Assembly: GCA_027533425.1 (NCBI GenBank)
Contig: JAPZUD010000002.1
Coordinates: 310,001 to 374,000 of the forward strand
From: Beijerinckiaceae bacterium
Lineage (GTDB): Bacteria > Pseudomonadota > Alphaproteobacteria > Rhizobiales > Beijerinckiaceae
Direction: 5' to 3'
Length of the DNA stretch: 64,000 nucleotides
The notes beneath the pieces are model-generated. The model did not search any database, was not told the DNA's origin, and worked only from the letters and a program-made list of their open reading frames with translations. Of this stretch, positions 1 through 64,000 are shown in pieces. A program made the position numbers and the translations under genes. Within the stretch, counting starts at the first letter, position 1; every line of letters begins with the position of its first letter.

Positions 1-1064
1 TCGCGCTGGACCAGCGCCCCCTCGGTCCCTGCTGCAGCGAAGGGCAGGGCCAGCGGCGTCCCGATCCGGCCCGACAGGGCGATCAGGCCGGTTCCCTCCA
101 GCTTGCGCGGGTTGCGCAGGACCAAAGGCGCCGCATCGGGTGCCGTCCGGGCCTGGAACTCGGTGCAGCCCGCAAGGGCCGCCTCGCCGGTGACAACGAG
201 ATCGGGCCCGAGCACCAGCCCGGTCGCGCGGCGGCGCGATGGCGCGGCAGCGACCAGCGGCGGGCGGGCCGGATCCGACGGGGTCGTGGCAGGCCGGGCG
301 GAGGGCCAGGGCTCGAAGCTGGCGGCGATGGCGACAACGAGCGGGTCGAGCGTAGCCGCCATTGTCTTGTCATAGCCGATCGAGAGCGAGCGGGGCGGGC
401 CTTTGCCATCGCTGGCAACGCGACGGAAGAACTTGCCCTTTTCGGTTTCGCCCGAGATCACGAAGAAATCCGGACGCAGCAGCTTGTAGGTGATTTTCCG
501 GCCCTGGACCTTCGGGTCGGTGCCCTTCTCGAACAGGGCGGGCAACGTATCCTCCGGCTTGAGGACGGAGAGATCGACCGTCACCTTCTCGGCCGCATCC
601 TGCCAGCGCGGGCCGCCGGAGCCGTTGGTGCCGGGTTTCGAGAGCAGCTTGACCGGGATACCGACCTGCATGCCGGAGGCGCGGTCGGTCTGGATGGCGA
701 AGCCGAGCGCTGCCCGCGCCCGGTTGGCCGCATCGGCGAGGCGGCGGCGGGCCGGCTCGGACAGGCTTTCGCCGGGCCTGAGCTTTTCCGCCTCCTCGAA
801 GCGTTTCAGGGCGGCGAAGGTCAGCGGGCCGAAATCGCCCGTGGCCGAGCCCGGGAATTTCGCGACCCAGATCAGGTCACGCTGGATCTGCTTCCGCATC
901 TCGACATCGAGCGCGAGATAGGTCTTCTCGGCTGCTGCGAAGAGCGGGTCGACCGGCTTCGGGGCCGGGGCCTGCGCCATGGCCGGAACGGGAACCGCCA
1001 TCAGCAGCGCCAGCAGGGCGCCGGCCGAAAGCCTTGCCGGAAAATCGTTTTTCCACAGCGACAT
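1..1064 (-). CDS. Secreted protein with peptidoglycan-binding-like and trypsin-like regions (3' end outside window)
   Basis: The minus frame is open from an ATG at 1064 to the window edge (354 codons) with no stop. Residues 1-30 form a signal peptide ending in an AMA|Q-type cleavage site. Residues about 53-112 look like a PG_binding_1 domain: a helical stretch with a GDFGPLT segment and a FAALKRF helix. From about residue 290 a segment with VLGPDLVVTGEAAL and a following Cys recalls the N-terminal beta-barrel of trypsin-like proteases as found in alphaproteobacterial secreted proteins, but no catalytic triad falls inside the window. It is therefore probably periplasmic; protease activity is not shown. 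It is divergent from the alpha-2-macroglobulin gene, with about 170 bases between them that could hold both promoters. Confidence 0.6.
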   Translation of the reverse strand, partial: MSLWKNDFPARLSAGALLALLMAVPVPAMAQAPAPKPVDPLFAAAEKTYLALDVEMRKQIQRDLIWVAKFPGSATGDFGPLTFAALKRFEEAEKLRPGESLSEPARRRLADAANRARAALGFAIQTDRASGMQVGIPVKLLSKPGTNGSGGPRWQDAAEKVTVDLSVLKPEDTLPALFEKGTDPKVQGRKITYKLLRPDFFVISGETEKGKFFRRVASDGKGPPRSLSIGYDKTMAATLDPLVVAIAASFEPWPSARPATTPSDPARPPLVAAAPSRRRATGLVLGPDLVVTGEAALAGCTEFQARTAPDAAPLVLRNPRKLEGTGLIALSGRIGTPLALPFAAAGTEGALVQR

Positions 1065-1235
1065 GGGACAGCTCCGTTCGGTCATTCCCGGGACGCGGAA
1101 AACCCAGCGTGGCACGGGCTCCCGCCCCATGGCAACCCGGGCGCGAACGGATTTCCGTGCGCTGTCGCACATTGCGGGCCGGGCGCAAGGTGATAGTCTG
1201 ACGCTCCCCCTCTCCCCATCAACGGAGCCACCGGC

Positions 1236-4200
1236 ATGCGCGTCGCCCCCCTCCCCTTCCGCGGCTCCCGGTCCGGACGTCTTGCAACGCTCGCCGGCGG
1301 CCTTCTCGGGCTCGGCCTGATGCTGGGCGCGGCATTGGCCCAGACTCCGCAGAAGCCGTTCTCGCGGGATGATCTCGCGACATCCGGTGCCGCGATGGAG
1401 GAGCGGCTCAAGCGCGAGGTGACGCTGCCCGCCAATGCCGAGGTCCAGCGCCTTCTCGCCGCGGGCGAGGCGGCGATGACCCGCAACGATGCCCGGACCG
1501 CCTTGCCGCTGGCGAACCAGGCGGTGCTTGCGGCGCCGTCGAACCCGGCGGCCTGGCGGCTGATGGCCCGGGCAGCGCGCGGCATCACCCCGCGCGACTG
1601 GCGCGAGCGCTATGACCTGCAGGAGCGTGCGGTCAATGCAGCCTATCTCGCGTATCAGCGGTCGCGCAGCCGCGAGGACGAAGCTTCCTCGCTCGGCCTG
1701 CTCGGCCAGATCTTCGAATGGCGGGAAATGTGGCGTCCGGCGCTGACCGCCTACCGGATCAGCCTCGAGGCCAATGACAATGCCGGCATCCGCACGGCCT
1801 ACGAGGCGCTGCGCGAGAAGCGCGGCTTCCGGCTGACCGGCAACGAGGTGGATGCCGATGCCGCCTCGCCGCGCGCCTGCTTCACCTTCTCCGAACCGCT
1901 GGCGCGCGGCCGCGTCGATTTCGCGCCCTATGTCGCGGTATCCGGGCGGGGCGATTTCGCCGTCGTGGCCGAGGACCAGCAGATCTGCGTCGACGGCCTG
2001 CGCCATGGCGAGCGCTATGCCGTGGTGCTGCGCCAGGGCATTCCCTCGGCGATTCCGGGCGAAACCCTGCTCAAGAACGCGGATTACGAGATTTATGTCC
2101 GCGACCGCACGCCTTCGGTCCGCGCCAGCGGCAAGACCTATGTCCTGCCGCGCTCCGGCCAGCAGGGCGTGCCGCTGATCTCGGTCAATACCGACAAGAT
2201 CGGCATCCGCGTGCTGCGGATCGGCGACCGCAACCTGATCAACACGGTGCGCTCCTCCGAGTTCCTCGAACAGATCGACACATCCCAGCTCGACAGGATC
2301 ATCGGCGAGACGGGCCAGCAGGTCTGGCGCGGCACGATGGATGTGAAGAACGAGCTCAACAAGGACGTGACGACCGGTTTTCCGGTGACGGAAGCCACCG
2401 GCAAGCTCGAGCCCGGCGTCTATCTCATCGCGGCGCAGGCCGGCGAGTTCAAGACGGCGAGCGGCGCGACGACGCCGAATGTCGACGGGGATGTCGATAC
2501 CGGCGGCGAGCAGGTGGCGACGCAATGGTTCGTGGTGTCCGATCTCGGCCTGACCGCCTTTTCCGGTCGTGACGGCGTGCATGTGCTGGTGCGCTCGCTC
2601 GCCTCTGCCGAGCCGGTGGCCGATACGGAGATCCGGCTGATCGCCCGGAACAACGAGATCCTCGGCACGGCCCGGACGGATGCGCGCGGCCATGCGAAGT
2701 TCGATGCCGGCCTCTCGCGCGGGGAAGGCGGGCTCGCGCCCGGTCTGGTCACGGCGCAGCTCAAGGAGGATTACGGCTTCCTCGACCTGCAGCAGAGCGC
2801 CTTCGACCTGACCGATCGCGGTGTTTCGGGCCGCGTCGCCCCGACCGGGCTCGACGCGTTCCTCTATGCCGAGCGCGGGGTCTATCGCCCGGGCGAGACG
2901 GTCTATCTCTCCACGCTCCTCCGCGATGCGCGCGGGGCGGCCGTGTCCGGACTGCCGCTGACGCTGGTGGTGCGGCGGCCGGACGGGATGGAATATCGCC
3001 GCTCGGTGGTGGCCGACCAGGGCGCCGGCGGGCGGAGCTGGTCGATCCCGCTCCTCTCCGGCGTGCCGGTGGGCACCTGGCGGATCGCCGCCTATTCCGA
3101 TCCGAAGCGGCCGGCCATCGGCGAGACGACGATCCTCGTCGAGGATTACGTGCCGGAACGGCTGGAGGTGAAGCTCGACAGCCCGGCCAAGGCGATCAAA
3201 TCCGGCGAGAATGCCGAGATCGATGTCGAGGTGCGCTATCTCTACGGCGCCGTGGGCAGCGATCTCTCCGTTTCGGGCGACTGGACGATCCGCCAGGCGG
3301 CAGGCAGCGCGATTCCCGGTTTCGAGGGCTATACGGTCGGGCTGTCGGACGAGACCTTCGAGACGATGCGCAGCGAGTTCGAGGGCACGACGACCGACGA
3401 GGATGGCAAGGCCAAGCTCTCGATCACCCTCACCGAACCGGCCACCACCCTGCCGCTGGAGGCGCAGTTCAACGTGACGGCCTCGGAAACCGGCGGCCGT
3501 GGCGTCGCGCGCTCCATCACCGTGCCGATCGTGCCCAAGGGCGTGGTGATCGGCGTGAAGCCGCTCTTCGGCGATGGCGAGATCGGCGATGGCGGCACGG
3601 CGAAATTCGGCGTGATCATGGCCACGGGCCAGGGCAAGCGCCTGACGAAGCCCGGCCTGAAATGGCAGCTCTCGCGGATCACCCGCAACTACCAGTGGTT
3701 CTTCAAGGAAGGCCGCTGGGCGTATGAATCGATCCGGACCTCCCGCCGCGTGGCGGATGGCGAGGTGGCCGTCTCCGAGACGGCCGTGGCCGAGATCGCC
3801 GCGCGTGTCGGCTGGGGCACCTACCGGCTCGAGGTGCGCAGCAGCGGCGCCGACGATGCCGAGACGGCGCATACCTTCACCGTCGGCTATGTCGCCGATG
3901 CCAAGGCCGATACGCCGGATGTGCTCGACGTGGCGCTCGACAAGAAAGGCTATGCGGCCGGCGAGACGATGCAGATCCGCCTGAATTCGCGCTTCTCGGG
4001 CAAGGCGACGCTGGCGGTTGTCTCGGACCGGATCGCCCATCTCGAGACGATCGACCTCAAGGAAGGCGGGCAGACAGCCTCGCTCAGGGTCAATGCCGAT
4101 TGGGGCGCCGGCGCCTATCTCACCGTGCTGGCGCATCGCCCGCTCGACGAGGCGGCGAAGCGCATGCCCGGCCGGGCTTTGGGCCTGTCCTGGTTCGGCA

Positions 4201-6536
4201 TCGGGCAGGAAGCGCGCAAGATCGGCGTCGCGCTCAATGCGCCGGCGCAGATGCGGCCGCGCGGCACGCTCTCGCTGCCGATCACGCTCGCCAATCTCAA
4301 GGCCGGCGAGGAGGCCTTCGTCACCGTTGCGGCGGTGGATGTCGGCATCCTCAACCTGACGCGCTACCAGAGCCCGAATGCCACGGCGCATTTCTTCGGC
4401 CAGCGCCAGCTCGCCGGCGATCTGCGCGATCTCTATGGCTACCTGATCGACGGGATGCAGGGCGTGCGCGGCGCGATCCGTTCGGGCGGCGATGCCGCGC
4501 CGGAAGCGAAGGGCGAGAAGCCGACGCAGGAGCCGCTCGCGCGCTATTCGGGTGTCGTCAAGGTCAACCCGGACGGCACCGCCCGGATCGATTTCGAGGT
4601 CCCCGCCTTCAACGGGACTGTCCGGGTGATGGCGGTGGCCTGGAGCGCCGACAAGACCGGCGAGGCCAGCAGCGACGTCATCATCCGCGATCCGATCGTG
4701 GTGCAGGCGACGACGCCGCGCTTCCTCGCATTGGGGGACCGGTCGCAATTCCACATCGAGATCAACAATGTGGAGGGGCAGAACGGGGAGTATATCCTCG
4801 ATGTCGACATGCGCGGGCCGGTTTCGGTCAGCCTTGATCCAGCCCTGCGCAAGATCGCGCTCGAGAAGGGCAAGAAGGTTTCCTTCGCGCTGCCGGTCAT
4901 CGCGGCCGGCTTGGGCCTCGCGGAGCTGGACCTGACCCTGCGCGGGGGGGGCGAAACGCTGCCCCAGACCGTCCGGGTGCAGGTGAAGCCCTCGGCGCCG
5001 AGTATCGTCAACCGCATCGTCCGGCCGCTGCCGGGCGGGCAATCGCTCGAAGTCTCGAGCGAGCTGCTGGCGGATTTCGTGCCGCGTTCCGGCTCGGTCT
5101 CGATCACGGCCTCGCCCTTCGCGGCTCTGGATGTGCCCTCGCTGCTCGCGAGCCTCGACCGCTATCCCTATGGCTGCACCGAGCAGACCGTGAGCCGGGC
5201 CATGCCGCTGCTCTATGTCAACCGGCTGGCCTCCATGGAGCAGCTGCAGCTGGATGACAGCGCCGAGAAGCGGATCGGCGCGGCCATCGAGCGGGTCATC
5301 GCCCGGCAGGGCGCGAATGGCGGCTTCGGCCTCTGGGGCATCGGCGGCGGCGATCTCTGGCTCGATGCCTTCGTGGCCGATTTCCTGACCCGCGCGCGGG
5401 AACAGAATATCGCCGTGCCGCAACTCGCCTTCGGGCTGGCGCTCGACCGCTTGCGCAACCAGGTGGCGAATACCACCGATATCCGGAAGGAAGAGGCGGC
5501 AGGCCTTGCCTATGCCATCTATGTGCTGGCCCGGAACGGGCGCCCGGTCATGGGCGACCTGCGCTATCTCGCCGACAACAAGATCGGCGAGTTCAGCTCG
5601 CCGCTCGCCAAGGGCCAGATCGCCGCGGCGCTCGCCCTGCTGGGAGACCGGGGCCGCGCCGACCGGGTGTTCAACGAGGCGCTGACCGCCATCGGCGCGG
5701 CGGCGGATGACACGATCTTCCGCGACGATTACGGCTCGCGCCTGCGCGACAGTGCCGGCCTGCTGGCCCTGCTGGCCGAGACCAATGCCGAGCGGGCGCG
5801 GATCACCCGCGTGGCCAATGTGCTCGACAATGCCCGTCAGAACCGGCGCTACACCTCCACCCAGGAACAGAACTGGATGGTGCTGGCGGCGCAGGCCCTG
5901 CAGAAGGAAGTGGAGAGCTTCTCCCTCACCGTCGACGGGCAGGAACGGCGCGGCGCCTATTACCGCAATGTCAGCCAGGCGGCGCTGGAGGCGAAGCCCG
6001 TGACCCTGCGCAATAACGGCCAGACCCCGGCCCGCGTGGTTTTGTCGGTTTCCGGCATCCCCACCTCTCCGGCGCCGGCGGTTTCGGAGGGCTTCACCGT
6101 CAAGCGGACGATCCACACGCTCGACGGCGAGGAAGTGCAGCCGGACGAGATCCAGCAGAACGAGCGCTATGCCGTACGGCTGGAGATCACCCAGACCGGC
6201 CGTGCCGGTGCGCGGCTGCTTGTCGTCGACCCCCTTCCCGCCGGGCTGGAGATCGAGAATGCCAAGCTGACCGAGGGCAGCACGGAAGGGCTCGACTTCC
6301 TGAAGTCGGACCTCGTGCCCGAGCATACCGAGGCGCGGGATGACCGGTTCGTCGCCTCGATCACGCTTGCTGATGGTGGCGGCAACACGCCCTTCATCAC
6401 CGGCTATCTCGTCCGGGCGGTGACACCGGGGACCTATGTCCATCCGGCGGCGATCGCCGAGGACATGTACCGGCCCGAACGGTTCGGCCGCACCGCCTTC
6501 GGAACGCTCGCCGTCAAGCCGGCGAAGCGGAACTGA
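1236..6536 (+). CDS. Bacterial alpha-2-macroglobulin with thioester
   Basis: 1766 residues, the usual size for bacterial alpha-2-macroglobulins of the YfhM type, which trap proteases in the periplasm. The ATG at 1236 has GGAG upstream and opens a signal peptide (about residues 1-35, ending ALA|Q). There is no lipobox Cys, unlike the lipoprotein form of E. coli. MG-type beta domains fill most of the length. A bait-like linker rich in small and charged residues lies near 1072-1115. The thioester motif is intact: YGCTEQT with Cys1314 and Gln1317, followed by alpha-helical repeats typical of the thioester domain and a C-terminal receptor-like beta domain. The next gene is pbpC, one base after the stop codon; this pairing is well known and suggests that trapping of proteases that breach the wall is coupled to wall repair. 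Confidence 0.95.
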   Translation: MRVAPLPFRGSRSGRLATLAGGLLGLGLMLGAALAQTPQKPFSRDDLATSGAAMEERLKREVTLPANAEVQRLLAAGEAAMTRNDARTALPLANQAVLAAPSNPAAWRLMARAARGITPRDWRERYDLQERAVNAAYLAYQRSRSREDEASSLGLLGQIFEWREMWRPALTAYRISLEANDNAGIRTAYEALREKRGFRLTGNEVDADAASPRACFTFSEPLARGRVDFAPYVAVSGRGDFAVVAEDQQICVDGLRHGERYAVVLRQGIPSAIPGETLLKNADYEIYVRDRTPSVRASGKTYVLPRSGQQGVPLISVNTDKIGIRVLRIGDRNLINTVRSSEFLEQIDTSQLDRIIGETGQQVWRGTMDVKNELNKDVTTGFPVTEATGKLEPGVYLIAAQAGEFKTASGATTPNVDGDVDTGGEQVATQWFVVSDLGLTAFSGRDGVHVLVRSLASAEPVADTEIRLIARNNEILGTARTDARGHAKFDAGLSRGEGGLAPGLVTAQLKEDYGFLDLQQSAFDLTDRGVSGRVAPTGLDAFLYAERGVYRPGETVYLSTLLRDARGAAVSGLPLTLVVRRPDGMEYRRSVVADQGAGGRSWSIPLLSGVPVGTWRIAAYSDPKRPAIGETTILVEDYVPERLEVKLDSPAKAIKSGENAEIDVEVRYLYGAVGSDLSVSGDWTIRQAAGSAIPGFEGYTVGLSDETFETMRSEFEGTTTDEDGKAKLSITLTEPATTLPLEAQFNVTASETGGRGVARSITVPIVPKGVVIGVKPLFGDGEIGDGGTAKFGVIMATGQGKRLTKPGLKWQLSRITRNYQWFFKEGRWAYESIRTSRRVADGEVAVSETAVAEIAARVGWGTYRLEVRSSGADDAETAHTFTVGYVADAKADTPDVLDVALDKKGYAAGETMQIRLNSRFSGKATLAVVSDRIAHLETIDLKEGGQTASLRVNADWGAGAYLTVLAHRPLDEAAKRMPGRALGLSWFGIGQEARKIGVALNAPAQMRPRGTLSLPITLANLKAGEEAFVTVAAVDVGILNLTRYQSPNATAHFFGQRQLAGDLRDLYGYLIDGMQGVRGAIRSGGDAAPEAKGEKPTQEPLARYSGVVKVNPDGTARIDFEVPAFNGTVRVMAVAWSADKTGEASSDVIIRDPIVVQATTPRFLALGDRSQFHIEINNVEGQNGEYILDVDMRGPVSVSLDPALRKIALEKGKKVSFALPVIAAGLGLAELDLTLRGGGETLPQTVRVQVKPSAPSIVNRIVRPLPGGQSLEVSSELLADFVPRSGSVSITASPFAALDVPSLLASLDRYPYGCTEQTVSRAMPLLYVNRLASMEQLQLDDSAEKRIGAAIERVIARQGANGGFGLWGIGGGDLWLDAFVADFLTRAREQNIAVPQLAFGLALDRLRNQVANTTDIRKEEAAGLAYAIYVLARNGRPVMGDLRYLADNKIGEFSSPLAKGQIAAALALLGDRGRADRVFNEALTAIGAAADDTIFRDDYGSRLRDSAGLLALLAETNAERARITRVANVLDNARQNRRYTSTQEQNWMVLAAQALQKEVESFSLTVDGQERRGAYYRNVSQAALEAKPVTLRNNGQTPARVVLSVSGIPTSPAPAVSEGFTVKRTIHTLDGEEVQPDEIQQNERYAVRLEITQTGRAGARLLVVDPLPAGLEIENAKLTEGSTEGLDFLKSDLVPEHTEARDDRFVASITLADGGGNTPFITGYLVRAVTPGTYVHPAAIAEDMYRPERFGRTAFGTLAVKPAKRN

Positions 6537-6537
6537 G

Positions 6538-8610
6538 ATGCGCTGGCGGCGGAGCCTCGCGGTTGCGGCCGGCGGACTGGCGTTGCTCGCCAGCCTTCCG
6601 CTCGGCTTCGCGCTCTATGCGCGGAGCCTGCCGCCGCTCGATCTCGACGCGCTGAAAGAACGCTCCACCATCGTGGTCGACCGGAACGGCAGGCTGCTGC
6701 GGCCCTTTGTGATGGCGGATGGCCGCTGGCGGATGCCGGTGAGTGCGGCGGAGGTGGATCCACGTTTCCTGACGATGCTGATCGCCTACGAGGACCAGCG
6801 CTTCCACCAGCATGCCGGGGTTGATCCTCTGGCGCTCGTTCGGGCAGGGTGGCAATGGCTCGCGCGGGGGCGGATCGTCTCGGGCGGCTCGACCCTGTCG
6901 ATGCAGGTTGCGCGGCTGGTCGAGCCGCGCGAGGCGCGGAGCCTCAGCGCGAAACTCCGGCAGATGGCCCGTGCGATCGAACTGGAGCGCCGCGTCGGCA
7001 AGGAAGGCATCCTCGATCTTTATCTCAGCCTCGCGCCCTATGGCGGCAATCTCGAAGGGCTGCGCGCCGCCTCCCTCGCCTATTTCGGCAAGGAGCCGAC
7101 CCGCCTCTCGAATGCGGAAGCCGCCTTGCTGGTTGCCTTGCCACAATCGCCGGAAAGCCGCCGTCCGGACCGTTTCCCAGCGCGCGCCGAGGCAGCAAGG
7201 CGGCGCGTGATCGAGCGGATGCGCAGCCAGAACACGCTGGCCGAGGCCGAACTGGCCCGGGCGGAGAGTGAGCCCGTGCCGGACAAGCGGCGGCCCTTCC
7301 CGCATCTTGCGGCGCATCGCGCGGAAACGCTGGTGGCGGCAGAGCCGGCGCGGCGGCGGCACGAGACCACGCTCGACCGCGACTGGCAGGTGGTGCTCGA
7401 ACGGCTGGCGCTGGAACGCGCCGAGGCGCAGGGGCCGAAGGTTTCCGTGGCCATCGTCGTTGTCGAGAACGAGACCGGGCAGGTCCGGGCCTCGGTGGGC
7501 GGCGCGGATTATTTCAACGCCGCACGCTGGGGCGGGATCGACCTGACGCGGGCAAGCCGCTCGCCGGGTTCGGCGCTCAAGCCCTTCATCTATGCGCTCG
7601 CCTTCGAGAACGGCCTTGCCCATCCCGAGACGATGCTGGAGGACCGGCCGCAGCGCTTCGGAGCCTATGCGCCGGACAATTTCGACTATGCCTTCCAGGG
7701 CATGGTCACGGCACGGCAGGCACTGCAGATGTCGCTCAACCTGCCGGCGGTGGAATTGCTGCAACTGGTCGGGGCGCAGCGCTTCATTTCCCGGCTGCGC
7801 CAGGCCGGCGCCGTGGTCGAGACGCCGGACGAAAGCGCGCCGGGGCTCGCGATCGGGCTCGGCGGGCTCGGCATCTCGCTGCAGGACCTGACAATGCTCT
7901 ATGCCGGCCTGGCCCGCGGCGGGGTGATGCTGCCCTCGACCGAGCGGCAGGCGCAGGGCCAGGGCCTTCCCTCCCGCTTTGTCGGGCCTGTGCCGGCCTG
8001 GTATGTCGGCGATATCCTTCTTGGCGCACCGCCCCCGGACAACGCGCTGCAGGCGCGGATTGCCTACAAGACCGGAACTTCCTACGGCTATCGCGATGCC
8101 TGGGCGGTCGGCTTCGACCGGAAGCACACGATCGGGGTCTGGGTCGGGCAGGCGGATAACGGCGCCGTTCCGGGACTGATCGGGCGCAAGGTGGCCGCGC
8201 CGGTGCTGTTCGATGCCTTCGCCCGGATCGGGCTTGCCAGCGGGCCGATGCCGCGCCCGCGCGAGGCGCTGGTCGCCAGCAATGCCAGCCTGCCACCGCC
8301 CTTGCGCCATATCAGGCAGGACATTCCGAAAACCGCCCTGCTCGGCAGCCGGCAGGCGCTGCAGATCGCCTTTCCGCCCGATGGCGCCGCCATCGACACC
8401 AAGGCCGAGCGAGCCGATGCGCGCCCGAGCGTGATGGTCAAGATTGCCGGTGGCCTGCCGCCTTTCACCTTGCTGCTCAACGGTGAACCGGTTGGCGGGC
8501 AGCGCCTGCGCCGCGAGATCGAGATCGGGCCGGAGGGACTCGGCTTCGCGCAGATCTCGGTGATCGACGCGACCGGCGCGACAGAGCGGGTGACGATCCG
8601 CCTTCAGTAA
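6538..8610 (+). CDS. pbpC: Penicillin-binding protein 1C, bifunctional transglycosylase/transpeptidase
   Basis: 690 residues from the ATG at 6538, chosen because it follows the upstream stop by one base; an earlier in-frame start at 6436 would lie inside the macroglobulin gene. An N-terminal membrane anchor (about 5-27) is followed by a GT51 glycosyltransferase domain with EDQRFHQH (catalytic Glu85) and GGSTLSMQ. The penicillin-binding transpeptidase domain has Ser345-x-x-Lys348, the Ser399-Leu-Asn triad and Lys511-Thr-Gly. The C-terminal 90 residues fit the BiPBP_C domain typical of PBP1C. The enzyme polymerises and cross-links peptidoglycan at the outer face of the inner membrane. It is translationally coupled to the macroglobulin gene. 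Confidence 0.95.
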
Positions 8611-8636
8611 CGGCGTCCGTCCGCAGCGTCCTGTGG

Positions 8637-8651
8637 TTAACGCTTGCTCAA
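8637..8651 (+). promoter_or_regulatory. Candidate CtrA box upstream of chemoreceptor gene
   Basis: TTAA-N7-TCAA, seven of eight matches to the alphaproteobacterial CtrA consensus TTAA-N7-TTAA, 48 bases before the GTG of the chemoreceptor gene. A similar site precedes the second chemoreceptor gene. A match of this length can arise by chance, so this rests mainly on context. Confidence 0.35.
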
Positions 8652-8699
8652 CGGCCCTGTGCGATCCTGCAATCCCCGTTTCTGTGGCAGGAGCCTTCC

Positions 8700-10394
8700 G
8701 TGGCATCCATGTTTTCGCGCCGCTCCGTGGCCTTCGAAATCTACGCGGTCTTTGCCGTGATCCTCGCCGTGTTCGCGCTGGTCGGTGTCATGGTGCGCAA
8801 TCTCAGCGGCACCATGGTGGGTGATGCCCGTGACGCGGTATGGGAAGCTTCGGTGCCGCCCACGATCGTCTTTGCGCTGCAGGACAGCCTCTGGCGCAAC
8901 CATCAGGACGCTGTGCGTGCCGTGCTTAACCCTGCCGAGGCGGGGCCATTGCGGGCCGCGATCGAGACGCGTCGGCAGGCATCGGAAGCCAAGTGGAAGG
9001 AACTTACTGCTTTCGCACCGTATTTCCCACCCGATGTGAAGGCCTCCGTCGAGGCAACCGACAAGGCCATTGCCGGCTTCTACACGGATATCGGCGCGCT
9101 GATGAAATCCGCCGATGCCGCGACTGGTCTCGAGCCACGGGCGCAGGCGATTGCCGCGCAGGCCGCGAAGACGCAGGCGCTGGCGAACCAGATCGAGTCC
9201 ATGCTCGTGACGATGCGCGCCCGCATCCAGAGCGTGCACCAGAAGATGGAGGCCAGTGCCGCCGAGGCGATGAAGGGGCTGATGCTGGCGGGGCTGGCGC
9301 TGCTGGTCCTGGTCGGGATGGCGGCGCTGGTCATCCAGCGGCGGATGATCGCCCCGGTCACGGCGATGACGCGCGTCATGGCCGCGCTGGCCGCGGGCCG
9401 GCGTGATGTCGTGCTGCCGGAGACGAAGCGCCGCGACGAAGTCGGCCAGCTCGCCGAGACGGTCCGGGCCTTCCACCGGAGCCTCGAGGAAACCGAGACG
9501 CTCCGGCAGGCGCAGGAGGCGGAGCGACTTGCCAGCGAGGCTCGTCGCAAGAGCGAGATGGATGCGCTGGCCGAGGCGTTCGAGGCGCGGGTCGGCCGCG
9601 TCGTGTCCAGCGTCACCGGCGCAGTGGGGCTGCTCGAAACGGCGGCGGAGGCCATGTCCCGCGAGGCAGGTTCCGCCACGATGGAAGCGACCGCCGTGGC
9701 TGCGGCCTCAGAACAGGCGACCGAGAATGTGCGGGCGGTGGCCGGCGCGACAGCCGATCTCTCGACCGCGATGAACGAGGTCGGCAGCCAGATCGGCCAG
9801 AGCACGGACAGGATCCGCGCCGTGACGGAACAGGCCCTGCAGACCGACCACGAGATGAAGACGCTGGGTTCGGCGGCCGAATCGATCGGGACGGTCGCGA
9901 AGGTGATCAGCGACATCGCCAGCCAGACGAACCTGCTGGCCCTGAACGCGACGATCGAGGCGGCCCGTGCCGGCGAGGCCGGCCGGGGATTCGCCGTCGT
10001 TGCGCAGGAAGTGAAGGAACTCGCGGCCCAGACCGCAAAGGCAACCGATGAGATTGCCGGCCAGATCCGGGCAATCCAGGAGGCCAGCTCGCTGGCGATC
10101 GAGGCCATTCACGCCATCACGGAAACGCTGGGCGAGGTCAACACGCTGGCAGAGGCCGTGGGCGGGTCGATCAGCCAGCAGATGATGACCACGGGTGTCA
10201 TTGCCGGGAATATCGAGGAGGCGGCACGCGGGACAGTCGAGGTCACCAAGAACATCTCGAATGTCAGCGTGGCCATTTCGAATTCGAACTCCCTGGTCGA
10301 TCAGGTGCTCGGCTCTGCGCGCGAATTGTCCCGCGAGGGGGCGGCGTTGGGAAGCGCAGTGGATGAATTCCTCGGCTCCATCCGGGCGGCCTGA
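8700..10394 (+). CDS. Methyl-accepting chemotaxis protein, membrane-bound
   Basis: 564 residues. The GTG at 8700 is preferred over the ATG at 8709 because AGGAG (8689-8693) lies six bases before it. TM1 spans about 14-33, a periplasmic helical region of the four-helix-bundle type spans about 35-190, TM2 about 192-212 and a HAMP domain follows. The cytoplasmic signalling coiled coil contains the conserved hairpin with [17 protein letters not shown] and [11 protein letters not shown] around residues 404-440. It should relay ligand binding to CheW/CheA; no che genes are in the window, so the ligand and partner array are unknown. It is a single-gene unit after pbpC, with a candidate CtrA site upstream. 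Confidence 0.95.
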
Positions 10395-10434
10395 GCGCGG
10401 GATAGGCCGGAGACACGGGAAGGACCGGGGAAAA

Positions 10435-10509
10435 TGGTGGGCGCGACAGGGATCGAACCTGTGACCCCTTCGGTGTGAACGAAGTGCTCTTCCGCTGAGC
10501 TACGCGCCC
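10435..10509 (-). tRNA. tRNA-Val (anticodon CAC)
   Basis: The minus strand reads GGGCGCG as 5' acceptor and CGCGCCC as 3' acceptor with discriminator A and an encoded CCA (10435-10437). The anticodon stem CTTCG/CGAAG closes a seven-base loop TTCACAC, giving anticodon CAC, which reads the valine codon GUG. The T arm carries GGTTCGATCC and the D arm GTAGCTCAGC. All arms pair; length is 75 bases with CCA. Confidence 0.97.
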
Positions 10510-10587
10510 CAGAGCGCTGGGGATAGGCCAAGCGGAAACGGACGTCAAGGCGAAGCATGGCGGGCCCCGTGATGGAAACAACAGCCG

Positions 10588-10607
10588 ATGTTGCGACGGC
10601 GCAACAT
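10588..10607. repeat. Perfect 20-base inverted repeat between tRNA-Val and the L,D-transpeptidase gene
   Basis: ATGTTGCG and CGCAACAT (8-base arms) separated by ACGG. It lies 78 bases upstream of the tRNA 5' end and 148 bases upstream of the transpeptidase start. No T-run follows on either strand, so an operator is more likely than a terminator. A second imperfect palindrome, GTGTGCTAGCGCAC, lies at 10650-10663. Confidence 0.5.
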
Positions 10608-10755
10608 TGGTACCAGAAGGAGGCAGGAACCCGCCGCGATCACGCAGTTGTGTGCTAGCGCACTTGTCAACTTTAACGCACAGGAGTCATAGGTGGCTTC
10701 AGATTTTTCGCGTCGCAGTCGATGCGGCGAGCTTCAAACGGCATGGGGAATAAAG

Positions 10756-11331
10756 ATGCGTCTACTCAAGACGATGAGCGTTGCGGTCCTGCTTGGTCTT
10801 GCGGCTGTTCCGGCGGTTTCCGCCTATGAGATCGATCCGGTGACCCGGATGCCGCTGGTAATGGCCGATGACGGACGGATCCGTGCCACGCCGATCCCGC
10901 GGGAAGAAGTCGAGTACAAGGGCAAGTTCGGTCCCGGCACCATCGTGGTCGATACCAATGAAAAGCGCCTCTACCTTGTGCTGCCGAATGGCCGCGCCAT
11001 GAAGTATGGTGTCGGCGTCGGTCGCCCGGGCTTCTCGTGGGGCGGCACGAAGACCATCACCCGCAAGGCGGAATGGCCCTCCTGGACGCCGCCGGCCCAG
11101 ATGCTGCGCCGCCGCCCTGACCTGCCGCGGTTCATGCCGGGCGGCGAAGGCAACCCGATGGGGGCCCGCGCCCTCTATCTCGGCACCTCGCTCTACCGGA
11201 TCCATGGTTCGAACGAGCCGGAGACGATCGGCCAGGCCGTGTCTTCGGGCTGCATCCGCATGCTCAACGAAGACGTGATCGACCTCTACGAGCGTGTGAA
11301 GGTCGGCACCCGCGTCGTCGTCATGCGCTGA
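10756..11331 (+). CDS. L,D-transpeptidase (YkuD family)
   Basis: 191 residues from the ATG at 10756, which opens a clear signal peptide (MRLLKTMSVAVLLG, cleavage near VSA|Y) and has GGGGAA just upstream; an in-frame GTG at 10693 would put 21 polar residues in front of the signal. The YkuD catalytic motif is intact, with His150 in IHGSN and Cys166 in SSGCIRM. Enzymes of this family form 3-3 cross-links in peptidoglycan or attach proteins to it, in the periplasm. It is a compact form with only the catalytic domain. A strong hairpin terminator follows 40 bases after the stop, so it is probably a single-gene transcript. Confidence 0.93.
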   Translation: MRLLKTMSVAVLLGLAAVPAVSAYEIDPVTRMPLVMADDGRIRATPIPREEVEYKGKFGPGTIVVDTNEKRLYLVLPNGRAMKYGVGVGRPGFSWGGTKTITRKAEWPSWTPPAQMLRRRPDLPRFMPGGEGNPMGARALYLGTSLYRIHGSNEPETIGQAVSSGCIRMLNEDVIDLYERVKVGTRVVVMR

Positions 11332-11373
11332 GCGCTTTCCCGGCAGAAGGATTTGCCGGGACAAACTATCTGC

Positions 11374-11398
11374 AAGCCGGCCTTCGGGCCGGCTTTTT
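11374..11398 (+). terminator. Rho-independent terminator after the L,D-transpeptidase gene
   Basis: AAGCCGGCC-TTCG-GGCCGGCTT stem-loop, nine paired bases with a UUCG-type tetraloop, running into TTTTTT on the plus strand. Confidence 0.93.
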
Positions 11399-11413
11399 TG
11401 TTTGCGGTTGCCC

Positions 11414-11797
11414 TCAACCCCGCCGGCGCGGTTCCCGGCTGAGGCCCTTCGCCTCCAGCTCTGCCAGGTATTCGGCAAACAGGGTCTCGCGGTCCCGGCC
11501 AAAGCGATAGAGCAGCGGCCAGCCATAGATGCCGGAATCATGCAGGTCGTCGAAGCGGATCCGGATCGCGTAATTGCCGACCGGCTCGACGCCGAGAATC
11601 AGGACATCGCGCTTGCCCGGCACCGTCTTGCGTTCATCCGGCGTGTGCCCCTGCACCTCGGCGCTGGGGCTCATCACGCGCAGCATCTCTGCGGGGATCT
11701 CGGCCGAAAACCCGTCATCGAAACTCACCTGCAACGCCTTGCGATCAGCCCGCACCCGCAGCTCGACGGGCCAGGCTGTGCTCCTGCCTTCTTCCAT
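11414..11797 (-). CDS. DUF971 (GBBH-like N-terminal domain) protein
   Basis: 127 residues from the ATG at 11797, which has AGGGG upstream; the much longer open frame to 12658 runs antisense to moaA and is not used. The sequence matches the small DUF971 fold shared with the N-terminus of gamma-butyrobetaine hydroxylase, with the family signatures FSAEIPAEMLRVMSPSAE and YAIRIRFDDLHDSGIYGW. The family's zinc-binding and Fe-S-related roles are only partly understood, and no catalytic domain is present. It is divergent from moaA across about 230 bases; closeness to a molybdenum-cofactor gene is suggestive only. Confidence 0.85.
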   Translation of the reverse strand: MEEGRSTAWPVELRVRADRKALQVSFDDGFSAEIPAEMLRVMSPSAEVQGHTPDERKTVPGKRDVLILGVEPVGNYAIRIRFDDLHDSGIYGWPLLYRFGRDRETLFAEYLAELEAKGLSREPRRRG

Positions 11798-12028
11798 CCC
11801 AGATCCCCTGCCGGCCCGACACGTCCGGCCCGGCAACAGATGGACCGGCAGGCGGGAGGGATCAACCCCCGGCCGTGCAGTCCGGGCTGTTTCGCGGCAC
11901 CGCCATCCGGCCATTGGCCTGATTTGCAGGCCGAGGTCGTTTGTCCACTTGCCCTTTCGCCCGTCCGGTCTCATCTGTAGAAGAGCCCAGTGACAGGCCT
12001 GCAGGACAAGACGGAGCGTCAACCCGCC

Positions 12029-13042
12029 ATGCTGCCCCCCTCCTCGCCGCCCATGATCGACCCGTTCGGTCGGTCGATTTCCTATCTTCGCGTCTCGGTG
12101 ACGGATCGCTGCGATTTCCGCTGCGTCTATTGCATGAGCGAGAACATGACCTTCCTGCCGAAGGGGGATCTGCTCAGCCTCGAGGAGCTGGACCGGCTCT
12201 GCAGCGCCTTCATCCGCCGGGGCGTCCGCAAGCTGCGGCTGACCGGTGGCGAGCCGCTGGTCCGGCGGGACATCATGACGCTGTTCCGCAATCTCGGCCG
12301 CCATCTCGAGACCGGTGCGCTCGAGGAACTCACCGTCACGACGAATGGCTCGCAGCTGTCGCGCTTTGCCGGGGAGCTGGCCTCCTGCGGCGTGCGGCGG
12401 ATCAATGTCTCCCTCGATACGCTCGATGCCGCGAAGTTCCGGCAGATCACGCGCTGGGGCGCCCTCGACAAGGTGCTGGAGGGGATCGATGCCGCACAGC
12501 GCGCCGGGCTCAAGGTCAAGATCAATGCCGTCGCGCTGAAGGATTTCAACGAGGACGAGCTTCTTCCCATGATCCGCTGGGCGCATGGCCGCGACATGGA
12601 CATCACCTTCATCGAAGTGATGCCGCTGGGCGAGATCGACGGCCAGCGGGTGGATCAATATCTCCCGCTGAGCGAGGTGCGCGCGCGGCTGTCACAGGCG
12701 CTGACGCTGGAAGCAAGCAGCCACCGGACAGGTGGCCCGGCCCGCTATTTCACGAGCGTGGAAACCGGCGGCCAGGTCGGCTTCATCACGCCGCTGACCC
12801 ACAATTTCTGCGAGAGCTGCAACCGCGTGCGACTGACCTGCACCGGCACGCTTTACATGTGCCTTGGCCAGGAGGATGCGGCGGATCTGCGCAAGCCGCT
12901 GCGGGCCAGCGAGAGTGACGACGCCCTGATGGAAGCGATCGACCGGGCCATTGCGCGCAAGCCGAAGGGCCATGATTTCGTGATTGACCGGACGACGCGG
13001 CAGCCGGCCGTGGGCCGCCATATGAGCGTGACCGGCGGCTGA
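12029..13042 (+). CDS. moaA: GTP 3',8-cyclase (molybdenum cofactor biosynthesis protein A)
   Basis: Radical SAM enzyme that converts GTP to 3',8-cyclo-7,8-dihydro-GTP in molybdopterin synthesis. 337 residues from the ATG at 12029; an in-frame GTG at 11990 would add 13 residues and cannot be excluded. The N-terminal cluster ligands are Cys28, Cys32 and Cys35 (CDFRCVYC), the SAM-binding TGGEPL follows, and the C-terminal cluster has Cys261, Cys264 and Cys278 (CxxCx13C). The protein ends in the conserved Gly-Gly tail needed by MoaA. No other moa gene is adjacent. The gene converges on the next chemoreceptor gene with 31 bases between. Confidence 0.97.
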
Positions 13043-13073
13043 GCCGGTCGCGTCGGCCCGGTTCTGGTCTGCC

Positions 13074-14834
13074 TCAGATCTTGAAGGCCATGCGCGCGCC
13101 GCCCCAATGGCGAGACGCGATGATCAGCGGCGCATCGGCCTCCTTCATCGCGACCTTCACGCCATTGCCCATATCGCGGTGATAGGGCTGGATCAGATAC
13201 GGCTTCAGCACACGCGCCGCCAGCAGCCCCGCCCGGTCGTCGAAGATGCGGCGGTTGCGGCTATTGGCGATGTTCCAGGCCCGCTCGCCCTTGCGCTGCG
13301 GATGACTGACCGCCTTGATATGCACCGGCAGATAGCCGTTGCGGTCCACCGCCGCACAAAAGGCGAGGCTCGGAAAAGCCGCCATTGTCCGCTCGATGAT
13401 CGGGGGCAGGATCACCTCGAAGCGCGGCAGATAGGCCGTCGAGAATTGCGGCGGATCGCTTTCCGGAATACGTTTGTAGTCAGTATCGAAAAGCTGCGTG
13501 AGATTGAGCCGTCCGGCCGCCAGTTCGCCCTCGATCGCGGCGGTGATTTCGCGGGCGAAGGACTGGACCGCCTGGATGACCGGCTGGTTCTCGTGGTGGA
13601 AGGCCTCCATGACGGCCTGGACCTTGGCGATCACCTCGCCCGAGGGCTCGATGAAGCGGCAATGGGCACCGAGGCTGGAGACATTGACCACCTCGATCCG
13701 GACCTCGCCGATGCGGGCAACATCCGCCTCGCCACGCTGTCCGACGGACGGGGCCAGGCCATCCTGCGCGCGGATGAGCATGCCGCCCTCGCTGATATCG
13801 AAGGTCCGGCAGGCCAGGGTATTGCCGCCCAAACGCAGCCGGACCGGCAGGTCGATCGGGACGCGCTCATCCCGCCGGTCGGCCGCCGGCATCGTCCGCA
13901 GGATGGTGACGACGCGGCGCCCCAGTTCCTGCGCCTCGTCATAGGCCATGCCGGACAATTCGCCGGCATCCTTCGAGGTCTGCGCGGCATGGTCGGCGAG
14001 ACCGGTGACCTCCTCGACGACGCCGTTGACTTCCTCGAGCGCCTTCCGCGCCAGTTGCATCCGCCCCGAGAGGTCGAGGATCGTGGTGCGCTGTTCGTTG
14101 GCGGCGCCGGCAATGGTCTCGCAGACCGGGGCGAGACCGCCGATCTCGGCACGAATCCGCTCCATGTTGCTGATGGCGTTCTGGCTGGCCTCGCGCAGGT
14201 CGTCCATCCGGTTGCGGATGGCGCTGACAGATTGCGCCGCCGCGACCGAGAGCGATTTCACCTCGCCGGCGACGACCGCGAATCCGCGGCCGGCCTCTCC
14301 GGCCCGGGCCGCCTCGATCGTGGCATTCAGGGCCAGCAGGTTGGTGCGGGTCGAGATCTCGCTGATGCTGTTGAGCATGCCACCGATTTCGGCGACAACG
14401 GCACCGAGCCGCGCCATCAGGCCGGCGGAATCATCGGCGGAAGCCAAAGTCGTCTGGGCCCGCTGCTGGACATTCGAGACCGTGGCGGTGATCTCGTCGG
14501 CGGCCTTGCCCATTTCGTCGGTGGAGGCGGCGATGCCGGAAATCTCGGCATTCACGCGGCTGCTCGAATCCAGCAACCGGGTCATGGCGTGGCGGACCGT
14601 GTCGAGGCGCTCGACGGACGCCACCGAACGGTCGCGGGCATCCTGGACCGAATGGCCGAGATTGCGGACAACGCGCAGGACGTCATCCTCGAACAGGTCA
14701 AGCGCCTCGCGCATGGCGGCTTCGGTATCGATCCCCGAAGCGGCCACGGCTTCTGTCGCCACGATTTCGGGCAAAGCGGCAGGCGGCATGTCGGAACCGG
14801 CACGTCTGAACAGGCGGGCCTTCAGGTTCTTCAT
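13074..14834 (-). CDS. Soluble methyl-accepting chemotaxis protein with PilZ and C-terminal sensor-like domain
   Basis: 586 residues from the ATG at 14834 (AGGGA five bases upstream); a TTG at 14852 is the only earlier start. No transmembrane segment is visible, so it is probably cytoplasmic. Residues about 60-310 are an MCP signalling coiled coil with the hairpin [17 protein letters not shown] (164-180) and [11 protein letters not shown]. Residues about 317-395 form a PilZ domain with both c-di-GMP motifs, Arg320-x3-Arg324 and Asp346-x-Ser348-x2-Gly351. Residues 400-586 form the C-terminal domain of some alphaproteobacterial chemoreceptors ([29 protein letters not shown]), a likely sensor placed after the signalling tip. 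This suggests a receptor that combines second-messenger and cytoplasmic sensing. Confidence 0.9.
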
Positions 14835-14893
14835 CTTTGTCCCTGACTTCAAAAATAGTCACAGTTTTCTGTCTTTATCCTAGCCCAACATGC

Positions 14894-14908
14894 ATAATGG
14901 GTCGTTAA
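14894..14908 (-). promoter_or_regulatory. Candidate CtrA box upstream of the soluble chemoreceptor gene
   Basis: On the minus strand TTAA-N7-TTAT, seven of eight matches to the CtrA consensus, 60 bases before the ATG at 14834. The surrounding 14840-14910 is AT-rich relative to the window, as expected of a promoter. Confidence 0.4.
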
Positions 14909-15037
14909 CAACACCTGCTGCGCTTGCAGGAACGCAAAGCCCGGAGGATGGCCAAAGGTCCGGGATAGTCATGGCCATTCAAAGCCGCTACAGATACCGG
15001 ACTTGGAAGCACTCTGCTTCGCATCCCTCGAATTCCC

Positions 15038-15946
15038 GTGTTGCAATCCCAGAAAAATCTCCGCGGCATCCTGATGATGGTGCTGGCCATGGCGTGTTTC
15101 GTGCTGAACGACACGCTGGTGAAGCTGGCACGCGTCACGCTTGACGCCGGCCAGATCCTTGTCATCCGCGGCCTCTTCGCACTGATCCTGCTGATGCTCT
15201 GGCTCCGCGCCTCGGGCATGATGCGCCGCCTTGGCGATGCGGCCCACCCGAAGCTGCTGGCCCGCGGCGGGATCGAGGCGACAATCGCGATGAGCTTCAT
15301 CACCGCGCTCGGCGTCATGCCTCTGGCGGACATCACCGCCATCCTGATGGCGGCGCCGCTGATCATCACCGCCCTGTCTATGGTGTTGTTCGGCGAGCGG
15401 ATCGGCTGGCGGCGCTGGAGCGCCGTGGTGGTGGGCTTCGGCGGGATGCTGCTCGTGGTCCGGCCGGGCGGGACCGACATTCCGCTGCTCGCGCTGGCGC
15501 TGGCGATCTATTCGGTGCTGGGGGTCGGCCTGCGCGACCTGCTGACCCGCGGAATCCCGATGGATATCCCCAGCGTGGTCATCGCGCTGACGAGTACCGT
15601 CGGCACCCTGCTCGGCGGGCTGGTGCTGGTGATCGCGACCGGCATCTGGCGCCCGTTCGGCGTGACCGAGCTGCTCTACACGGCCGGCGCTGCCACTTTC
15701 GTCATTCTCGGCAATCTTGCGATGATCGAGGCCTGCCGGGATGTCGAATTGTCGGTCGTGTCCCCCTTCCGGTACGTGGTGATCGTCTGGGCGGTGCTGC
15801 TGGGCATCTTCGTCTTCGGTGAATGGCCGGCACCGATCGCCCTGCTCGGGATCGCGCTGATCGGGGCGAGCGGACTCTACACCCTCCACAGGGAACGGGT
15901 CCGGCACCGCGAGGAACTCCGCACACCGGCACCCGACAGGGGTTGA
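15038..15946 (+). CDS. EamA/DMT family transporter
   Basis: 302 residues with about ten hydrophobic helices in two similar halves, the duplicated EamA arrangement of the drug/metabolite superfamily. The first half has the typical VLNDTLVKLA and FGERIGWRRWSAV segments between helices; the second half ends with FGEWPAPIALLGIALIGASGLY. The GTG at 15038 fits the start of the first helix, though the ribosome-binding site is weak and the ATG at 15074 is an alternative. Members export metabolites, amino acids or drugs across the inner membrane; the substrate cannot be read from sequence. It is a single gene between the chemoreceptor and TRAP loci. Confidence 0.9.
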   Translation: MLQSQKNLRGILMMVLAMACFVLNDTLVKLARVTLDAGQILVIRGLFALILLMLWLRASGMMRRLGDAAHPKLLARGGIEATIAMSFITALGVMPLADITAILMAAPLIITALSMVLFGERIGWRRWSAVVVGFGGMLLVVRPGGTDIPLLALALAIYSVLGVGLRDLLTRGIPMDIPSVVIALTSTVGTLLGGLVLVIATGIWRPFGVTELLYTAGAATFVILGNLAMIEACRDVELSVVSPFRYVVIVWAVLLGIFVFGEWPAPIALLGIALIGASGLYTLHRERVRHREELRTPAPDRG

Positions 15947-16161
15947 TTTTCTCTCCGATCCCGTCAAGTTGCAGGGCCTGCAGGGGTCAGCTATCACAAT
16001 TCAGCATGGCTCATATGCCGAAAGCCGGGGGCTGGGCGCGTTGTTGCGTTGCCCTCTCTGTGCCAATGCGAAACGGTCCGGTGAAATCCTGGATGGCTTC
16101 GCTGATAACGAACGCAACAGGCCGGAGAACCGGCCGGTTCTGTGCCCAAGGGGAGAGTGGC

Positions 16162-16764
16162 GTGGAAAACCTACTGAAAATCAGTTCGCTGATCGATACG
16201 ATCAATGAGCGGATCGGCCAATTCATCAAATGGTTGATCCTTGCGGCTGTCATTGTCTCGACCGGCAATGCCATTATCCGGAAAGTCTTCAACCAGAGCT
16301 CTAATGCCTGGCTGGAGCTGCAATGGTATCTGTTCGGCGCCGTCTTCATGCTCGGCGCGGCCTATACCTTCCTGAAAAACGAGCATATCCGCATCGACAT
16401 CGTGACCGGGAATTTCCGCAAGCGCACGCGCGACTGGATCGACGTGTTCGGCCATGTCTTCTTCCTGATCCCGTTCTGCTGGATCATGATCTATCATGGC
16501 TGGCCGTTCTTCATGCGCTCCTTCGAGCTGAACGAAGCCTCGATGAATGCCGGCGGCCTGACCGTCTGGCCGGCGAAGCTGCTGGTTCCGGCCGGGTTCG
16601 TGCTGCTTCTGGCGCAGGCCATTTCCGAGCTCATCAAGCGTTACGCCATCATCAAGGGCGTGATCGAGGATCCGAATGCAGCGGTCGGCCACCATGCCGC
16701 GGCGGAAGCGGAAGCTGCCCGTCTGCTGGAAGTGGCCAAGGCCGAAGCTGCGAACCGCACCTGA
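16162..16764 (+). CDS. TRAP transporter small permease (DctQ family)
   Basis: 200 residues from the GTG at 16162, chosen because GGGGAG lies six bases upstream and the long frame before it (to 15823) has no membrane character. Four hydrophobic helices at about 18-38, 50-70, 95-115 and 133-155 match DctQ. The C-terminal 35 residues are an Ala-rich charged tail. With the large permease 23 bases downstream it forms the membrane part of a sodium-dependent TRAP importer. The likely periplasmic partner is the TakP-type gene at 19268-20356 on the other strand, so the importer probably takes up pyruvate or other 2-oxoacids. Confidence 0.93.
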   Translation: MENLLKISSLIDTINERIGQFIKWLILAAVIVSTGNAIIRKVFNQSSNAWLELQWYLFGAVFMLGAAYTFLKNEHIRIDIVTGNFRKRTRDWIDVFGHVFFLIPFCWIMIYHGWPFFMRSFELNEASMNAGGLTVWPAKLLVPAGFVLLLAQAISELIKRYAIIKGVIEDPNAAVGHHAAAEAEAARLLEVAKAEAANRT

Positions 16765-16787
16765 TCCGCCCTTTTCGAGGAATTCCG

Positions 16788-18638
16788 ATGTCCAAGCGTC
16801 TTTCCTTCTGGCTCGGCGGATCTCTGCTGAGCATCGCCCTCGCCCTTGTCTTCCTGACCGGGTTCGGGACCGAGGTCGCCCTCGCGGCGGCCGAGCGGAA
16901 GCCCGGTTTTGCGGGCTTCGTCACCTATTACATGGCGCCGATCATGTTCGCCTCGCTCGTGGCGCTGCTGCTGATGGGCTACCCGGTCGCCTTCGCGCTG
17001 GCAGCCTGCGGCCTGCTCTTCGCCGTGATCGGCATCGAGCTGGGCCTGTTCGTGCCGAACTTCCTGCAGGCCCTGCCGGAACGCGTCTATGGCACGATGA
17101 ACAACGACGTGCTGCTTGCCATTCCGTTCTTTACCTTCATGGGGCTGATCCTCGAACGGTCGGGCATGGCGGAAGACCTGCTCGACACGATCGGCCAGCT
17201 TTTCGGGCCGATCCGCGGTGGCCTCGCCTACGCGGTCATCTTCGTCGGCGCGCTGCTCGCCGCCACCACGGGCGTGGTCGCGGCCTCGGTCATCTCGATG
17301 GGGCTGATCTCGCTGCCGATCATGCTGCGCTACGGCTATGACCGCCGCGTCGCCTCGGGCGTCATCGCCGCCTCGGGCACGCTGGCGCAGATCATCCCGC
17401 CCTCGCTCGTCCTGATCGTCATGGCCGACCAGCTCGGCCGTTCGGTGGGCGACATGTATGAAGGCGCCTTCATCCCGGGCATGGTGCTCTCGGCCCTCTA
17501 TGCCGGCTATATCTTCCTCGTCTCGATCATCCGGCCGTCTTATGTGCCGGCCCTGCCGAAGGAAGCCCGCACCCTCGGAGGCGGCGTCGGCTCGCTGATC
17601 GTCTGCCTCGTGATCGCCGTTGCGCTCACCTATTTCCTGAAGGACCGCTTTGTCGGCCATGTGCAGCCGGGCTCGGAAATGATCCTTGCGGCCTTCGCGG
17701 CGATGATTGTCGTGTATGTCCTGGCGCTCATTCACAAGTTCATGGGCCTGAAGATCATTTCCCGCCTTTCGCAGGAAGTGATCATGGTGCTGATGCCGCC
17801 GCTGGGCCTGATCTTCCTTGTGCTGGGGACGATCTTCATCGGTCTCGCCACACCGACGGAAGGCGGCGCCATGGGCGCCACCGGCGCGATACTGATCGCG
17901 CTGGCCAAGCGCCGCCTGACGACCAACCTTGTCTCGCAGGCGCTCGATTCCACGGCCAAGCTCTCGGCCTTCGTGGTCTTCATCCTGGTCGGTGCGCGCG
18001 TCTTCTCGCTCACCTTCTACGGCGTGAACGGCCATGTCTGGGTGGAAGAGCTGCTGGTCTCGCTGCCGGGCGGCCAGACGGGCTTCCTGATCGTCGTCAA
18101 CATCATGGTCTTCCTGCTGGCCTTCTTCCTCGACTTCTTCGAGCTGGCCTTCATCGTCGTGCCGCTGCTCGGCCCGGCGGCAGAGCGGCTGGGGATCGAC
18201 CTGATCTGGTTCGGGGTCATCCTCGGGGTGAACATGCAGACCAGCTTCATGCACCCGCCCTTCGGCTTCGCGCTGTTCTACCTGCGGTCGGTGGCGCCGA
18301 AAGTCGCCTATATCGACAAGGTGACCGGCAAGGAGACCGAGCCAGTCACGACCGGCCAGATCTACTGGGGTGCCGTGCCGTTCGTGGTCATCCAGTGCAT
18401 CATGGTGGCGCTGGTGATCATCTTCCCGCAGATGGTCATGCATTACAAAGGCAGCCAGGTGCAGATCGATCCGGCCAAGATCGAGCAGCAGCTGAAGAAC
18501 CTGACGATCCCGGGCCTCGATTCGCCGGGCGGGCTGCCGGGGCTGACCCCGCCGGGTGGAAGCGGGCTGCCGGGTCTGCCGGGCCTGACGCCGCCGGCGG
18601 GTCCGCCGCCGGGCCTCGAGCCGCCGAAGCCGCAATAA
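16788..18638 (+). CDS. TRAP transporter large permease (DctM family) with Pro/Gly-rich tail
   Basis: 616 residues from the ATG at 16788 (CGAGG upstream). The body has about 13 hydrophobic helices and DctM features such as GLILERSGMAEDLLDT, ASGTLAQIIPPSLVLIV and ATPTEGGAMGATGA. At 616 residues it is longer than the roughly 430 of short DctM proteins and belongs to the long class seen with DctQ proteins of this type. The last 50 residues are unusual: after the final helix comes a tail with repeated LPGLTPP-like units rich in Pro and Gly, ending at PKPQ. A strong terminator follows the stop codon. Confidence 0.95.
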   Translation: MSKRLSFWLGGSLLSIALALVFLTGFGTEVALAAAERKPGFAGFVTYYMAPIMFASLVALLLMGYPVAFALAACGLLFAVIGIELGLFVPNFLQALPERVYGTMNNDVLLAIPFFTFMGLILERSGMAEDLLDTIGQLFGPIRGGLAYAVIFVGALLAATTGVVAASVISMGLISLPIMLRYGYDRRVASGVIAASGTLAQIIPPSLVLIVMADQLGRSVGDMYEGAFIPGMVLSALYAGYIFLVSIIRPSYVPALPKEARTLGGGVGSLIVCLVIAVALTYFLKDRFVGHVQPGSEMILAAFAAMIVVYVLALIHKFMGLKIISRLSQEVIMVLMPPLGLIFLVLGTIFIGLATPTEGGAMGATGAILIALAKRRLTTNLVSQALDSTAKLSAFVVFILVGARVFSLTFYGVNGHVWVEELLVSLPGGQTGFLIVVNIMVFLLAFFLDFFELAFIVVPLLGPAAERLGIDLIWFGVILGVNMQTSFMHPPFGFALFYLRSVAPKVAYIDKVTGKETEPVTTGQIYWGAVPFVVIQCIMVALVIIFPQMVMHYKGSQVQIDPAKIEQQLKNLTIPGLDSPGGLPGLTPPGGSGLPGLPGLTPPAGPPPGLEPPKPQ

Positions 18639-18660
18639 GCGGTTCTCGCCAACGATCAGG

Positions 18661-18687
18661 AAAGCCGGGCCTCGCGCCCGGCTTTTT
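18661..18687 (+). terminator. Rho-independent terminator of the TRAP permease operon
   Basis: AAAGCCGGGC and GCCCGGCTTT (10 paired bases) around a CTCGC loop, followed by a T-run on the plus strand. Confidence 0.93.
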
Positions 18688-18727
18688 CGTTGGGAGAGCC
18701 GGCCCATGCTGCCGGCCGGAGGCCGGA

Positions 18728-19180
18728 TCAGACCGGGATATCGAAATGCAGCACATCCTCGCGGCGGCCCAGGCGGGCATAGAGCGCAATGGCGGGCTCA
18801 TCCTCGAGATCCGCCTGCACGAAGATGACATGGGCGCCGGCCGCCCGCGCGATCGGCTTCAGCGCCTCGATCAGACCGGTGGCGATGCCCTGCCGGCGAG
18901 CGGCCTCGGCGACCCCGAGATCGTAGAGATAGGCCTCGCTGCGCTCCTGCTCGAATTTCCGGAGAATGTAGCCGGCCAGTGCGCCGACCACGGCGCCGCC
19001 CTGTTCCGCCACGAGGGCCACGAAATCCGGGCTGGCGAGCAGGCTTTCGCGCCAGGCGGCACCGGGGCGGCGGGAGGCATAGGAAGCAGGGTCCTCGAAG
19101 GCCGCTGCGAAGAGGTCGAGCATCGCGGTGAAGCCGGCCTCGTCCCCCGGGGCGAGGCGGCGTATGGTCCAGTCCGGCAT
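18728..19180 (-). CDS. GNAT acetyltransferase of the AAC(3)-I type
   Basis: 150 residues from the ATG at 19180. This GNAT protein follows the aminoglycoside 3-N-acetyltransferase I family along its whole length: LDLFAAAFEDPASY near the N-terminus, then VVGALAGYILRKFEQ, RSEAYLYDLGV, the acetyl-CoA-binding RRQGIATGLIEAL, HVIFVQADLEDEPAIALY and the terminal DVLHFDIPV. I compared these motifs from memory of AAC(3)-I, not by alignment. If active, it would acetylate the 3-amino group of gentamicin-type aminoglycosides in the cytoplasm; an ancestral housekeeping acetyltransferase is the alternative. It lies between the TRAP permease and TRAP binding-protein genes with no integron or transposon remnant. 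Confidence 0.85.
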   Translation of the reverse strand: MPDWTIRRLAPGDEAGFTAMLDLFAAAFEDPASYASRRPGAAWRESLLASPDFVALVAEQGGAVVGALAGYILRKFEQERSEAYLYDLGVAEAARRQGIATGLIEALKPIARAAGAHVIFVQADLEDEPAIALYARLGRREDVLHFDIPV

Positions 19181-19214
19181 GGCGGGTCTCTCCGTTGTGA
19201 CGGCAACGTCCCAA

Positions 19215-19243
19215 CGAAAAACGGCGGCCCGAAGGCCGCCGTT
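19215..19243 (-). terminator. Rho-independent terminator of the takP-type gene
   Basis: On the minus strand AACGGCGGCC-TTCG-GGCCGCCGTT followed by TTT and CG, 25 bases beyond the stop codon of the TRAP binding-protein gene. Confidence 0.9.
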
Positions 19244-19267
19244 CCTGTTCCGGTTCGAAAACCCTGA

Positions 19268-20404
<1,137 letters not shown>

Positions 20405-20547
20405 CTACCCTTGGAAACGCCGGGGAAGTTGTAGGGAACATCCAATCTTTCGCAACCTTTTTCATGCCCCCCCGACCCGGAGGTGCCCGGCGTTTTCAGT
20501 ATGAGTATTATGTGATTTCCGCATATGTGCAATGCACATGGCGCGGA

Positions 20548-21666
20548 TCAGGCATCAAAAACAATCCGGGGCGCCGGCCTCTGCGTTGCTCCGCCCTCGA
20601 GGATGCCCCAGACCTTCGCGGCGATCCCGCGATAGGCGACGGCATGGGGGCTGTCGGGCTCGGAAACAACGACCGGCGTGCCGGCATCGGATTTCTCGCG
20701 GATCGACATGGTGAGCGGGATCTCGCCGAGGAAGGGCACGCCCTGGCGCTCCGCCTCGGCGCGGGCGCCACCATTGCCGAAAATGTCGTAGCGCTTGCCG
20801 GTATCGGGCGCGATGAAATAGCTCATATTCTCGACGATGCCGAGGATCGGCACCTCGACCTTGCGGAACATCGCCACACCGCGGCGGGCATCGATCAGCG
20901 CGAGATCCTGCGGCGTCGAGACGATGACGGCGCCGGCCAGCGGCACATTCTGCGCCATGGTCAGCTGGGCATCGCCGGTGCCGGGCGGCATGTCGACCAC
21001 CAGGATGTCGAGCTCGCCCCAGTCAACCTCGCGCAGCATCTGCTGGATCGCCGAGATGACCATCGGGCCGCGCCAGATCATCGCCGCTTCCTCATCCACC
21101 AGGAAGCCGATCGACATGACCTTGATGCCATAGCCCTGCATCGGGTTGAGCGTGCGGCCTTCCTTCAGCGTCGGCCGGCCATGGATGGCGAAGAGTTTCG
21201 GCATCGAGGGGCCATAGATATCCGCATCCAGGACGCCGACACGCAGGCCCTGGGCCGCGAAACCGAGCGCCAGGTTGCAGGCCGTGGTCGACTTGCCGAC
21301 ACCGCCCTTGCCCGAGGCGACCGCGATGATGTGGCGGATTCCGGCCACCTGCACCTTGGCCTGGCTGCCCGGACCGGGCTGGGCAGGCTTGGCGGGTGCG
21401 GCCGATGCTGCCGGTTTCGCCGCGGCCTCGGCGGTCAGCGTCACAAGCGCGGAGGTGATGCCCGGCACGGCGCGGGCTGCTTCCTCGGCGGCCTTCCGCA
21501 GCGGCTCGGCCCCGGCCACCTGTGCGGCGGGGACGGTGATGGAGAAATAGGCCTTGCCCTGATGGATGACGATTTCCGAGAGCGCGCCGGATTCCGCCAG
21601 CGAGCCGCGGCCGTCCGGCATCGTCACCCCTGCCAAAGCCCGCCGGACCTGTTCCTTGTCTGCCAT
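20548..21666 (-). CDS. apbC: Mrp/ApbC-type Fe-S cluster carrier ATPase
   Basis: 372 residues from the ATG at 21666 (AGGA upstream), not the longer frame to 21861. Residues 1-75 are a DUF59/MIP18 domain, then an Ala/Pro linker, then a P-loop NTPase with the deviant Walker A GKGGVGKST and the Mrp signatures DADIYGPSMPKL, WRGPMV, DMPPGTGD and TPQDLALIDARR. The family carries and transfers Fe-S clusters in the cytoplasm. The CxxC that bridges the cluster at the dimer interface in E. coli ApbC is absent: the matching segment reads VENMSYFIAPDTG. The only Cys I see in the NTPase domain is next to the P-loop. It is flanked by the TRAP and ABC loci with no operon partner. Confidence 0.92.
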   Translation of the reverse strand: MADKEQVRRALAGVTMPDGRGSLAESGALSEIVIHQGKAYFSITVPAAQVAGAEPLRKAAEEAARAVPGITSALVTLTAEAAAKPAASAAPAKPAQPGPGSQAKVQVAGIRHIIAVASGKGGVGKSTTACNLALGFAAQGLRVGVLDADIYGPSMPKLFAIHGRPTLKEGRTLNPMQGYGIKVMSIGFLVDEEAAMIWRGPMVISAIQQMLREVDWGELDILVVDMPPGTGDAQLTMAQNVPLAGAVIVSTPQDLALIDARRGVAMFRKVEVPILGIVENMSYFIAPDTGKRYDIFGNGGARAEAERQGVPFLGEIPLTMSIREKSDAGTPVVVSEPDSPHAVAYRGIAAKVWGILEGGATQRPAPRIVFDA

Positions 21667-21958
21667 CGTTCCTGCCTCGTGCCTGCCGTCCGCGCGTCTA
21701 CGGCGGACGAGCGCAGATAGGGCGCGGGGGTGGGATTGGTCAATCAGCATGCATGCGGAACGCGCAGCGGGCATTCCGCTCGCGCGGGAGGCGCAAAGCT
21801 GCGGGATCATGGAAAATGGGCGTCTGCCGCGACAAAAATAGTGGGACGGGGACATTGCCAAATGCCCTGAACTTATCTCACTCTAGCCAAGGGCCGCCAG
21901 AAGGCGGGGTTCAAAGCCGTTGCACACGGGGCTGTGCAATCCAGCAGGGAGAGAGAAA

Positions 21959-22735
21959 ATGAAGTTGCTGCGTGTGCTCGTGACGTCTGCCGTTGTCGCC
22001 ATTTCCGGTGCGGCCATGGCGCAGACGAAGGAATGGAAGGAAATCCGCATCGGCACCGAGGGCGCCTACCCGCCCTACAACAATCTCAACGCGAAGAAGG
22101 AACTCGAGGGTTTCGAGATCGACTACATGAACGATCTCTGCGCGAAGATGAAGGTGAAGTGCACCTGGGTCGTCCAGGACTGGGATGGCATCATCCCGGC
22201 GCTGCTGTCGAACAAGTATGATGTCATCGTCGCCGGCATGAATGCCACGCCGGAGCGCCAGAAGCGCGTCGATTTCACGGATGTCTATACCTCGACGCCG
22301 ATCGCCATGGCGGGTGCGAAGTCGATCACCTCGACCGACATCTCGCCGAACGCGCTGAAGGGCAAGAATATCGGTGCGCAGGGCTCGACGATCCACATGA
22401 ATTACCTCGAGGCGTATTACAAGCAGTCGACGGCCCGCCCCTATCCGACCCAGGAAGAGGCCAATCTCGACCTGCTGAACGGCCGTCTTGACTATATCGT
22501 CGCCGATCTCGAGGCGCTCGAGACCTTCGTGAAGGGCAAGGGCAAGGATTGCTGCAAGATCATCGCCGAGGTGAAGCGCGATGCGGCCATCCATGGCCCG
22601 GGCGTCGGCATGGCGATGCGCAAGGGCGAGAAGGAACTCGCCGCGATGCTGAACAAGGCGATCGCCGATTCCAAGGCCGATGGCAGCCTCGATAAGCACG
22701 CGATGAAGTGGCTGGGCAAGAAGGCCATCCAGTAA
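21959..22735 (+). CDS. Polar amino-acid ABC transporter substrate-binding protein
   Basis: 258 residues from the ATG at 21959, with AGGGAGAGA just upstream. Residues 1-21 are a signal peptide ending AMA|Q. The fold is the family-3 extracellular solute-binding type: IRIGTEGAYPPYNNLN at the N-terminus, LEGFEIDYMNDLCAKM, DWDGIIPALLSNKYDVIVAGM and TPERQKRVDFTDVYTSTP, the signatures of lysine/arginine/ornithine or octopine/nopaline binding proteins. It delivers a basic or polar amino acid to the two permeases that follow. The gap to the first permease is 51 bases. Confidence 0.93.
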   Translation: MKLLRVLVTSAVVAISGAAMAQTKEWKEIRIGTEGAYPPYNNLNAKKELEGFEIDYMNDLCAKMKVKCTWVVQDWDGIIPALLSNKYDVIVAGMNATPERQKRVDFTDVYTSTPIAMAGAKSITSTDISPNALKGKNIGAQGSTIHMNYLEAYYKQSTARPYPTQEEANLDLLNGRLDYIVADLEALETFVKGKGKDCCKIIAEVKRDAAIHGPGVGMAMRKGEKELAAMLNKAIADSKADGSLDKHAMKWLGKKAIQ

Positions 22736-22786
22736 GCAACGGCGTTCCGGCGGCACGGGTTCCCGTGTCGCCGGCCCCATTTGATC

Positions 22787-23512
22787 ATGCAATATTATCT
22801 CGATCTTCTTTCATTCGGACCGGAAGGCTGGGGCGATGAATTGCTCGCCGGGGCGCTGGTCACCATTTCGATCGCGTTGGCGACCCTGCCCTTCGGTCTG
22901 GCGCTCGGCCTCGCCATCGCCGTGGCGAAGCGCTCGCGCTCCTGGTCCTTGCGCACCTTCGCGACGCTCTACACCACGATCTTCCGGGGCGTTCCCGAAC
23001 TCCTCACACTCTACATCATCTATTTCGGGGTGCAGGTGCTGGCGCAGCGCCTCTGGAGCGCGATGGGCCTTTCCGGCAATTTCGACATGTCGCCCTTCCT
23101 TGCCGGCATGGTGGCACTCGGCGTCGTGCTGGCGGCGTTCTCGGCCGAGGTCTGGCTCGGGGCGCTGAACGCGATCCAGAAGGGCCAGCGCGAGGCGGCA
23201 GCCGCGCTCGGGCTGACGAAATGGCAGGCGTTCCGGCTCGTGGTCTTCCCCCAGTTGATGCGCGTCGCCCTGCCCGGCCTCGGCAATAACTGGATGGTGC
23301 TGCTGAAAGAGACCTCGCTGGTCTCGGTCATCACGCTCCAGGACACGATGTTCATCGCCACCCGGGCCAATGTCGCGACGAAGGAGCCGTTCCTCTTCTT
23401 CGGCGCCGCGGCGTTGATCTATCTCTTCTTCTCGATCATCTCGACCTGGGGCTTTGACCGGCTCGAGGACCGGGCCAATCGCGGCCATGCCCGCGCGGGA
23501 GCCTCGCGATGA
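22787..23512 (+). CDS. Polar amino-acid ABC transporter permease (HisQ-like)
   Basis: 241 residues from the ATG at 22787; an in-frame TTG at 22781 is less likely. Five or so hydrophobic helices with the HisMQ-type EAA loop (AAAALGLTKWQAFRLVVFPQ) that docks on the ATPase, and the TIFRGVPELLTLYIIYFG segment typical of HisQ/OccQ. It is the first of two permeases; its last four bases overlap the next start (ATGA), so the two are translationally coupled and form a heterodimer in the inner membrane. Confidence 0.95.
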   Translation: MQYYLDLLSFGPEGWGDELLAGALVTISIALATLPFGLALGLAIAVAKRSRSWSLRTFATLYTTIFRGVPELLTLYIIYFGVQVLAQRLWSAMGLSGNFDMSPFLAGMVALGVVLAAFSAEVWLGALNAIQKGQREAAAALGLTKWQAFRLVVFPQLMRVALPGLGNNWMVLLKETSLVSVITLQDTMFIATRANVATKEPFLFFGAAALIYLFFSIISTWGFDRLEDRANRGHARAGASR

Positions 23513-24225
23513 CCTGGTGCGAATATCCCGGCGCATGGATGGGCCTCGAGGTCTTCCAGAACTACGGGTGCCGGATGGCCAGCGGCCTCGGGCTCACCTT
23601 GCAGCTCGTGGCGATCTCGTTCGGACTCGGGATTGCCATCGGGCTCACCCTCGCCGTGCTGCGCCTGCGCGGGCCGAAGCCCGTCCGGATGATCCTGCAC
23701 GGCTACATGACCTTCTTCCGTGGCACACCGCTGCTGGTGCAACTGTTCCTGATCTATTACGGGCTCGGCTCGTTCCGGCCGTTCTGGCAGGAGGTGGGTC
23801 TGTGGTGGTTTTTCCGCGATCCGCTTTATTGCTGCCTGCTGGCCTTCACCATCAACACTGCCGCCTATCAGGCCGAGATCTTCCGGGGGGCGCTGCAATC
23901 GCTTCCCTATGGCCAGGCGGAAGCGGCGCGGGCACTCGGCATGCGGCCTTTCGCGATTTTCCTCAAGGTGGAGATGCCGCAGGCCATGATCGTGGCGCTT
24001 CGCCCGCTCGGCAACGAGCTGATCGTGATGATCAAGGCGAGCGCCCTTGCCTCGCTGGTCACCCTGTTCGATCTGATGGGGGCGACCCGGCTGGCCTTCG
24101 CGCGAAGTTTCGACCTCTCCATTTACCTTGTGGCGGCACTGATCTATCTCGCATTGGTGGAGATCATCCGGCGCGTCTGGGATGGTCTGGAAACGCGGCT
24201 CACCCGGCATCTGGCCCTGCGGTGA
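23509..24225 (+). CDS. Polar amino-acid ABC transporter permease (HisM-like)
   Basis: 238 residues, start at 23509 overlapping the previous stop by four bases. It has FFRGTPLLVQLFLIYYGLG and the EAA loop ARALGMRPFAIFLKVEMPQ, as in HisM/OccM. Together with the HisQ-like partner it makes the channel of a polar amino-acid importer. No ATP-binding subunit gene is adjacent: the next gene is a dehydrogenase 42 bases on. The ATPase must be encoded elsewhere or shared with another system. Confidence 0.95.
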   Translation: MTWCEYPGAWMGLEVFQNYGCRMASGLGLTLQLVAISFGLGIAIGLTLAVLRLRGPKPVRMILHGYMTFFRGTPLLVQLFLIYYGLGSFRPFWQEVGLWWFFRDPLYCCLLAFTINTAAYQAEIFRGALQSLPYGQAEAARALGMRPFAIFLKVEMPQAMIVALRPLGNELIVMIKASALASLVTLFDLMGATRLAFARSFDLSIYLVAALIYLALVEIIRRVWDGLETRLTRHLALR

Positions 24226-24267
24226 GACCGCCGGGCATCGGCCTCGCGGCCGAACGGGAGATCAGAA

Positions 24268-25137
24268 ATGGCGGAAGTGGCTTTCCTCGGGCTGGGCGTG
24301 ATGGGCGCGCCAATGGCGGGGCATCTCAAGAACAAGGGCGGCCATGCCGTCACGGTCTATAACCGCACCTTCGCGAAAGCCGAGGCCTGGGTCGCCAAGC
24401 AGGGCGGCGCCGCCGCGAAGACGCCGAAGGAAGCTGCGGCCGGCAAGGATTTCGTGTTCGCCTGCGTGGGCAATGACGATGATCTCCGCGCCGTGACGAT
24501 CGGTCCCGACGGTGCCTTCCAGGCGATGAAGCCGGGTTCGATTTTCGTCGACAACACCACGGCCTCGGCCGAAGTCGCCCGCGAATTGCACGCAGCGGCG
24601 AAGGCGCGCGGCATTGCCTTCATCGACGCCCCGGTTTCCGGTGGGCAGGCCGGCGCCGAAAATGGCGTTCTGACCGTCATGTGCGGCGGCGATGCCGAGC
24701 CCTTCGCCAAGGCCGAACCGGTGATCATGGCCTTTGCGCGCGCCTGCCGGCTGCTCGGACCGTCCGGGTCCGGCCAGCTGGCCAAGATGATGAACCAGAT
24801 CTGCATTGCCGGGCTGGTGCAGGGCCTGTCGGAAGCGGTGCATTTCGGCAAGCGTGCCGGGCTTGATGTCGAGGCGGTGCTGGAGGTCATCTCCAAGGGC
24901 GCGGCCGGCTCGTGGCAGATGGAGAACCGCGGCAAGACCATGGTCGCCGGGAAGTTCGATTTCGGCTTCGCGGTGGACTGGATGCGCAAGGATCTCGATA
25001 TCTGCCTCGCCGAGGCCCGCCGCAACGGGGCCCATCTGCCGGTGACGGCCCTGGTCGACCAGTTCTATTCCGAGGTTCAGAAGATGGGCGGAAACCGTTG
25101 GGATACGTCCAGCCTCGTTGCCCGGCTGGAGAAGTGA
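24268..25137 (+). CDS. NAD(P)-dependent oxidoreductase, 3-hydroxyisobutyrate dehydrogenase family
   Basis: 289 residues, ATG at 24268 with GGGAGA upstream. The N-terminal Rossmann motif GLGVMGAPMAGHL, the substrate-binding DAPVSGGQAGAENG and the catalytic Lys173 in GQLAKMMNQ place it in the beta-hydroxyacid dehydrogenase family (3-hydroxyisobutyrate, tartronate semialdehyde or related). Exact substrate cannot be read. The 42-base gap to the permease suggests co-transcription with the amino-acid importer, which would fit use of an imported compound or its deaminated product. A hairpin follows the gene. Confidence 0.92.
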   Translation: MAEVAFLGLGVMGAPMAGHLKNKGGHAVTVYNRTFAKAEAWVAKQGGAAAKTPKEAAAGKDFVFACVGNDDDLRAVTIGPDGAFQAMKPGSIFVDNTTASAEVARELHAAAKARGIAFIDAPVSGGQAGAENGVLTVMCGGDAEPFAKAEPVIMAFARACRLLGPSGSGQLAKMMNQICIAGLVQGLSEAVHFGKRAGLDVEAVLEVISKGAAGSWQMENRGKTMVAGKFDFGFAVDWMRKDLDICLAEARRNGAHLPVTALVDQFYSEVQKMGGNRWDTSSLVARLEK

Positions 25138-25183
25138 GGCCGTCGCCTCGCCGCTGACGCTGGATTGACGCCATAATGGACAT

Positions 25184-25214
25184 GGGAAGGCCGGAGCGAT
25201 GCTCCGGCCTTCCC
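25184..25214. terminator. Hairpin shared by two convergent genes
   Basis: GGGAAGGCCGGAGC and GCTCCGGCCTTCCC, 14 perfectly paired bases around GAT, sit between the dehydrogenase stop and the stop of the convergent caspase-fold gene. The plus side continues TTGTTT; the minus side lacks a T-run, so it serves the dehydrogenase best. Confidence 0.75.
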
Positions 25215-25219
25215 TTGTT

Positions 25220-27466
25220 TCAGCAGGCGCCGCGAGCCCTGAGTTCAGGGGTGCATTGCCCGATGGGCGCCGGACGCGGAGCCGGGGCCGGCGGTCGGGC
25301 CGCCGGTGGCGGGGGGGGCGGTGCCGGCCGGGCCCCGGGCGGAGGGGCCGGCGCCGGCGGTGCCGGACGCGCCACGGGCGGGGGCGGCGGTGCCGGCCGG
25401 GCAACCGGCGGTGGCGGGGGCGCGACCGGTCGGGCCGCCGGCGGAGGGGCAGGCGGTACAGGTCGGGCCACAGGCGGCGGCGCGGGTGGCGGGACGGGCC
25501 TTGCCTGCGGCGGCGGGGCCGAGGGCGGCGGGGCCGCACCAGGCGGCCGCGGCACCGGCCGGAATTGCGGCGGCGGCTCTCCCGGACCCGGCCGCGGTGG
25601 CACAGGACGGAATTGCGGTGGCGGGCTCTGCGGCGGCGGCGCCCCGATCGGCCTCGGCGCCTGCGGTGCCGCCGGCGGAGTGACGGCCGGTGGGGTAGCA
25701 ACCGGCGGCGGCGCGGCAGGACGAGGAACCGCACCCGGTTGCGAGGGTGGCGGTGTGCCGACAGGCCGCGGTGCCGGCGGGCTGGTTGGCCGGATTGCCC
25801 CCGGCGGCGTGCCAACGGGCGGGGATACGACCGGAGCTGTTGCTCCCGGTGGGCGAGTGCCCGGCGGAACAGCCGGCGGAGGGGTCGGGCCGCCGGTCGG
25901 CGGTGTCACAGGCCCCTGCCCGATCGGGCGCGTCGGGTTGCCGACAGGTAGGCCAACGGGTGGCGGAACGCCAACCGGGCGGGTGCCGGGGCGCGGCGGC
26001 GGCGGCAGCACCGTGCCCGGCGGCAGGACGGAAGGACGCGGCGGACGCGGCGGCGGAGCCACAGCCGGGCGGACCTCGCGCGGGCGGCGCCATTCGCGGT
26101 TGGCCCAGATCGCGGCGCCGACAACGCCGGCCCCGACAATCGCGGCGCCGATCCCCACCGAAGGCAACGTGCGGGCCTGCGGGTTGGGCGGCGGCGGCGG
26201 CAATTCGATGATCTCGACCGGCGGCGGCGGCAGGAGATGCACGGCATAGCCGGAGGGCGGCGGCAGCACGTCCCAGCGCTCCTCGATCACCACGGTTTCA
26301 TAGACCTCGATCTCCTCGATATCCGGCGGCGGCAGGTCTTCGTAGATGATCTCGTCGAATTGCGGTGGCGGTACGATCGGCGCCGAGAGGCGCGTCAGGC
26401 GGGCCTGCGCCTCGACCGCATGGGCACCGCGCGGATAGCGACGGAGATAGGACCAGTAGGCCCGGTCGGTATTCGTGCGGCGGGCGCGTTGCCAGTAGAA
26501 GGCTTCGCGCCGCGTGGCGACCATGGCCCGGACGCGCCGTGCCTGCGCATGACGCGGATAGGCGCCGAGGAATTCCTCGTAGGCGGCAATCGTGTCGATC
26601 TCGACGGCGCGGGCATAGGCCTCGTCACCCGGCAATTCCCGGATCGGGCGGGCCCGCTTGGCCTCGAGCGCCACCGCGGCGGCTGGCGCGGCCGTTCCCG
26701 GGAACAGCACGACGGGCTGGCCCAGCCCGTTGATGTCCCAGGGCGTTTCCACGCCTTGGCTCAGATCGTGCGTGCGGAGGCGGATGCGCTCGAACATCGC
26801 GCCCAGATCGATTCCCGGCTCGCGCAGGACTTCGGCCAACGCCATGGCATAATGGCCGTAACTGGTGGCTGGCAGCGGCGAGACGCGGTCCGGCGCCTGG
26901 TTGTAGGCCACAAGCATGCCCTCGCGCCGTTCGCCGGCAGCGAAACCCCGCGCGCCTTCGCCGGTCAGCTGGCCATAGGGATGGGTATAGGCGGCATCGA
27001 GAATGACAACCCGGCCGGCAGCGGGGATGGCGCCGATGGTGCGGATCAGATCGTTGATCCGGATCCCCTCGAGCGCGAGATCGGCCCGCTGGCGGAGACG
27101 GGCATCGACAGGAATGAGCAGGTTCTCGCCATCATCCTGGAAGCCGATGCCGGAAACATAGACCGCGATCAGCGCATCCGGGCCGGCCGCCTGCGCCTTC
27201 TCGGTGAAATCCCGGAAGGTCGTACGGAACTCTGTCTGGTTGAGGTTGGCGGATTCGGTCAGCTCGAAGCCGGCCTGCCGGAGGCTCTGCGCCACCAGCC
27301 CGGCATCCTGCAGGGCGGTCGGATGTTTGACCTCGCCATAATCGGCAAGGCCGATGACGAGGCCGAGCCGTTTGCCTTGCGCCATCGCGCCGGCGGGCAG
27401 CACGAAGAGGGCAATTGTCAGGATGACCCTGATCCAGCCGCGATCCCGGGGGGAACGATCATTCAT
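25220..27466 (-). CDS. Caspase-fold pseudoprotease with transmembrane helix and proline-rich tail
   Basis: 748 residues from the ATG at 27466 (AAAGGAGA upstream). Residues 1-29 are a signal peptide. Residues 32-260 are a C14 caspase-like fold: KRLGLVIGLADY, then ALIAVYVSGIGF, ENLLIPVDARL and RVVILDAAYTHPY. The catalytic His of the usual SGHG is Ile107 and the Cys of the usual DACR is Ala159, so proteolysis is not expected. Residues 280-360 hold two related helical repeats (AYEEFLGAYPRHAQA and AYWSYLRRYPRGAHA). A hydrophobic helix (436-454) follows, then about 270 residues of Pro-rich sequence ending in a short segment with two Cys. It probably acts as a membrane-tethered scaffold; topology with both a cleaved signal and an internal helix puts the fold in the periplasm. 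Confidence 0.85.
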   Translation of the reverse strand: MNDRSPRDRGWIRVILTIALFVLPAGAMAQGKRLGLVIGLADYGEVKHPTALQDAGLVAQSLRQAGFELTESANLNQTEFRTTFRDFTEKAQAAGPDALIAVYVSGIGFQDDGENLLIPVDARLRQRADLALEGIRINDLIRTIGAIPAAGRVVILDAAYTHPYGQLTGEGARGFAAGERREGMLVAYNQAPDRVSPLPATSYGHYAMALAEVLREPGIDLGAMFERIRLRTHDLSQGVETPWDINGLGQPVVLFPGTAAPAAAVALEAKRARPIRELPGDEAYARAVEIDTIAAYEEFLGAYPRHAQARRVRAMVATRREAFYWQRARRTNTDRAYWSYLRRYPRGAHAVEAQARLTRLSAPIVPPPQFDEIIYEDLPPPDIEEIEVYETVVIEERWDVLPPPSGYAVHLLPPPPVEIIELPPPPPNPQARTLPSVGIGAAIVGAGVVGAAIWANREWRRPREVRPAVAPPPRPPRPSVLPPGTVLPPPPRPGTRPVGVPPPVGLPVGNPTRPIGQGPVTPPTGGPTPPPAVPPGTRPPGATAPVVSPPVGTPPGAIRPTSPPAPRPVGTPPPSQPGAVPRPAAPPPVATPPAVTPPAAPQAPRPIGAPPPQSPPPQFRPVPPRPGPGEPPPQFRPVPRPPGAAPPPSAPPPQARPVPPPAPPPVARPVPPAPPPAARPVAPPPPPVARPAPPPPPVARPAPPAPAPPPGARPAPPPPPPAARPPAPAPRPAPIGQCTPELRARGAC
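25262..26071 (-). repeat. Low-complexity proline-rich coding repeat
   Basis: This stretch encodes the tail of the caspase-fold protein. It is dominated by CCG/CCC/CCT and GCC/CGG codons and is much richer in G+C than its flanks. Irregular units such as ARPVPPPAPPP, ARPAPPPPP and QFRPVPP recur. It is prone to slippage, so length may vary among strains and assembly errors are possible here. Confidence 0.85.
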
Positions 27467-27554
27467 CGCGATCTCCTTTGCTCGGGCAGAGTCTGTGATG
27501 GCGCCTAAACCTGCGCTGAATGCACGATGGCTAAAGAAAGGCAGGTCCCTTGGG

Positions 27555-28019
27555 TCAGCGGCCGACCTGCGCGAGCGCCCGCAGGCGATCTGCCGGGCGG
27601 CTGGCCAGCAGGTCATCGCAGGACCAGCGCCGACCGCCATCGCCATGATCCTTGGGATTGCCCTTCTCAATCGTCGCCAGGGCATTGAGCCGGCCGGTAT
27701 CCGCCACTTTCAGGGCGAGATTGTTGCCGTTGCGCTCGACCGTGAAGCAATAGGTCCGCCGGTCCTTGGCCGGCCCGTAATGATAGCAGACCTTGTCGCC
27801 ATCGGTGTTCCAGCAGGCATCGACATTCAGCGTCAGCCCGTTATCGCCCAGAGCCCGGCCATCCGGAGCGTGATACTCGCTGAACGGGCCGCCGGTGACA
27901 TAATGCCCGGCCACCGTGTTGCCGGTGAACAGCTCGCGGATCTGGGCGCCGGTGAGCATCTCGGACCGGGCCGGGAGGGCCAGCACGAGCATCAGCGCCA
28001 GGGCAAGGAAGGGCCGCAT
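27555..28019 (-). CDS. Small secreted protein of unknown function
   Basis: 154 residues from the ATG at 28019, which follows the GST stop codon by two bases (TGACGATG), implying translational coupling; the longer frame to 28052 overlaps GST. Residues 1-20 are a signal peptide (MRPFLALALMLVLALP). The mature part has MLTGAQIRELFTGNTVAGHY, EYHAPDGRALG and a CWNTDGDKVCYHY segment with two Cys, then a third and fourth Cys (TYCF, SCDDLL), which suggests disulfides in the periplasm. I have seen similar small secreted proteins in alphaproteobacteria but know no function. Confidence 0.75.
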   Translation of the reverse strand: MRPFLALALMLVLALPARSEMLTGAQIRELFTGNTVAGHYVTGGPFSEYHAPDGRALGDNGLTLNVDACWNTDGDKVCYHYGPAKDRRTYCFTVERNGNNLALKVADTGRLNALATIEKGNPKDHGDGGRRWSCDDLLASRPADRLRALAQVGR

Positions 28020-28021
28020 CG

Positions 28022-28633
28022 TCAGGCCTGCGCAGAGGGGCGCGCCGAGCATTCGGCATGCCAGCGGGCGAGATGGGCCAGATCAGCCGGAACGGCGATG
28101 CGGGCGGGTTTGAGAAAATCGATCGTCACGAGCGCGGTGATGTCGGCGATGGAGTATTCATCGCCCGCAAAATAGCGATGGCCGGCGAGATGGTCATTGA
28201 GCAGGCGCAAGGTTTCGAGCGCCCGGCCCCGATTCACCTCGGCCCATTGCGCGATCTGCGGCACTTCGTGGTTCGCCATGCCCGGATGGCCATGCCGGAA
28301 GGCGGCCTGGCCCTGGCTGTAGAGTTCCAGCTCGATCCGGCGGTTCCACATCTCGACGCGGGCACGCCCCAGCGCGCCGGTGCCGAAAAGCGGCCTTTCG
28401 GGCTGGATTTCCTCGAAATAGCGGCAGATCGCGACCGATTCGGTCAGGACCGTGCCATCATCGAGCTCAAGGACAGGCACCCGCTGGAACGGATTGCGCT
28501 GGGTGAACTCGGCGGATTTGTGCTCCATTTTTCCGAGATCAACCGGCACAAGCGGCACAGACATGCCCTTCTCCGCCAGAAACACCCGCACGCGCCGCGC
28601 ATTCGGCACGCGCCCGCCATCGAACAAGCGCAT
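28022..28633 (-). CDS. Glutathione S-transferase family protein
   Basis: 203 residues from the ATG at 28633, with GGAGG upstream; the earlier ATG at 28672 lacks a good site. The N-terminal thioredoxin-like domain starts MRLFDGGRVPNARRVRVFLAEKG and has the glutathione-binding QRVPVLELDDGTVLTESVAICRY. The C-terminal helical domain contains YSIADITALVTIDF, the N-capping box and hydrophobic staple of GSTs. It is a cytosolic enzyme that probably conjugates or reduces glutathione adducts; substrate unknown. It precedes and is coupled to the small secreted protein gene. Confidence 0.9.
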   Translation of the reverse strand: MRLFDGGRVPNARRVRVFLAEKGMSVPLVPVDLGKMEHKSAEFTQRNPFQRVPVLELDDGTVLTESVAICRYFEEIQPERPLFGTGALGRARVEMWNRRIELELYSQGQAAFRHGHPGMANHEVPQIAQWAEVNRGRALETLRLLNDHLAGHRYFAGDEYSIADITALVTIDFLKPARIAVPADLAHLARWHAECSARPSAQA

Positions 28634-28708
28634 CGATTCCTCCCTCCCGGGGATTCCTGCCTCCCGGGCCACGAATGGCAGGCAACGGACACGAGGATCG
28701 CGGCAGGG

Positions 28709-29212
28709 TCAAGGCCGGGGCGGCATTTCGGCGCGATGCCGGCGCCGCCAGTCCTCGGGGCGCTCGAACTCGCCGGCCCAGACGCCGCGGCCATCCCCCC
28801 GGGCAAAAGCCTCCTCCCGCGGATAGGCGCCGGCATCGACAGCATGGCCGTTACGGACGAGATCGGCCCCGACATCCTGCCCGGCCACCCGGCAGGCAAC
28901 GAGGAGGCGGCCATAACGGTCCGTTTCGTGGCCGATACAGGTGACCGGCCCGCGCTGCAGCCAGCGGCGGAGCGCGAAACTCGCCTCGCGACCGCAGGGC
29001 GTGTCTTTTCCGGCGACGCGGCAGGTCTGCCGTGATTCAGGGGCGTCAAGGCCCTTCAGGCGCATCTCGCGGCCGTTCACCACCAGCGAATCCCCGTCAA
29101 TGACATGGGCCGTTCCGGTGATGCTCTCCTCGCGCACGCGGCCGACCAGAGCCAGCACCACAAGCGCAAGGGCGAGAAACGCGACAGCGGGAACGATGCG
29201 GCGGGAGGACAT
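28709..29212 (-). CDS. Thermonuclease (micrococcal nuclease) family protein
   Basis: 167 residues from the ATG at 29212 (AGAGGGG upstream). A single N-terminal hydrophobic segment (about 5-24) is a signal anchor or signal peptide, so the nuclease domain faces the periplasm. The SNase fold is recognisable from VIDGDSLVVNGREMRLKGLDAPE, which includes the metal-binding Asp and the Arg/Asp/Glu active-site segment, and from DRYGRLLVAC, which carries the second conserved Arg. Four Cys in the domain are more than in the staphylococcal enzyme and may form disulfides. Nucleic-acid hydrolysis is likely but not certain. Confidence 0.88.
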   Translation of the reverse strand: MSSRRIVPAVAFLALALVVLALVGRVREESITGTAHVIDGDSLVVNGREMRLKGLDAPESRQTCRVAGKDTPCGREASFALRRWLQRGPVTCIGHETDRYGRLLVACRVAGQDVGADLVRNGHAVDAGAYPREEAFARGDGRGVWAGEFERPEDWRRRHRAEMPPRP

Positions 29213-29358
29213 GCCCCTCTCTAGCTGATTCCCGCCAAGGCGCGCGGGCCGGATTGCCGCAAGCGATCGGCACGATCCGGCAAGTTCGAGTCGCGCTGTC
29301 AGCCTTCGCTTAACCAATCGTCAGGCATATTCGGCCGCTGCAAACCAGATCCGAACCC

Positions 29359-30912
29359 ATGACCGCGCATATCCCCACCGCTGCCGAGATCGAGCGGAAA
29401 CAGGCGAATGCCGAACGCGCATCCCGCAACAAGCAGGGCATGCAGCGGGCGGTCAAGGACGTGCGCGAGAAGATCACCTCGGCTTCCGGCCTCAGCCGGG
29501 CCTTCGAGCTCGAACTGGCCCGGGAATTCGCACAGAACCATGTCAGCGCCAGCCTCGCGCTGATGCCCTATGCGCTGGTGATTGCCGGCACCACGCTCTC
29601 GTGGTCATCGCCGGCCCGGGCCGTTTTGTGGCTCGTGCTTGTGCTGGGCGCCCTGCTCTACCAGACGATGCTGTGCCGGCGGTTCATCGCAGCCAGCACG
29701 CCGGCGATGGATATCAAGCCCTGGATCAAGCGCCTGATCGTCGGCGAGATCGCCTTCGTCACCAGCTGGGCCTTGCTGCCCACCGTGGTCGGCATTCCCG
29801 AGACGGACGTGCTGAGGGTGTTCCTGCTGGTGGCCGTGCTGATGATCGGCGCGGTCAGCACCGTGCTGTCGCATACGCTGCCGACCGCCGTCTACGGCGC
29901 GGCGCTGCCGCTCGCCTCGGTTATCGTGCAGCTGGTGCTGGACAGCCAGCCGACCGAGCGCTGGATGATTGCCGGCCTGTGCCTCACGGCCTTGCTGCTC
30001 TTCGTGGGGCTCGCCAACCGCCTCTATGCCTCGACGCTGGACAATCTCCATGCGCGCGCGGAGAAGGACGAGCTCTTCACCGAGGTCGAGCAGGCGAACC
30101 TGCGCCTGCGCGAGGCGACACGGCAGGCGGAGGAGGCCAGCGCGGCCAAGTCGCGCTTTCTCGCCACGATGAGCCATGAACTGCGCACGCCGCTCAATGC
30201 GATCCTCGGTTTTTCCGAGGTGATGAAGGACGAGCTGTTCGGCCCGCTGGGAAACGACCAGTACAAGAGCTATGTCAAGGATATCCACCAATCCGGCGAG
30301 CATCTGCTGCAACTGATCAATGAGGTGCTGGACCTGTCGCGCATCGAGGCCGGCAAGCACGAGCTTGTCGAGGAGGCAATCGACCTTGTGGGCGTCGTCA
30401 AGGCCTGTTGCCGCATGCTGGAATTGCGGGCGACCGGCCGGGGGCTGATCCTGAAAACCGCCTTCACCGAGGGTATGCCGCGCCTCTGGGCCGACGAGCG
30501 CGCCCTCCGCCAGATCACGCTCAACCTTCTCTCGAACGCGATCAAGTTCACGCCGCAGGGCGCCGAGATCCTCGTCAAGGTGGGCTGGACTGCCAGCGGC
30601 GGACAATATCTCTCCGTGCGCGACAATGGCACCGGGATTCCCGAGGACGAGATCGAGATCGTCCTCTCCACGTTCGGGCGGGGCTCGCAGGCGATCAAGA
30701 ATGCGGATCAGGGCTCCGGCCTCGGCCTGCCGATCGTCAAGAGCCTTGTGGAGTTGCATGGCGGGGCGTTCCGGCTCCGCTCGAAGCTGCGCGAAGGCAC
30801 CGAGGCAACGGCCCTCTTCCCGCCCGACAGGGTCATGGCCGCCATGCCGGCCGTGCACGAGCGGCCGGGCCTGATCATCTCGCGTGTGGTGCGGGACGGA
30901 CGGGCCGCCTGA
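29359..30912 (+). CDS. Membrane sensor histidine kinase, DivJ/PleC/PdhS-like
   Basis: 517 residues, ATG at 29359 with a poor ribosome-binding site. A charged N-terminus of about 60 residues is followed by about six hydrophobic helices (65-220) without a large periplasmic loop, a short coiled coil, then the HisKA domain with ATMSHELRTPLNAILGFSEV (His273) and a HATPase domain with N box NLLSNAIKF, G1 DNGTGI and G2 GSGLGLPIV. The H-box with FSEVMKDELFGPLGNDQYKSY is the style of the DivJ/PleC/PdhS group, which phosphorylates or dephosphorylates DivK and PleD in alphaproteobacteria; that assignment is by resemblance. A half-matching CtrA-like motif lies at 29310-29324. Confidence 0.9.
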   Translation: MTAHIPTAAEIERKQANAERASRNKQGMQRAVKDVREKITSASGLSRAFELELAREFAQNHVSASLALMPYALVIAGTTLSWSSPARAVLWLVLVLGALLYQTMLCRRFIAASTPAMDIKPWIKRLIVGEIAFVTSWALLPTVVGIPETDVLRVFLLVAVLMIGAVSTVLSHTLPTAVYGAALPLASVIVQLVLDSQPTERWMIAGLCLTALLLFVGLANRLYASTLDNLHARAEKDELFTEVEQANLRLREATRQAEEASAAKSRFLATMSHELRTPLNAILGFSEVMKDELFGPLGNDQYKSYVKDIHQSGEHLLQLINEVLDLSRIEAGKHELVEEAIDLVGVVKACCRMLELRATGRGLILKTAFTEGMPRLWADERALRQITLNLLSNAIKFTPQGAEILVKVGWTASGGQYLSVRDNGTGIPEDEIEIVLSTFGRGSQAIKNADQGSGLGLPIVKSLVELHGGAFRLRSKLREGTEATALFPPDRVMAAMPAVHERPGLIISRVVRDGRAA

Positions 30913-30933
30913 GCCAGCCGCCTGAGCCAAGTG

Positions 30934-31953
30934 TCAGGTGCGGTCCGGCACTGCCGCTTCGGCGAATGTCGCCATGCCGGCATGGCAGGCCAGGGCAACC
31001 TTGACGATCCCCGCCGCAAGCGCCGCGCCGGAACCTTCTCCCAGCCGAAGGCCGAGATCGAGAATCGGCTCCAGCCCCAGCCGGCCGAGTACGGCGCGAT
31101 GCGCGCCTTCCGCCGAGACATGGCCGGCGAGGCAATGGTCGATCGCATCCGGGCGCAGCGCGTGCAGGATGGCAGCCGCAGCCGTCGCGACGTAGCCGTC
31201 GAGGATCACCGGCACCTTCTCGACGCGGGCAGCGAGGATGGCGCCGGCCATCGCCGCGATCTCGCGGCCGCCGAGCCGGCGGAGGATCTCCAGCGGGTCA
31301 TCGAGATGGCCGGCATGCGTGGCGAGCGCGGCCTCGACCGCCGCGACCTTGCGGGCATGGCCGGCCTCGTCCACGCCCGTACCAAGGCCGACCCAGCCCG
31401 CAACCGGCCCGCCATAGAGCGCGGCATAGATGGCGGCGGAGGGGGTGGTGTTGCCGATGCCCATCTCGCCGAGGCAGAGCAGGTCCGTCCCGTTGGCGAT
31501 CGCCTCCATGCCGAAACCGATCGTCGCGGCGCAGGCGGCCTCCTCCATCGCGGCGGTTTCGGTGATGTCGCCGGTCGGCAGGTCGATCGCGAGATCGAAG
31601 ACCTTCAGCCCGAGATCCTGCGCCTTGCAGATCTGGTTGATGGCGGCGATGCCGGCCGAGAAGCTGGCCAGCATGGCGCGGTTGACCTCGGAGGGATAGG
31701 CCGAGACGCCGCGTGCCGCGACACCATGCGATCCGGCGAAAATGGCAACGACCGGGCGGTTGACCGTCGGCCGCGCCCGGCCCTGCCAGGCCGCGACATG
31801 GGCCGTCATCGCCTCCAGCCGGCCGAGCGCGCCGCGCGGCTTGATCAGCTCGTTCTCGCGGGCCATCACCGCCGCGCGGGCGGCTTCGTCCGGGCCGGGC
31901 AGGGTTGCCACCAGCGCTCGGATATCATCAAAAGGCAGGCCGGTGGTGGACAT
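30934..31953 (-). CDS. cobT: Nicotinate-nucleotide-dimethylbenzimidazole phosphoribosyltransferase
   Basis: 339 residues. CobT makes alpha-ribazole phosphate, the lower ligand of cobalamin. Family signatures are visible: ELIKPRGALGRLE, VAIFAGSHGVAARGVSAYPSEV, LLCLGEMGIGNTTPSAAIYAAL, GLGTGVDEAGHARK and the active-site region HRAVLGRLGLEPILDLGLRLGEGSGAALA with the conserved Glu. It is divergent from cobS with 115 bases between; together the two genes perform the last steps of cobalamin assembly. It converges on the upstream kinase gene with 21 bases between the stops. No cobalamin riboswitch is visible in the shared promoter region. Confidence 0.97.
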   Translation of the reverse strand: MSTTGLPFDDIRALVATLPGPDEAARAAVMARENELIKPRGALGRLEAMTAHVAAWQGRARPTVNRPVVAIFAGSHGVAARGVSAYPSEVNRAMLASFSAGIAAINQICKAQDLGLKVFDLAIDLPTGDITETAAMEEAACAATIGFGMEAIANGTDLLCLGEMGIGNTTPSAAIYAALYGGPVAGWVGLGTGVDEAGHARKVAAVEAALATHAGHLDDPLEILRRLGGREIAAMAGAILAARVEKVPVILDGYVATAAAAILHALRPDAIDHCLAGHVSAEGAHRAVLGRLGLEPILDLGLRLGEGSGAALAAGIVKVALACHAGMATFAEAAVPDRT

Positions 31954-32068
31954 GGCGGGCTCGCTGGCTGGACTGTCGATACGGAAACCGGCCGAGTCAG
32001 GGCTGGCCGGACATGGATGCCGGGGCTAACATGGCGGCGCTTCCTCTCGCAACCGCGAAAGACTGACC

Positions 32069-32878
32069 ATGCCCGGCCTGAACGTCCTCGCGGGCGACCT
32101 GCTCAACGTGATGCGCTTCTATACCCGCCTGCCGCTTCCGGTCTTCCGGTTCGAGCGGGAAGCCCATTCCCTGCCTGATTTCCGGCGCGCGGCCTGGGCG
32201 ATCCCGGTCACCGGCACGGTGGTCGGCGCCTGCGGCGCGCTGGCAGGCGGCCTCGCCTATCTCGCCGGCCTCTCCCCCCAGATCGCAGCGGCGATCGCAC
32301 TGGCTGTCCAGGTGGCAATCACCGGTGCCTTCCACGAGGATGGCCTCGCCGATTCCTGTGACGGGCTGTTCGGCGGCACCACGCGAGAGCGGCGGCTCGA
32401 GATCATGAAAGACAGCCGGATCGGCACGTTCGGCGGCGCCGGCCTGGTCTTCGTCCTCCTCCTGCGGGTGCTGGCGCTGGCCGAGCTGTTCCGTCTGATG
32501 GGCCCGGCTGCCCTCGCCCTGCTGCCTGGCATCGCCGCCCTGTCCCGAGCGGTGGCGCTGATGCCTGTCCTGATGCTGCCGCCAGCCGGCAGCCAGGGCC
32601 TTGCTGCCAGCGTGCCCCTGCCGGACCTGCCCGCCTGGCTGCTGGCAACGGCGATCGGCGTGCTGGTCCATGCCGGTGCCTGCCTCTGGCTTGACCTGCC
32701 CCTCGGCGGGATGGTGGGCGGGCTTGTCGCCCTGCTGCTGATGCCGGCCCTTGCCGCGCTGGCCCGTCACAAGATCGGCGGCCATAATGGCGACATCCTC
32801 GGGGCCTGCCAGCAGATCGCCGAAATCGCGCTGCTGCTGACCCTGTCCTCTGCCGCCAACTGGCGCGGGCCGCTCTGA
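32069..32878 (+). CDS. cobS: Adenosylcobinamide-GDP ribazoletransferase
   Basis: 269 residues. This inner-membrane enzyme joins adenosylcobinamide-GDP to alpha-ribazole. The signature MRFYTRLPLP near the N-terminus, then GAFHEDGLADSCDGLFGG and RRLEIMKDSRIGTFGG with the acidic metal-binding residues, and GGHNGDILGACQQIAE at the C-terminus are all present, with several hydrophobic helices between. Divergent from cobT. Other cobalamin genes are not in the window. Confidence 0.97.
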   Translation: MPGLNVLAGDLLNVMRFYTRLPLPVFRFEREAHSLPDFRRAAWAIPVTGTVVGACGALAGGLAYLAGLSPQIAAAIALAVQVAITGAFHEDGLADSCDGLFGGTTRERRLEIMKDSRIGTFGGAGLVFVLLLRVLALAELFRLMGPAALALLPGIAALSRAVALMPVLMLPPAGSQGLAASVPLPDLPAWLLATAIGVLVHAGACLWLDLPLGGMVGGLVALLLMPALAALARHKIGGHNGDILGACQQIAEIALLLTLSSAANWRGPL

Positions 32879-32944
32879 CCGGGGTCTTGAAAAGCAGGCC
32901 GCGGCGGGCCACCCTTCTCTCAACGCGACCGGAAGGAGCCCCGA

Positions 32945-33208
32945 ATGAATTCGCCCCGCATCGCCATCGCCCTGCTGGTTGGGCTCGCCATCGTGCTGGT
33001 CTTTGCCGTGCTCGGCGTGCCGAAACTCGGTGGCAGCGAGATTGCCGGGCTGGCGGCGGGGGGGCTGCTGCTGACGATGTGGGCCTCGTGGTTCATGGCC
33101 GAGATGCGCGGCAATATGGGCGAGACAATCCGCAACCTGCTGATCTGGGGCGGCATCGTGACGGTGGTGGCGATCGCCTACAGCTACAAGACGCAATTCG
33201 GGTTCTGA
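32945..33208 (+). CDS. Small membrane protein, possibly the N-terminal half of a TIGR02281-type aspartic protease
   Basis: 87 residues with a strong ribosome-binding site (GGAAGGAG). Three hydrophobic helices occupy about 5-25, 32-50 and 64-80. The order of helices and the closing motif IRNLLIWGGIVTVVAIAYSYK resemble the membrane region that precedes the retropepsin-like domain in TIGR02281 aspartic proteases of alphaproteobacteria, but the frame stops right there and no DTGAS motif follows before the next gene on the minus strand. It may be a truncated relic or a free-standing membrane protein. The good start signal argues that it is expressed. Confidence 0.65.
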   Translation: MNSPRIAIALLVGLAIVLVFAVLGVPKLGGSEIAGLAAGGLLLTMWASWFMAEMRGNMGETIRNLLIWGGIVTVVAIAYSYKTQFGF

Positions 33209-33218
33209 GGCGCCGGGC

Positions 33219-33659
33219 TCAGGACCGCAAGCCGGTCTCGCCGTCGATCACCATCATGGTGGCAAGCATTACCGCTACCTGCTTGCGGTTCCCGCCCTCG
33301 ATGGCCCAGGCCTCGCCCTGCACGACATGGATACGCCGGCCGGCGCGGAGCACGCGGCCCTTCGCCTCGAAATGCGTCCCGAGGGCGGGAGCAAGCAGGT
33401 TGATCTTGAACTCGCTTGTCAGCACAGCCTTGTCCTCGGCCATCAATGTCAGCGCGGCATAGCCGCAGGCGCTGTCGATAATCGTGGCAATGGAGCCGGC
33501 ATGGGCAAAGCCATGCTGCTGAGAGATGGCCGGCGAGAAGGGCATGCGGATCGTCACCTCCCCCGGACCGACATGCCCGAGGATGGCGCCGAGTGTCTGC
33601 ATCAGCCCCTGCTTGGCGAAACTCGCCTCGATGCGGTGGAAAAGCGGATCGTCACTCAT
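33219..33659 (-). CDS. PaaI-type hotdog thioesterase
   Basis: 146 residues. The hotdog fold is marked by SQQHGFAHAGSIATIIDSACGYAA, which corresponds to the HGG-type active-site loop and catalytic Asp/Ser helix of PaaI/YigI thioesterases. The enzyme should hydrolyse acyl-CoA thioesters in the cytoplasm; the acyl group is unknown. Its ATG overlaps the dusA stop by four bases, so it is translated from the dusA message. Confidence 0.9.
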   Translation of the reverse strand: MSDDPLFHRIEASFAKQGLMQTLGAILGHVGPGEVTIRMPFSPAISQQHGFAHAGSIATIIDSACGYAALTLMAEDKAVLTSEFKINLLAPALGTHFEAKGRVLRAGRRIHVVQGEAWAIEGGNRKQVAVMLATMMVIDGETGLRS

Positions 33660-34696
33660 GCAGCCGCCCGCTGGGGCCGCCGCAGCAGGGCCAGCGCCTC
33701 CGCGAGGATTCCGGCCCCGGCACCGGGCTTCACCGCCTCGGTCGAGAGATGCCGCCGGAAGGCCCGCGCGCCGGGCTGGCTCTGGAACAGGCCCAGCACA
33801 TGCCGTGTCACGGCATGCGGCGAAGTTCCGCCGGAGACCACCGATTCGAGATAGGGGATCAGCGCCTCGAGCGCCTCGGCCGGGCCGGATACGGGCGCGG
33901 CCTCGCCGAACAGGAGCGGATCGACGCCGAGCAGGATCGACGGGTTCTGGTAGGCCGCGCGGCCGAGCATCACGCCATCGAGGCCGGGCCCCTCATCCGA
34001 AGGCGCGAGCAACACCTCGGCGAGATCGAGGCTGGCAATGCCGCCATTGATCGCGATCGGCACGGACGGGAATTCCGCCTTGAGCCGGCGGACAATGGCA
34101 TAATCGAGCGGGGGAATATCGCGGTTCTCGCGCGGGGACAGGCCTTTCAGCCAGGCCTTGCGGGCATGGACGATCAAGGCATCGGCACCTGCCGCAACGA
34201 CCTGCCGGGCGAGCGTGAACAGCGCCTCTTCCGGATCCTGGTCGTCGACGCCGATCCGGCATTTCACCGTGACCGGAACAGCAACAGCCGCCTTCATCGC
34301 AGCGACGCCGTCAGCCACCAAAGCGGGTTCGCGCATCAGGCAGGCGCCGAAGCGGCCATTCTGCACCCTGTCCGACGGGCAGCCGCAATTGAGGTTGATC
34401 TCGTCATAGCCGAAATCGGCGCCGATCCGGGCGGAAGCCGCGAGATCGGCCGGGTCCGAGCCGCCGAGCTGGAGCGCGACCGGATGCTCCCCCGTCGAGA
34501 AGCCAAGCAGGCGCTGGCGGTCGCCATGCAGCACGGCGCCGGTTGTCACCATCTCGGTATAGAGCAGCGCGCGGCGCGAGAGCAGGCGATGGAAGACGCG
34601 GCAATGCCGGTCGGTCCAGTCCATCATCGGGGCGACAGAAAAGCGCCAGGGGGAAGCGGGGATATCCATCGGGAGGCTCGTCATTTTCGCGGCCAT
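33656..34696 (-). CDS. dusA: tRNA-dihydrouridine synthase A
   Basis: 346 residues; the second Met (residue 5) is an alternative start. It is an FMN enzyme that reduces uridine in the D loop of tRNA. The TIM barrel starts with SVAPMMDWTDRHCR, the catalytic Cys106 is in INLNCGCPSDRVQNGRFGACLM, and the FMN-phosphate region is AINGGIASLD with VMLGRAAYQNP. The DusA-specific segment with MVTTGAVLHGDR is present, which separates it from DusB and DusC. Co-transcribed with the thioesterase gene. Confidence 0.96.
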   Translation of the reverse strand: MAAKMTSLPMDIPASPWRFSVAPMMDWTDRHCRVFHRLLSRRALLYTEMVTTGAVLHGDRQRLLGFSTGEHPVALQLGGSDPADLAASARIGADFGYDEINLNCGCPSDRVQNGRFGACLMREPALVADGVAAMKAAVAVPVTVKCRIGVDDQDPEEALFTLARQVVAAGADALIVHARKAWLKGLSPRENRDIPPLDYAIVRRLKAEFPSVPIAINGGIASLDLAEVLLAPSDEGPGLDGVMLGRAAYQNPSILLGVDPLLFGEAAPVSGPAEALEALIPYLESVVSGGTSPHAVTRHVLGLFQSQPGARAFRRHLSTEAVKPGAGAGILAEALALLRRPQRAAA

Positions 34697-34731
34697 CCAT
34701 ATCCGAATTGCCGCGAAAAAACGACCCCTGC

Positions 34732-35955
34732 CTAGACGACGAGATCCGGTAGTGGCTTCACGAGGCCGGAGCCGGGGAAGATCGTCTCGCCCAGCACGAC
34801 CGGCGACAGACCGAGATGGCCGGCCAGCACGCCCTTCATCACCGCACGCAAATCGGTTGTTGCCCGCAGGTCGCGGCCTTCATGGAGCTGCGGACCCCTG
34901 AGGCCCGGCCAATCGGCGAGAATGCGGCCGCCGCGCACGGCGCCGCCGACGAGGAACGCCACGGTCGCCGTGCCATGATCGGAACCTTCGGTGCCATTGA
35001 TCCGGGCAGTCCGGCCGAATTCCGTGATGACAAGGATGGCCGTTTCCTTCCAGGCCTCGCCGAATTCGCGCTCGACCGCGGCAAAGGCACCATCGAGCCC
35101 GCCGAGCAGGTCAGCCAGCCGGCCGCGCACGCCACCCTGGTTGGCATGGGTATCCCAGCCATCGAAGGAGAGGACCGCGACGCGCGGCCCCTCCTCCTTC
35201 ATCATCAGCCGGGCGGCCCCGGTTGCGGCGCGCGCCATCATGCCGGGATCTCCGCCGCCGGGCGGCATGGCCGCGCCGCCGCGGGCGAGATCATCGGCGG
35301 TCAGCCCGGCCTTGAGGGCGCGGGCCAGAGCCGGATCACGGTGGGTGTAGAGATCGAGCACGCGGCGGGCGAGATCGTCATTCGTCTCGGCGAGGCGTTG
35401 TGGCGCCCAACCCATGACCGGCGCTTCCCCGCGCAGGACCAGCGGCGTCGAGATGCCGACGCCGAGCGCGCCGAGTTGTGGCAGCCGCTCGCCCTTGGGC
35501 AGGGCCAGAAGGGCGCGGTTGAGCCAGCCGGTCTCGACCTTGCCGACACCGGGCAGACCTGTTTCCAGCACGTCCTGACCGTCGAAATGCGAGCGCTCGC
35601 GATAGGGCGTCGCGGCGGCATGGACGATGAGGCCTTTCTTCTCGGCATAAAGCCGCGCGAAGGTCTTCATCGAGGGGTGCAGCACAAAAAAGCCATCCAG
35701 CGGCAGGCCGGCGCTCTCACCCTCGCGGGTCAGGGCCATGCCTTCACGCAGGGCGGCATAATCCGGGTCGGCAACCGGGGCGACAGCGGAGAGCCCGTCC
35801 ATCGCCCCGCGCAGGATGATGGTCAGGAAGCGGGGATCCTTCGCTCCGGCGGCCGAGGCGATTTTCGGCATATGCGCCCAGGCGAAGAAGGACAGCCCCG
35901 CCCCGAGCAGGCCCCGGCGGGAAAGCGGCATGGCTTGGCAATATCGGGCATCCAT
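34732..35955 (-). CDS. DUF1501 secreted protein
   Basis: 407 residues with a twin-arginine-like signal (PLSRRGLLGAGLSFFAWA). It belongs to the DUF1501 family, relatives of alkaline-phosphatase/sulfatase folds: FLTIILRGAMDGLSAVAP at the start, RSHFDGQDVLETG, VAVLSFDGWDTHANQ and ILVITEFGRTARINGTEGSDHGTATVAFLVGG. These proteins are exported folded and usually occur with a DUF1800 partner, as here 15 bases downstream of it. The biochemical role of the pair is not established. Confidence 0.93.
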   Translation of the reverse strand: MDARYCQAMPLSRRGLLGAGLSFFAWAHMPKIASAAGAKDPRFLTIILRGAMDGLSAVAPVADPDYAALREGMALTREGESAGLPLDGFFVLHPSMKTFARLYAEKKGLIVHAAATPYRERSHFDGQDVLETGLPGVGKVETGWLNRALLALPKGERLPQLGALGVGISTPLVLRGEAPVMGWAPQRLAETNDDLARRVLDLYTHRDPALARALKAGLTADDLARGGAAMPPGGGDPGMMARAATGAARLMMKEEGPRVAVLSFDGWDTHANQGGVRGRLADLLGGLDGAFAAVEREFGEAWKETAILVITEFGRTARINGTEGSDHGTATVAFLVGGAVRGGRILADWPGLRGPQLHEGRDLRATTDLRAVMKGVLAGHLGLSPVVLGETIFPGSGLVKPLPDLVV

Positions 35956-35970
35956 CGGGGAGCCTCCTCG

Positions 35971-37428
35971 TCAGCGGCGCTGGAATTCGGGTGCCATGAG
36001 CAGCAGGGCGAGCCCCTGCTGCCGGGTTTCTGCCCTGGCAATGGCCTGCCGCGTCTCCACCGACAGCGACTCGCCGAGGAGGGCTTCCGCAAGGTCGCGC
36101 GGGTCGATCCGCCCGCCGAGCGGCCGGGCGAACTGCATCGAAAACTCGAGCCGGGTCTTGATCGCCTTGGGCGCGACGAGCGCGGGCTCGTCATCGGGGA
36201 AACCATTCGGGCCGGGCGGGTTCCAGAGCGGCTGGCCCATCAGGTTCAGCGCATTGGCGAGGGCCGGAATCCGGTCCGCCGGCGCTCCGGTGGCGCGCAG
36301 GCTCGCCATAAGGAATTCATAGGGCGTGCGGATCTTGCCGGGGGGAACCCGGGTGCTGTCCGGATGCGTCAGCAACACCCGTGCGAGTGCGGCGAGATCA
36401 CCATCACTCTTGAGGAACTCGGCCTCGAGCGCGCCGACAAGGGCCGGCGGCGGGCTGTCTGCCACGAAATGGCGGGCAATCTTGGTGGCGAGGAAACGGG
36501 CGGTGGAGGGGTGCCGCGCCAGGTCGCGCAGGATGGCGAGGCCCTTCTCCTTGCCCTCCTGGCCGTAGCTGCGGCCGAGCACCTGCTGCGGGCCCGGCTC
36601 GTGCCGGTTCGGGGCGAAGACAAAGGCACCGTAGCCGTCGATATTCTCCTCGAAGCCGGTGATCGACCAGCCGGTCAGGGCGCGGGCAAAGGCGGTGACA
36701 TCGGCCTGGGAATAGCCCCCGCCGACGCCGAGCGTGTGCAGTTCAAGGATCTCGCGCGCGAGATTTTCATTGAGGCCGCGCTGGCGGCGCTGGCCGGCCG
36801 GGGAATTCGGCCCGATCGACTGGCGCTGGTCGAGATAATGCAGCATCGCCGGATGCGCCTCGACCGCGACGAGCAGGTCCGCGAAGCGGCCGAAGACATG
36901 CGGGCGGATCGCCTCGCGCTCATAGGGACCAGCCACGCCCTGCATGAGCTGGCCGCGCCGCAGGGCGATGCAGAAATGGTTGGACCAGAACATCACCCAG
37001 CGCTCGGCAAAGCCCGCAGGCGCGGCGAGGCCTTGGTCAATCCGGGCCTTGAGGTCGAGGTGGAGGAGATCCCGCAGGCGGACCGCTTCCGGATCGGGTG
37101 GCGGGCTGGCGGACGGGCTGGCCTGCATGCCGGCCGTAGCCATCGCGCCGGGCGCCCCGTCCCCCGTCGCGGGCCCGGACGCAGCTTGCTGCGCCACCTG
37201 ACGGCGGGCCTCGCGCTCCATCCGGCGCTTGTCCTCGATCTGGGTGACGATCTGGATGCCGCGCGCCGTGGTCGGCAAGCCCTCACCCCGGATCAGGGCA
37301 CGGTCAGGGCGGATCTCGTCCAGCAGGGCGGCGCGGATATCCGGGCCCAACATGTCCCGGCTCGCCGGCCCGGCGCCGAGGCCGAAGCGCTGGATGCCGA
37401 TCTGGAAAAGCTTTTCCGGACGCGCCAT
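35971..37428 (-). CDS. DUF1800 family protein
   Basis: 485 residues. The DUF1800 signatures are clear: ERWVMFWSNHFCI, HPAMLHYLDQRQSIGPNSPAG, NENLAREILELHTLGVGGGYSQADV, ARALTGWSI, HPSTARFLATKIARHFV and SPYEF-like TPYEFLMASLRATG. Residues about 75-115 are a low-complexity Ala/Pro linker. No signal peptide is visible, unlike its DUF1501 partner. The two genes form an operon in the order DUF1800-DUF1501. Function is unknown; co-occurrence with DUF1501 is conserved across many bacteria. Confidence 0.93.
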   Translation of the reverse strand: MARPEKLFQIGIQRFGLGAGPASRDMLGPDIRAALLDEIRPDRALIRGEGLPTTARGIQIVTQIEDKRRMEREARRQVAQQAASGPATGDGAPGAMATAGMQASPSASPPPDPEAVRLRDLLHLDLKARIDQGLAAPAGFAERWVMFWSNHFCIALRRGQLMQGVAGPYEREAIRPHVFGRFADLLVAVEAHPAMLHYLDQRQSIGPNSPAGQRRQRGLNENLAREILELHTLGVGGGYSQADVTAFARALTGWSITGFEENIDGYGAFVFAPNRHEPGPQQVLGRSYGQEGKEKGLAILRDLARHPSTARFLATKIARHFVADSPPPALVGALEAEFLKSDGDLAALARVLLTHPDSTRVPPGKIRTPYEFLMASLRATGAPADRIPALANALNLMGQPLWNPPGPNGFPDDEPALVAPKAIKTRLEFSMQFARPLGGRIDPRDLAEALLGESLSVETRQAIARAETRQQGLALLLMAPEFQRR

Positions 37429-37499
37429 CGCGTTGTCCTTCCACGAGAGGCGGCAAGTGCACCGCCGCTACATTAGCATGTTCTCACAGAAGCTCTTGC

Positions 37500-37538
37500 G
37501 GAAGCATGACCAAAACATGACCGATGGTTCATGCTTCC
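37500..37538. repeat. Inverted repeat upstream of the thi riboswitch
   Basis: GGAAGCATGA (37500-37509) and TCATGCTTCC (37529-37538) are perfect 10-base arms around a 19-base loop. CATGACC is also directly repeated at 37504-37510 and 37516-37522, 12 bases apart. It lies 72 bases upstream of the DUF1800 start and 37 bases upstream of the thi -35 element, so it may be an operator for either gene. Confidence 0.45.
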
Positions 37539-37574
37539 GGCGCCCGCGCGCGGCACACCGTCGTGCGAGGGCGG

Positions 37575-37603
37575 TTGACCGGCCCGATTCTTTGTCCTAC
37601 ATC
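37575..37603 (+). promoter_or_regulatory. Candidate promoter of the thi operon
   Basis: TTGACC (37575-37580), a 17-base spacer, and TACATC (37598-37603). Transcription would start near 37609, at the first base of the TPP aptamer, which is where a riboswitch promoter should place it. The -10 element is poor. Confidence 0.5.
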
Positions 37604-37610
37604 TGTCTTA

Positions 37611-37700
37611 TCCGGGGAGTGCCCGCCGCAGCGGGCCGAGATCGGGCTCTGTCGCCCGGAATCCTTCGAACCTGATCCGGATCATGCCGGCGGAGGAACA
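37611..37700 (+). ncRNA. TPP riboswitch (THI element)
   Basis: All conserved blocks of the thiamine pyrophosphate aptamer are present in order: CGGGGAGTGCCC, GGGCCGAGAT, the P3 arm CGGGCTCTGTCGCCCG, and the invariant 3' block GAACCTGATCCGGATCATGCC followed by GGCGGAGGA. It precedes thiS-thiG-thiE. The 3' strand contains GGAGG, which doubles as the ribosome-binding site of a small ORF starting at 37703, so ligand binding probably controls translation initiation. Confidence 0.95.
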
Positions 37701-37702
37701 GG

Positions 37703-37843
37703 ATGAACGATGACCTGACTGATCCCGATTGCTTTAACCAACCCCCTGTTTTCATTTTTGTTCTCCAATCTGGGCCCTGCCGCAGCCGGCCCGCTGCCAG
37801 CGCAGGCCCTCCGAGTTTGCCACCCCCGGGCTCCGTGCCTTGA
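37703..37843 (+). CDS. Short leader ORF behind the TPP aptamer
   Basis: 46 codons, ATG at 37703 to TGA at 37843. GGAGG at 37692-37696 lies six bases before the ATG and inside the aptamer 3' strand. The predicted peptide starts MNDDLTDPDCFNQPPVFIFVL and then turns Pro/Ser-rich; I recognise no family. No Thi protein begins here: thiS starts 148 bases later with its own site. It may be a regulatory leader whose translation is gated by the aptamer, or a remnant of a deleted first thi gene. Confidence 0.45.
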   Translation: MNDDLTDPDCFNQPPVFIFVLQSGPCRSRPAASAGPPSLPPPGSVP

Positions 37844-37991
37844 ACCACCCGCTTCCCGCCAGCGCCGGAATCAAACGGCGCCGGCTCGAATCTGTGCCCG
37901 TCCGGATCCGAATGCCACCAGTTCGGACCCTGTCGTGCGCCCTCCCACAGCCCCAGGCCCGGCCCGCCGGGTGCAGCCCAAGGGAAAATCC

Positions 37992-38213
37992 ATGCAGATC
38001 TACATCAATGGCCGGCCCTGCCAGCCGGCCGGAGAAACCCTCGCCGAGATTGTCGAACATTTCCTCATCGAAAGGGGCGATCTTGATCCGCGCTCGCGGA
38101 TGGCCATCGGCACGGCCCATAACGGCGTCTTCGTGCCGCGGGGCCAGCGGCGCCTGTGCCGGGTCGCCCCCGGTGACAGGATCGAGATCCTCGCGCCGAT
38201 GCAGGGAGGCTGA
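37992..38213 (+). CDS. thiS: Sulfur carrier protein ThiS
   Basis: 73 residues from the ATG at 37992 (AAGGGAAAA upstream); the longer frame from 37758 has no homology. It is a ubiquitin-like beta-grasp protein beginning MQIYINGRP and ending in the required Gly-Gly (PMQGG), the site of thiocarboxylation. It passes sulfur to ThiG for thiazole synthesis. The ThiF and ThiI or IscS functions that load it are not in the window. One base separates its stop from the thiG start. Confidence 0.93.
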   Translation: MQIYINGRPCQPAGETLAEIVEHFLIERGDLDPRSRMAIGTAHNGVFVPRGQRRLCRVAPGDRIEILAPMQGG

Positions 38214-38214
38214 C

Positions 38215-38988
38215 ATGCTGACCCTGCTGGGCGAACCCCTCGCGTCGCGGCTCTTCCTCGGAACCGCCCGCTTCCCTTCGATCGAGCTGCTGTCGAAGAC
38301 GCTGATCACCGCAAGGCCGGGGATGATCACCGTCTCGGTGCGGCGCCCCACCCCCGGGCCCATCCCGGCGCGTGGCTTCGCCGACATGCTGGAGGTGCTG
38401 GCGATCCCGCTCCTGCCCAACACCGCCGGCTGCCATACGGTGCAGGAGGCAGTCACGACTGCCCGGTTGGCCCGCGAAATGTTCGGCACCGCCCGGATCA
38501 AGCTGGAAGTGATCGGCTCGCGCCGGTGGCTGGAGCCGGATGGTGTCGGGCTGGTCGACGCGGCGGGGATTCTCGTTCAGGAGGGGTTCGAGGTGTTTCC
38601 CTACATGACCGAGGATCTGGCGATCGCCGAGCGGCTGCTCCGGGCAGGCTGCCGGGTGCTGATGCCCTGGGCCGCCCCGATCGGCAGCGGGCGCGGGCTC
38701 GAGAACCCGACGGGGCTGATGCGGTTGCGCGAGGCCTTCCCCGCCATTCCGATGATCCTCGATGCCGGGCTGGGCCGGCCCTCCCATGCCGCGGCAGCCA
38801 TGGAACTCGGCTTCGACGCCGTGTTGCTCAACACGGCTGTTGCAGAATCCGGTGATCCCCTGCGCATGGCGCTGGCCTTTGCCTCGGCGGTAGAAGCCGG
38901 GCGGCTTGCTTTCGAGGCGGGTCTCGTGGCACCCCGGCATGCCGCCAGGGCCTCGACGCCCGAAGAAGGAAAGGCCGCATTCGGATGA
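38215..38988 (+). CDS. thiG: Thiazole synthase
   Basis: 257 residues from the ATG at 38215, GGGAGG upstream. A TIM-barrel enzyme that makes the thiazole phosphate of thiamine from deoxyxylulose phosphate, ThiS thiocarboxylate and dehydroglycine. The Schiff-base Lys96 is in ARIKLEVIG; LPNTAGC, MPWAAPIGSGRGLENP and DAGLGRPSHAAAAMELGFDAVLLNTAVA are the standard signatures. Neither thiO nor thiH, the usual dehydroglycine sources, is adjacent. The last four bases overlap thiE. Confidence 0.96.
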   Translation: MLTLLGEPLASRLFLGTARFPSIELLSKTLITARPGMITVSVRRPTPGPIPARGFADMLEVLAIPLLPNTAGCHTVQEAVTTARLAREMFGTARIKLEVIGSRRWLEPDGVGLVDAAGILVQEGFEVFPYMTEDLAIAERLLRAGCRVLMPWAAPIGSGRGLENPTGLMRLREAFPAIPMILDAGLGRPSHAAAAMELGFDAVLLNTAVAESGDPLRMALAFASAVEAGRLAFEAGLVAPRHAARASTPEEGKAAFG

Positions 38989-39629
38989 TGCTCGATCCGC
39001 TCTACCCCATCATCGACCATCCGGACTGGATCAGCCGGCTTGGCCGCGCCGGTGCCCGGCTGATCCAGCTCCGCATGAAGGACCGGCCGGAAGCCGAGCT
39101 GCGTGTGGCGATCCGGGCCGCTCTGGCCATGGCGAAGCAGGCGGGAATCACGCTGGTGATCAATGATCACTGGCAGCTCGCGCTCGACGAAGGTGCCCGC
39201 TGGGTGCATCTCGGCCAGGAGGATCTTGATGGCGCGGATCTCGCCGCCCTCCGCGGCCGCGGCATCCGGATCGGCGTCTCGACCCATGACGGGCAGGAAC
39301 TGACCCGGGCGCTCTCCGTGCGGCCGGATTACATCGCCCTCGGGCCGATCTTCCCGACAACGGTGAAGGCCTTGCGCTTTGCCCCGCAGGGCGTGGCCCG
39401 GATCGGCGAATGGAAGGCGGCGATCGCGGCCGCCCTGCCGGAGGGCCAGAGCGCGCCGCCGCTGGTGGCGATCGGCGGCATCACGCTCGAAACGGCCCGT
39501 GCCTGTCTTGATGCCGGGGCGGACAGTATCGCCATCATCTCGGATATCGCGAAAGCGCGTGATCCGGATGCCCGGTGCCGGGCGCTGGTCGCGGTCACGC
39601 GGCGGAGAGCTCCGGCGGCGACGGCCTGA
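38985..39629 (+). CDS. thiE: Thiamine-phosphate synthase
   Basis: 214 residues, start overlapping thiG by four bases (ATGA). It couples thiazole phosphate and HMP pyrophosphate. The TIM-barrel signatures are present: LIQLRMKD, LVINDHWQLALDEGA, VHLGQEDLDG, YIALGPIFPTTVKA and VAIGGITLETARACLDAGADSIAIIS. It is the last gene of the riboswitch-controlled unit. thiC and thiD, needed for the pyrimidine half, are not in the window. Confidence 0.95.
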   Translation: MMLDPLYPIIDHPDWISRLGRAGARLIQLRMKDRPEAELRVAIRAALAMAKQAGITLVINDHWQLALDEGARWVHLGQEDLDGADLAALRGRGIRIGVSTHDGQELTRALSVRPDYIALGPIFPTTVKALRFAPQGVARIGEWKAAIAAALPEGQSAPPLVAIGGITLETARACLDAGADSIAIISDIAKARDPDARCRALVAVTRRRAPAATA

Positions 39630-39665
39630 GCATCCCCGCCGGATGGCGTCGCTACGGTTCCCGCC

Positions 39666-40844
39666 TCACATCCCCTTGCGGGTCGCGAAGGGGTTCTCGG
39701 CGATGATCGTATCGTTCATGTCATGCCGGATATTCCGGATATCGCGATGGCCGCACAGGGCCATGGTGACATCCAGCTCCTTGCGGATGACCTCGAGCGC
39801 CTTGGTCACCCCGGCCTCGCCGCCGGCGCCGAGCCCGTAGAGGAAGGCGCGGCCGATATAGGTGCCCTTTGCGCCGAGCGCGACCGATTTCAGCACATCC
39901 TGGCCGGAGCGGATCCCGCCATCGATATGGATCTCGACCTGGTCGCCCACGGCGTCGACGATGCGCGGCAGCATGGCGATCGAGGACAGCGCACCGTCAA
40001 GCTGCCGGCCGCCATGGTTCGAGACGATGATCGCATCCGCGCCGGTCTTCGCGGCCATCTTGGCATCCTCGGCATCGAGAATGCCCTTCAGGATCAGCTT
40101 GCCGCCCCAGCGTTCCTTGATCCAGGCCACATCCTCCCAGCTCAGGGCCGGGTCGAACTGCTCGTTGGTCCAGGAGGCGAGCTGGCTCATATCCGAGACG
40201 CCCTTGGCATGGCCGACAATATTGCCGAAGGTCCGGCGCTTCGTGCCCAGCATGCCGAAACACCAGCCCGGCTTGGTGGCCATGTTGATAATGTTCGGCA
40301 GGGTCAGGCGCGGCGGCGCCGAGAGGCCATTGCGCACATCCTTGTGGCGCTGGCCGAGGATCTGCAGGTCGAGCGTCAGCACGAGGGCCGAGCAGCCCGC
40401 CGCCTTGGCCCGGTCGATCAGCCGGCCGGCAAAATCGCGGTCGCGCATCACATAGAGCTGGAACCAGAACGGCGCTGGCGAATTGGCGGCCACATCCTCG
40501 ATCGAGCAGATGCTCATCGTGGAAAGCGTGAACGGCACACCGAACTTGGCGGCGGCGCGGGCGGCGAGGATCTCGCCATCGGCATGCTGCATCCCGGTCA
40601 GGCCGGTCGGGGCGAGCGCCACCGGCATCGCGACCTTCTGGCCGACCATCTCGGATTCGAGCGTGCGGTTGCGCATGTCGACGGCCACGCGCTGGCGGAG
40701 CTTGATCTTCTGGAAATCACTCTCGTTGGCGCGGTAGGTGCCCTCGGTCCAGGCGCCGGAATCCGCGTAATCGTAGAACATGCGGGGCACGCGGCGCTGG
40801 GCGAGGCGCTTCAGATCGTCGATGCAGGTGATCGTTTCTCTCAT
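39666..40844 (-). CDS. lldD: FMN-dependent L-lactate dehydrogenase
   Basis: 392 residues. FMN alpha-hydroxyacid oxidase family: RMFYDYADSGAWTE, PVALAPTGLTGM, PFTLSTMSICSIEDV, the catalytic His in IVSNHGGRQLDG, and the FMN-phosphate site HIDGGIRSGQDVLKS with GAKGTYIGRAFLYG. These features fit LldD, which oxidises L-lactate to pyruvate at the inner membrane and feeds the respiratory chain. Glycolate or mandelate homologues share the fold, so the substrate is likely rather than proven. It converges on thiE. Confidence 0.92.
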   Translation of the reverse strand: MRETITCIDDLKRLAQRRVPRMFYDYADSGAWTEGTYRANESDFQKIKLRQRVAVDMRNRTLESEMVGQKVAMPVALAPTGLTGMQHADGEILAARAAAKFGVPFTLSTMSICSIEDVAANSPAPFWFQLYVMRDRDFAGRLIDRAKAAGCSALVLTLDLQILGQRHKDVRNGLSAPPRLTLPNIINMATKPGWCFGMLGTKRRTFGNIVGHAKGVSDMSQLASWTNEQFDPALSWEDVAWIKERWGGKLILKGILDAEDAKMAAKTGADAIIVSNHGGRQLDGALSSIAMLPRIVDAVGDQVEIHIDGGIRSGQDVLKSVALGAKGTYIGRAFLYGLGAGGEAGVTKALEVIRKELDVTMALCGHRDIRNIRHDMNDTIIAENPFATRKGM

Positions 40845-41028
40845 AGGTCACTTTCCCCGGCCGTTCAGGCCTTGTCATTGCGCCGGGTCGGGACCGCCCA
40901 ACCCTTTCCCGCGGCACGCTAAGGACTGGCCTGTCTCTAATCAAATGGATTCGCGCAGGAAATCCCCCCGGGCCTGCATTCGGCGTAAGGGGGGCATGCG
41001 CGGAAGGGCCATGCTTCTTTCGTCGGGT

Positions 41029-41541
41029 TCAGCCTTGCGGGGCGATCTTTTCCAACCGGACAACGACATCGACACCGACGATCCGGTAGCCCTCGGGCGC
41101 CTGCGGGCGGACGGCCAGCGACACCGCATCATCCGGCAGGTCCATGATCGTACCGTCGCTCTCGACCAGATAATGGTGATGATCACCGGTATTGGTGTCG
41201 TAGACGGCGCGCGTGCCGCCGGTCGGCACTTGCCGGATCAGGCCGGAATCCCGGAACTGGTTGAGCGTGTTGTAGACCGTGGCCAGCGACAGATGGCCGC
41301 GGACCCGGCTGACCTCGCCGAACAGGGCCTCGGCGGTGATATGCCGGTCCCCGCCGGCGAAGAGCAGCCAGCCAAGGATCATCCGCTGACGCGTCGGGCG
41401 GAGGCCGGCGGCGCGAAGCCGGTCGCGGATCGCCGCGACAGGGCAGCCCTTCTGCCCGGCGAGCGCCTGCATCGGCTGCGGCATTTGCGTCGCCTCGATC
41501 TCGCGGGAAAGCGACTTCGGAACGGAAAGGGGCGTCACCAT
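41029..41541 (-). CDS. irr: Fur-family transcriptional regulator Irr
   Basis: 170 residues from the ATG at 41541; the ATG at 41484 (151 residues, GAGG upstream) is an alternative. Irr is the rhizobial iron-response regulator, stable under iron limitation and degraded upon heme binding. The DNA-binding half AGLRPTRQRMILGWLLF and LATVYNTLNQFRDSGLIRQ matches Irr, the second heme site His121-His122-His123 is present, and the N-terminal heme-regulatory Cys33-Pro34 motif (KGCPV) is present although the usual following Trp is Val. An Irr-type box lies just upstream, which suggests autoregulation. It is divergent from sitABCD. Confidence 0.92.
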   Translation of the reverse strand: MVTPLSVPKSLSREIEATQMPQPMQALAGQKGCPVAAIRDRLRAAGLRPTRQRMILGWLLFAGGDRHITAEALFGEVSRVRGHLSLATVYNTLNQFRDSGLIRQVPTGGTRAVYDTNTGDHHHYLVESDGTIMDLPDDAVSLAVRPQAPEGYRIVGVDVVVRLEKIAPQG

Positions 41542-41555
41542 GAGTCTTGCGCTTC

Positions 41556-41572
41556 TTTAGAACGTTTAAAAA
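41556..41572 (-). promoter_or_regulatory. Candidate Irr box (iron control element)
   Basis: TTTAGAA-CGT-TTAAAAA on the plus strand matches the rhizobial TTTAGAA-N3-TTCTAAA consensus at 12 of 14 positions. It sits 15 bases before the irr ATG at 41541, so it covers the start region of the irr transcript. The consensus is recalled from the literature, not computed. Confidence 0.55.
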
Positions 41573-41655
41573 CTACATTTCTTTCATAGACTTATGTTAA
41601 ATTGACCGGCGGAGTCAAATTAATTTCCGCCCGGCACCCCTCATCCCGCGCTTAT

Positions 41656-41670
41656 TGCAAATAATTCGCA
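41656..41670 (+). promoter_or_regulatory. Mur/Fur-type operator 1 of sitABCD
   Basis: TGCAAATAATTCGCA is a nearly perfect 15-base palindrome of the type bound by alphaproteobacterial Mur/Fur, eight bases before the -35 element TTGACA. Confidence 0.65.
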
Positions 41671-41677
41671 GAAGCGA

Positions 41678-41704
41678 TTGACAGATGCAGTTCATTCGCA
41701 ATAG
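41678..41704 (+). promoter_or_regulatory. Candidate sitABCD promoter
   Basis: A perfect -35 hexamer TTGACA (41678-41683). The -10 region is weak: ATAGCG at 41701-41706 with a 17-base spacer, or CAATAG at 41699-41704 with a 15-base spacer. A second operator fills the spacer. Confidence 0.5.
41686..41700 (+). promoter_or_regulatory. Mur/Fur-type operator 2 of sitABCD
   Basis: TGCAGTTCATTCGCA shares its outer TGC/GCA and right half ATTCGCA with operator 1 and lies exactly 30 bases downstream of it, inside the promoter spacer, where bound repressor would block polymerase. Confidence 0.6.
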
Positions 41705-41745
41705 CGTTGGACCAGAAGATCTGAAACTCGACAGAGGTTTACCCG

Positions 41746-42684
41746 ATGCCTGATTTCGCTTCCCTCCCCTCCCGCCGCCTGATGCTGGCTGCCGGCCTTG
41801 GCATGCTGGGCGGGCTGGCCCTGCCCGCCCCCGCTCTTCGGGCGCAGGCCGCCCGGCCCGCCGGCAAGCCGCTCCGCGTGGTGACAACCTTCACCATCAT
41901 CCAGGATATGGCGCAGAATGTCGCGGGCACGGCCGCGATCGTCGAATCCGTGACGCGGCCGGGGGCGGAGATCCATGATTACCAGCCGACGCCGCTCGAT
42001 GTCGTGAAGGCGCAATCGGCCGATCTCGTGCTGTGGAACGGCATGAATCTCGAACGCTGGTTCGAGAAGTTCTTCGCCAATGTGAAAGAGGTGCCGAGCG
42101 CCGTGGTCACCGAGGGGATCACGCCCCTGCCGATCCGCGAGGGGCCCTATTCCGACAAACCCAACCCGCATGCCTGGATGTCACCTTCCTCCGGGCTCGC
42201 CTATGTCGAGAATATCCGCAAGGCGCTCGCCAAGGCCGATCCGCCCAATGCGGAGATCTATGCCCGCAATGCGGAGGCCTATTCTGCGCAGATCCGCGCG
42301 ATCGAGGCGCCCCTGCGGACCCGGCTCGCCCGCGTGCCGGAGGCGCAGCGCTGGCTTGTGACGAGCGAGGGCGCCTTCAGCTATCTCACCCGGGATTTCG
42401 GCTTCCGCGAGGCCTATCTCTGGCCGATCAATGCCGACGAGCAGGGCACGCCACAGCAGGTGCGGCGGCTGATCGACCTTGTCCGCAAGAACAAGGTGCC
42501 GGTGGTCTTCTCGGAAAGCACTGTGTCCGACAAGCCGGCCCGGCAGGTCGCCCGCGAGACGGGTGCCCGTTACGGCGGCGTGCTCTATGTGGATTCCCTC
42601 AGCGATGCCCGCGGCCCGGTGCCGACCTACCTGAAGCTGCTGGAAACGACGGTCGAGACGATTGCAAAGGGATTTGGCACATGA
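41746..42684 (+). CDS. sitA: Mn/Fe ABC transporter substrate-binding protein
   Basis: 312 residues; residues 1-34 are an exported signal with RR near the start. Cluster A-I metal-binding protein. The four metal ligands of SitA/MntC-type proteins are in place: His77 (EIHDYQPTP), His142 (NPHAWMSP), Glu208 (TSEGAFSYL) and Asp283 (YVDSLSD). A His-Asp-rich zinc loop, typical of ZnuA, is absent, which supports manganese or ferrous iron over zinc. It is the first gene of a four-gene operon behind two Mur/Fur-like operators. Confidence 0.93.
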
Positions 42685-42715
42685 CGCCCCGCTCCGCTGC
42701 CTGCCGGGAGCCGGC

Positions 42716-43606
42716 ATGAACCCGACGCGCCTTCCCGGCGACCGGCCGGCCATCACGGTGGATGGGATCTCGGTGCGCTATGCCAATGGCGTCACCGCCA
42801 TCGATGATGCCAGCTTCCGGCTGGCGCCGGCCTCGATCTGCGCGCTGGTGGGGGTGAATGGCTCGGGCAAATCCACCCTGTTCAAGACGCTGATGGGCTT
42901 TCTCGCACCGGCCAAGGGGGCCGTGAGCATTGCCGGGCAGAAGGTGGCGGATGCGCTCAAGCAGGGCCTCGTCGCCTATGTGCCGCAGAGCGAGGATGTC
43001 GACTGGAATTTCCCCGTCCTGGTCGAGGATGTGGTGATGATGGGGCGCTACGGCCATATGGGCCTGCTGCGCCTCGCCTCGAAAGCGGACCGCGCGGCCG
43101 TCGATGCCGCGCTCGAGCGCGTCGGCATGTCCGCCTTGCGGAAGCGCCAGATCGGGGAACTCTCGGGCGGGCAGAAGAAGCGGGTCTTCCTCGCCCGCGC
43201 GCTGGCGCAAGGCGGGCAGATCATCCTGCTCGACGAGCCCTTCACCGGCGTCGATGCCCGCACCGAGACGGCGATCATTGACCTGCTGCGCGCCATGCGC
43301 GACGAGGGGAGGCTCATCCTCGTCTCGACGCATAATCTCGGCTCGATCCCGGATTTCTGCGACCATGTGATCCTGTTCAACCGGACGGTGATCGCCGCCG
43401 GACCGATCGAGACGACGTTTACCGAAGCCAACCTGATCCGGGCTTTCGGCGGCGTGCTGCGGCATGTGCGGATCGATGGCTCGGACCTGCATGACGATGC
43501 CGATGCGCGCCGCGTCACGGTACTGACCGATGACGAGCGGCCGCTGGTTCTCTATGGCGAGCGCGACCGCGAGAAGGTGGTTGCGCCGGATCGGCCCAAG
43601 GCATGA
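42716..43606 (+). CDS. sitB: Mn/Fe ABC transporter ATP-binding protein
   Basis: 296 residues from the ATG at 42716; a TTG at 42662 would overlap sitA. Walker [10 protein letters not shown], the SitB/ZnuC-type [14 protein letters not shown], signature LSGGQKKR and Walker [12 protein letters not shown] followed by the H loop VSTHNL are intact. It powers the SitCD channel from the cytoplasmic side. A C-terminal extension of about 45 residues after the ATPase fold is rich in Asp, Arg and His. It overlaps sitC by four bases. Confidence 0.95.
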
Positions 43607-44460
43607 TCGACTGGCTGCTCGAGCCTTTCGGCTACCAGTACATGGTCCGCGCGATCTGGGTCAGCGCCCTGGTCGGAGCGGTCTGTGCCTTCCTCTCCTG
43701 TTACCTCATCCTGAAAGGCTGGGCGCTGATGGGTGACGCGCTGGCCCATGCCGTGGTGCCCGGCGTGGCCGTGGCCTATCTCGCCGGCCTGCCCTATGCC
43801 GCCGGGGCCTTCACCTCCGGGCTGCTGGCGGCCCTCGCCATCGCGCTGGTGAAGAAGATCACCTTCCTGCGCGAAGACACGGTGATCGGGCTGATCTTCA
43901 CCAGCTTCTTCGCCGCCGGGCTGCTGATCGTCTCGATCAACCCGACGGCGGTGAATGTGCAATCGATCATCCTCGGCAATATCCTCGCCATTGCCGACGA
44001 GGATGTCTGGCAGGTGGTGGCGATTGCCGGCGCCTCGCTCGCCCTTCTCGCTGCACGGTGGAAGGACCTGCTGCTCGCCTTTTTCGACGAGAGCCATGCC
44101 CGGTCGATCGGGCTCAATCCGGAGCGGCTCAAGCTGCTCTTCTTCGTGCTGCTCAGCGCCTGCACGGTCGCCGCCCTGCAGACGGTGGGCGCGATCCTTG
44201 TCATCGCCATGGTGGTGACGCCGGGCGCGACGGCCTATCTCCTGACCGACCGGTTCGGCCGGATGATCGGCATCGCGATGGCACTCGGGGCCGGCACCGG
44301 GGCAGGCGGGGCCTATCTCAGCTATTTCCTCGACGGGGCCACGGGCGGGTTGATCGTGCTGCTCCAGACGCTGCTCTTCCTGCTGGCCTTCGTCTTCGCG
44401 CCGAAGCATGGCCGGCTCGCTGCGCGCCGGGCAGCAAGGCTGCGGGAGGCCGCCCCGTGA
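43603..44460 (+). CDS. sitC: Mn/Fe ABC transporter permease
   Basis: 285 residues with about eight hydrophobic helices of the ABC-3 family. [30 protein letters not shown] is the conserved N-terminal signature, and [23 protein letters not shown] the C-terminal one. It forms the heteromeric channel with SitD. Start overlaps sitB (ATGA) and its stop overlaps the sitD GTG (GTGA). Confidence 0.95.
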
Positions 44461-45293
44461 ACGCCCTGCTGGGTTTTGTCACGCAGCCGCTGGCGCATGA
44501 TTTCATGCAGCGCGGCCTTGTCGTCGCTTTGCTGGTCGGCACGATCTGCGCGATGCTCTCCTGCTATCTCGTGCTGAAGGGCTGGTCTCTCATGGGCGAT
44601 GCGGTGTCCCATGCTGTGCTGCCCGGGATCGTGCTCGCCTTCGTGGCCGGGCTGCCGCTGGCGCTCGGCGCCTTCGCGGCGGGGCTCGGCTGCGCACTCG
44701 CCACCGGCTATCTGCAGGCGCATAGCCGGGTCCGGGAGGATGCCGTGATGGGCATCGTCTTTTCCGGCCTGTTTGCGCTGGGGCTGGTCCTGTTCGTCAA
44801 GATCGAGACCGACCAGCATCTCAACCATATCCTGTTCGGCAACATGCTCGGCGTGCAGCTGCGCGACGTGGCCGAGACGGCGCTGATCGCCCTGCCAGCC
44901 ATGGTCTTCCTGCTGATGCGGCGGCGCGACCTGATGCTCTATTGCTTCGATCCCGCCCATGCCCGGGCGATCGGCCTCCGGGTGGGGTTCCTGCATTACG
45001 GACTGCTTGTGCTGCTGGCCCTGACGATCGTGGCCTCGCTCAAGGCCGTCGGCATCATCCTCGTCATCGCCATGCTGATCGCCCCCGGTGCGATCGGGCT
45101 GGTTGTCACGCGGCGCTTCGGGCCAATGATGATCGTGGCGGTGCTGGCGGCAACCGGATCCTGCCTGCTCGGGACCCTGTTGTCCTTCCATCTCGATGCG
45201 GCCACGGGGCCGATGATCGTGGTGGTGCAATCGCTGCTCTTCGCATTGCTGGTGGTGATCCGTCAGGTCCGGCTCGCCCTCGCTGCGCAGTAA
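44457..45293 (+). CDS. sitD: Mn/Fe ABC transporter permease
   Basis: 278 residues from the GTG at 44457, which overlaps the sitC stop; the longer frame from 44058 lies inside sitC. It is a clear paralogue of SitC, sharing LSCYLVLKGWSLMGDAVSHAVLPGIVLAF and GIILVIAMLIAPGAIGLVVTRRF. Having two related permeases separates Sit-type from Mnt/Znu systems with one. Last gene of the operon; no terminator hairpin is visible after it. Confidence 0.95.
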   Translation: MNALLGFVTQPLAHDFMQRGLVVALLVGTICAMLSCYLVLKGWSLMGDAVSHAVLPGIVLAFVAGLPLALGAFAAGLGCALATGYLQAHSRVREDAVMGIVFSGLFALGLVLFVKIETDQHLNHILFGNMLGVQLRDVAETALIALPAMVFLLMRRRDLMLYCFDPAHARAIGLRVGFLHYGLLVLLALTIVASLKAVGIILVIAMLIAPGAIGLVVTRRFGPMMIVAVLAATGSCLLGTLLSFHLDAATGPMIVVVQSLLFALLVVIRQVRLALAAQ

Positions 45294-45333
45294 GGCCTGC
45301 GGCAGGGACAGCACGATTTCTGCCTTGCCTGCC

Positions 45334-45353
45334 TGTTATGTTATACTGTAACA
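45334..45353 (+). promoter_or_regulatory. Candidate Zur box in front of zigA
   Basis: TGTTATGTTATACTGTAACA is a 20-base imperfect palindrome with TGTTA/TAACA arms around a TATA-like centre, close to the alphaproteobacterial Zur consensus. It lies 32 bases before the zigA ATG, where it would overlap the promoter. Confidence 0.6.
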
Positions 45354-45384
45354 AATTCTCCCGTTTCCAAGGAGGATCGACAGG

Positions 45385-46605
45385 ATGGACATGACCGATC
45401 ACCGCCTGCCCGTCACCGTGCTCTCCGGCTTTCTCGGCGCCGGCAAGACGACGTTGCTCAACCACGTCCTGAACAACCGCGAGGGCAAGCGCGTCGCCGT
45501 GATCGTCAACGACATGAGCGAGGTGAACATCGATGCCGATCTCGTCCGCGAGGGCGGCGGCCTTTCCCGCACCGAGGAGAAACTGGTCGAGATGTCGAAT
45601 GGCTGCATCTGCTGCACCCTGCGCGACGATCTGCTCGCGGAAGTGCGCCGCCTCGCCAGCGAGGGCCGGTTCGACTATCTCCTGATCGAGGGGACCGGTA
45701 TTGCCGAACCGCTGCCCATCGCCGCGACCTTCGATTTCCGCGACGAGCAGGGCAACTCCCTCTCCGATGTCGCGCGGCTGGATACGATGGTGACCGTGGT
45801 CGACGCGATCAACCTGACACGCGATTATGGCAGCCGCGACTTCCTGCGCGACCGGGGAGAGGTGGCGGGATCGCAGGACGAGCGGACGCTGGTCGACCTG
45901 CTGGTCGAGCAGATCGAATTTGCCGATGTCGTTGTCATCAACAAGGTGTCCGATGCGACGCCCGACCAGCGCGCGCAGGCGGAGGCCATTGTCCGGGCGC
46001 TGAACCCGGATGCGCGCGTGGTCTTCGCCGATTTCGGGCGCGTGCCACTCGAGGCGGTGCTGGAGACCGGGCTGTTCGACTACGAGAAGGCGCAGGGGCA
46101 CCCGCTCTGGGCCAAGGAACTCTACGGCTTTGCCAGCCATGTGCCGGAGACGGAGGAATACAACATCTCCTCGTTCGTCTATCGTGCGCGGCGGCCGTTC
46201 CATCCGGAGAAATTCGCCGCATTCCTCGCCGCGACCTGGCCGGGCCTGATCCGGGCCAAGGGCCATTTCTGGCTCGCCACGCGGCCGGAATGGGTCGGCG
46301 AGATGAGCCTCGCCGGGGCGATCTGCCGGACGGAGGCGCTCGGCTTCTGGTGGGCGCATGTGCCGAAGGACCGCTGGCCGAAAAGCGCGGAATGGCGGCA
46401 GATCCTCAACCGCCACTGGAATTCGGTCTGGGGCGACCGCCGGCAGGAGCTGGTCTTCATCGGCCAGAATCTCGACGAGGCGGCCATGCGCACCGCACTT
46501 GATCTCTGCCTGCTCGGCGAGAGCATGCCGCTGAAATTCAACCCGGAGAAATATCGCCACCTGCCGGATCCGTTTCCGGTCTGGCGTCGGGCAGAAGCGG
46601 CATAG
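45385..46605 (+). CDS. zigA: Zinc-chaperone GTPase of the COG0523/CobW family (ZigA-like)
   Basis: 406 residues, AAGGAGG upstream of the ATG at 45385. Walker [10 protein letters not shown], the metal-binding Cys74-x-Cys76-Cys77 (NGCICC), the GTPase Asp/Glu region [10 protein letters not shown] and the base-recognition NKVS are present, then a CobW C-terminal domain with [11 protein letters not shown] and GQNLDE. The family members under Zur control, called ZigA, deliver zinc to essential enzymes during zinc starvation. The Zur-like box and position next to a metal importer support this. Its last 68 bases overlap the 3' end of the convergent ABC ATPase gene. Confidence 0.92.
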
Positions 46606-47377
46606 CCGCCATCAGCGCGCGGGTATACTCCGCCTGCGGAGCGGCAAAGAGCCGGCTGGTCGCGGCCTGCTCGACGACCTGGCCGCTCGCCATCACGATG
46701 ACCTCGTCGCAGAGATAGCGGATCACGGCGAGGTCATGGCTGATCACCACCATGGACAGGCCGAATTCCAGCTTGAGGTCGAAGAGCAGGTTCAGGATCT
46801 GCGCCTGAACCGAGACATCGAGCGCGGAGACCGGCTCGTCCGCCACCAGCAGGGCCGGCTTCGTGATCAGCGCCCGGGCAATGGCGATACGCTGGCGCTG
46901 CCCGCCCGAGAACTGGTGCGGATAGCGCGCCACCATATCCGGCTGCAGGCCGACCCTTTCGAGCATGGCCGCCACGCGTCCGGCGCGTTCCCCGACCTCG
47001 AGCCAGGGTTCTGCAACGCCGAGCGGTTCGGCAATGCTCTCGCCGATGCGCATGCGCGGATCAAGAGAACCGAACGGATCCTGGAAGATCATCTGGATCA
47101 GCGGACGAACGGGGCGGATGCTCCGTTCGGGGAGGCCGGAAATCCGTTCGCCGCGGAAAAGCACCTCGCCGGAGCGCGGCTTTTCCAGCGCCACCAGCAG
47201 ACGCGCGAGTGTCGACTTGCCCGAACCGGATTCGCCGACAATGCCAAGCGTCTGCCCTTCTTCCAGCCGGAACGAGACATCGCGCACCGCCTGGACACGC
47301 TGCCGGCGTTCGAACAGTCCCTGCCTCGGCAGGGGATAGGCCTGATGGAGATGGATGGCCTCGAGAACGGGGGTCAT
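46538..47377 (-). CDS. Peptide ABC transporter ATP-binding protein (DppF/OppF-like)
   Basis: 279 residues from the ATG at 47377, which overlaps the preceding stop by four bases. Walker [10 protein letters not shown], the [24 protein letters not shown] segment, signature SGGQRQRI, Walker [14 protein letters not shown] and ISHDLAVI are intact. Its C-terminus is unusually short: it lacks the C-terminal Cys-rich Fe-S motif seen in many DppF proteins. It converges into zigA with a 68-base overlap. Confidence 0.93.
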
Positions 47378-48318
47378 GCCGGGGCAGGCTCCGCGTGGTG
47401 GCAATGGAGCGCCGTCAACCCCGTACGCAGCGGCGGCGGCATTTCGGCACAGCGCGTATCGCCGAGGGCGCATCGCCCGGCAAAGGGGCAGCCCGGCGGC
47501 AGGCGGGAAAGATCGGGCACCTGCCCGGGAATCGGCCGGAGGCGCCCGGTATGGGCATTGCCGCGCGGGATCGCGGCCATCAGGCCCTGCGTGTAGGGAT
47601 GGGACGGCCGACCGATCACATGGCGGGTTGGACCGCTTTCCATGGCGAGCCCGCCATAGAGCACGAGGGCGCGGTCTGCCATGGCATGGATCACCGAGAG
47701 ATCGTGGCTGATGAAGATCATCGCCATGCCGGTCTCGTCCCGGATCTCGCGCAGCAGCGCGAGGATCTCGACCTGGAGCGAGACATCGAGCGCCGAGGTC
47801 GGCTCATCGGCGATCAGGAGGGCCGGCCGGCAGGCGATCGCCATGGCGATCATCGCCCGCTGGCGCTGCCCGCCGGAAAGCTCATGCGGGTAGGAGCGTG
47901 CCCTTCGCACCGGGTCCGGCAGGCCGACCCGCTCCATCAGCCGGATGGCCTCCTCGCGCGCAGCGCGCGGCGCCATCAGGCCATGCAGGACAAGCCCCTC
48001 CGCGATCTGCGCCCCGACGCTGAGGACCGGGTTCAGCGCGGTCATCGGCTCCTGGAAGATCATCGCCATCGCGCGGCCGCGCAGGCGGCAGAGATCGGCA
48101 TCGGCAAGGCCGAGCAATTCGTGACCGTCGAGGCGGATGCTGCCCGAGGCAACAAAGCCCGGCGGCAGCAGGCCCATTAGGGCAAGCGCGGTCATGGACT
48201 TGCCCGAGCCGGATTCCCCGACAAGGCCCAGCGTCTCTCCCGGGGCAAGATCGAGCGAAAGGTTCCGGAGAACAGGCCGGCCGCGGAAGCTGACAGAGAG
48301 ATCGCGCAGGACCAGCAT
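47374..48318 (-). CDS. Peptide ABC transporter ATP-binding protein (DppD/OppD-like)
   Basis: 314 residues. Walker [34 protein letters not shown], signature LSGGQRQRAMIAMA, Walker B LIADEPTSALDVS and the H loop ISHDLS are intact. The oligopeptide-specific C-terminal domain is present: HPYTQGLMAAIPR, then PGCPFAGRCALGDTRC with Cys residues arranged as in the Fe-S cluster site of OppD/DppD proteins. It heterodimerises with the DppF-like subunit. Confidence 0.95.
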   Translation of the reverse strand: MLVLRDLSVSFRGRPVLRNLSLDLAPGETLGLVGESGSGKSMTALALMGLLPPGFVASGSIRLDGHELLGLADADLCRLRGRAMAMIFQEPMTALNPVLSVGAQIAEGLVLHGLMAPRAAREEAIRLMERVGLPDPVRRARSYPHELSGGQRQRAMIAMAIACRPALLIADEPTSALDVSLQVEILALLREIRDETGMAMIFISHDLSVIHAMADRALVLYGGLAMESGPTRHVIGRPSHPYTQGLMAAIPRGNAHTGRLRPIPGQVPDLSRLPPGCPFAGRCALGDTRCAEMPPPLRTGLTALHCHHAEPAPA

Positions 48319-48319
48319 C

Positions 48320-49144
48320 TCAGCGCTCCTTCATGCGCGGATCGAGCAGATCGCGCAGTCCGTCGCCGAGCAGGTTGAAGGCCAGGACGGTGATGGCAAT
48401 GGCGAGCCCGGGGACCAGCGCGAGATGCGGCGCGGTGGCCAGATAGGTCTGGGCATCATTGAGCATCCGTCCCCAGGACGGGTTCGGCGGCTGGGTGCCA
48501 ATGCCGAGATAGGAGAGCGAGGCCTCCGCGAGGATGGCGAAGGCGAATTGCGTCGAGCCCTGCACGATCATCAGGCCGGTGATGTTCGGCACGATATGCC
48601 GCCGCATGACCGCTCCGCGGCTGAGCCCCGCCAGCCGCGCAGCGCGGATGTAATCCAGCGCGAGGACCTGCAGCGTGGCACCGCGTGCCTGCCGCGCAAA
48701 GACGGGAATGTTGAAAATACCGATGGCCACCACGGCATTGACAAGGCCGGGCCCGAACCAGGTCAGGATCAGGATGGCTGTCAGCACGGCGGGAAAGGCG
48801 AAGACGAAATCGAGGCCGCGCATCACCGCCTCGTCGATCAGCCGACCGCGATAGAGCGCGGCGAACATGCCGAGCGCGACGCCGAAGACGAGGCCGATCC
48901 CCACGGCGACAAGCCCGACCAGCAGCGCATTCCGGGCGCCGACCAGCACCATGGAGGCAATGTCACGGCCGAACTGGTCCGTACCCAGCCAATGGTCAGC
49001 GGAAGGCGGCCGCAGCCGCGCCATGATGCGCATCGCCGTCGGGTCATGCGGGGTCCAGACCAGCGAGAGCAGGGCCGCGCCGACGACAAGCGCCATCAGC
49101 ACAGCGCCGACCCCGAAGGAGGGATGCCGCCAGGCCGGGTTCAT
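48320..49144 (-). CDS. Peptide ABC transporter permease (DppC-like)
   Basis: 274 residues, about six hydrophobic helices. The N-terminus carries the HDPTAMRIMARLRPPSADHWLGTDQFGRDI motif region of DppC/OppC, and the EAA loop is AARLAGLSRGAVMRRHIVPN. It pairs with the DppB-like permease as the channel. Its start overlaps the DppB-like stop by four bases, and one base separates its stop from the next gene. Confidence 0.95.
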   Translation of the reverse strand: MNPAWRHPSFGVGAVLMALVVGAALLSLVWTPHDPTAMRIMARLRPPSADHWLGTDQFGRDIASMVLVGARNALLVGLVAVGIGLVFGVALGMFAALYRGRLIDEAVMRGLDFVFAFPAVLTAILILTWFGPGLVNAVVAIGIFNIPVFARQARGATLQVLALDYIRAARLAGLSRGAVMRRHIVPNITGLMIVQGSTQFAFAILAEASLSYLGIGTQPPNPSWGRMLNDAQTYLATAPHLALVPGLAIAITVLAFNLLGDGLRDLLDPRMKER

Positions 49145-50091
49145 GCGCGGCCCACCCGCAGGCGCGGATCCGCAAGGCCATAGGCGAGATCGACGAGGGC
49201 ATTCACGATGATCGCCGTGGCGACATAGAACAGGACGAGGCTCTTGATGAGGATCAGGTCATGCCCGCCGATGGCCTGGATCAACAGGCGGCCGAGGCCC
49301 GGCAGGGCGAAGACGTTTTCCACTACGATGGTTCCGGCGAGAAGGAAGGAGAATTGCAGGCCGAGGATCGTCAGCACCGGAATCAGAGCGTTGCGCAGCG
49401 CATGGCGGCGGATCGTCTGGCTGCGCGAGAGCCCCTTGGCGCGGGCGGTGCGGATGTAATCCTCGGACAGCGTTTCCAGCATGGTCGAGCGGGTGATCCG
49501 CGCGAGGCTCGCCGCCTGCGGCAGGGCCAGCGCGATGGCCGGCAGGAGCAGCGCGCGGAAGGCGAGCATCGGGTCGGCCGCCCAGCCCGGGAAGCCGCCG
49601 GCCGGGAACCAGCCCAACCCGATGGCGAAGACAAGGACCAGCAGGATGCCGAACCAGAAATTGGGGATGGCGAGGCCGAGCTGCGTGATCCCCATGATGA
49701 TCGCATCCGCCGACCGATGGGCCTTGGCGGCCGCGAGCGTCCCCAGCGTGACACCGAAGGCCACGGCAAGGCCGAGCGCCAGCAGCGAGAGCGGCACGGT
49801 GACCGCGAGCCTCTCGGCGATCAGGCCGTCCACCGGCACGCGATAGGTGTAGGACAGGCCGAGGCGTCCGGTGAAGAAGCCGCCCAACCATTCGAGGAAG
49901 CGTGCGGCGGCCGGCCTTTCGAGACCGAGTTCGGCCCGAAGCGCTGCGACCGATTCGGGGGTGGCACTGACGCCCATCATCATGGCAGCCGGATCCCCCG
50001 GCAGGATTTCCAGCACGAGGAAGATCACCAGAGCGGCAAGAAGCAGCGTCAGGACCAGTCCGAGAAGCCGCTTGATCAGGAACAACGCCAT
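49141..50091 (-). CDS. Peptide ABC transporter permease (DppB-like)
   Basis: 316 residues, about six helices, with the DppB-type N-terminus FLIKRLLGLVLTLLLAALVIF, LEILPGDPAAMMMG, and the EAA loop ARAKGLSRSQTIRRHALRNA. Residue 60 onward contains the conserved LERPAAARFLEWLGGFFTGRLGLS. It is the first permease of the operon, 22 bases downstream of the binding-protein stop codon. Confidence 0.95.
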   Translation of the reverse strand: MALFLIKRLLGLVLTLLLAALVIFLVLEILPGDPAAMMMGVSATPESVAALRAELGLERPAAARFLEWLGGFFTGRLGLSYTYRVPVDGLIAERLAVTVPLSLLALGLAVAFGVTLGTLAAAKAHRSADAIIMGITQLGLAIPNFWFGILLVLVFAIGLGWFPAGGFPGWAADPMLAFRALLLPAIALALPQAASLARITRSTMLETLSEDYIRTARAKGLSRSQTIRRHALRNALIPVLTILGLQFSFLLAGTIVVENVFALPGLGRLLIQAIGGHDLILIKSLVLFYVATAIIVNALVDLAYGLADPRLRVGRA

Positions 50092-50113
50092 GCCGCCAGG
50101 CCCTGTCGCAGGA

Positions 50114-51604
50114 TCATTCCCAGCGCAGTTCGGCCAGCGGATTGGCGGGAACCGGCCAGTTCGGCCAGAGGCCGGTCAGGCCCTTCCGCGCCACGGTGAT
50201 CTTCGGCAGCATGAAGAGGAAGAGGTTTGCCTGATCCTCGGTGATCTGGCGCTGGATCGTCCGGAATGCCTCAAGCCGCTCCGTTTCGCTGCGCGCGGTC
50301 TTGGTGCGGGCATAGGCCTCTTTCACCACGGGCGACTGATAGCCGAAATAGTAATTGTCCCGCGTGTAGATATTGACGTCCAGCGGCTCGACATGCGCGA
50401 CGATTGTCATGTCGAAATCCTTGTTGCGGAAGACACGCTCCAGCCATTGCGGCCATTCGAGCGGCTCGATCGTGGCGCGGATCCCGATCTGCCCCAGCAT
50501 CGCCGCGACAATCTCGCCACTCCGGCGGGCATAGGCCGGCGGCGGCAGGCGGAGCGTGGTCGCGAAACCATTGGGATAGCCGGCCGCCGCAAGCAGCGCC
50601 CTCGCCTTGGCGAGATCGACCGGGCGTTCGGCCGTGAGGTCGAGATAGGCGGGGTGGTTGGGCGAGAAATGGCTGCCGATCGGGGTGCCAAGCCCGGATA
50701 CCGCCCCCTCGTTGACAAGGCGGCGATCCACCGCCATCGCCATGGCCTGCCGGACACGGAGATCCGAGAACGGCGCCTTGGCATTGTTGATCGCAACGAT
50801 GGTCTCGCCTTCGGTCCGCCCGATGGTGACAGCAAGGCGCGGATCCGCCCGCAATTGTGCGACAGCCTCATGCGCGCCGAGATTGGTATGGGCGTCGCAA
50901 TCGCCGGCCAGCAAAGCCGAGACCTGCGCCTGCGGATCGGAAATGAAGCGGAAGGTCACGGATTTCACCGCCGGCTTCGCTCCCCACCAGCTGTCATTGC
51001 GCTCCAGCAGCAGCCGGTCGCCGCGTTGCCAGCGCACGAACCGGTAAGGGCCGGTGCCGACCGGTTCGGTGGCCGCCTTGCCAACGGAGGCGGCGGAGAA
51101 GATCGTGGCATCGCCCATGGCGAGGCCTTCGAGAAAATCCGCCGTGAAGCTTTTCAGCGTGATCTCGACAAGATCCGGCGCCGGCGTCGTGATCGCGGCA
51201 ATCGGCTCGAAAATCCATTTCTGGGCGTTCTTCGAATCCGGCGCCACGGCGCGCTCGAAGGAGAATTTCACATCGGCGGCGGTCACGGCGCTGCCATCAT
51301 GGAATTGCGCCGGTCGGAGCCGGAATTGCCAGACGAGGCCATCGGCACTGGTGGTCCATTCCCGCGCCAGAGCCGGCACCACCTTGCCGTCGCGGTCATA
51401 GGCGACGAGCCCCTCGAAGATGTTGCCGTAGGTCACCTCGCGGATGGCCGCAGCCGCTCCGCCGGAGGGATCCAGGATCGGCGGCTCGAGCGTCTGGCAC
51501 AGCGTCAGCGTATCGCGCGGCTGGGCTGCGACCGGAAGCGCGGGCAAGGCAAGCCCGAGAGCGAGGATTGCGGGTCCGGCAAGCCGGTGGATGGATATCA
51601 TCAT
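50114..51604 (-). CDS. Peptide/dipeptide-type ABC transporter substrate-binding protein
   Basis: 496 residues from the ATG at 51604 (GGGGAG upstream; a second ATG is adjacent); the longer frame to 51733 lies within the M20 gene. Residues 1-26 are a signal peptide ending VAA|Q. The family-5 solute-binding fold is recognised from ILDPSGGAAAAIREVTYGNIFEGLV, FRLRPAQFHDGSAVTAADVKFSFERA, TGPYRFVRW and DLRVRQAMAMAVDR. These proteins bind peptides, but also opines, sugars or nickel; the adjacent amidohydrolase suggests an N-acylated amino acid or dipeptide. It is the second gene of the operon. Confidence 0.93.
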   Translation of the reverse strand: MMISIHRLAGPAILALGLALPALPVAAQPRDTLTLCQTLEPPILDPSGGAAAAIREVTYGNIFEGLVAYDRDGKVVPALAREWTTSADGLVWQFRLRPAQFHDGSAVTAADVKFSFERAVAPDSKNAQKWIFEPIAAITTPAPDLVEITLKSFTADFLEGLAMGDATIFSAASVGKAATEPVGTGPYRFVRWQRGDRLLLERNDSWWGAKPAVKSVTFRFISDPQAQVSALLAGDCDAHTNLGAHEAVAQLRADPRLAVTIGRTEGETIVAINNAKAPFSDLRVRQAMAMAVDRRLVNEGAVSGLGTPIGSHFSPNHPAYLDLTAERPVDLAKARALLAAAGYPNGFATTLRLPPPAYARRSGEIVAAMLGQIGIRATIEPLEWPQWLERVFRNKDFDMTIVAHVEPLDVNIYTRDNYYFGYQSPVVKEAYARTKTARSETERLEAFRTIQRQITEDQANLFLFMLPKITVARKGLTGLWPNWPVPANPLAELRWE

Positions 51605-51642
51605 CGTCACTCCCCTGCCCTTCCGGGCCCTGATGCTCGAAA

Positions 51643-52959
51643 CTAGGCCGGATTTCCCCGGTTGTGCAACAAACACAAGGTGGTCGCCGCCATCACCTTG
51701 GCTGAGATGACCATGTCGTCGATTCCCACCCATTCATCCGGCTGGTGGGCCAGATCGAGAATGCCCGGTCCGTAGGCGACGCAATCGCGCACCGAGCCGA
51801 AGCGCGTGATGTGCTTCTGGTCATAGGTGCCGGGCGAGGCCACATGCTCCGCCGGGCGGCCGAACAGGGTTTCGATCCAGTGATCGAGTTGCCGTACCAG
51901 CGGCGCATCCGGCTCGGTCATCGTCGGGGCGAAGGTCATGATCTCGCGCACCGAATAATCAAGGCCGGCCTCGCGCGATTTGGCCCGGTCGAGCAGCGCG
52001 ACAATCTCGGCGCGGACCTGGTCGAGATCCTCCTCGATCAGATAGCGGCGGTCGATGACGAGGCGGCAGCGATCCGCCACGACCGGCGCCGGCAGGCCAT
52101 GGAAGGGTTCGGGCTGGCCGCCATGGATGGAATTGAGATTCAGCGTCGCCTGCCGCGCCCCTTTCGGCACGCAGGGCATCCGGGTGACACGGGCGCCGAG
52201 GGCCGGCAGCAATTCCTCCTCCAGCAGGCGCAGGAAATGGCCCATGCCGCGGATGGCCGACACGCCGAGAAAGGGCATGGCGCCATGGCCGATCTGGCCG
52301 CGCATCTCGATCTCGGCCCACCAGACGCCGCGATGGCCGAGGCAGACGCGGTCCGGGTTCAGCGGCTCGGGAATGATGACATGATCGACGCGGCTGCGGT
52401 CGAACAGGCCGCGCCTGGCGAGGATGCCGACACCGCCGAAGCCGCCGGATTCCTCGTCCACCGTGCCGGAGAACTCGATTGCGCCGCGGGTCAGGGCGCC
52501 TTCCGCGAGGATCGCCTCGATGGCGATCATCGCAGCCGCGATGCCACCCTTCATGTCGCAGGCGCCGCGGCCATAAACCCGCCCGTCGCGCACCAGCCCT
52601 TCGAAGGGCGGCACCGTCCAGCCGAGGCCGGGCTCGACCACATCGATATGGCCGTTGAAATGAAGGCACGGCCCCGCTTCCGGCGCCTCGATCCGGCCGA
52701 TCACGTTCATCCGGGGGTGAAGGTCGGTATCGTCCGGCTCGCCCTCGCCCCGGAAGTAGGATACCGCCGCGCCCCGGGCCGAAAGCCAGGCGCCGATATC
52801 ACGAGCGCAGGCCTCATAGGCATCGCCGGGCGGGTTGATGGTCGGGAAGCGGATCAACCGCTGCGTCAGGGCGACGAGATCGTCGCACAGGGCATCGATC
52901 CGCTGGAAAATTCGGGCAATCTGTTCCGGCGGCACCGGCCGGCCCGGGTTTTCCGGCAT
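51643..52959 (-). CDS. M20 metallopeptidase (ArgE/DapE family)
   Basis: 438 residues. The dinuclear zinc site is intact: HFNGHIDVV carries the first His and Asp, GRGACDMKGG the bridging Asp, VDEESGGFGG the catalytic Glu pair and the C-terminal GPGILDLAHQPDEWV the last His. It belongs to the acetylornithine deacetylase / succinyl-diaminopimelate desuccinylase group and hydrolyses an amide in the cytoplasm. The substrate is unlikely to be the housekeeping one, since the gene leads a peptide-importer operon; cleaving an imported acyl-amino acid or dipeptide is the best guess. The gap to the binding-protein start is 38 bases. Confidence 0.92.
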   Translation of the reverse strand: MPENPGRPVPPEQIARIFQRIDALCDDLVALTQRLIRFPTINPPGDAYEACARDIGAWLSARGAAVSYFRGEGEPDDTDLHPRMNVIGRIEAPEAGPCLHFNGHIDVVEPGLGWTVPPFEGLVRDGRVYGRGACDMKGGIAAAMIAIEAILAEGALTRGAIEFSGTVDEESGGFGGVGILARRGLFDRSRVDHVIIPEPLNPDRVCLGHRGVWWAEIEMRGQIGHGAMPFLGVSAIRGMGHFLRLLEEELLPALGARVTRMPCVPKGARQATLNLNSIHGGQPEPFHGLPAPVVADRCRLVIDRRYLIEEDLDQVRAEIVALLDRAKSREAGLDYSVREIMTFAPTMTEPDAPLVRQLDHWIETLFGRPAEHVASPGTYDQKHITRFGSVRDCVAYGPGILDLAHQPDEWVGIDDMVISAKVMAATTLCLLHNRGNPA

Positions 52960-53034
52960 CCGAAGAGGCTCCCTCGCTGCCTGCAGAATACTGCCCGCCG
53001 AGCGAAGCTCAACCCCCTTCCGGTGCAGATCGCC

Positions 53035-53865
53035 TCAGGTGACCACGCCGTAGAGGAAGCGCAGGCTCACCAGCAGCAGAAACACGCCGAACGCGATCTC
53101 CAGCCGGCGTTTCGGCATGGAATGGGCGAGCCGCGCGCCATAGGGCGCCACGAAGGTGGAGGTCGGCGCGATCAGGGCAAAACCGAGGATCGAGACGAAG
53201 CCCAGGGATAGCGGCGGCAATTCGGACAGATGCGGCCAGCCCGCCCAGATATAGGCCAGCGCGCCGGGAATGGAGATCAAAACCCCGAGTCCCGACGAGG
53301 TGGCCACGGCATTGTGGATCGCCTTGCCGTGCAAGGCGAGAATCATGTTGGAGATCGCGCCGCCGCCGATGCCCATCAGCGAGGAGGCGAGGCCGATCAG
53401 CACGCCATAGGCGCGCATGCCGAGCGGGCCGGGCAGGTCCGGCGCGATACGCCAGTCATCGCGGCCCGAGAGCAGCTTGATCGCGTTGGCGCCGGCCACC
53501 GCGACGAAGACGAGCTTCAGCACCAGGGCCGGGGCATAGGCCGCGATCACGCCGCCGGCCAGGACCGAGATCACCACGGGCACGGCCCAGAGCCGCAGGA
53601 CCTCCATCAGCACCTTGCCCTTGCCGTAATGCGTCCGGAAAGACTGGATGGAGGTCGGAATGATGATGGCCAGCGAAGTGCCGACGCAAAGATGCATCCG
53701 CACTGATTCCGGCACGTTGAGCAGCCCGAAGATCTGGTAAAGGACGGGCACGATGACGGCGCCGCCACCGACGCCGAACATGCCGGCCAGCAGGCCGGTC
53801 AGCAGGCCGGCTGCCAGGAGGGCGATGACCAGCGGCAAAAGATCCGAGACGGGAATGCCAAACAT
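53035..53865 (-). CDS. TauE/SafE family permease (DUF81)
   Basis: 276 residues from the ATG at 53865; a GTG at 53886 with GGAAGG before it would add seven. About eight helices in two repeats, each with the family motif: GLLAGMFGVGGGAVIVPVL in the first half and GLASSLMGIGGGAISNMIL in the second. The family exports or imports organosulfur or carboxylic anions such as sulfoacetate; the substrate is not readable. It is a single gene, read away from the tct operon, with whose promoter it shares a long intergenic region. Confidence 0.92.
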   Translation of the reverse strand: MFGIPVSDLLPLVIALLAAGLLTGLLAGMFGVGGGAVIVPVLYQIFGLLNVPESVRMHLCVGTSLAIIIPTSIQSFRTHYGKGKVLMEVLRLWAVPVVISVLAGGVIAAYAPALVLKLVFVAVAGANAIKLLSGRDDWRIAPDLPGPLGMRAYGVLIGLASSLMGIGGGAISNMILALHGKAIHNAVATSSGLGVLISIPGALAYIWAGWPHLSELPPLSLGFVSILGFALIAPTSTFVAPYGARLAHSMPKRRLEIAFGVFLLLVSLRFLYGVVT

Positions 53866-53886
53866 CGCCCTGATTTCCCCAAACAC

Positions 53887-54303
53887 CTTCCTTCCGCCTA
53901 CCGGAACGGGCGCGGCGTGGCAATTCGGATACCGCGCTATTCATTCCGTTCAGAGCAAAGGACCTTTGCTGCGTCGCACAATAAAGGAATAGCGCGTCGA
54001 GGATCGAAAAACGGCAATTTTGTGGCAAATGATGGCATTGCCGTGTCATCGCATTGCCCGGCACATTCTCTGTGAGTTCATCCCTGTCTTCGGGGTCTTG
54101 TATAAATCCCAATACGAAAACTTTACACACTCTTTTTCTCCGCATTTCAGGTCTATATGGCTTATTCATTATTGAATACAAAATTATCTTGGTCATATAT
54201 TAACGCTTTACATGGCCGGCGAAAGTCATTAGCAGCGCATTTGCATCCAGCCCTGCTTGTTGCAAAACTCGCACAAGAGCCGGACGAATTCGGGGGGAAA
54301 TCA
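53887..54303. promoter_or_regulatory. AT-rich intergenic region between tauE-like and tctB genes
   Basis: 417 bases without a gene I would accept. From about 53990 to 54250 it is much richer in A+T than the rest of the window, with runs such as TTGTATAAATCCC, CTTTACAC and CATATATTAACGC that could be promoter elements for tctB. A palindrome at 54163-54178 is listed separately. One in-frame extension of tctB starts at 54157 but its codons are atypical and it lacks a ribosome-binding site. Confidence 0.6.
54163..54178. repeat. Palindrome in the tct leader, candidate operator
   Basis: TATTCA-TTAT-TGAATA, six-base perfect arms around a four-base spacer, within the AT-rich leader and 125 bases upstream of the tctB ATG. 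Its size suits a dimeric regulator of the GntR/LysR or two-component type that often controls tct genes, but no regulator gene is nearby. Confidence 0.4.
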
Positions 54304-54783
54304 ATGAGTCAGGAAGCTCGCCGCCAGCAGGCGGCCCGCTCGCCACAGGACATTCTGGGAGGGATCGCGATGGTCCTGATCGGGGTGTTCGCGTTGTATC
54401 TGGTCAAGGACCTGCCGGCAGCGGGGCGCGTCGGTTTCGCCTCGGGCACGGCACCGCGAATTTTCGCCTATTGCCTGATCGGCCTCGGCCTCGCCGTTAC
54501 CATCATCGGCTGGTTGAATTCGGGTCCGCGCCTCGAGGCGCTGTCGATCCGGGGGCCGGTTGCCATTCTCGGTTCTGTGCTGTTCTTCGCCTTCTCGATC
54601 CGCACGTTCGGCCTTGCCATGACCGGCATCCCGATGGTGCTCATCTCCACGGCTGCGGCGCAGGAGCGCTACCGCTGGAAGGAAGCCCTGATCTTCGCGA
54701 TCGGCATTACCGCCTTCTGTGCCGTGTTGTTCCCGATCGCGCTCGGGCAACCGATTCCGCTCTGGCCGACTTTCCTGAGGTAA
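54304..54783 (+). CDS. tctB: Tripartite tricarboxylate transporter small membrane subunit
   Basis: 159 residues from the ATG at 54304 (GGGGGGAAA upstream). Four hydrophobic helices at about 18-36, 50-70, 80-98 and 120-150 with the TctB features GIAMVLIGVFALYL and GTAPRIFAYCLIGLGL. It is the small membrane subunit that works with TctA in a proton- or sodium-coupled importer of citrate or related carboxylates. Seven bases separate it from tctA. Confidence 0.92.
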   Translation: MSQEARRQQAARSPQDILGGIAMVLIGVFALYLVKDLPAAGRVGFASGTAPRIFAYCLIGLGLAVTIIGWLNSGPRLEALSIRGPVAILGSVLFFAFSIRTFGLAMTGIPMVLISTAAAQERYRWKEALIFAIGITAFCAVLFPIALGQPIPLWPTFLR

Positions 54784-54790
54784 TGCGTCC

Positions 54791-56299
54791 ATGGATCTTC
54801 TCAGCAACCTGGCTTACGGCTTCTCGATTGCCGCGACGCCGACCAACCTGCTTCTGTGCCTGATCGGCGCCCTTGTCGGCACGCTGATCGGCGTCCTGCC
54901 GGGAATCGGCCCCATCGCCACGATCGCGATGCTGCTGCCGATCACCTACAAGCTTGACCCCACCGGCGCTCTCATCATGCTCGCCGGGATCTATTACGGC
55001 GCGCAATATGGCGGCTCGACCACGGCGATCCTCGTGAACCTGCCCGGGGAATCCTCGTCGGTTGTCACGGCACTCGACGGCCACCAGATGGCCAAGAAGG
55101 GCCGGGCCGGCACGGCGCTGGCCATCGCGGCGATCGGCTCGTTCATTGCCGGCACGTTCGGCACGATTCTCGTTGCCGCGCTCGGCAAGCCGCTGACGCA
55201 GGTGGCGCAGGCCTTCGGGCCAGCGGATTACTGCGCGCTGATGGTGCTCGGCCTTGTCTGCGCAGTCGTCCTGGCCTCGGGCTCGGTGCTCAAGGCGATC
55301 ACGATGATCTTCCTCGGGCTGCTGCTGTCGACGATCGGCACCGATCTCGAGACCGGCGAGCAGCGCATGACCTTCGGCCTGCTGCCGCTGGCCGATGGCA
55401 TCGAATTCGTCACGCTGGCCATGGGCGTTTTCGGTTTCGCCGAAATCCTCCGAAACCTGGAGCAGAAACAGAGCCGCGATGTCGTCGAGCAGAAGATCAC
55501 CAATCTGATGCCGACCAAGGCGGATCTGAAGGAAGCGGCGCCGGCCGTGGCGCGCGGTACCCTTCTCGGCTCGGTCCTCGGCATCCTGCCGGGCGGCGGT
55601 GCGGTGCTTGCCGCGTTCGGCGCCTACACGCTGGAAAAGAAGATCTCGAAGAAGCCGCAGGAATTCGGCAAGGGCGCGATCTGCGGCGTTGCCGGCCCGG
55701 AAAGCGCCAACAATGCCGCGGCACAGACCTCGTTCATCCCGCTGCTGACGCTCGGCATCCCGCCGAATGCGGTCATGGCGATCATGGTGGGTGCGATGAC
55801 GATCCATGGCATCGTGCCGGGGCCGCAGATCATGACCAAGCAGCCCGACCTGTTCTGGGGCATGATCGCGTCGATGTGGATCGGCAACCTGATGCTCGTG
55901 ATCATCAACCTGCCGATGGTCGGCCTCTGGGTGCGCCTGCTTCGGGTGCCCTACCGCATGCTGTTCCCGGCCATCCTGATCTTCTGTGCCATCGGGGTCT
56001 ATTCCATCAACAACCAGCCGTTCGATGTGGTGCTGACCGCCTTCTTCGGGCTTGTCGGGTACCTGCTGCTGAAGCTCGGCTTCGAGCCGGCGCCGATGCT
56101 TGTTGCCTTCGTGCTCGGCAAGATCATGGAAGAGAAGCTCCGCCAGGCGATGCTGCTGTCGCGCGGGGATCCGATGACCTTCTTCGATTTCGGGAAGCAC
56201 CCGATCTCGGCGACCCTGATGATCGTGTCGATCATCCTGCTGATCGTGGCCTTGCTGCCATCGATCCGCCGCAAGCGCGACGAAGTGTTCGTCGAGTGA
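54791..56299 (+). CDS. tctA: Tripartite tricarboxylate transporter large membrane subunit
   Basis: 502 residues, about 11-12 helices. The first TctA signature [21 protein letters not shown] is followed by [27 protein letters not shown]; the second half repeats [51 protein letters not shown]. These are the substrate and ion sites of the family. The C-terminal tail is short and basic. The membrane pair is encoded before the binding protein here, an order opposite to the classic tctC-tctB-tctA. Confidence 0.95.
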
Positions 56300-56421
56300 C
56301 AGACGCCCTTGCGGCAGCCGGCAACGGCTGCGGCATCGGGCATGCTGGACAAACCGGCCCCCTGCTCCAGCTGAGGGGCCGGATGTCAAGACCAAGACTG
56401 GAACCAAGGGAGAGTGACCAG

Positions 56422-57408
56422 ATGACCATGACCAAACGCCAAGGCCTGACCGCAGCAGCGGCTATCGGGGCGATTCTCGCGCTCGGAGCCGGTTCGGCGC
56501 AGGCGCAGTTTCCGAACAAGCCCGTCACCATGGTGGTCCCGTTCGCTGCCGGCGGTCCGACCGACGTGGTCGCGCGCATCGTCGGCGAGCACATGTCGAA
56601 GACGCTGGGCCAGCCTGTCATCATCGAGAATGTTGCCGGTGCCGGCGGCACGACGGGCATTACCCGCGTCGCGAAGTCAACGCCGGATGGCTATACGATC
56701 GCCATGGGCCATATGGGCACGCATGGTGCGGCGCCGGGCCTCTACCCGAACATCGCCTACAATCCGCAGACGGATTTCGCGCCGATCGGCCTCGCCGCAG
56801 GCACGCCGATCGTGATCGTCACCCGCAAGGACCTGCCGGTGAAGAACCTGCAGGAATTCATCGCCTGGGCGCAGAAGAACGAGAAGACGATCAACAACGC
56901 CAATGCCGGCTCGGGCTCGGTCTCGCATATCACCTGCGTGCTGCTGCACGAGATGATGAAGATCGATCCGAACCAGATCCCCTATCGCGGCACCGGCCCG
57001 GCCCTGACAGACCTCGTCTCGGGCAAGGTCGATTACATGTGTGACCAGATCGTCTCGGTCAGCAGCCAGGTGAAGGGCGATGCGATCAAGGCGCTGGCGA
57101 TCGCCACGCCAGCCCGCTCGCCGTCGCTGCCGGATGTCCCGACCACCAAGGAAGCCGGGCTGCCGGCCTTCGAGGTTTCGGCCTGGAACGCCGTTTTCGC
57201 GCCGAAGGGCACGCCGGCCGACGTCGTCGCCAAGCTGAGCGACGCGCTCACCAAGGCCGTCACCGATCCGGCCACGAAGAAGAAGCTCGAGGATCTCGGC
57301 GGCGTGGTGCCGGATGCGAAGGGCGCCTCGCCGGAAGCCCTCGCGGCTCTTGTGAAGTCCGAGAATGACCGCTGGATCCCGCTGCTGAAGGCGAAGGTCA
57401 AGCAATAA
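56422..57408 (+). CDS. tctC: Tripartite tricarboxylate transporter substrate-binding protein
   Basis: 328 residues from the ATG at 56422, with AAGGGAGAG upstream; Met3 is an alternative. Residues 1-29 are a signal peptide ending AQA|Q. Bug/TctC family: FPNKPVTMVVPFAAGGPTDVVARIVGEHM, VIIENVAGAGGTTGITRVAKSTPDGYTI, SHITCVLLHEMM and the Y-R-G-T-G-P loop that holds the ligand carboxylate. It is a periplasmic binding protein, probably for a di- or tricarboxylate. The 122-base gap after tctA contains a hairpin-free spacer and may hold its own strong translation signal, since binding proteins are needed in excess. Confidence 0.93.
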   Translation: MTMTKRQGLTAAAAIGAILALGAGSAQAQFPNKPVTMVVPFAAGGPTDVVARIVGEHMSKTLGQPVIIENVAGAGGTTGITRVAKSTPDGYTIAMGHMGTHGAAPGLYPNIAYNPQTDFAPIGLAAGTPIVIVTRKDLPVKNLQEFIAWAQKNEKTINNANAGSGSVSHITCVLLHEMMKIDPNQIPYRGTGPALTDLVSGKVDYMCDQIVSVSSQVKGDAIKALAIATPARSPSLPDVPTTKEAGLPAFEVSAWNAVFAPKGTPADVVAKLSDALTKAVTDPATKKKLEDLGGVVPDAKGASPEALAALVKSENDRWIPLLKAKVKQ

Positions 57409-57442
57409 CAATTATTGATCGATCCATCTCAGGATTTGTCTT

Positions 57443-57469
57443 GAATGCCGCCGGTTTCCGGCGGCATTC
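57443..57469 (+). terminator. Hairpin after tctC
   Basis: GAATGCCGCCGG and CCGGCGGCATTC, 12 perfectly paired bases around TTT. Only a weak T-rich stretch (TGCATTC) follows, so termination may be partial. Confidence 0.65.
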
Positions 57470-57519
57470 TGCATTCAACGTGACCGATCCGGCGTCACCC
57501 CTCCTTCAGGCCTGCTTGC

Positions 57520-58734
57520 GTGCCCTCCCCTCAGTCGATGCCGATGCCGCCCGCTGTGCGGCGGGCCATCCTTGGCCTCGGGGTCAGCCAGATCATCGGC
57601 TGGGGCACGACCTATTACCTGCTGTCGCTGCTCAGCAGCGAGATCGGCGCCTCGCTCGGCCTGTCCATCGCCTGGGTTCTGGGCGGAACGTCGCTCACCC
57701 TCGGTGCCGCGGCGCTGATCGGGCCGCGGGTCGGCCGCTGGCAGGACCGGTCCGGATCGCGCGTCGTCATGGCCACCGGCACCGTGATCATGGCGGCGGG
57801 GCTCGTGGTTCTCGCCTTCTCGAAGGGTTTGGTCAGCTATTATCTCGGCTGGGCCATCATCGGCATCGGCTCCCCGATGTCGCTCTATTCCGCCGCGTTC
57901 ACGGCCCTGACGCAGGTTTCCGGCGCACAGGCCCGGCGCGCCATTTCCTACCTTACCTTCATGGGCGGGCTGGCCTCGACTTCGTTCTGGCCCTTCACCG
58001 CCTGGCTGATGTCGTTTCTCGACTGGCGGACGATCATCCTGTTCTTCGCCGGGCTGAACCTCGCGATCTGCCTGCCGATCCACCTGACCCTCCTTCCCGG
58101 GCAGGCCGGCAAAGCCGCCCAAGTGCCGGCGGCCGATCCGGTGGAAGCCGGAATTCCCGCCGCAGCGTTCCCGGTCGCGTTCGCGCTGTTCGCCGCAATG
58201 CTGGCAATGAACGGCCTGATCTTCAATTCCTGGTCGCTGCTGGTCTTTCCCCTGCTGGAGGGGCTGGGCTTCGCCGCCACGGCTGCAGTGCTCGTCGGCA
58301 GCATGGTCGGCGTGTTCCAGGTTGCAGGCCGGATGGGCGAGGCGCTGCTGGCGCAGCGCTTCAGCATCATGTGGACAGCCTTTGTCTCCGCCGCCTTCCT
58401 GCCGGTCTCGTTCCTCTTCCTGATCCAGGCTCAGGGGAGCATCCCCGCCGGCCTCGCTTTCGCTGCCTTTTACGGCATCTCGAACGGGCTGATGACGATC
58501 GCACGAGGCGGGCTGACGCTTTCGATCTTCGGATCACGCGGCTATGGGGAGCGCCTGAACCGGATCACCGTCTCGCAGAATCTGGCCGGGGCCGTGGCGC
58601 CGATCCTCGGCGGATTCCTGCTCGACAGGCTGGGCGCGGAGATGCTCGTTGACCTGATGCTGGCCACGGCCGGGCTGGCCCTCGTGACCATGCTCGCCCT
58701 GCGACACCATTGCGCTAGACACGGCCTCAACTAA
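57520..58734 (+). CDS. MFS transporter
   Basis: 404 residues with 12 hydrophobic helices in two halves; start GTG at 57520, with ATG 57538 as an alternative. The loop between helices 2 and 3 is GPRVGRWQDRSGSRVVM, the usual MFS GxxxDRxGRR site. The family is close to oxalate/formate or monocarboxylate-type MFS proteins (SISYLTFMGGLASTSFWPF is similar to tricarboxylate-uptake and arabinose-efflux relatives) but I cannot name a substrate. It follows the tct operon after a hairpin and may be separately transcribed. Confidence 0.9.
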   Translation: MPSPQSMPMPPAVRRAILGLGVSQIIGWGTTYYLLSLLSSEIGASLGLSIAWVLGGTSLTLGAAALIGPRVGRWQDRSGSRVVMATGTVIMAAGLVVLAFSKGLVSYYLGWAIIGIGSPMSLYSAAFTALTQVSGAQARRAISYLTFMGGLASTSFWPFTAWLMSFLDWRTIILFFAGLNLAICLPIHLTLLPGQAGKAAQVPAADPVEAGIPAAAFPVAFALFAAMLAMNGLIFNSWSLLVFPLLEGLGFAATAAVLVGSMVGVFQVAGRMGEALLAQRFSIMWTAFVSAAFLPVSFLFLIQAQGSIPAGLAFAAFYGISNGLMTIARGGLTLSIFGSRGYGERLNRITVSQNLAGAVAPILGGFLLDRLGAEMLVDLMLATAGLALVTMLALRHHCARHGLN

Positions 58735-58812
58735 GCCTAGCCTGCGACACCCTGTCCTGCCGCCCTTCCGGGTTGGCGGGCCACTTTGTCTTGCAGACGT
58801 GCCGGGGGTCCC

Positions 58813-61428
58813 ATGCGTACCGAAACGCCACCCATCATCCGCCTCACCGATTACCGCGTGCCGGATTTCCTGATCGACCATGTCGATCTTGATTTCCGGC
58901 TCCAGCCGGAGCGGACGACGGTCACCTCCCGGCTCGCCATGCGGCGGAACCCGGCCGGGCGCCCCGATGCCAGCCTTGTTCTCGACGGCGATGACCTGAC
59001 CCTCACAGGCCTTGCGGTGGACGGTGCGCCGGTCCCGGCGCAGGCCTATTCCGTCACGCCGGACAGCCTGACCATCGAGGGGCTGGGCGATCGCTTCACC
59101 CTGACGGTCGAGACCGAGATCAACCCGGCGGCCAATACGAAGCTGATGGGGCTCTATCGCTCGAACGGCGTCTATTGCACGCAATGCGAGGCAGACGGGT
59201 TCCGGCGGATCTCGTATTTCCTCGACCGGCCGGATGTGATGTCGACCTGGCGTGTGCGGATGGAAGCCGAGAAAGCCGAGGCGCCACTGCTGCTCTCGAA
59301 CGGCAATCCCGTCGAGACCGGCGCCGTTCCCGGCACCGGGCGGCATTTCGCCGTCTGGGACGATCCGCACAAGAAGCCCTGCTATCTCTTCGCGCTGGTG
59401 GCGGGCGATCTCGATGCCTTTACCGGCCGGCATGTCACGCCATCGGGCCGCGCGGTCACGCTCAATGTCTATGTCGAGAAGGGCAAGGCCGAGCGTGCGG
59501 CCTATGCGATGGATGCCCTGATCCGCTCGATGGTGTGGGACGAACAGGCTTTCGGCCGGGAATATGATCTCGACCTGTTCAATATCGTCGCCGTGTCCGA
59601 TTTCAACATGGGCGCGATGGAGAACAAGGGCCTCAACATCTTCAACGACCGCTATATCCTGGCCTCGCCCGAGACGGCGACAGATCAGGATTACCACAAT
59701 ATCGAAGCGATCGTGGCGCATGAGTATTTCCATAACTGGACCGGCAACCGGATCACCTGCCGCGACTGGTTCCAGCTCTGCCTCAAGGAAGGGCTGACGG
59801 TTTTCCGGGACCAGGAATTCTCGTCCGACCAGCGCTCGCGCGCAGTGGAGCGGATTGCCAATGTGCAGACCCTGCGCGCGGCGCAGTTTGTCGAGGATGC
59901 GGGGCCGCTGGCCCATCCTGTGCGGCCGCAGACCTACAAGGAAATCAACAACTTCTATACGGCAACGGTCTATAACAAGGGCTCCGAGCTGATCCAGATG
60001 ATCCGTCTGTTGATCGGGCCGGAGGCCTTCCGGGCCGGGATGGATCTCTATTTCGAGCGCCATGACGGTGAGGCGGCGGTGGTGGAGCAGTTCATCCAGT
60101 GCTTCGCCGATGTGTCGGGCCGGGATTTCGGGCCTTTCATGCGCTGGTATGATCAGGCCGGCACGCCTGTCGTCACCGTCACCAGCAACCACAATCCGGA
60201 GACCGGCCGCTACACGCTGCATTTCCGGCAGGAGACGCGGCCGACCCCCGGCCAGCCCGACAAGCATCCGCAGGTCATTCCGATCCGGCTCGGCCTGATC
60301 GGCGAGGATGGCACCGAGCTTGTGCCGGACGAACTTTTCGTGCTCGACGGCGAAACCGGCAGCCGCAGCTTCACGGGGCTGACGCAGAGACCGATCCCTT
60401 CGCTGTTCCGGGGTTTCTCGGCGCCGGTCAAGGTGGTCATCGACCGCAAGGAGGGCGATCTCCTTACCCTGGCCCGGCATGATGTCGATCCGTTCAACCG
60501 CTGGCAGGCCCTTCAGGATGCCGCGATCGATCTCCTCACGCGGTCGGTCCGGGCCATTGGCGAAGGCAAGCCGCCGCTCGAAAGCGCCCGGCTGGCCGAG
60601 GCCGTGGCAAGCCTGATCTCCGGCAGCCAGCAGGACCCGGCCTTTGCCGCCCTCGCCATCGGCCTGCCCACGGAAGGCGATCTCGCACGCGAGATTGCGA
60701 CCGAGATCGACCCGGAGGCGATCGGGCTGGCCATTGACCATCTCCGCCGCGCCATGGGCCGGCTGGTGCGCGAGCCGACCTCGCGGGCCTATGACACCCT
60801 CTCGCAACCGGTTCCTTTCAGCCCGGACGGGACCAGCGCCGGCCGGCGGGCGTTGCGGGCGCAATTGCTGCGCTACCTCGTCGCGGCCGATCCGGAGGCC
60901 GGTGCGCGGATCGCTCTTGGCCAGTACGAGCAGGCCAACAACATGACGGACCGCGTCGCCGCGCTGACAGCCCTGCTGCCATGCGAGGGGCCGGAGCGTG
61001 AAACGGCGCTGGCTGCATTCGAGAAGGCCTATGGGTCGGATGCCCTCATCCTTGACATGTGGTTCGCCCTGCAGGCGCGCGTGCCGGGGCCGGGTGCGGT
61101 GGCCCGCGTCCGTGCACTCACAGGCCATCCGAAATTCACGCTCGCCAATCCGAACCGGGCGCGTTCGCTGATCGCGACTTTTGCGAATGGCAACCTGCGC
61201 GGCTTTCATGCTGCCGATGGCAGCGGCTACCAGCTGGTGGCCGAGATCATCGACGCGCTGGATGCGCGGAACCCGCAGATCGCGGCGCGCATGGCCACGG
61301 CCTTCCGGACCTGGCGCAATCTCGAGAGTGGCCGCCGGGACAAGGCAGGAGCCGCGCTGCGGAGCCTTGCCGGCAAGGCCAATCTCTCGCGCGATCTCGG
61401 CGACATTCTCGAGCGAACACTCTCATGA
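58813..61428 (+). CDS. pepN: Aminopeptidase N
   Basis: 871 residues from the ATG at 58813, similar in length to E. coli PepN (870). M1 zinc aminopeptidase: the exopeptidase motif GAMENKGLN, zinc site HEYFHNWTGNR with the third ligand Glu in LCLKEGLTVFRDQEF, and the transition-state Tyr in NFYTATVYNKG. The beta-barrel and C-terminal superhelical domains are complete. It removes N-terminal residues from peptides in the cytoplasm. It is a single gene and is probably constitutive; nothing in the upstream region suggests special control. Confidence 0.97.
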   Translation: MRTETPPIIRLTDYRVPDFLIDHVDLDFRLQPERTTVTSRLAMRRNPAGRPDASLVLDGDDLTLTGLAVDGAPVPAQAYSVTPDSLTIEGLGDRFTLTVETEINPAANTKLMGLYRSNGVYCTQCEADGFRRISYFLDRPDVMSTWRVRMEAEKAEAPLLLSNGNPVETGAVPGTGRHFAVWDDPHKKPCYLFALVAGDLDAFTGRHVTPSGRAVTLNVYVEKGKAERAAYAMDALIRSMVWDEQAFGREYDLDLFNIVAVSDFNMGAMENKGLNIFNDRYILASPETATDQDYHNIEAIVAHEYFHNWTGNRITCRDWFQLCLKEGLTVFRDQEFSSDQRSRAVERIANVQTLRAAQFVEDAGPLAHPVRPQTYKEINNFYTATVYNKGSELIQMIRLLIGPEAFRAGMDLYFERHDGEAAVVEQFIQCFADVSGRDFGPFMRWYDQAGTPVVTVTSNHNPETGRYTLHFRQETRPTPGQPDKHPQVIPIRLGLIGEDGTELVPDELFVLDGETGSRSFTGLTQRPIPSLFRGFSAPVKVVIDRKEGDLLTLARHDVDPFNRWQALQDAAIDLLTRSVRAIGEGKPPLESARLAEAVASLISGSQQDPAFAALAIGLPTEGDLAREIATEIDPEAIGLAIDHLRRAMGRLVREPTSRAYDTLSQPVPFSPDGTSAGRRALRAQLLRYLVAADPEAGARIALGQYEQANNMTDRVAALTALLPCEGPERETALAAFEKAYGSDALILDMWFALQARVPGPGAVARVRALTGHPKFTLANPNRARSLIATFANGNLRGFHAADGSGYQLVAEIIDALDARNPQIAARMATAFRTWRNLESGRRDKAGAALRSLAGKANLSRDLGDILERTLS

Positions 61429-61728
61429 CGCGCATCCGGCGCCATCAGCACGCCGAAGCTGCGGAGCCCGGCGGTCGCGCCTATGCTTCAGTCAAGTCTG
61501 ATGTAAACAAATAAACAGGAACAAAAGCGAACATAAGAAGAATATTTAAAAAACATCTTCGTGTTTTCTGTCTGACGTCCGACCGGCAAGGGCCTGCCAG
61601 GGCCAAATGGTAAACAAATTCTTAGAAAGGCGCTTGCCAGCGCGATTCCCCGCGATTCTACTAGGGGTGATTCGGGGTGATGCGGCACATTCCCCGGCTC
61701 ATCTGGGGGATGTTTCGAGGGGGCAAGC
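61429..61728 (+). promoter_or_regulatory. Intergenic region upstream of the PAS histidine kinase
   Basis: 300 bases without a supported gene. 61495-61625 is AT-rich (runs such as AAATAAACAGG and AATATTTAAAAAAC) and is the likely promoter. Further down, 61641-61682 contains two tandem direct repeats, each with a ten-base period: CGCGATTC at 61641 and 61651, and GGGGTGAT at 61664 and 61674. Repeats one helical turn apart are typical of cooperative binding sites. Confidence 0.5.
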
Positions 61729-64000
61729 ATGGTGCGATCATTCGCGGCCAGCGCTATTCGTTTGCGCGAAAAACAGGGACAGGCCACCGGCAGATCCGGC
61801 CTTTCCCCTGTGACATCAGGACCAACCCGGCTCGATCGCGCGGTGCCGATCCTGGTCCTGATCTTTCTGTCCGTCGCCGCGATCAGCATCACGCTGCAAT
61901 TCACCTCCAGCCGCAATGCCCAGCTCAGGTCAAGCGAGGATGCGCTGGCGGTGGCAGCCCATTTCCTGGCGTCGGAAATGTCGCGCCAGAGCCGCGAGAC
62001 CGGCGATACGATCTTCTCCCTGCCGGTCCTGCCGACCGAGATCCATGAGCCGGGCCGCCGCTTCGTCCTGCTCGACATGCTCGGCGCAATCCGCGGCGGC
62101 CATGCTGCCCCGGGCGAGATCGCCCTGCCGGTCGATGCGCTGTTCCAGGAGCCCGGCCTTTTCGCCGGGCGACTCCGCCATGGCGGCGCGTTCCGTGTGC
62201 CGCTGCATACGGGGGATCTCGCCAGTGTCTATGTTCGCCAGCCGGCAGGGTTCGGTGGGTTTGTGCTGGCCCTGCAGCCGGTGGATGACGAGCTTCGCAC
62301 CTGGCGCCACCATGCCGGCGTGCTGGGTGGGATCCTGCTCAGCTTCGGTGCGGTGACCATTGCCTTCACACTCGTCTTCTACGCCCAGCGCGAACATACC
62401 GACACGGCACAGGCGCGGGCGCGGCAGCTCCGTCTGCAATTCGAGAACGCACTGGAACATGGCCATTGCGGCCTCTGGGACTGGCGGCTGGGCGACGACA
62501 CACCGACGCTTTCGAATTCGATGTACCGGATGCTGGGCCTGACGAACCGTGACCTGCTCGATCGGACCGGGATCGAGGCGCGGCTCCATCCCGAGGACCA
62601 TGACCTCTTCCAGCGGATCGAGGACAGCGCGCGGGCCGGCCACAGCGAATTCGACTATCTCTTCCGGATGCGGCACGAAAGCCAGGGCTGGGTGGCGCTG
62701 CGGATGCGGGCGGTGATTGACCCCGCCCCGGCGGGGCAGAGCGCCCGGCTGCTCGGCATTGTCATGGATGTCACGCAGGAGCGCCTTGCCGAGGAAGAGA
62801 GCCATCGGGCCGATGCCCGGCTGCGCGATGCGATCGAGTCCATTTCCGAGGCCTTCGTGCTCTGGGACGAGAATAACCGCCTCGTCATGTGCAACTCAAA
62901 GTATCAGTCCTTCCATGGCCTTTCGCCGGAACTCGTGCAGCGTGGCGCTGGGTACAAGACCCTGATGGCGGCAGCATCCGAGCCGAGGGTCCTGATCGAG
63001 ATCGACCGCGGCACCGAACCGGAAACCGGAACCCGTGCCTACGAGGCCCAGTTCCAGGATGGCCGCTGGCTGCTGATCAGTGAACGGCACACAAAGGATG
63101 GCGGCTATGTTTCCGTCGGGACCGATATCACTGCGCGCAAGCTCCAGGAGGAACGGCTGATGGAAAACGAGCGCCAGCTCCGCATCACCGTGACCGATCT
63201 CGGCAATTCCCGCGAGGCGTTCCGCAAGCAGGCAGCGCAACTGGCGGAGCTGGCCGACCGCTATCTCGAGCAGAAGGCCGAGGCCATCAGCGCCAACCGG
63301 ATCAAGGCCGAGTTCCTCGCCAACATGAACCACGAAATCCGGACCCCGCTGAACCACATTATCGGCTTTGCCGAGATGATCGAGGGCGAGGTGTTCGGTC
63401 CCTGCGGCTCCGACCGTTATCTCGAATATGCCCGTGATATCCGGCTGAGCGGCATCACCCTGCTTTCGCTGATCTCCGATATCCTCGACATGGCCCGGAT
63501 CGAGGCCGGCCGCGTGGCGCTGGACCGGTCCGCCACGCCGCTCGGCGCCCTGCTTGCCCGGGCGGCGGATGATGTCCGCGATGCTGCCGAGGCCAAGAAC
63601 ATCACAATCGAGATCGAACCCGAGCTCGAGGACAAGGCCGGCCAACGGCTGATCCATGTCGATGCGACCGCCATATCCCAGGCCCTCGCCCATCTCCTGC
63701 GGAACGGTATCCGGCTTTCACCGCTTGGCGGCCGGGTTTCCGTCCGGGCGCGGATGGCCGGCGACCATATCAACCTGTTCGTCGCGGATTCCGGCGGCGG
63801 GCTCTCCCCGGGCGATCTGGGGACGATGGGCGACCCGTTCGGCCATATCGACGGGATGCTCCATGATGGCTGCAAGGGCTCCGGTCTCGGCGTGGCGATC
63901 GCGCGGTCGCTGGTGGAACTGCATGGCGGGACGATGCGCCTGCGCTCGGCACCGCAGATCGGTTCGCTGGTGTTGATCCATCTGCCGGTCTCGCTTGAAC
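61729..64000 (+). CDS. PAS-domain sensor histidine kinase, 3' end outside window
   Basis: 757 codons are open to the window edge from the ATG at 61729 (CGAGGGGGC upstream). After a basic N-terminus, two hydrophobic helices (about 45-65 and 200-222) flank a periplasmic domain of about 135 residues. Two PAS-like domains follow (GLWDWRLGDD to GIVMDVTQER, and EAFVLWDENNRLVMCN to GTDITARK), then HisKA with ANMNHEIRTPLNHIIGF (His535) and HATPase with LRNGIRL, DSGGGL and GSGLGVAIA. It resembles PleC/DivJ-group kinases that act on DivK-type single-domain regulators, as in the kinase at 29359. Only the last part of the ATPase domain is missing. Confidence 0.9.
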   Translation, partial: MVRSFAASAIRLREKQGQATGRSGLSPVTSGPTRLDRAVPILVLIFLSVAAISITLQFTSSRNAQLRSSEDALAVAAHFLASEMSRQSRETGDTIFSLPVLPTEIHEPGRRFVLLDMLGAIRGGHAAPGEIALPVDALFQEPGLFAGRLRHGGAFRVPLHTGDLASVYVRQPAGFGGFVLALQPVDDELRTWRHHAGVLGGILLSFGAVTIAFTLVFYAQREHTDTAQARARQLRLQFENALEHGHCGLWDWRLGDDTPTLSNSMYRMLGLTNRDLLDRTGIEARLHPEDHDLFQRIEDSARAGHSEFDYLFRMRHESQGWVALRMRAVIDPAPAGQSARLLGIVMDVTQERLAEEESHRADARLRDAIESISEAFVLWDENNRLVMCNSKYQSFHGLSPELVQRGAGYKTLMAAASEPRVLIEIDRGTEPETGTRAYEAQFQDGRWLLISERHTKDGGYVSVGTDITARKLQEERLMENERQLRITVTDLGNSREAFRKQAAQLAELADRYLEQKAEAISANRIKAEFLANMNHEIRTPLNHIIGFAEMIEGEVFGPCGSDRYLEYARDIRLSGITLLSLISDILDMARIEAGRVALDRSATPLGALLARAADDVRDAAEAKNITIEIEPELEDKAGQRLIHVDATAISQALAHLLRNGIRLSPLGGRVSVRARMAGDHINLFVADSGGGLSPGDLGTMGDPFGHIDGMLHDGCKGSGLGVAIARSLVELHGGTMRLRSAPQIGSLVLIHLPVSLE

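Follow-up and report, generated by a model that had tools for sequence, protein, structure and literature searches.

The 748-residue protein encoded on the minus strand at positions 25220 to 27466 of the window (the whole 64,000-nucleotide stretch of DNA that was analysed) is a pseudo-orthocaspase, of a kind described in 2019 (PMC6426788). It contains a p20 domain in which the catalytic His/Cys pair is replaced and two pocket Asp residues are kept, and it lacks the His/Cys pair of an active C14 orthocaspase. The definition in the same source includes the absence of a p10 domain (PMC6426788); in the window protein, the PF00656 match continues past the catalytic Cys column as far as aa 243, and the structural model aligns with MALT1 over residues 1-228. 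We tentatively read this protein as an exported, non-cutting binding or scaffold protein on the envelope side that acts alone, an interpretation to which we give slightly less than an even chance.

The frame read from 27466 to 25220, which the original prediction had taken to encode a catalytically dead C14 caspase, is a real gene, with a PF00656 match and with Ile107 and Ala159 at the catalytic columns. Our literature search returned no study of the 748-aa protein itself. The features of the locus are as follows.

25220..27466, minus strand: pseudo-orthocaspase gene, 748 aa plus stop (open frame and translation)
27473..27479, minus strand: Shine-Dalgarno-like AAAGGAG, 6 nt 5' of the ATG (read by eye)
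27380..27466, minus strand: signal peptide-like segment, aa 1-29, with a hydrophobic core and A-M-A before Gln30 (hydropathy and sequence; cleavage site by eye)
26738..27370, minus strand: caspase (p20-type) domain, aa 33-243 (PF00656, model and MALT1 match)
27305..27307, minus strand: Asp54, equivalent to MALT1 Asp365 of the arginine pocket (profile alignment with MALT1)
27146..27148, minus strand: Ile107, at the catalytic His position (alignment with His/Cys homologs)
26996..26998, minus strand: Asp157, equivalent to MALT1 Asp462 of the arginine pocket (profile alignment with MALT1)
26990..26992, minus strand: Ala159, at the catalytic Cys position (alignment with His/Cys homologs)
26387..26620, minus strand: helical repeat region, aa 283-360, YxxFLxxYP / AYWxYLxRYPxGxHA (conservation and model helices)
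26105..26164, minus strand: hydrophobic Gly/Ala/Val stretch, aa 435-454, uncertain as a membrane helix (hydropathy)
25262..26098, minus strand: Pro/Arg/Ala tail, aa 457-735, 46% Pro
25223..25255, minus strand: C-terminal CTPELRARGAC, aa 738-748, with Cys738 and Cys748 (translation and alignment)
25184..25214, no strand assigned: weak terminator-like hairpin between convergent genes (1 found against a shuffle mean of 0.7)
27555..28052, minus strand: small exported-looking protein directly upstream, a possibly co-transcribed neighbor (tblastn)

Caspase fold and helical repeats

MALT1 is an active human protease with a His/Cys pair and Ig domains, and its paracaspase domain has the closest solved fold to that of the window protein. 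An AlphaFold2 model of aa 30-368, built with 50 homologs, reached a mean pLDDT of 91.5 and a pTM of 0.88 and matched MALT1 (3uo8_C) best among solved structures (Z 25.3, rmsd 3.0, 212 aligned residues, 16% identity), ruling out that the caspase fold is absent. A profile search of solved structures likewise placed MALT1 first (E 6.6e-8) and also retrieved caspases; a single-sequence search of the same structures, at E up to 0.01, gave no match. In Pfam, Peptidase_C14 (PF00656) covers aa 33-243 with an E-value of 2.3e-18 and 67.2 bits against a cut-off of 21.4, and the sole NCBIfam match was a caspase one scoring 24.9 bits, below its threshold of 140. When the whole protein was searched against Pfam at E up to 1, Peptidase_C14 was the only hit, and there was thus no Ig-like domain, a paracaspase trait, beside the caspase domain.

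Helices follow the caspase domain in the aa 30-368 model, and conservation and model together bear out the two helical repeats that had been noted at about aa 283-360. Conservation in the repeats slightly exceeds that in the caspase domain (mean entropy 1.43 vs 1.63), and in Pfam, at E up to 1, they gave only weak matches to YfiO (7/51) and TPR_16 (6/51). A full-length model from 21 sequences had a mean pLDDT of 66.6 and a pTM of 0.59.

Absence of the catalytic pair across relatives

The alignment comprised 148 judgeable rows, namely 125 pseudo rows (window included) and 23 His/Cys rows; duplicate loci (L001, L002, L032-L045, L062 and L063), identical open reading frames and one row blank at the pair were left out, and one gene is counted twice among the 125, at two lengths (L019 and L073). 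Not one of the 125 pseudo rows has the full pair. The Cys position, which is Cys in all 23 His/Cys rows, is Ala in 110 pseudo rows and otherwise Ser (5), Gly (5), Thr (2), Glu (1), Pro (1) or Asn (1). The His position is far more varied, with Tyr in 45 rows, Arg in 39, Leu in 12, Ile in 9, His in 6, Val in 5, Gln in 4, Glu in 2 and three others; for conservation across the pseudo rows it comes 255th of 339 columns. Ile, Val or Leu stands there in 15/15 rows from the genus of the window's genome, compared to 11/110 other pseudo rows, in which Tyr and Arg predominate. As to whether Ile107 and Ala159 are conserved, the absence of the catalytic Cys applies family-wide, but Ile107 itself varies, and the Ile/Val/Leu preference is local to the genus.

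A quick unrooted tree of 92 rows (pairwise identity below 72%, at least 200 letters, the two catalytic columns removed) splits 16 His/Cys rows from 76 pseudo rows by one change with an SH-aLRT of 99, the His/Cys rows being few; such homologs are under-sampled because relatives were taken from the top of hit lists. For the His position the same tree requires a minimum of 22 changes. Four rows (L150, L153, L156 and L157) form a distant Leu-Ala group, three of which (L150, L153 and L156) cluster on one long branch.

Comparison with three close relatives gave caspase-domain dN/dS values of 0.055, 0.027 and 0.088, and comparison with three more distant ones, at dS 0.9-1.2, gave 0.167, 0.252 and 0.296. 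We conclude that the gene is under purifying selection, judged against these six genus-level relatives. A lone mutation or a decaying gene is ruled out by the 0/125 rows with the pair, the single tree branch and this selection, and the pseudoprotease assignment, which rests on the modeled caspase fold as well, is supported.

Proline-rich tail, terminal cysteines and topology

The long proline tail and the small two-Cys end segment were both described correctly: the tail occupies aa 457-735, and Cys738 and Cys748 are the only Cys residues of the protein. Tail length varies across the family, with some 300-550 residues in most complete members. The full-length model has low confidence over the tail, with block means mostly of 30-55 pLDDT, a result that does not prove disorder. 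In the window protein, 24 of the 27 Arg/Lys residues of the tail precede Pro, compared to a mean of 12.4 in shuffled tails (0/2000 as high); tandem repeats in the tail DNA inflate this count, and the excess may stem from tandem duplication. In 98 family tails 1233 of 2802 Arg/Lys residues precede Pro compared to 750 expected from Pro content. Arg/Lys-Pro bonds resist trypsin-like enzymes.

For counts of tail cysteines we excluded members truncated at a contig end and those whose tails are very short, which left 60 of the 80 named loci and 96 of the 125 members of the larger set. Two Cys residues were found in 49 of the 60 tails, none in 10 and seven in 1, and in 48 of the 60 a Cys pair lies within the last 25 residues. 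Among the 96, 60 tails have two, 31 none, 0 a single one and 5 at least three; these five Cys-rich tails, counted apart, hold 3, 13, 19, 37 and 39. The members of the Leu-Ala group have 13 (L150), 19 (L153), 39 (L156) and 37 (L157). Of the 60 two-Cys tails, 59 terminate in the pair, the exception being L017, and a single tail Cys occurs in L005 and L123, both cut by contig ends and excluded.

Terminal pairing is rare among His/Cys homologs (1/23). Two tail Cys residues somewhere are found in 12/23, and an even number is therefore not special, since these 12 have exactly two, elsewhere. Nor is the pair essential, as 10/60 named and 31/96 sampled complete members have no tail Cys. The tree requires a minimum of 10 shifts between the two states, two or none, and branches with good support account for 5 of them as forced; a two-or-none pattern could arise without a disulfide, since losing the end segment would delete both residues at once. 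In a terminal alignment of 21 sequences, whose 20 homologs were hand-picked and all come from pair-bearing members, the first Cys is invariant and the second is conserved in at least 90%. Over the last residues of the full-length model the pLDDT climbs to 66, and a short helix separates the two Cys residues.

We scanned 5906 open reading frames at the 80 named loci for the tail-Cys pattern and obtained 50 matches, 43 of which are the caspase gene under a rough position rule; of the other seven, three (L201, L213 and L239) resemble caspase tails and four look incidental. A similar scan of the window found the pattern in no gene but that of the pseudo-orthocaspase.

An internal membrane helix had also been proposed, at a place that we locate to aa 435-454. 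The best 19-residue hydropathy of this stretch is 2.01, and a window of at least 1.6 is present there in 14/15 genus rows, supporting the hydrophobic stretch as such. However, such a window is missing in 53 of the 96 complete members of the wider set, and the full-length model has only a four-residue helix at the end of the stretch, with the pLDDT falling from 59 to about 31. A membrane helix at aa 435-454 is thus uncertain. If the stretch did cross the membrane, the tail would be inside, because positive charges follow aa 454. The terminal Cys pair suggests a disulfide, and hence an extracytoplasmic tail end; the periplasm-spanning tail of the original prediction is a candidate topology.

The substrate cleft and possible function

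Asp54 and Asp157 of the window protein align with D365 and D462 of MALT1, in a numbering for which we take the aligned Cys to be Cys464; the third MALT1 anchor, E500, falls outside the profile alignment. Asp54 is Asp in 125/125 pseudo and 23/23 His/Cys rows; at Asp157 one pseudo row has a gap, and the other 124, like 23/23 His/Cys rows, all have Asp. Both positions belong to the twelve columns, out of 339, that never vary. Other cleft residues are nearly as constant across the pseudo rows (Tyr103 in 124/125, Gly106 in 123/125 and Gln110 in 121/125). In MALT1, D365 and D462 hold the P1 arginine, according to the accessible part of PMC4626109, and pseudo-orthocaspases keep two Asp residues of the specificity pocket in the corresponding part of PMC6426788. 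The ligand-sensing role raised in the original prediction may be right, and the invariant Asp pair helps it; the pair may also persist for folding alone, because it is just as invariant in the 23/23 His/Cys rows.

In the reading that we tentatively prefer, the pseudo-orthocaspase would no longer cut, its old substrate cleft would be kept as a binding site, probably for protein segments containing Arg or Lys, and the helical repeats could provide a second contact surface. The flexible tail would lie outside the inner membrane, and in many members a small disulfide-closed tail end might anchor the protein to, or contact, another part of the envelope. On this view the protein would work by itself, tethering or scaffolding within the envelope, and would not regulate an active caspase. 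A more specific version strikes us as improbable: in the Beijerinckiaceae and in Bradyrhizobium, Afipia and Rhodopseudomonas relatives, a conversion that perhaps happened a single time would have made a death-protease fold into an exported receptor that binds basic protein segments without cutting them. With a disordered Pro tether attached, ending in many members in a disulfide hook, it would form a chromosomally placed device for tethering in the envelope.

The main competitor, which we consider unlikely though well ahead of the other alternatives, is that the protein has a structural job in the envelope, with the tail or the repeats as its working parts, a caspase domain that is no more than a stable fold and a cleft that binds nothing. 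It would account for the His position being among the freer columns, for repeats that are better conserved than the caspase domain and for long tails in the sampled lineages; the near-invariance of the Asp pair, Tyr103, Gly106 and Gln110 in the cleft argues against it.

A regulator or decoy, pairing with a His/Cys paralog or competing for its substrates in the manner of FLIP(L), has precedents in cFLIP(L) and Trypanosoma TbMC4 (accessible part of PMC6426788), and 3 of the 15 genus carriers do have further C14 genes, those of G009 and G010 with an intact His/Cys pair and the third in G006. With no second C14 match in the window's genome and a sole C14 gene in 12/15 genus carriers, we disfavor this explanation and regard it as very unlikely. 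The intact His/Cys homologs of G009 and G010 are L161, L162 and L163.

A part in the photosynthetic apparatus or its assembly follows a 2019 proposal for pseudo-orthocaspases: the accessible text reports pseudo-variants in phototrophic orders and ties the alphaproteobacterial ones to phototrophy (PMC6426788), and the window's genome has reaction-centre genes. Two Photo_RC matches lie in this genome (G000) at C5:106471-108172. Reaction-centre genes are present in 10/17 genus genomes, and the caspase gene occurs in 9 of these 10 and in 6 of the 7 genomes without them. In the family sample, reaction-centre genes were found in 42/120 genomes with a strong caspase match vs 35/128 without (Fisher p 0.22), a comparison in which relatedness is uncorrected, the strong match (E up to 1e-40) is a clade proxy and two 248-genome samples are taken as the same. 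The photosynthesis link is accordingly unsupported at species level in this family, and we give it hardly any weight. No more credible is an enzyme that uses other chemistry through residues other than His/Cys, which could draw on the conserved polar cleft residues Y103, Q110 and D157 but has no conserved nucleophile at the Cys position (Ala in 110/125 rows, Ser/Thr in only 7) and no Cys anywhere in the window protein except the two at the tail end.

Relation to known pseudo-caspases

The closest known group is that of the Tyr-Ala/Tyr-Ser pseudo-orthocaspases of Rhizobiales (Klemencic et al., 2019, PMC6426788), which, in the accessible part of that paper, resemble the window protein in having a p20 fold without His/Cys, in keeping the Asp pair, in being alphaproteobacterial and in having a C-terminus that is mostly prolonged without an identifiable domain. 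In contrast, the Ile, Val or Leu found at the His position in this genus, and the Arg found there in 39/125 rows, are not among the pairs named in that part, which also does not mention a terminal Cys pair or helical repeats for the Tyr-Ala/Tyr-Ser group; it ties alphaproteobacterial pseudo-orthocaspases to phototrophy (PMC6426788), whereas we find no such tie at species level. Another dead orthocaspase, SyOC from Synechocystis, was studied by knock-out; unlike the window protein it is cyanobacterial, and its deletion raised oxidative-stress tolerance (accessible part of PMC7889975). MALT1 (3uo8, 3v4o), for which caspase-Ig3 constructs are named, shares the closest solved fold and the arginine-pocket Asp pair, but it keeps the His/Cys pair and Ig domains, neither of which the window protein has. 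The human pseudo-caspase FLIP(L) (PMC7586951) also works without catalysis; it acts with caspase-8, whereas the window's genome has no other C14 gene.

In the accessible part of the 2019 survey, 858 of 9,994 bacterial orthocaspases are dead and no molecular role is given for the alphaproteobacterial ones (PMC6426788). The novel features are the unusual residues where the catalytic pair would stand and the frequent Cys pair that ends the Pro tail. The group offers a clean case, with the sole C14 gene in 12/15 genus carriers, relatives in Bradyrhizobium, Rhodopseudomonas and Microvirga, and clearly delimited parts (the cleft Asp pair, the repeats, the tail and the terminal cysteines). The results also weaken, at species level and in one family, the tie between pseudo-orthocaspases and photosynthesis.

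Distribution and genomic neighborhood

Fifteen of 17 genomes of the genus, the window's own included, carry the gene, and of the two without it, G011 is only 78% complete. In the family sample, 120/248 genomes have a strong match (E up to 1e-40), and in the order sample 48/297 genomes from 16/122 genera have a match, some at only 29-34% identity. Scanning named genomes yielded 498 related stretches, of which we analysed the best 80. These include Microvirga, Chelatococcus, Methylocella, Methylocapsa, Alsobacter, Afipia, Rhodopseudomonas and Bradyrhizobium, and the genus-named relative closest to the window protein among the best 80 of 498 is that of Rhabdaerophilum sp. SD176 (96% in aa 30-368), which makes this genus, or a neighboring one, the very likely source of the window. 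A published transcript table for Bradyrhizobium has an entry, bll3611, annotated as a 'caspase family protein'. Two family copies, G205:C215:7871-8866 and G260:C1:3191661-3192659, have one in-frame TGA and may be broken.

The convergent downstream neighbor is a 3-hydroxyisobutyrate-dehydrogenase-like gene, and a close homolog of this dehydrogenase lies downstream of the caspase gene in 21/80 named loci. The small exported-looking protein encoded upstream (27555-28052), which has several Cys residues and no Pfam match, recurs by tblastn in 13/80 named loci, the 13 most similar (L164-L176), and in these 13 a glutathione transferase gene, found in 2/67 others as well, also lies upstream in the same orientation. 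In Bradyrhizobium, Afipia and Rhodopseudomonas loci the caspase gene has other neighbors, and by eye their sequences read as DNA polymerase III alpha on one flank and as ribosomal protein S2 on the opposite one. No partner gene recurred across all lineages in 28 hand-chosen loci of the 80, with open reading frames called by a crude codon-position score; an operon partner is rejected, the neighbors being ordinary and differing between lineages.

One of 24 pattern stretches in IMG/VR encodes a relative (38%). This 773-aa protein (L244, IMGVR_UViG_3300041809_003036, 2902-5223) ends in CGKPGEPPCPK, and its gene adjoins the same dehydrogenase gene as on chromosomes; we reject a phage link, and the stretch is probably host DNA.
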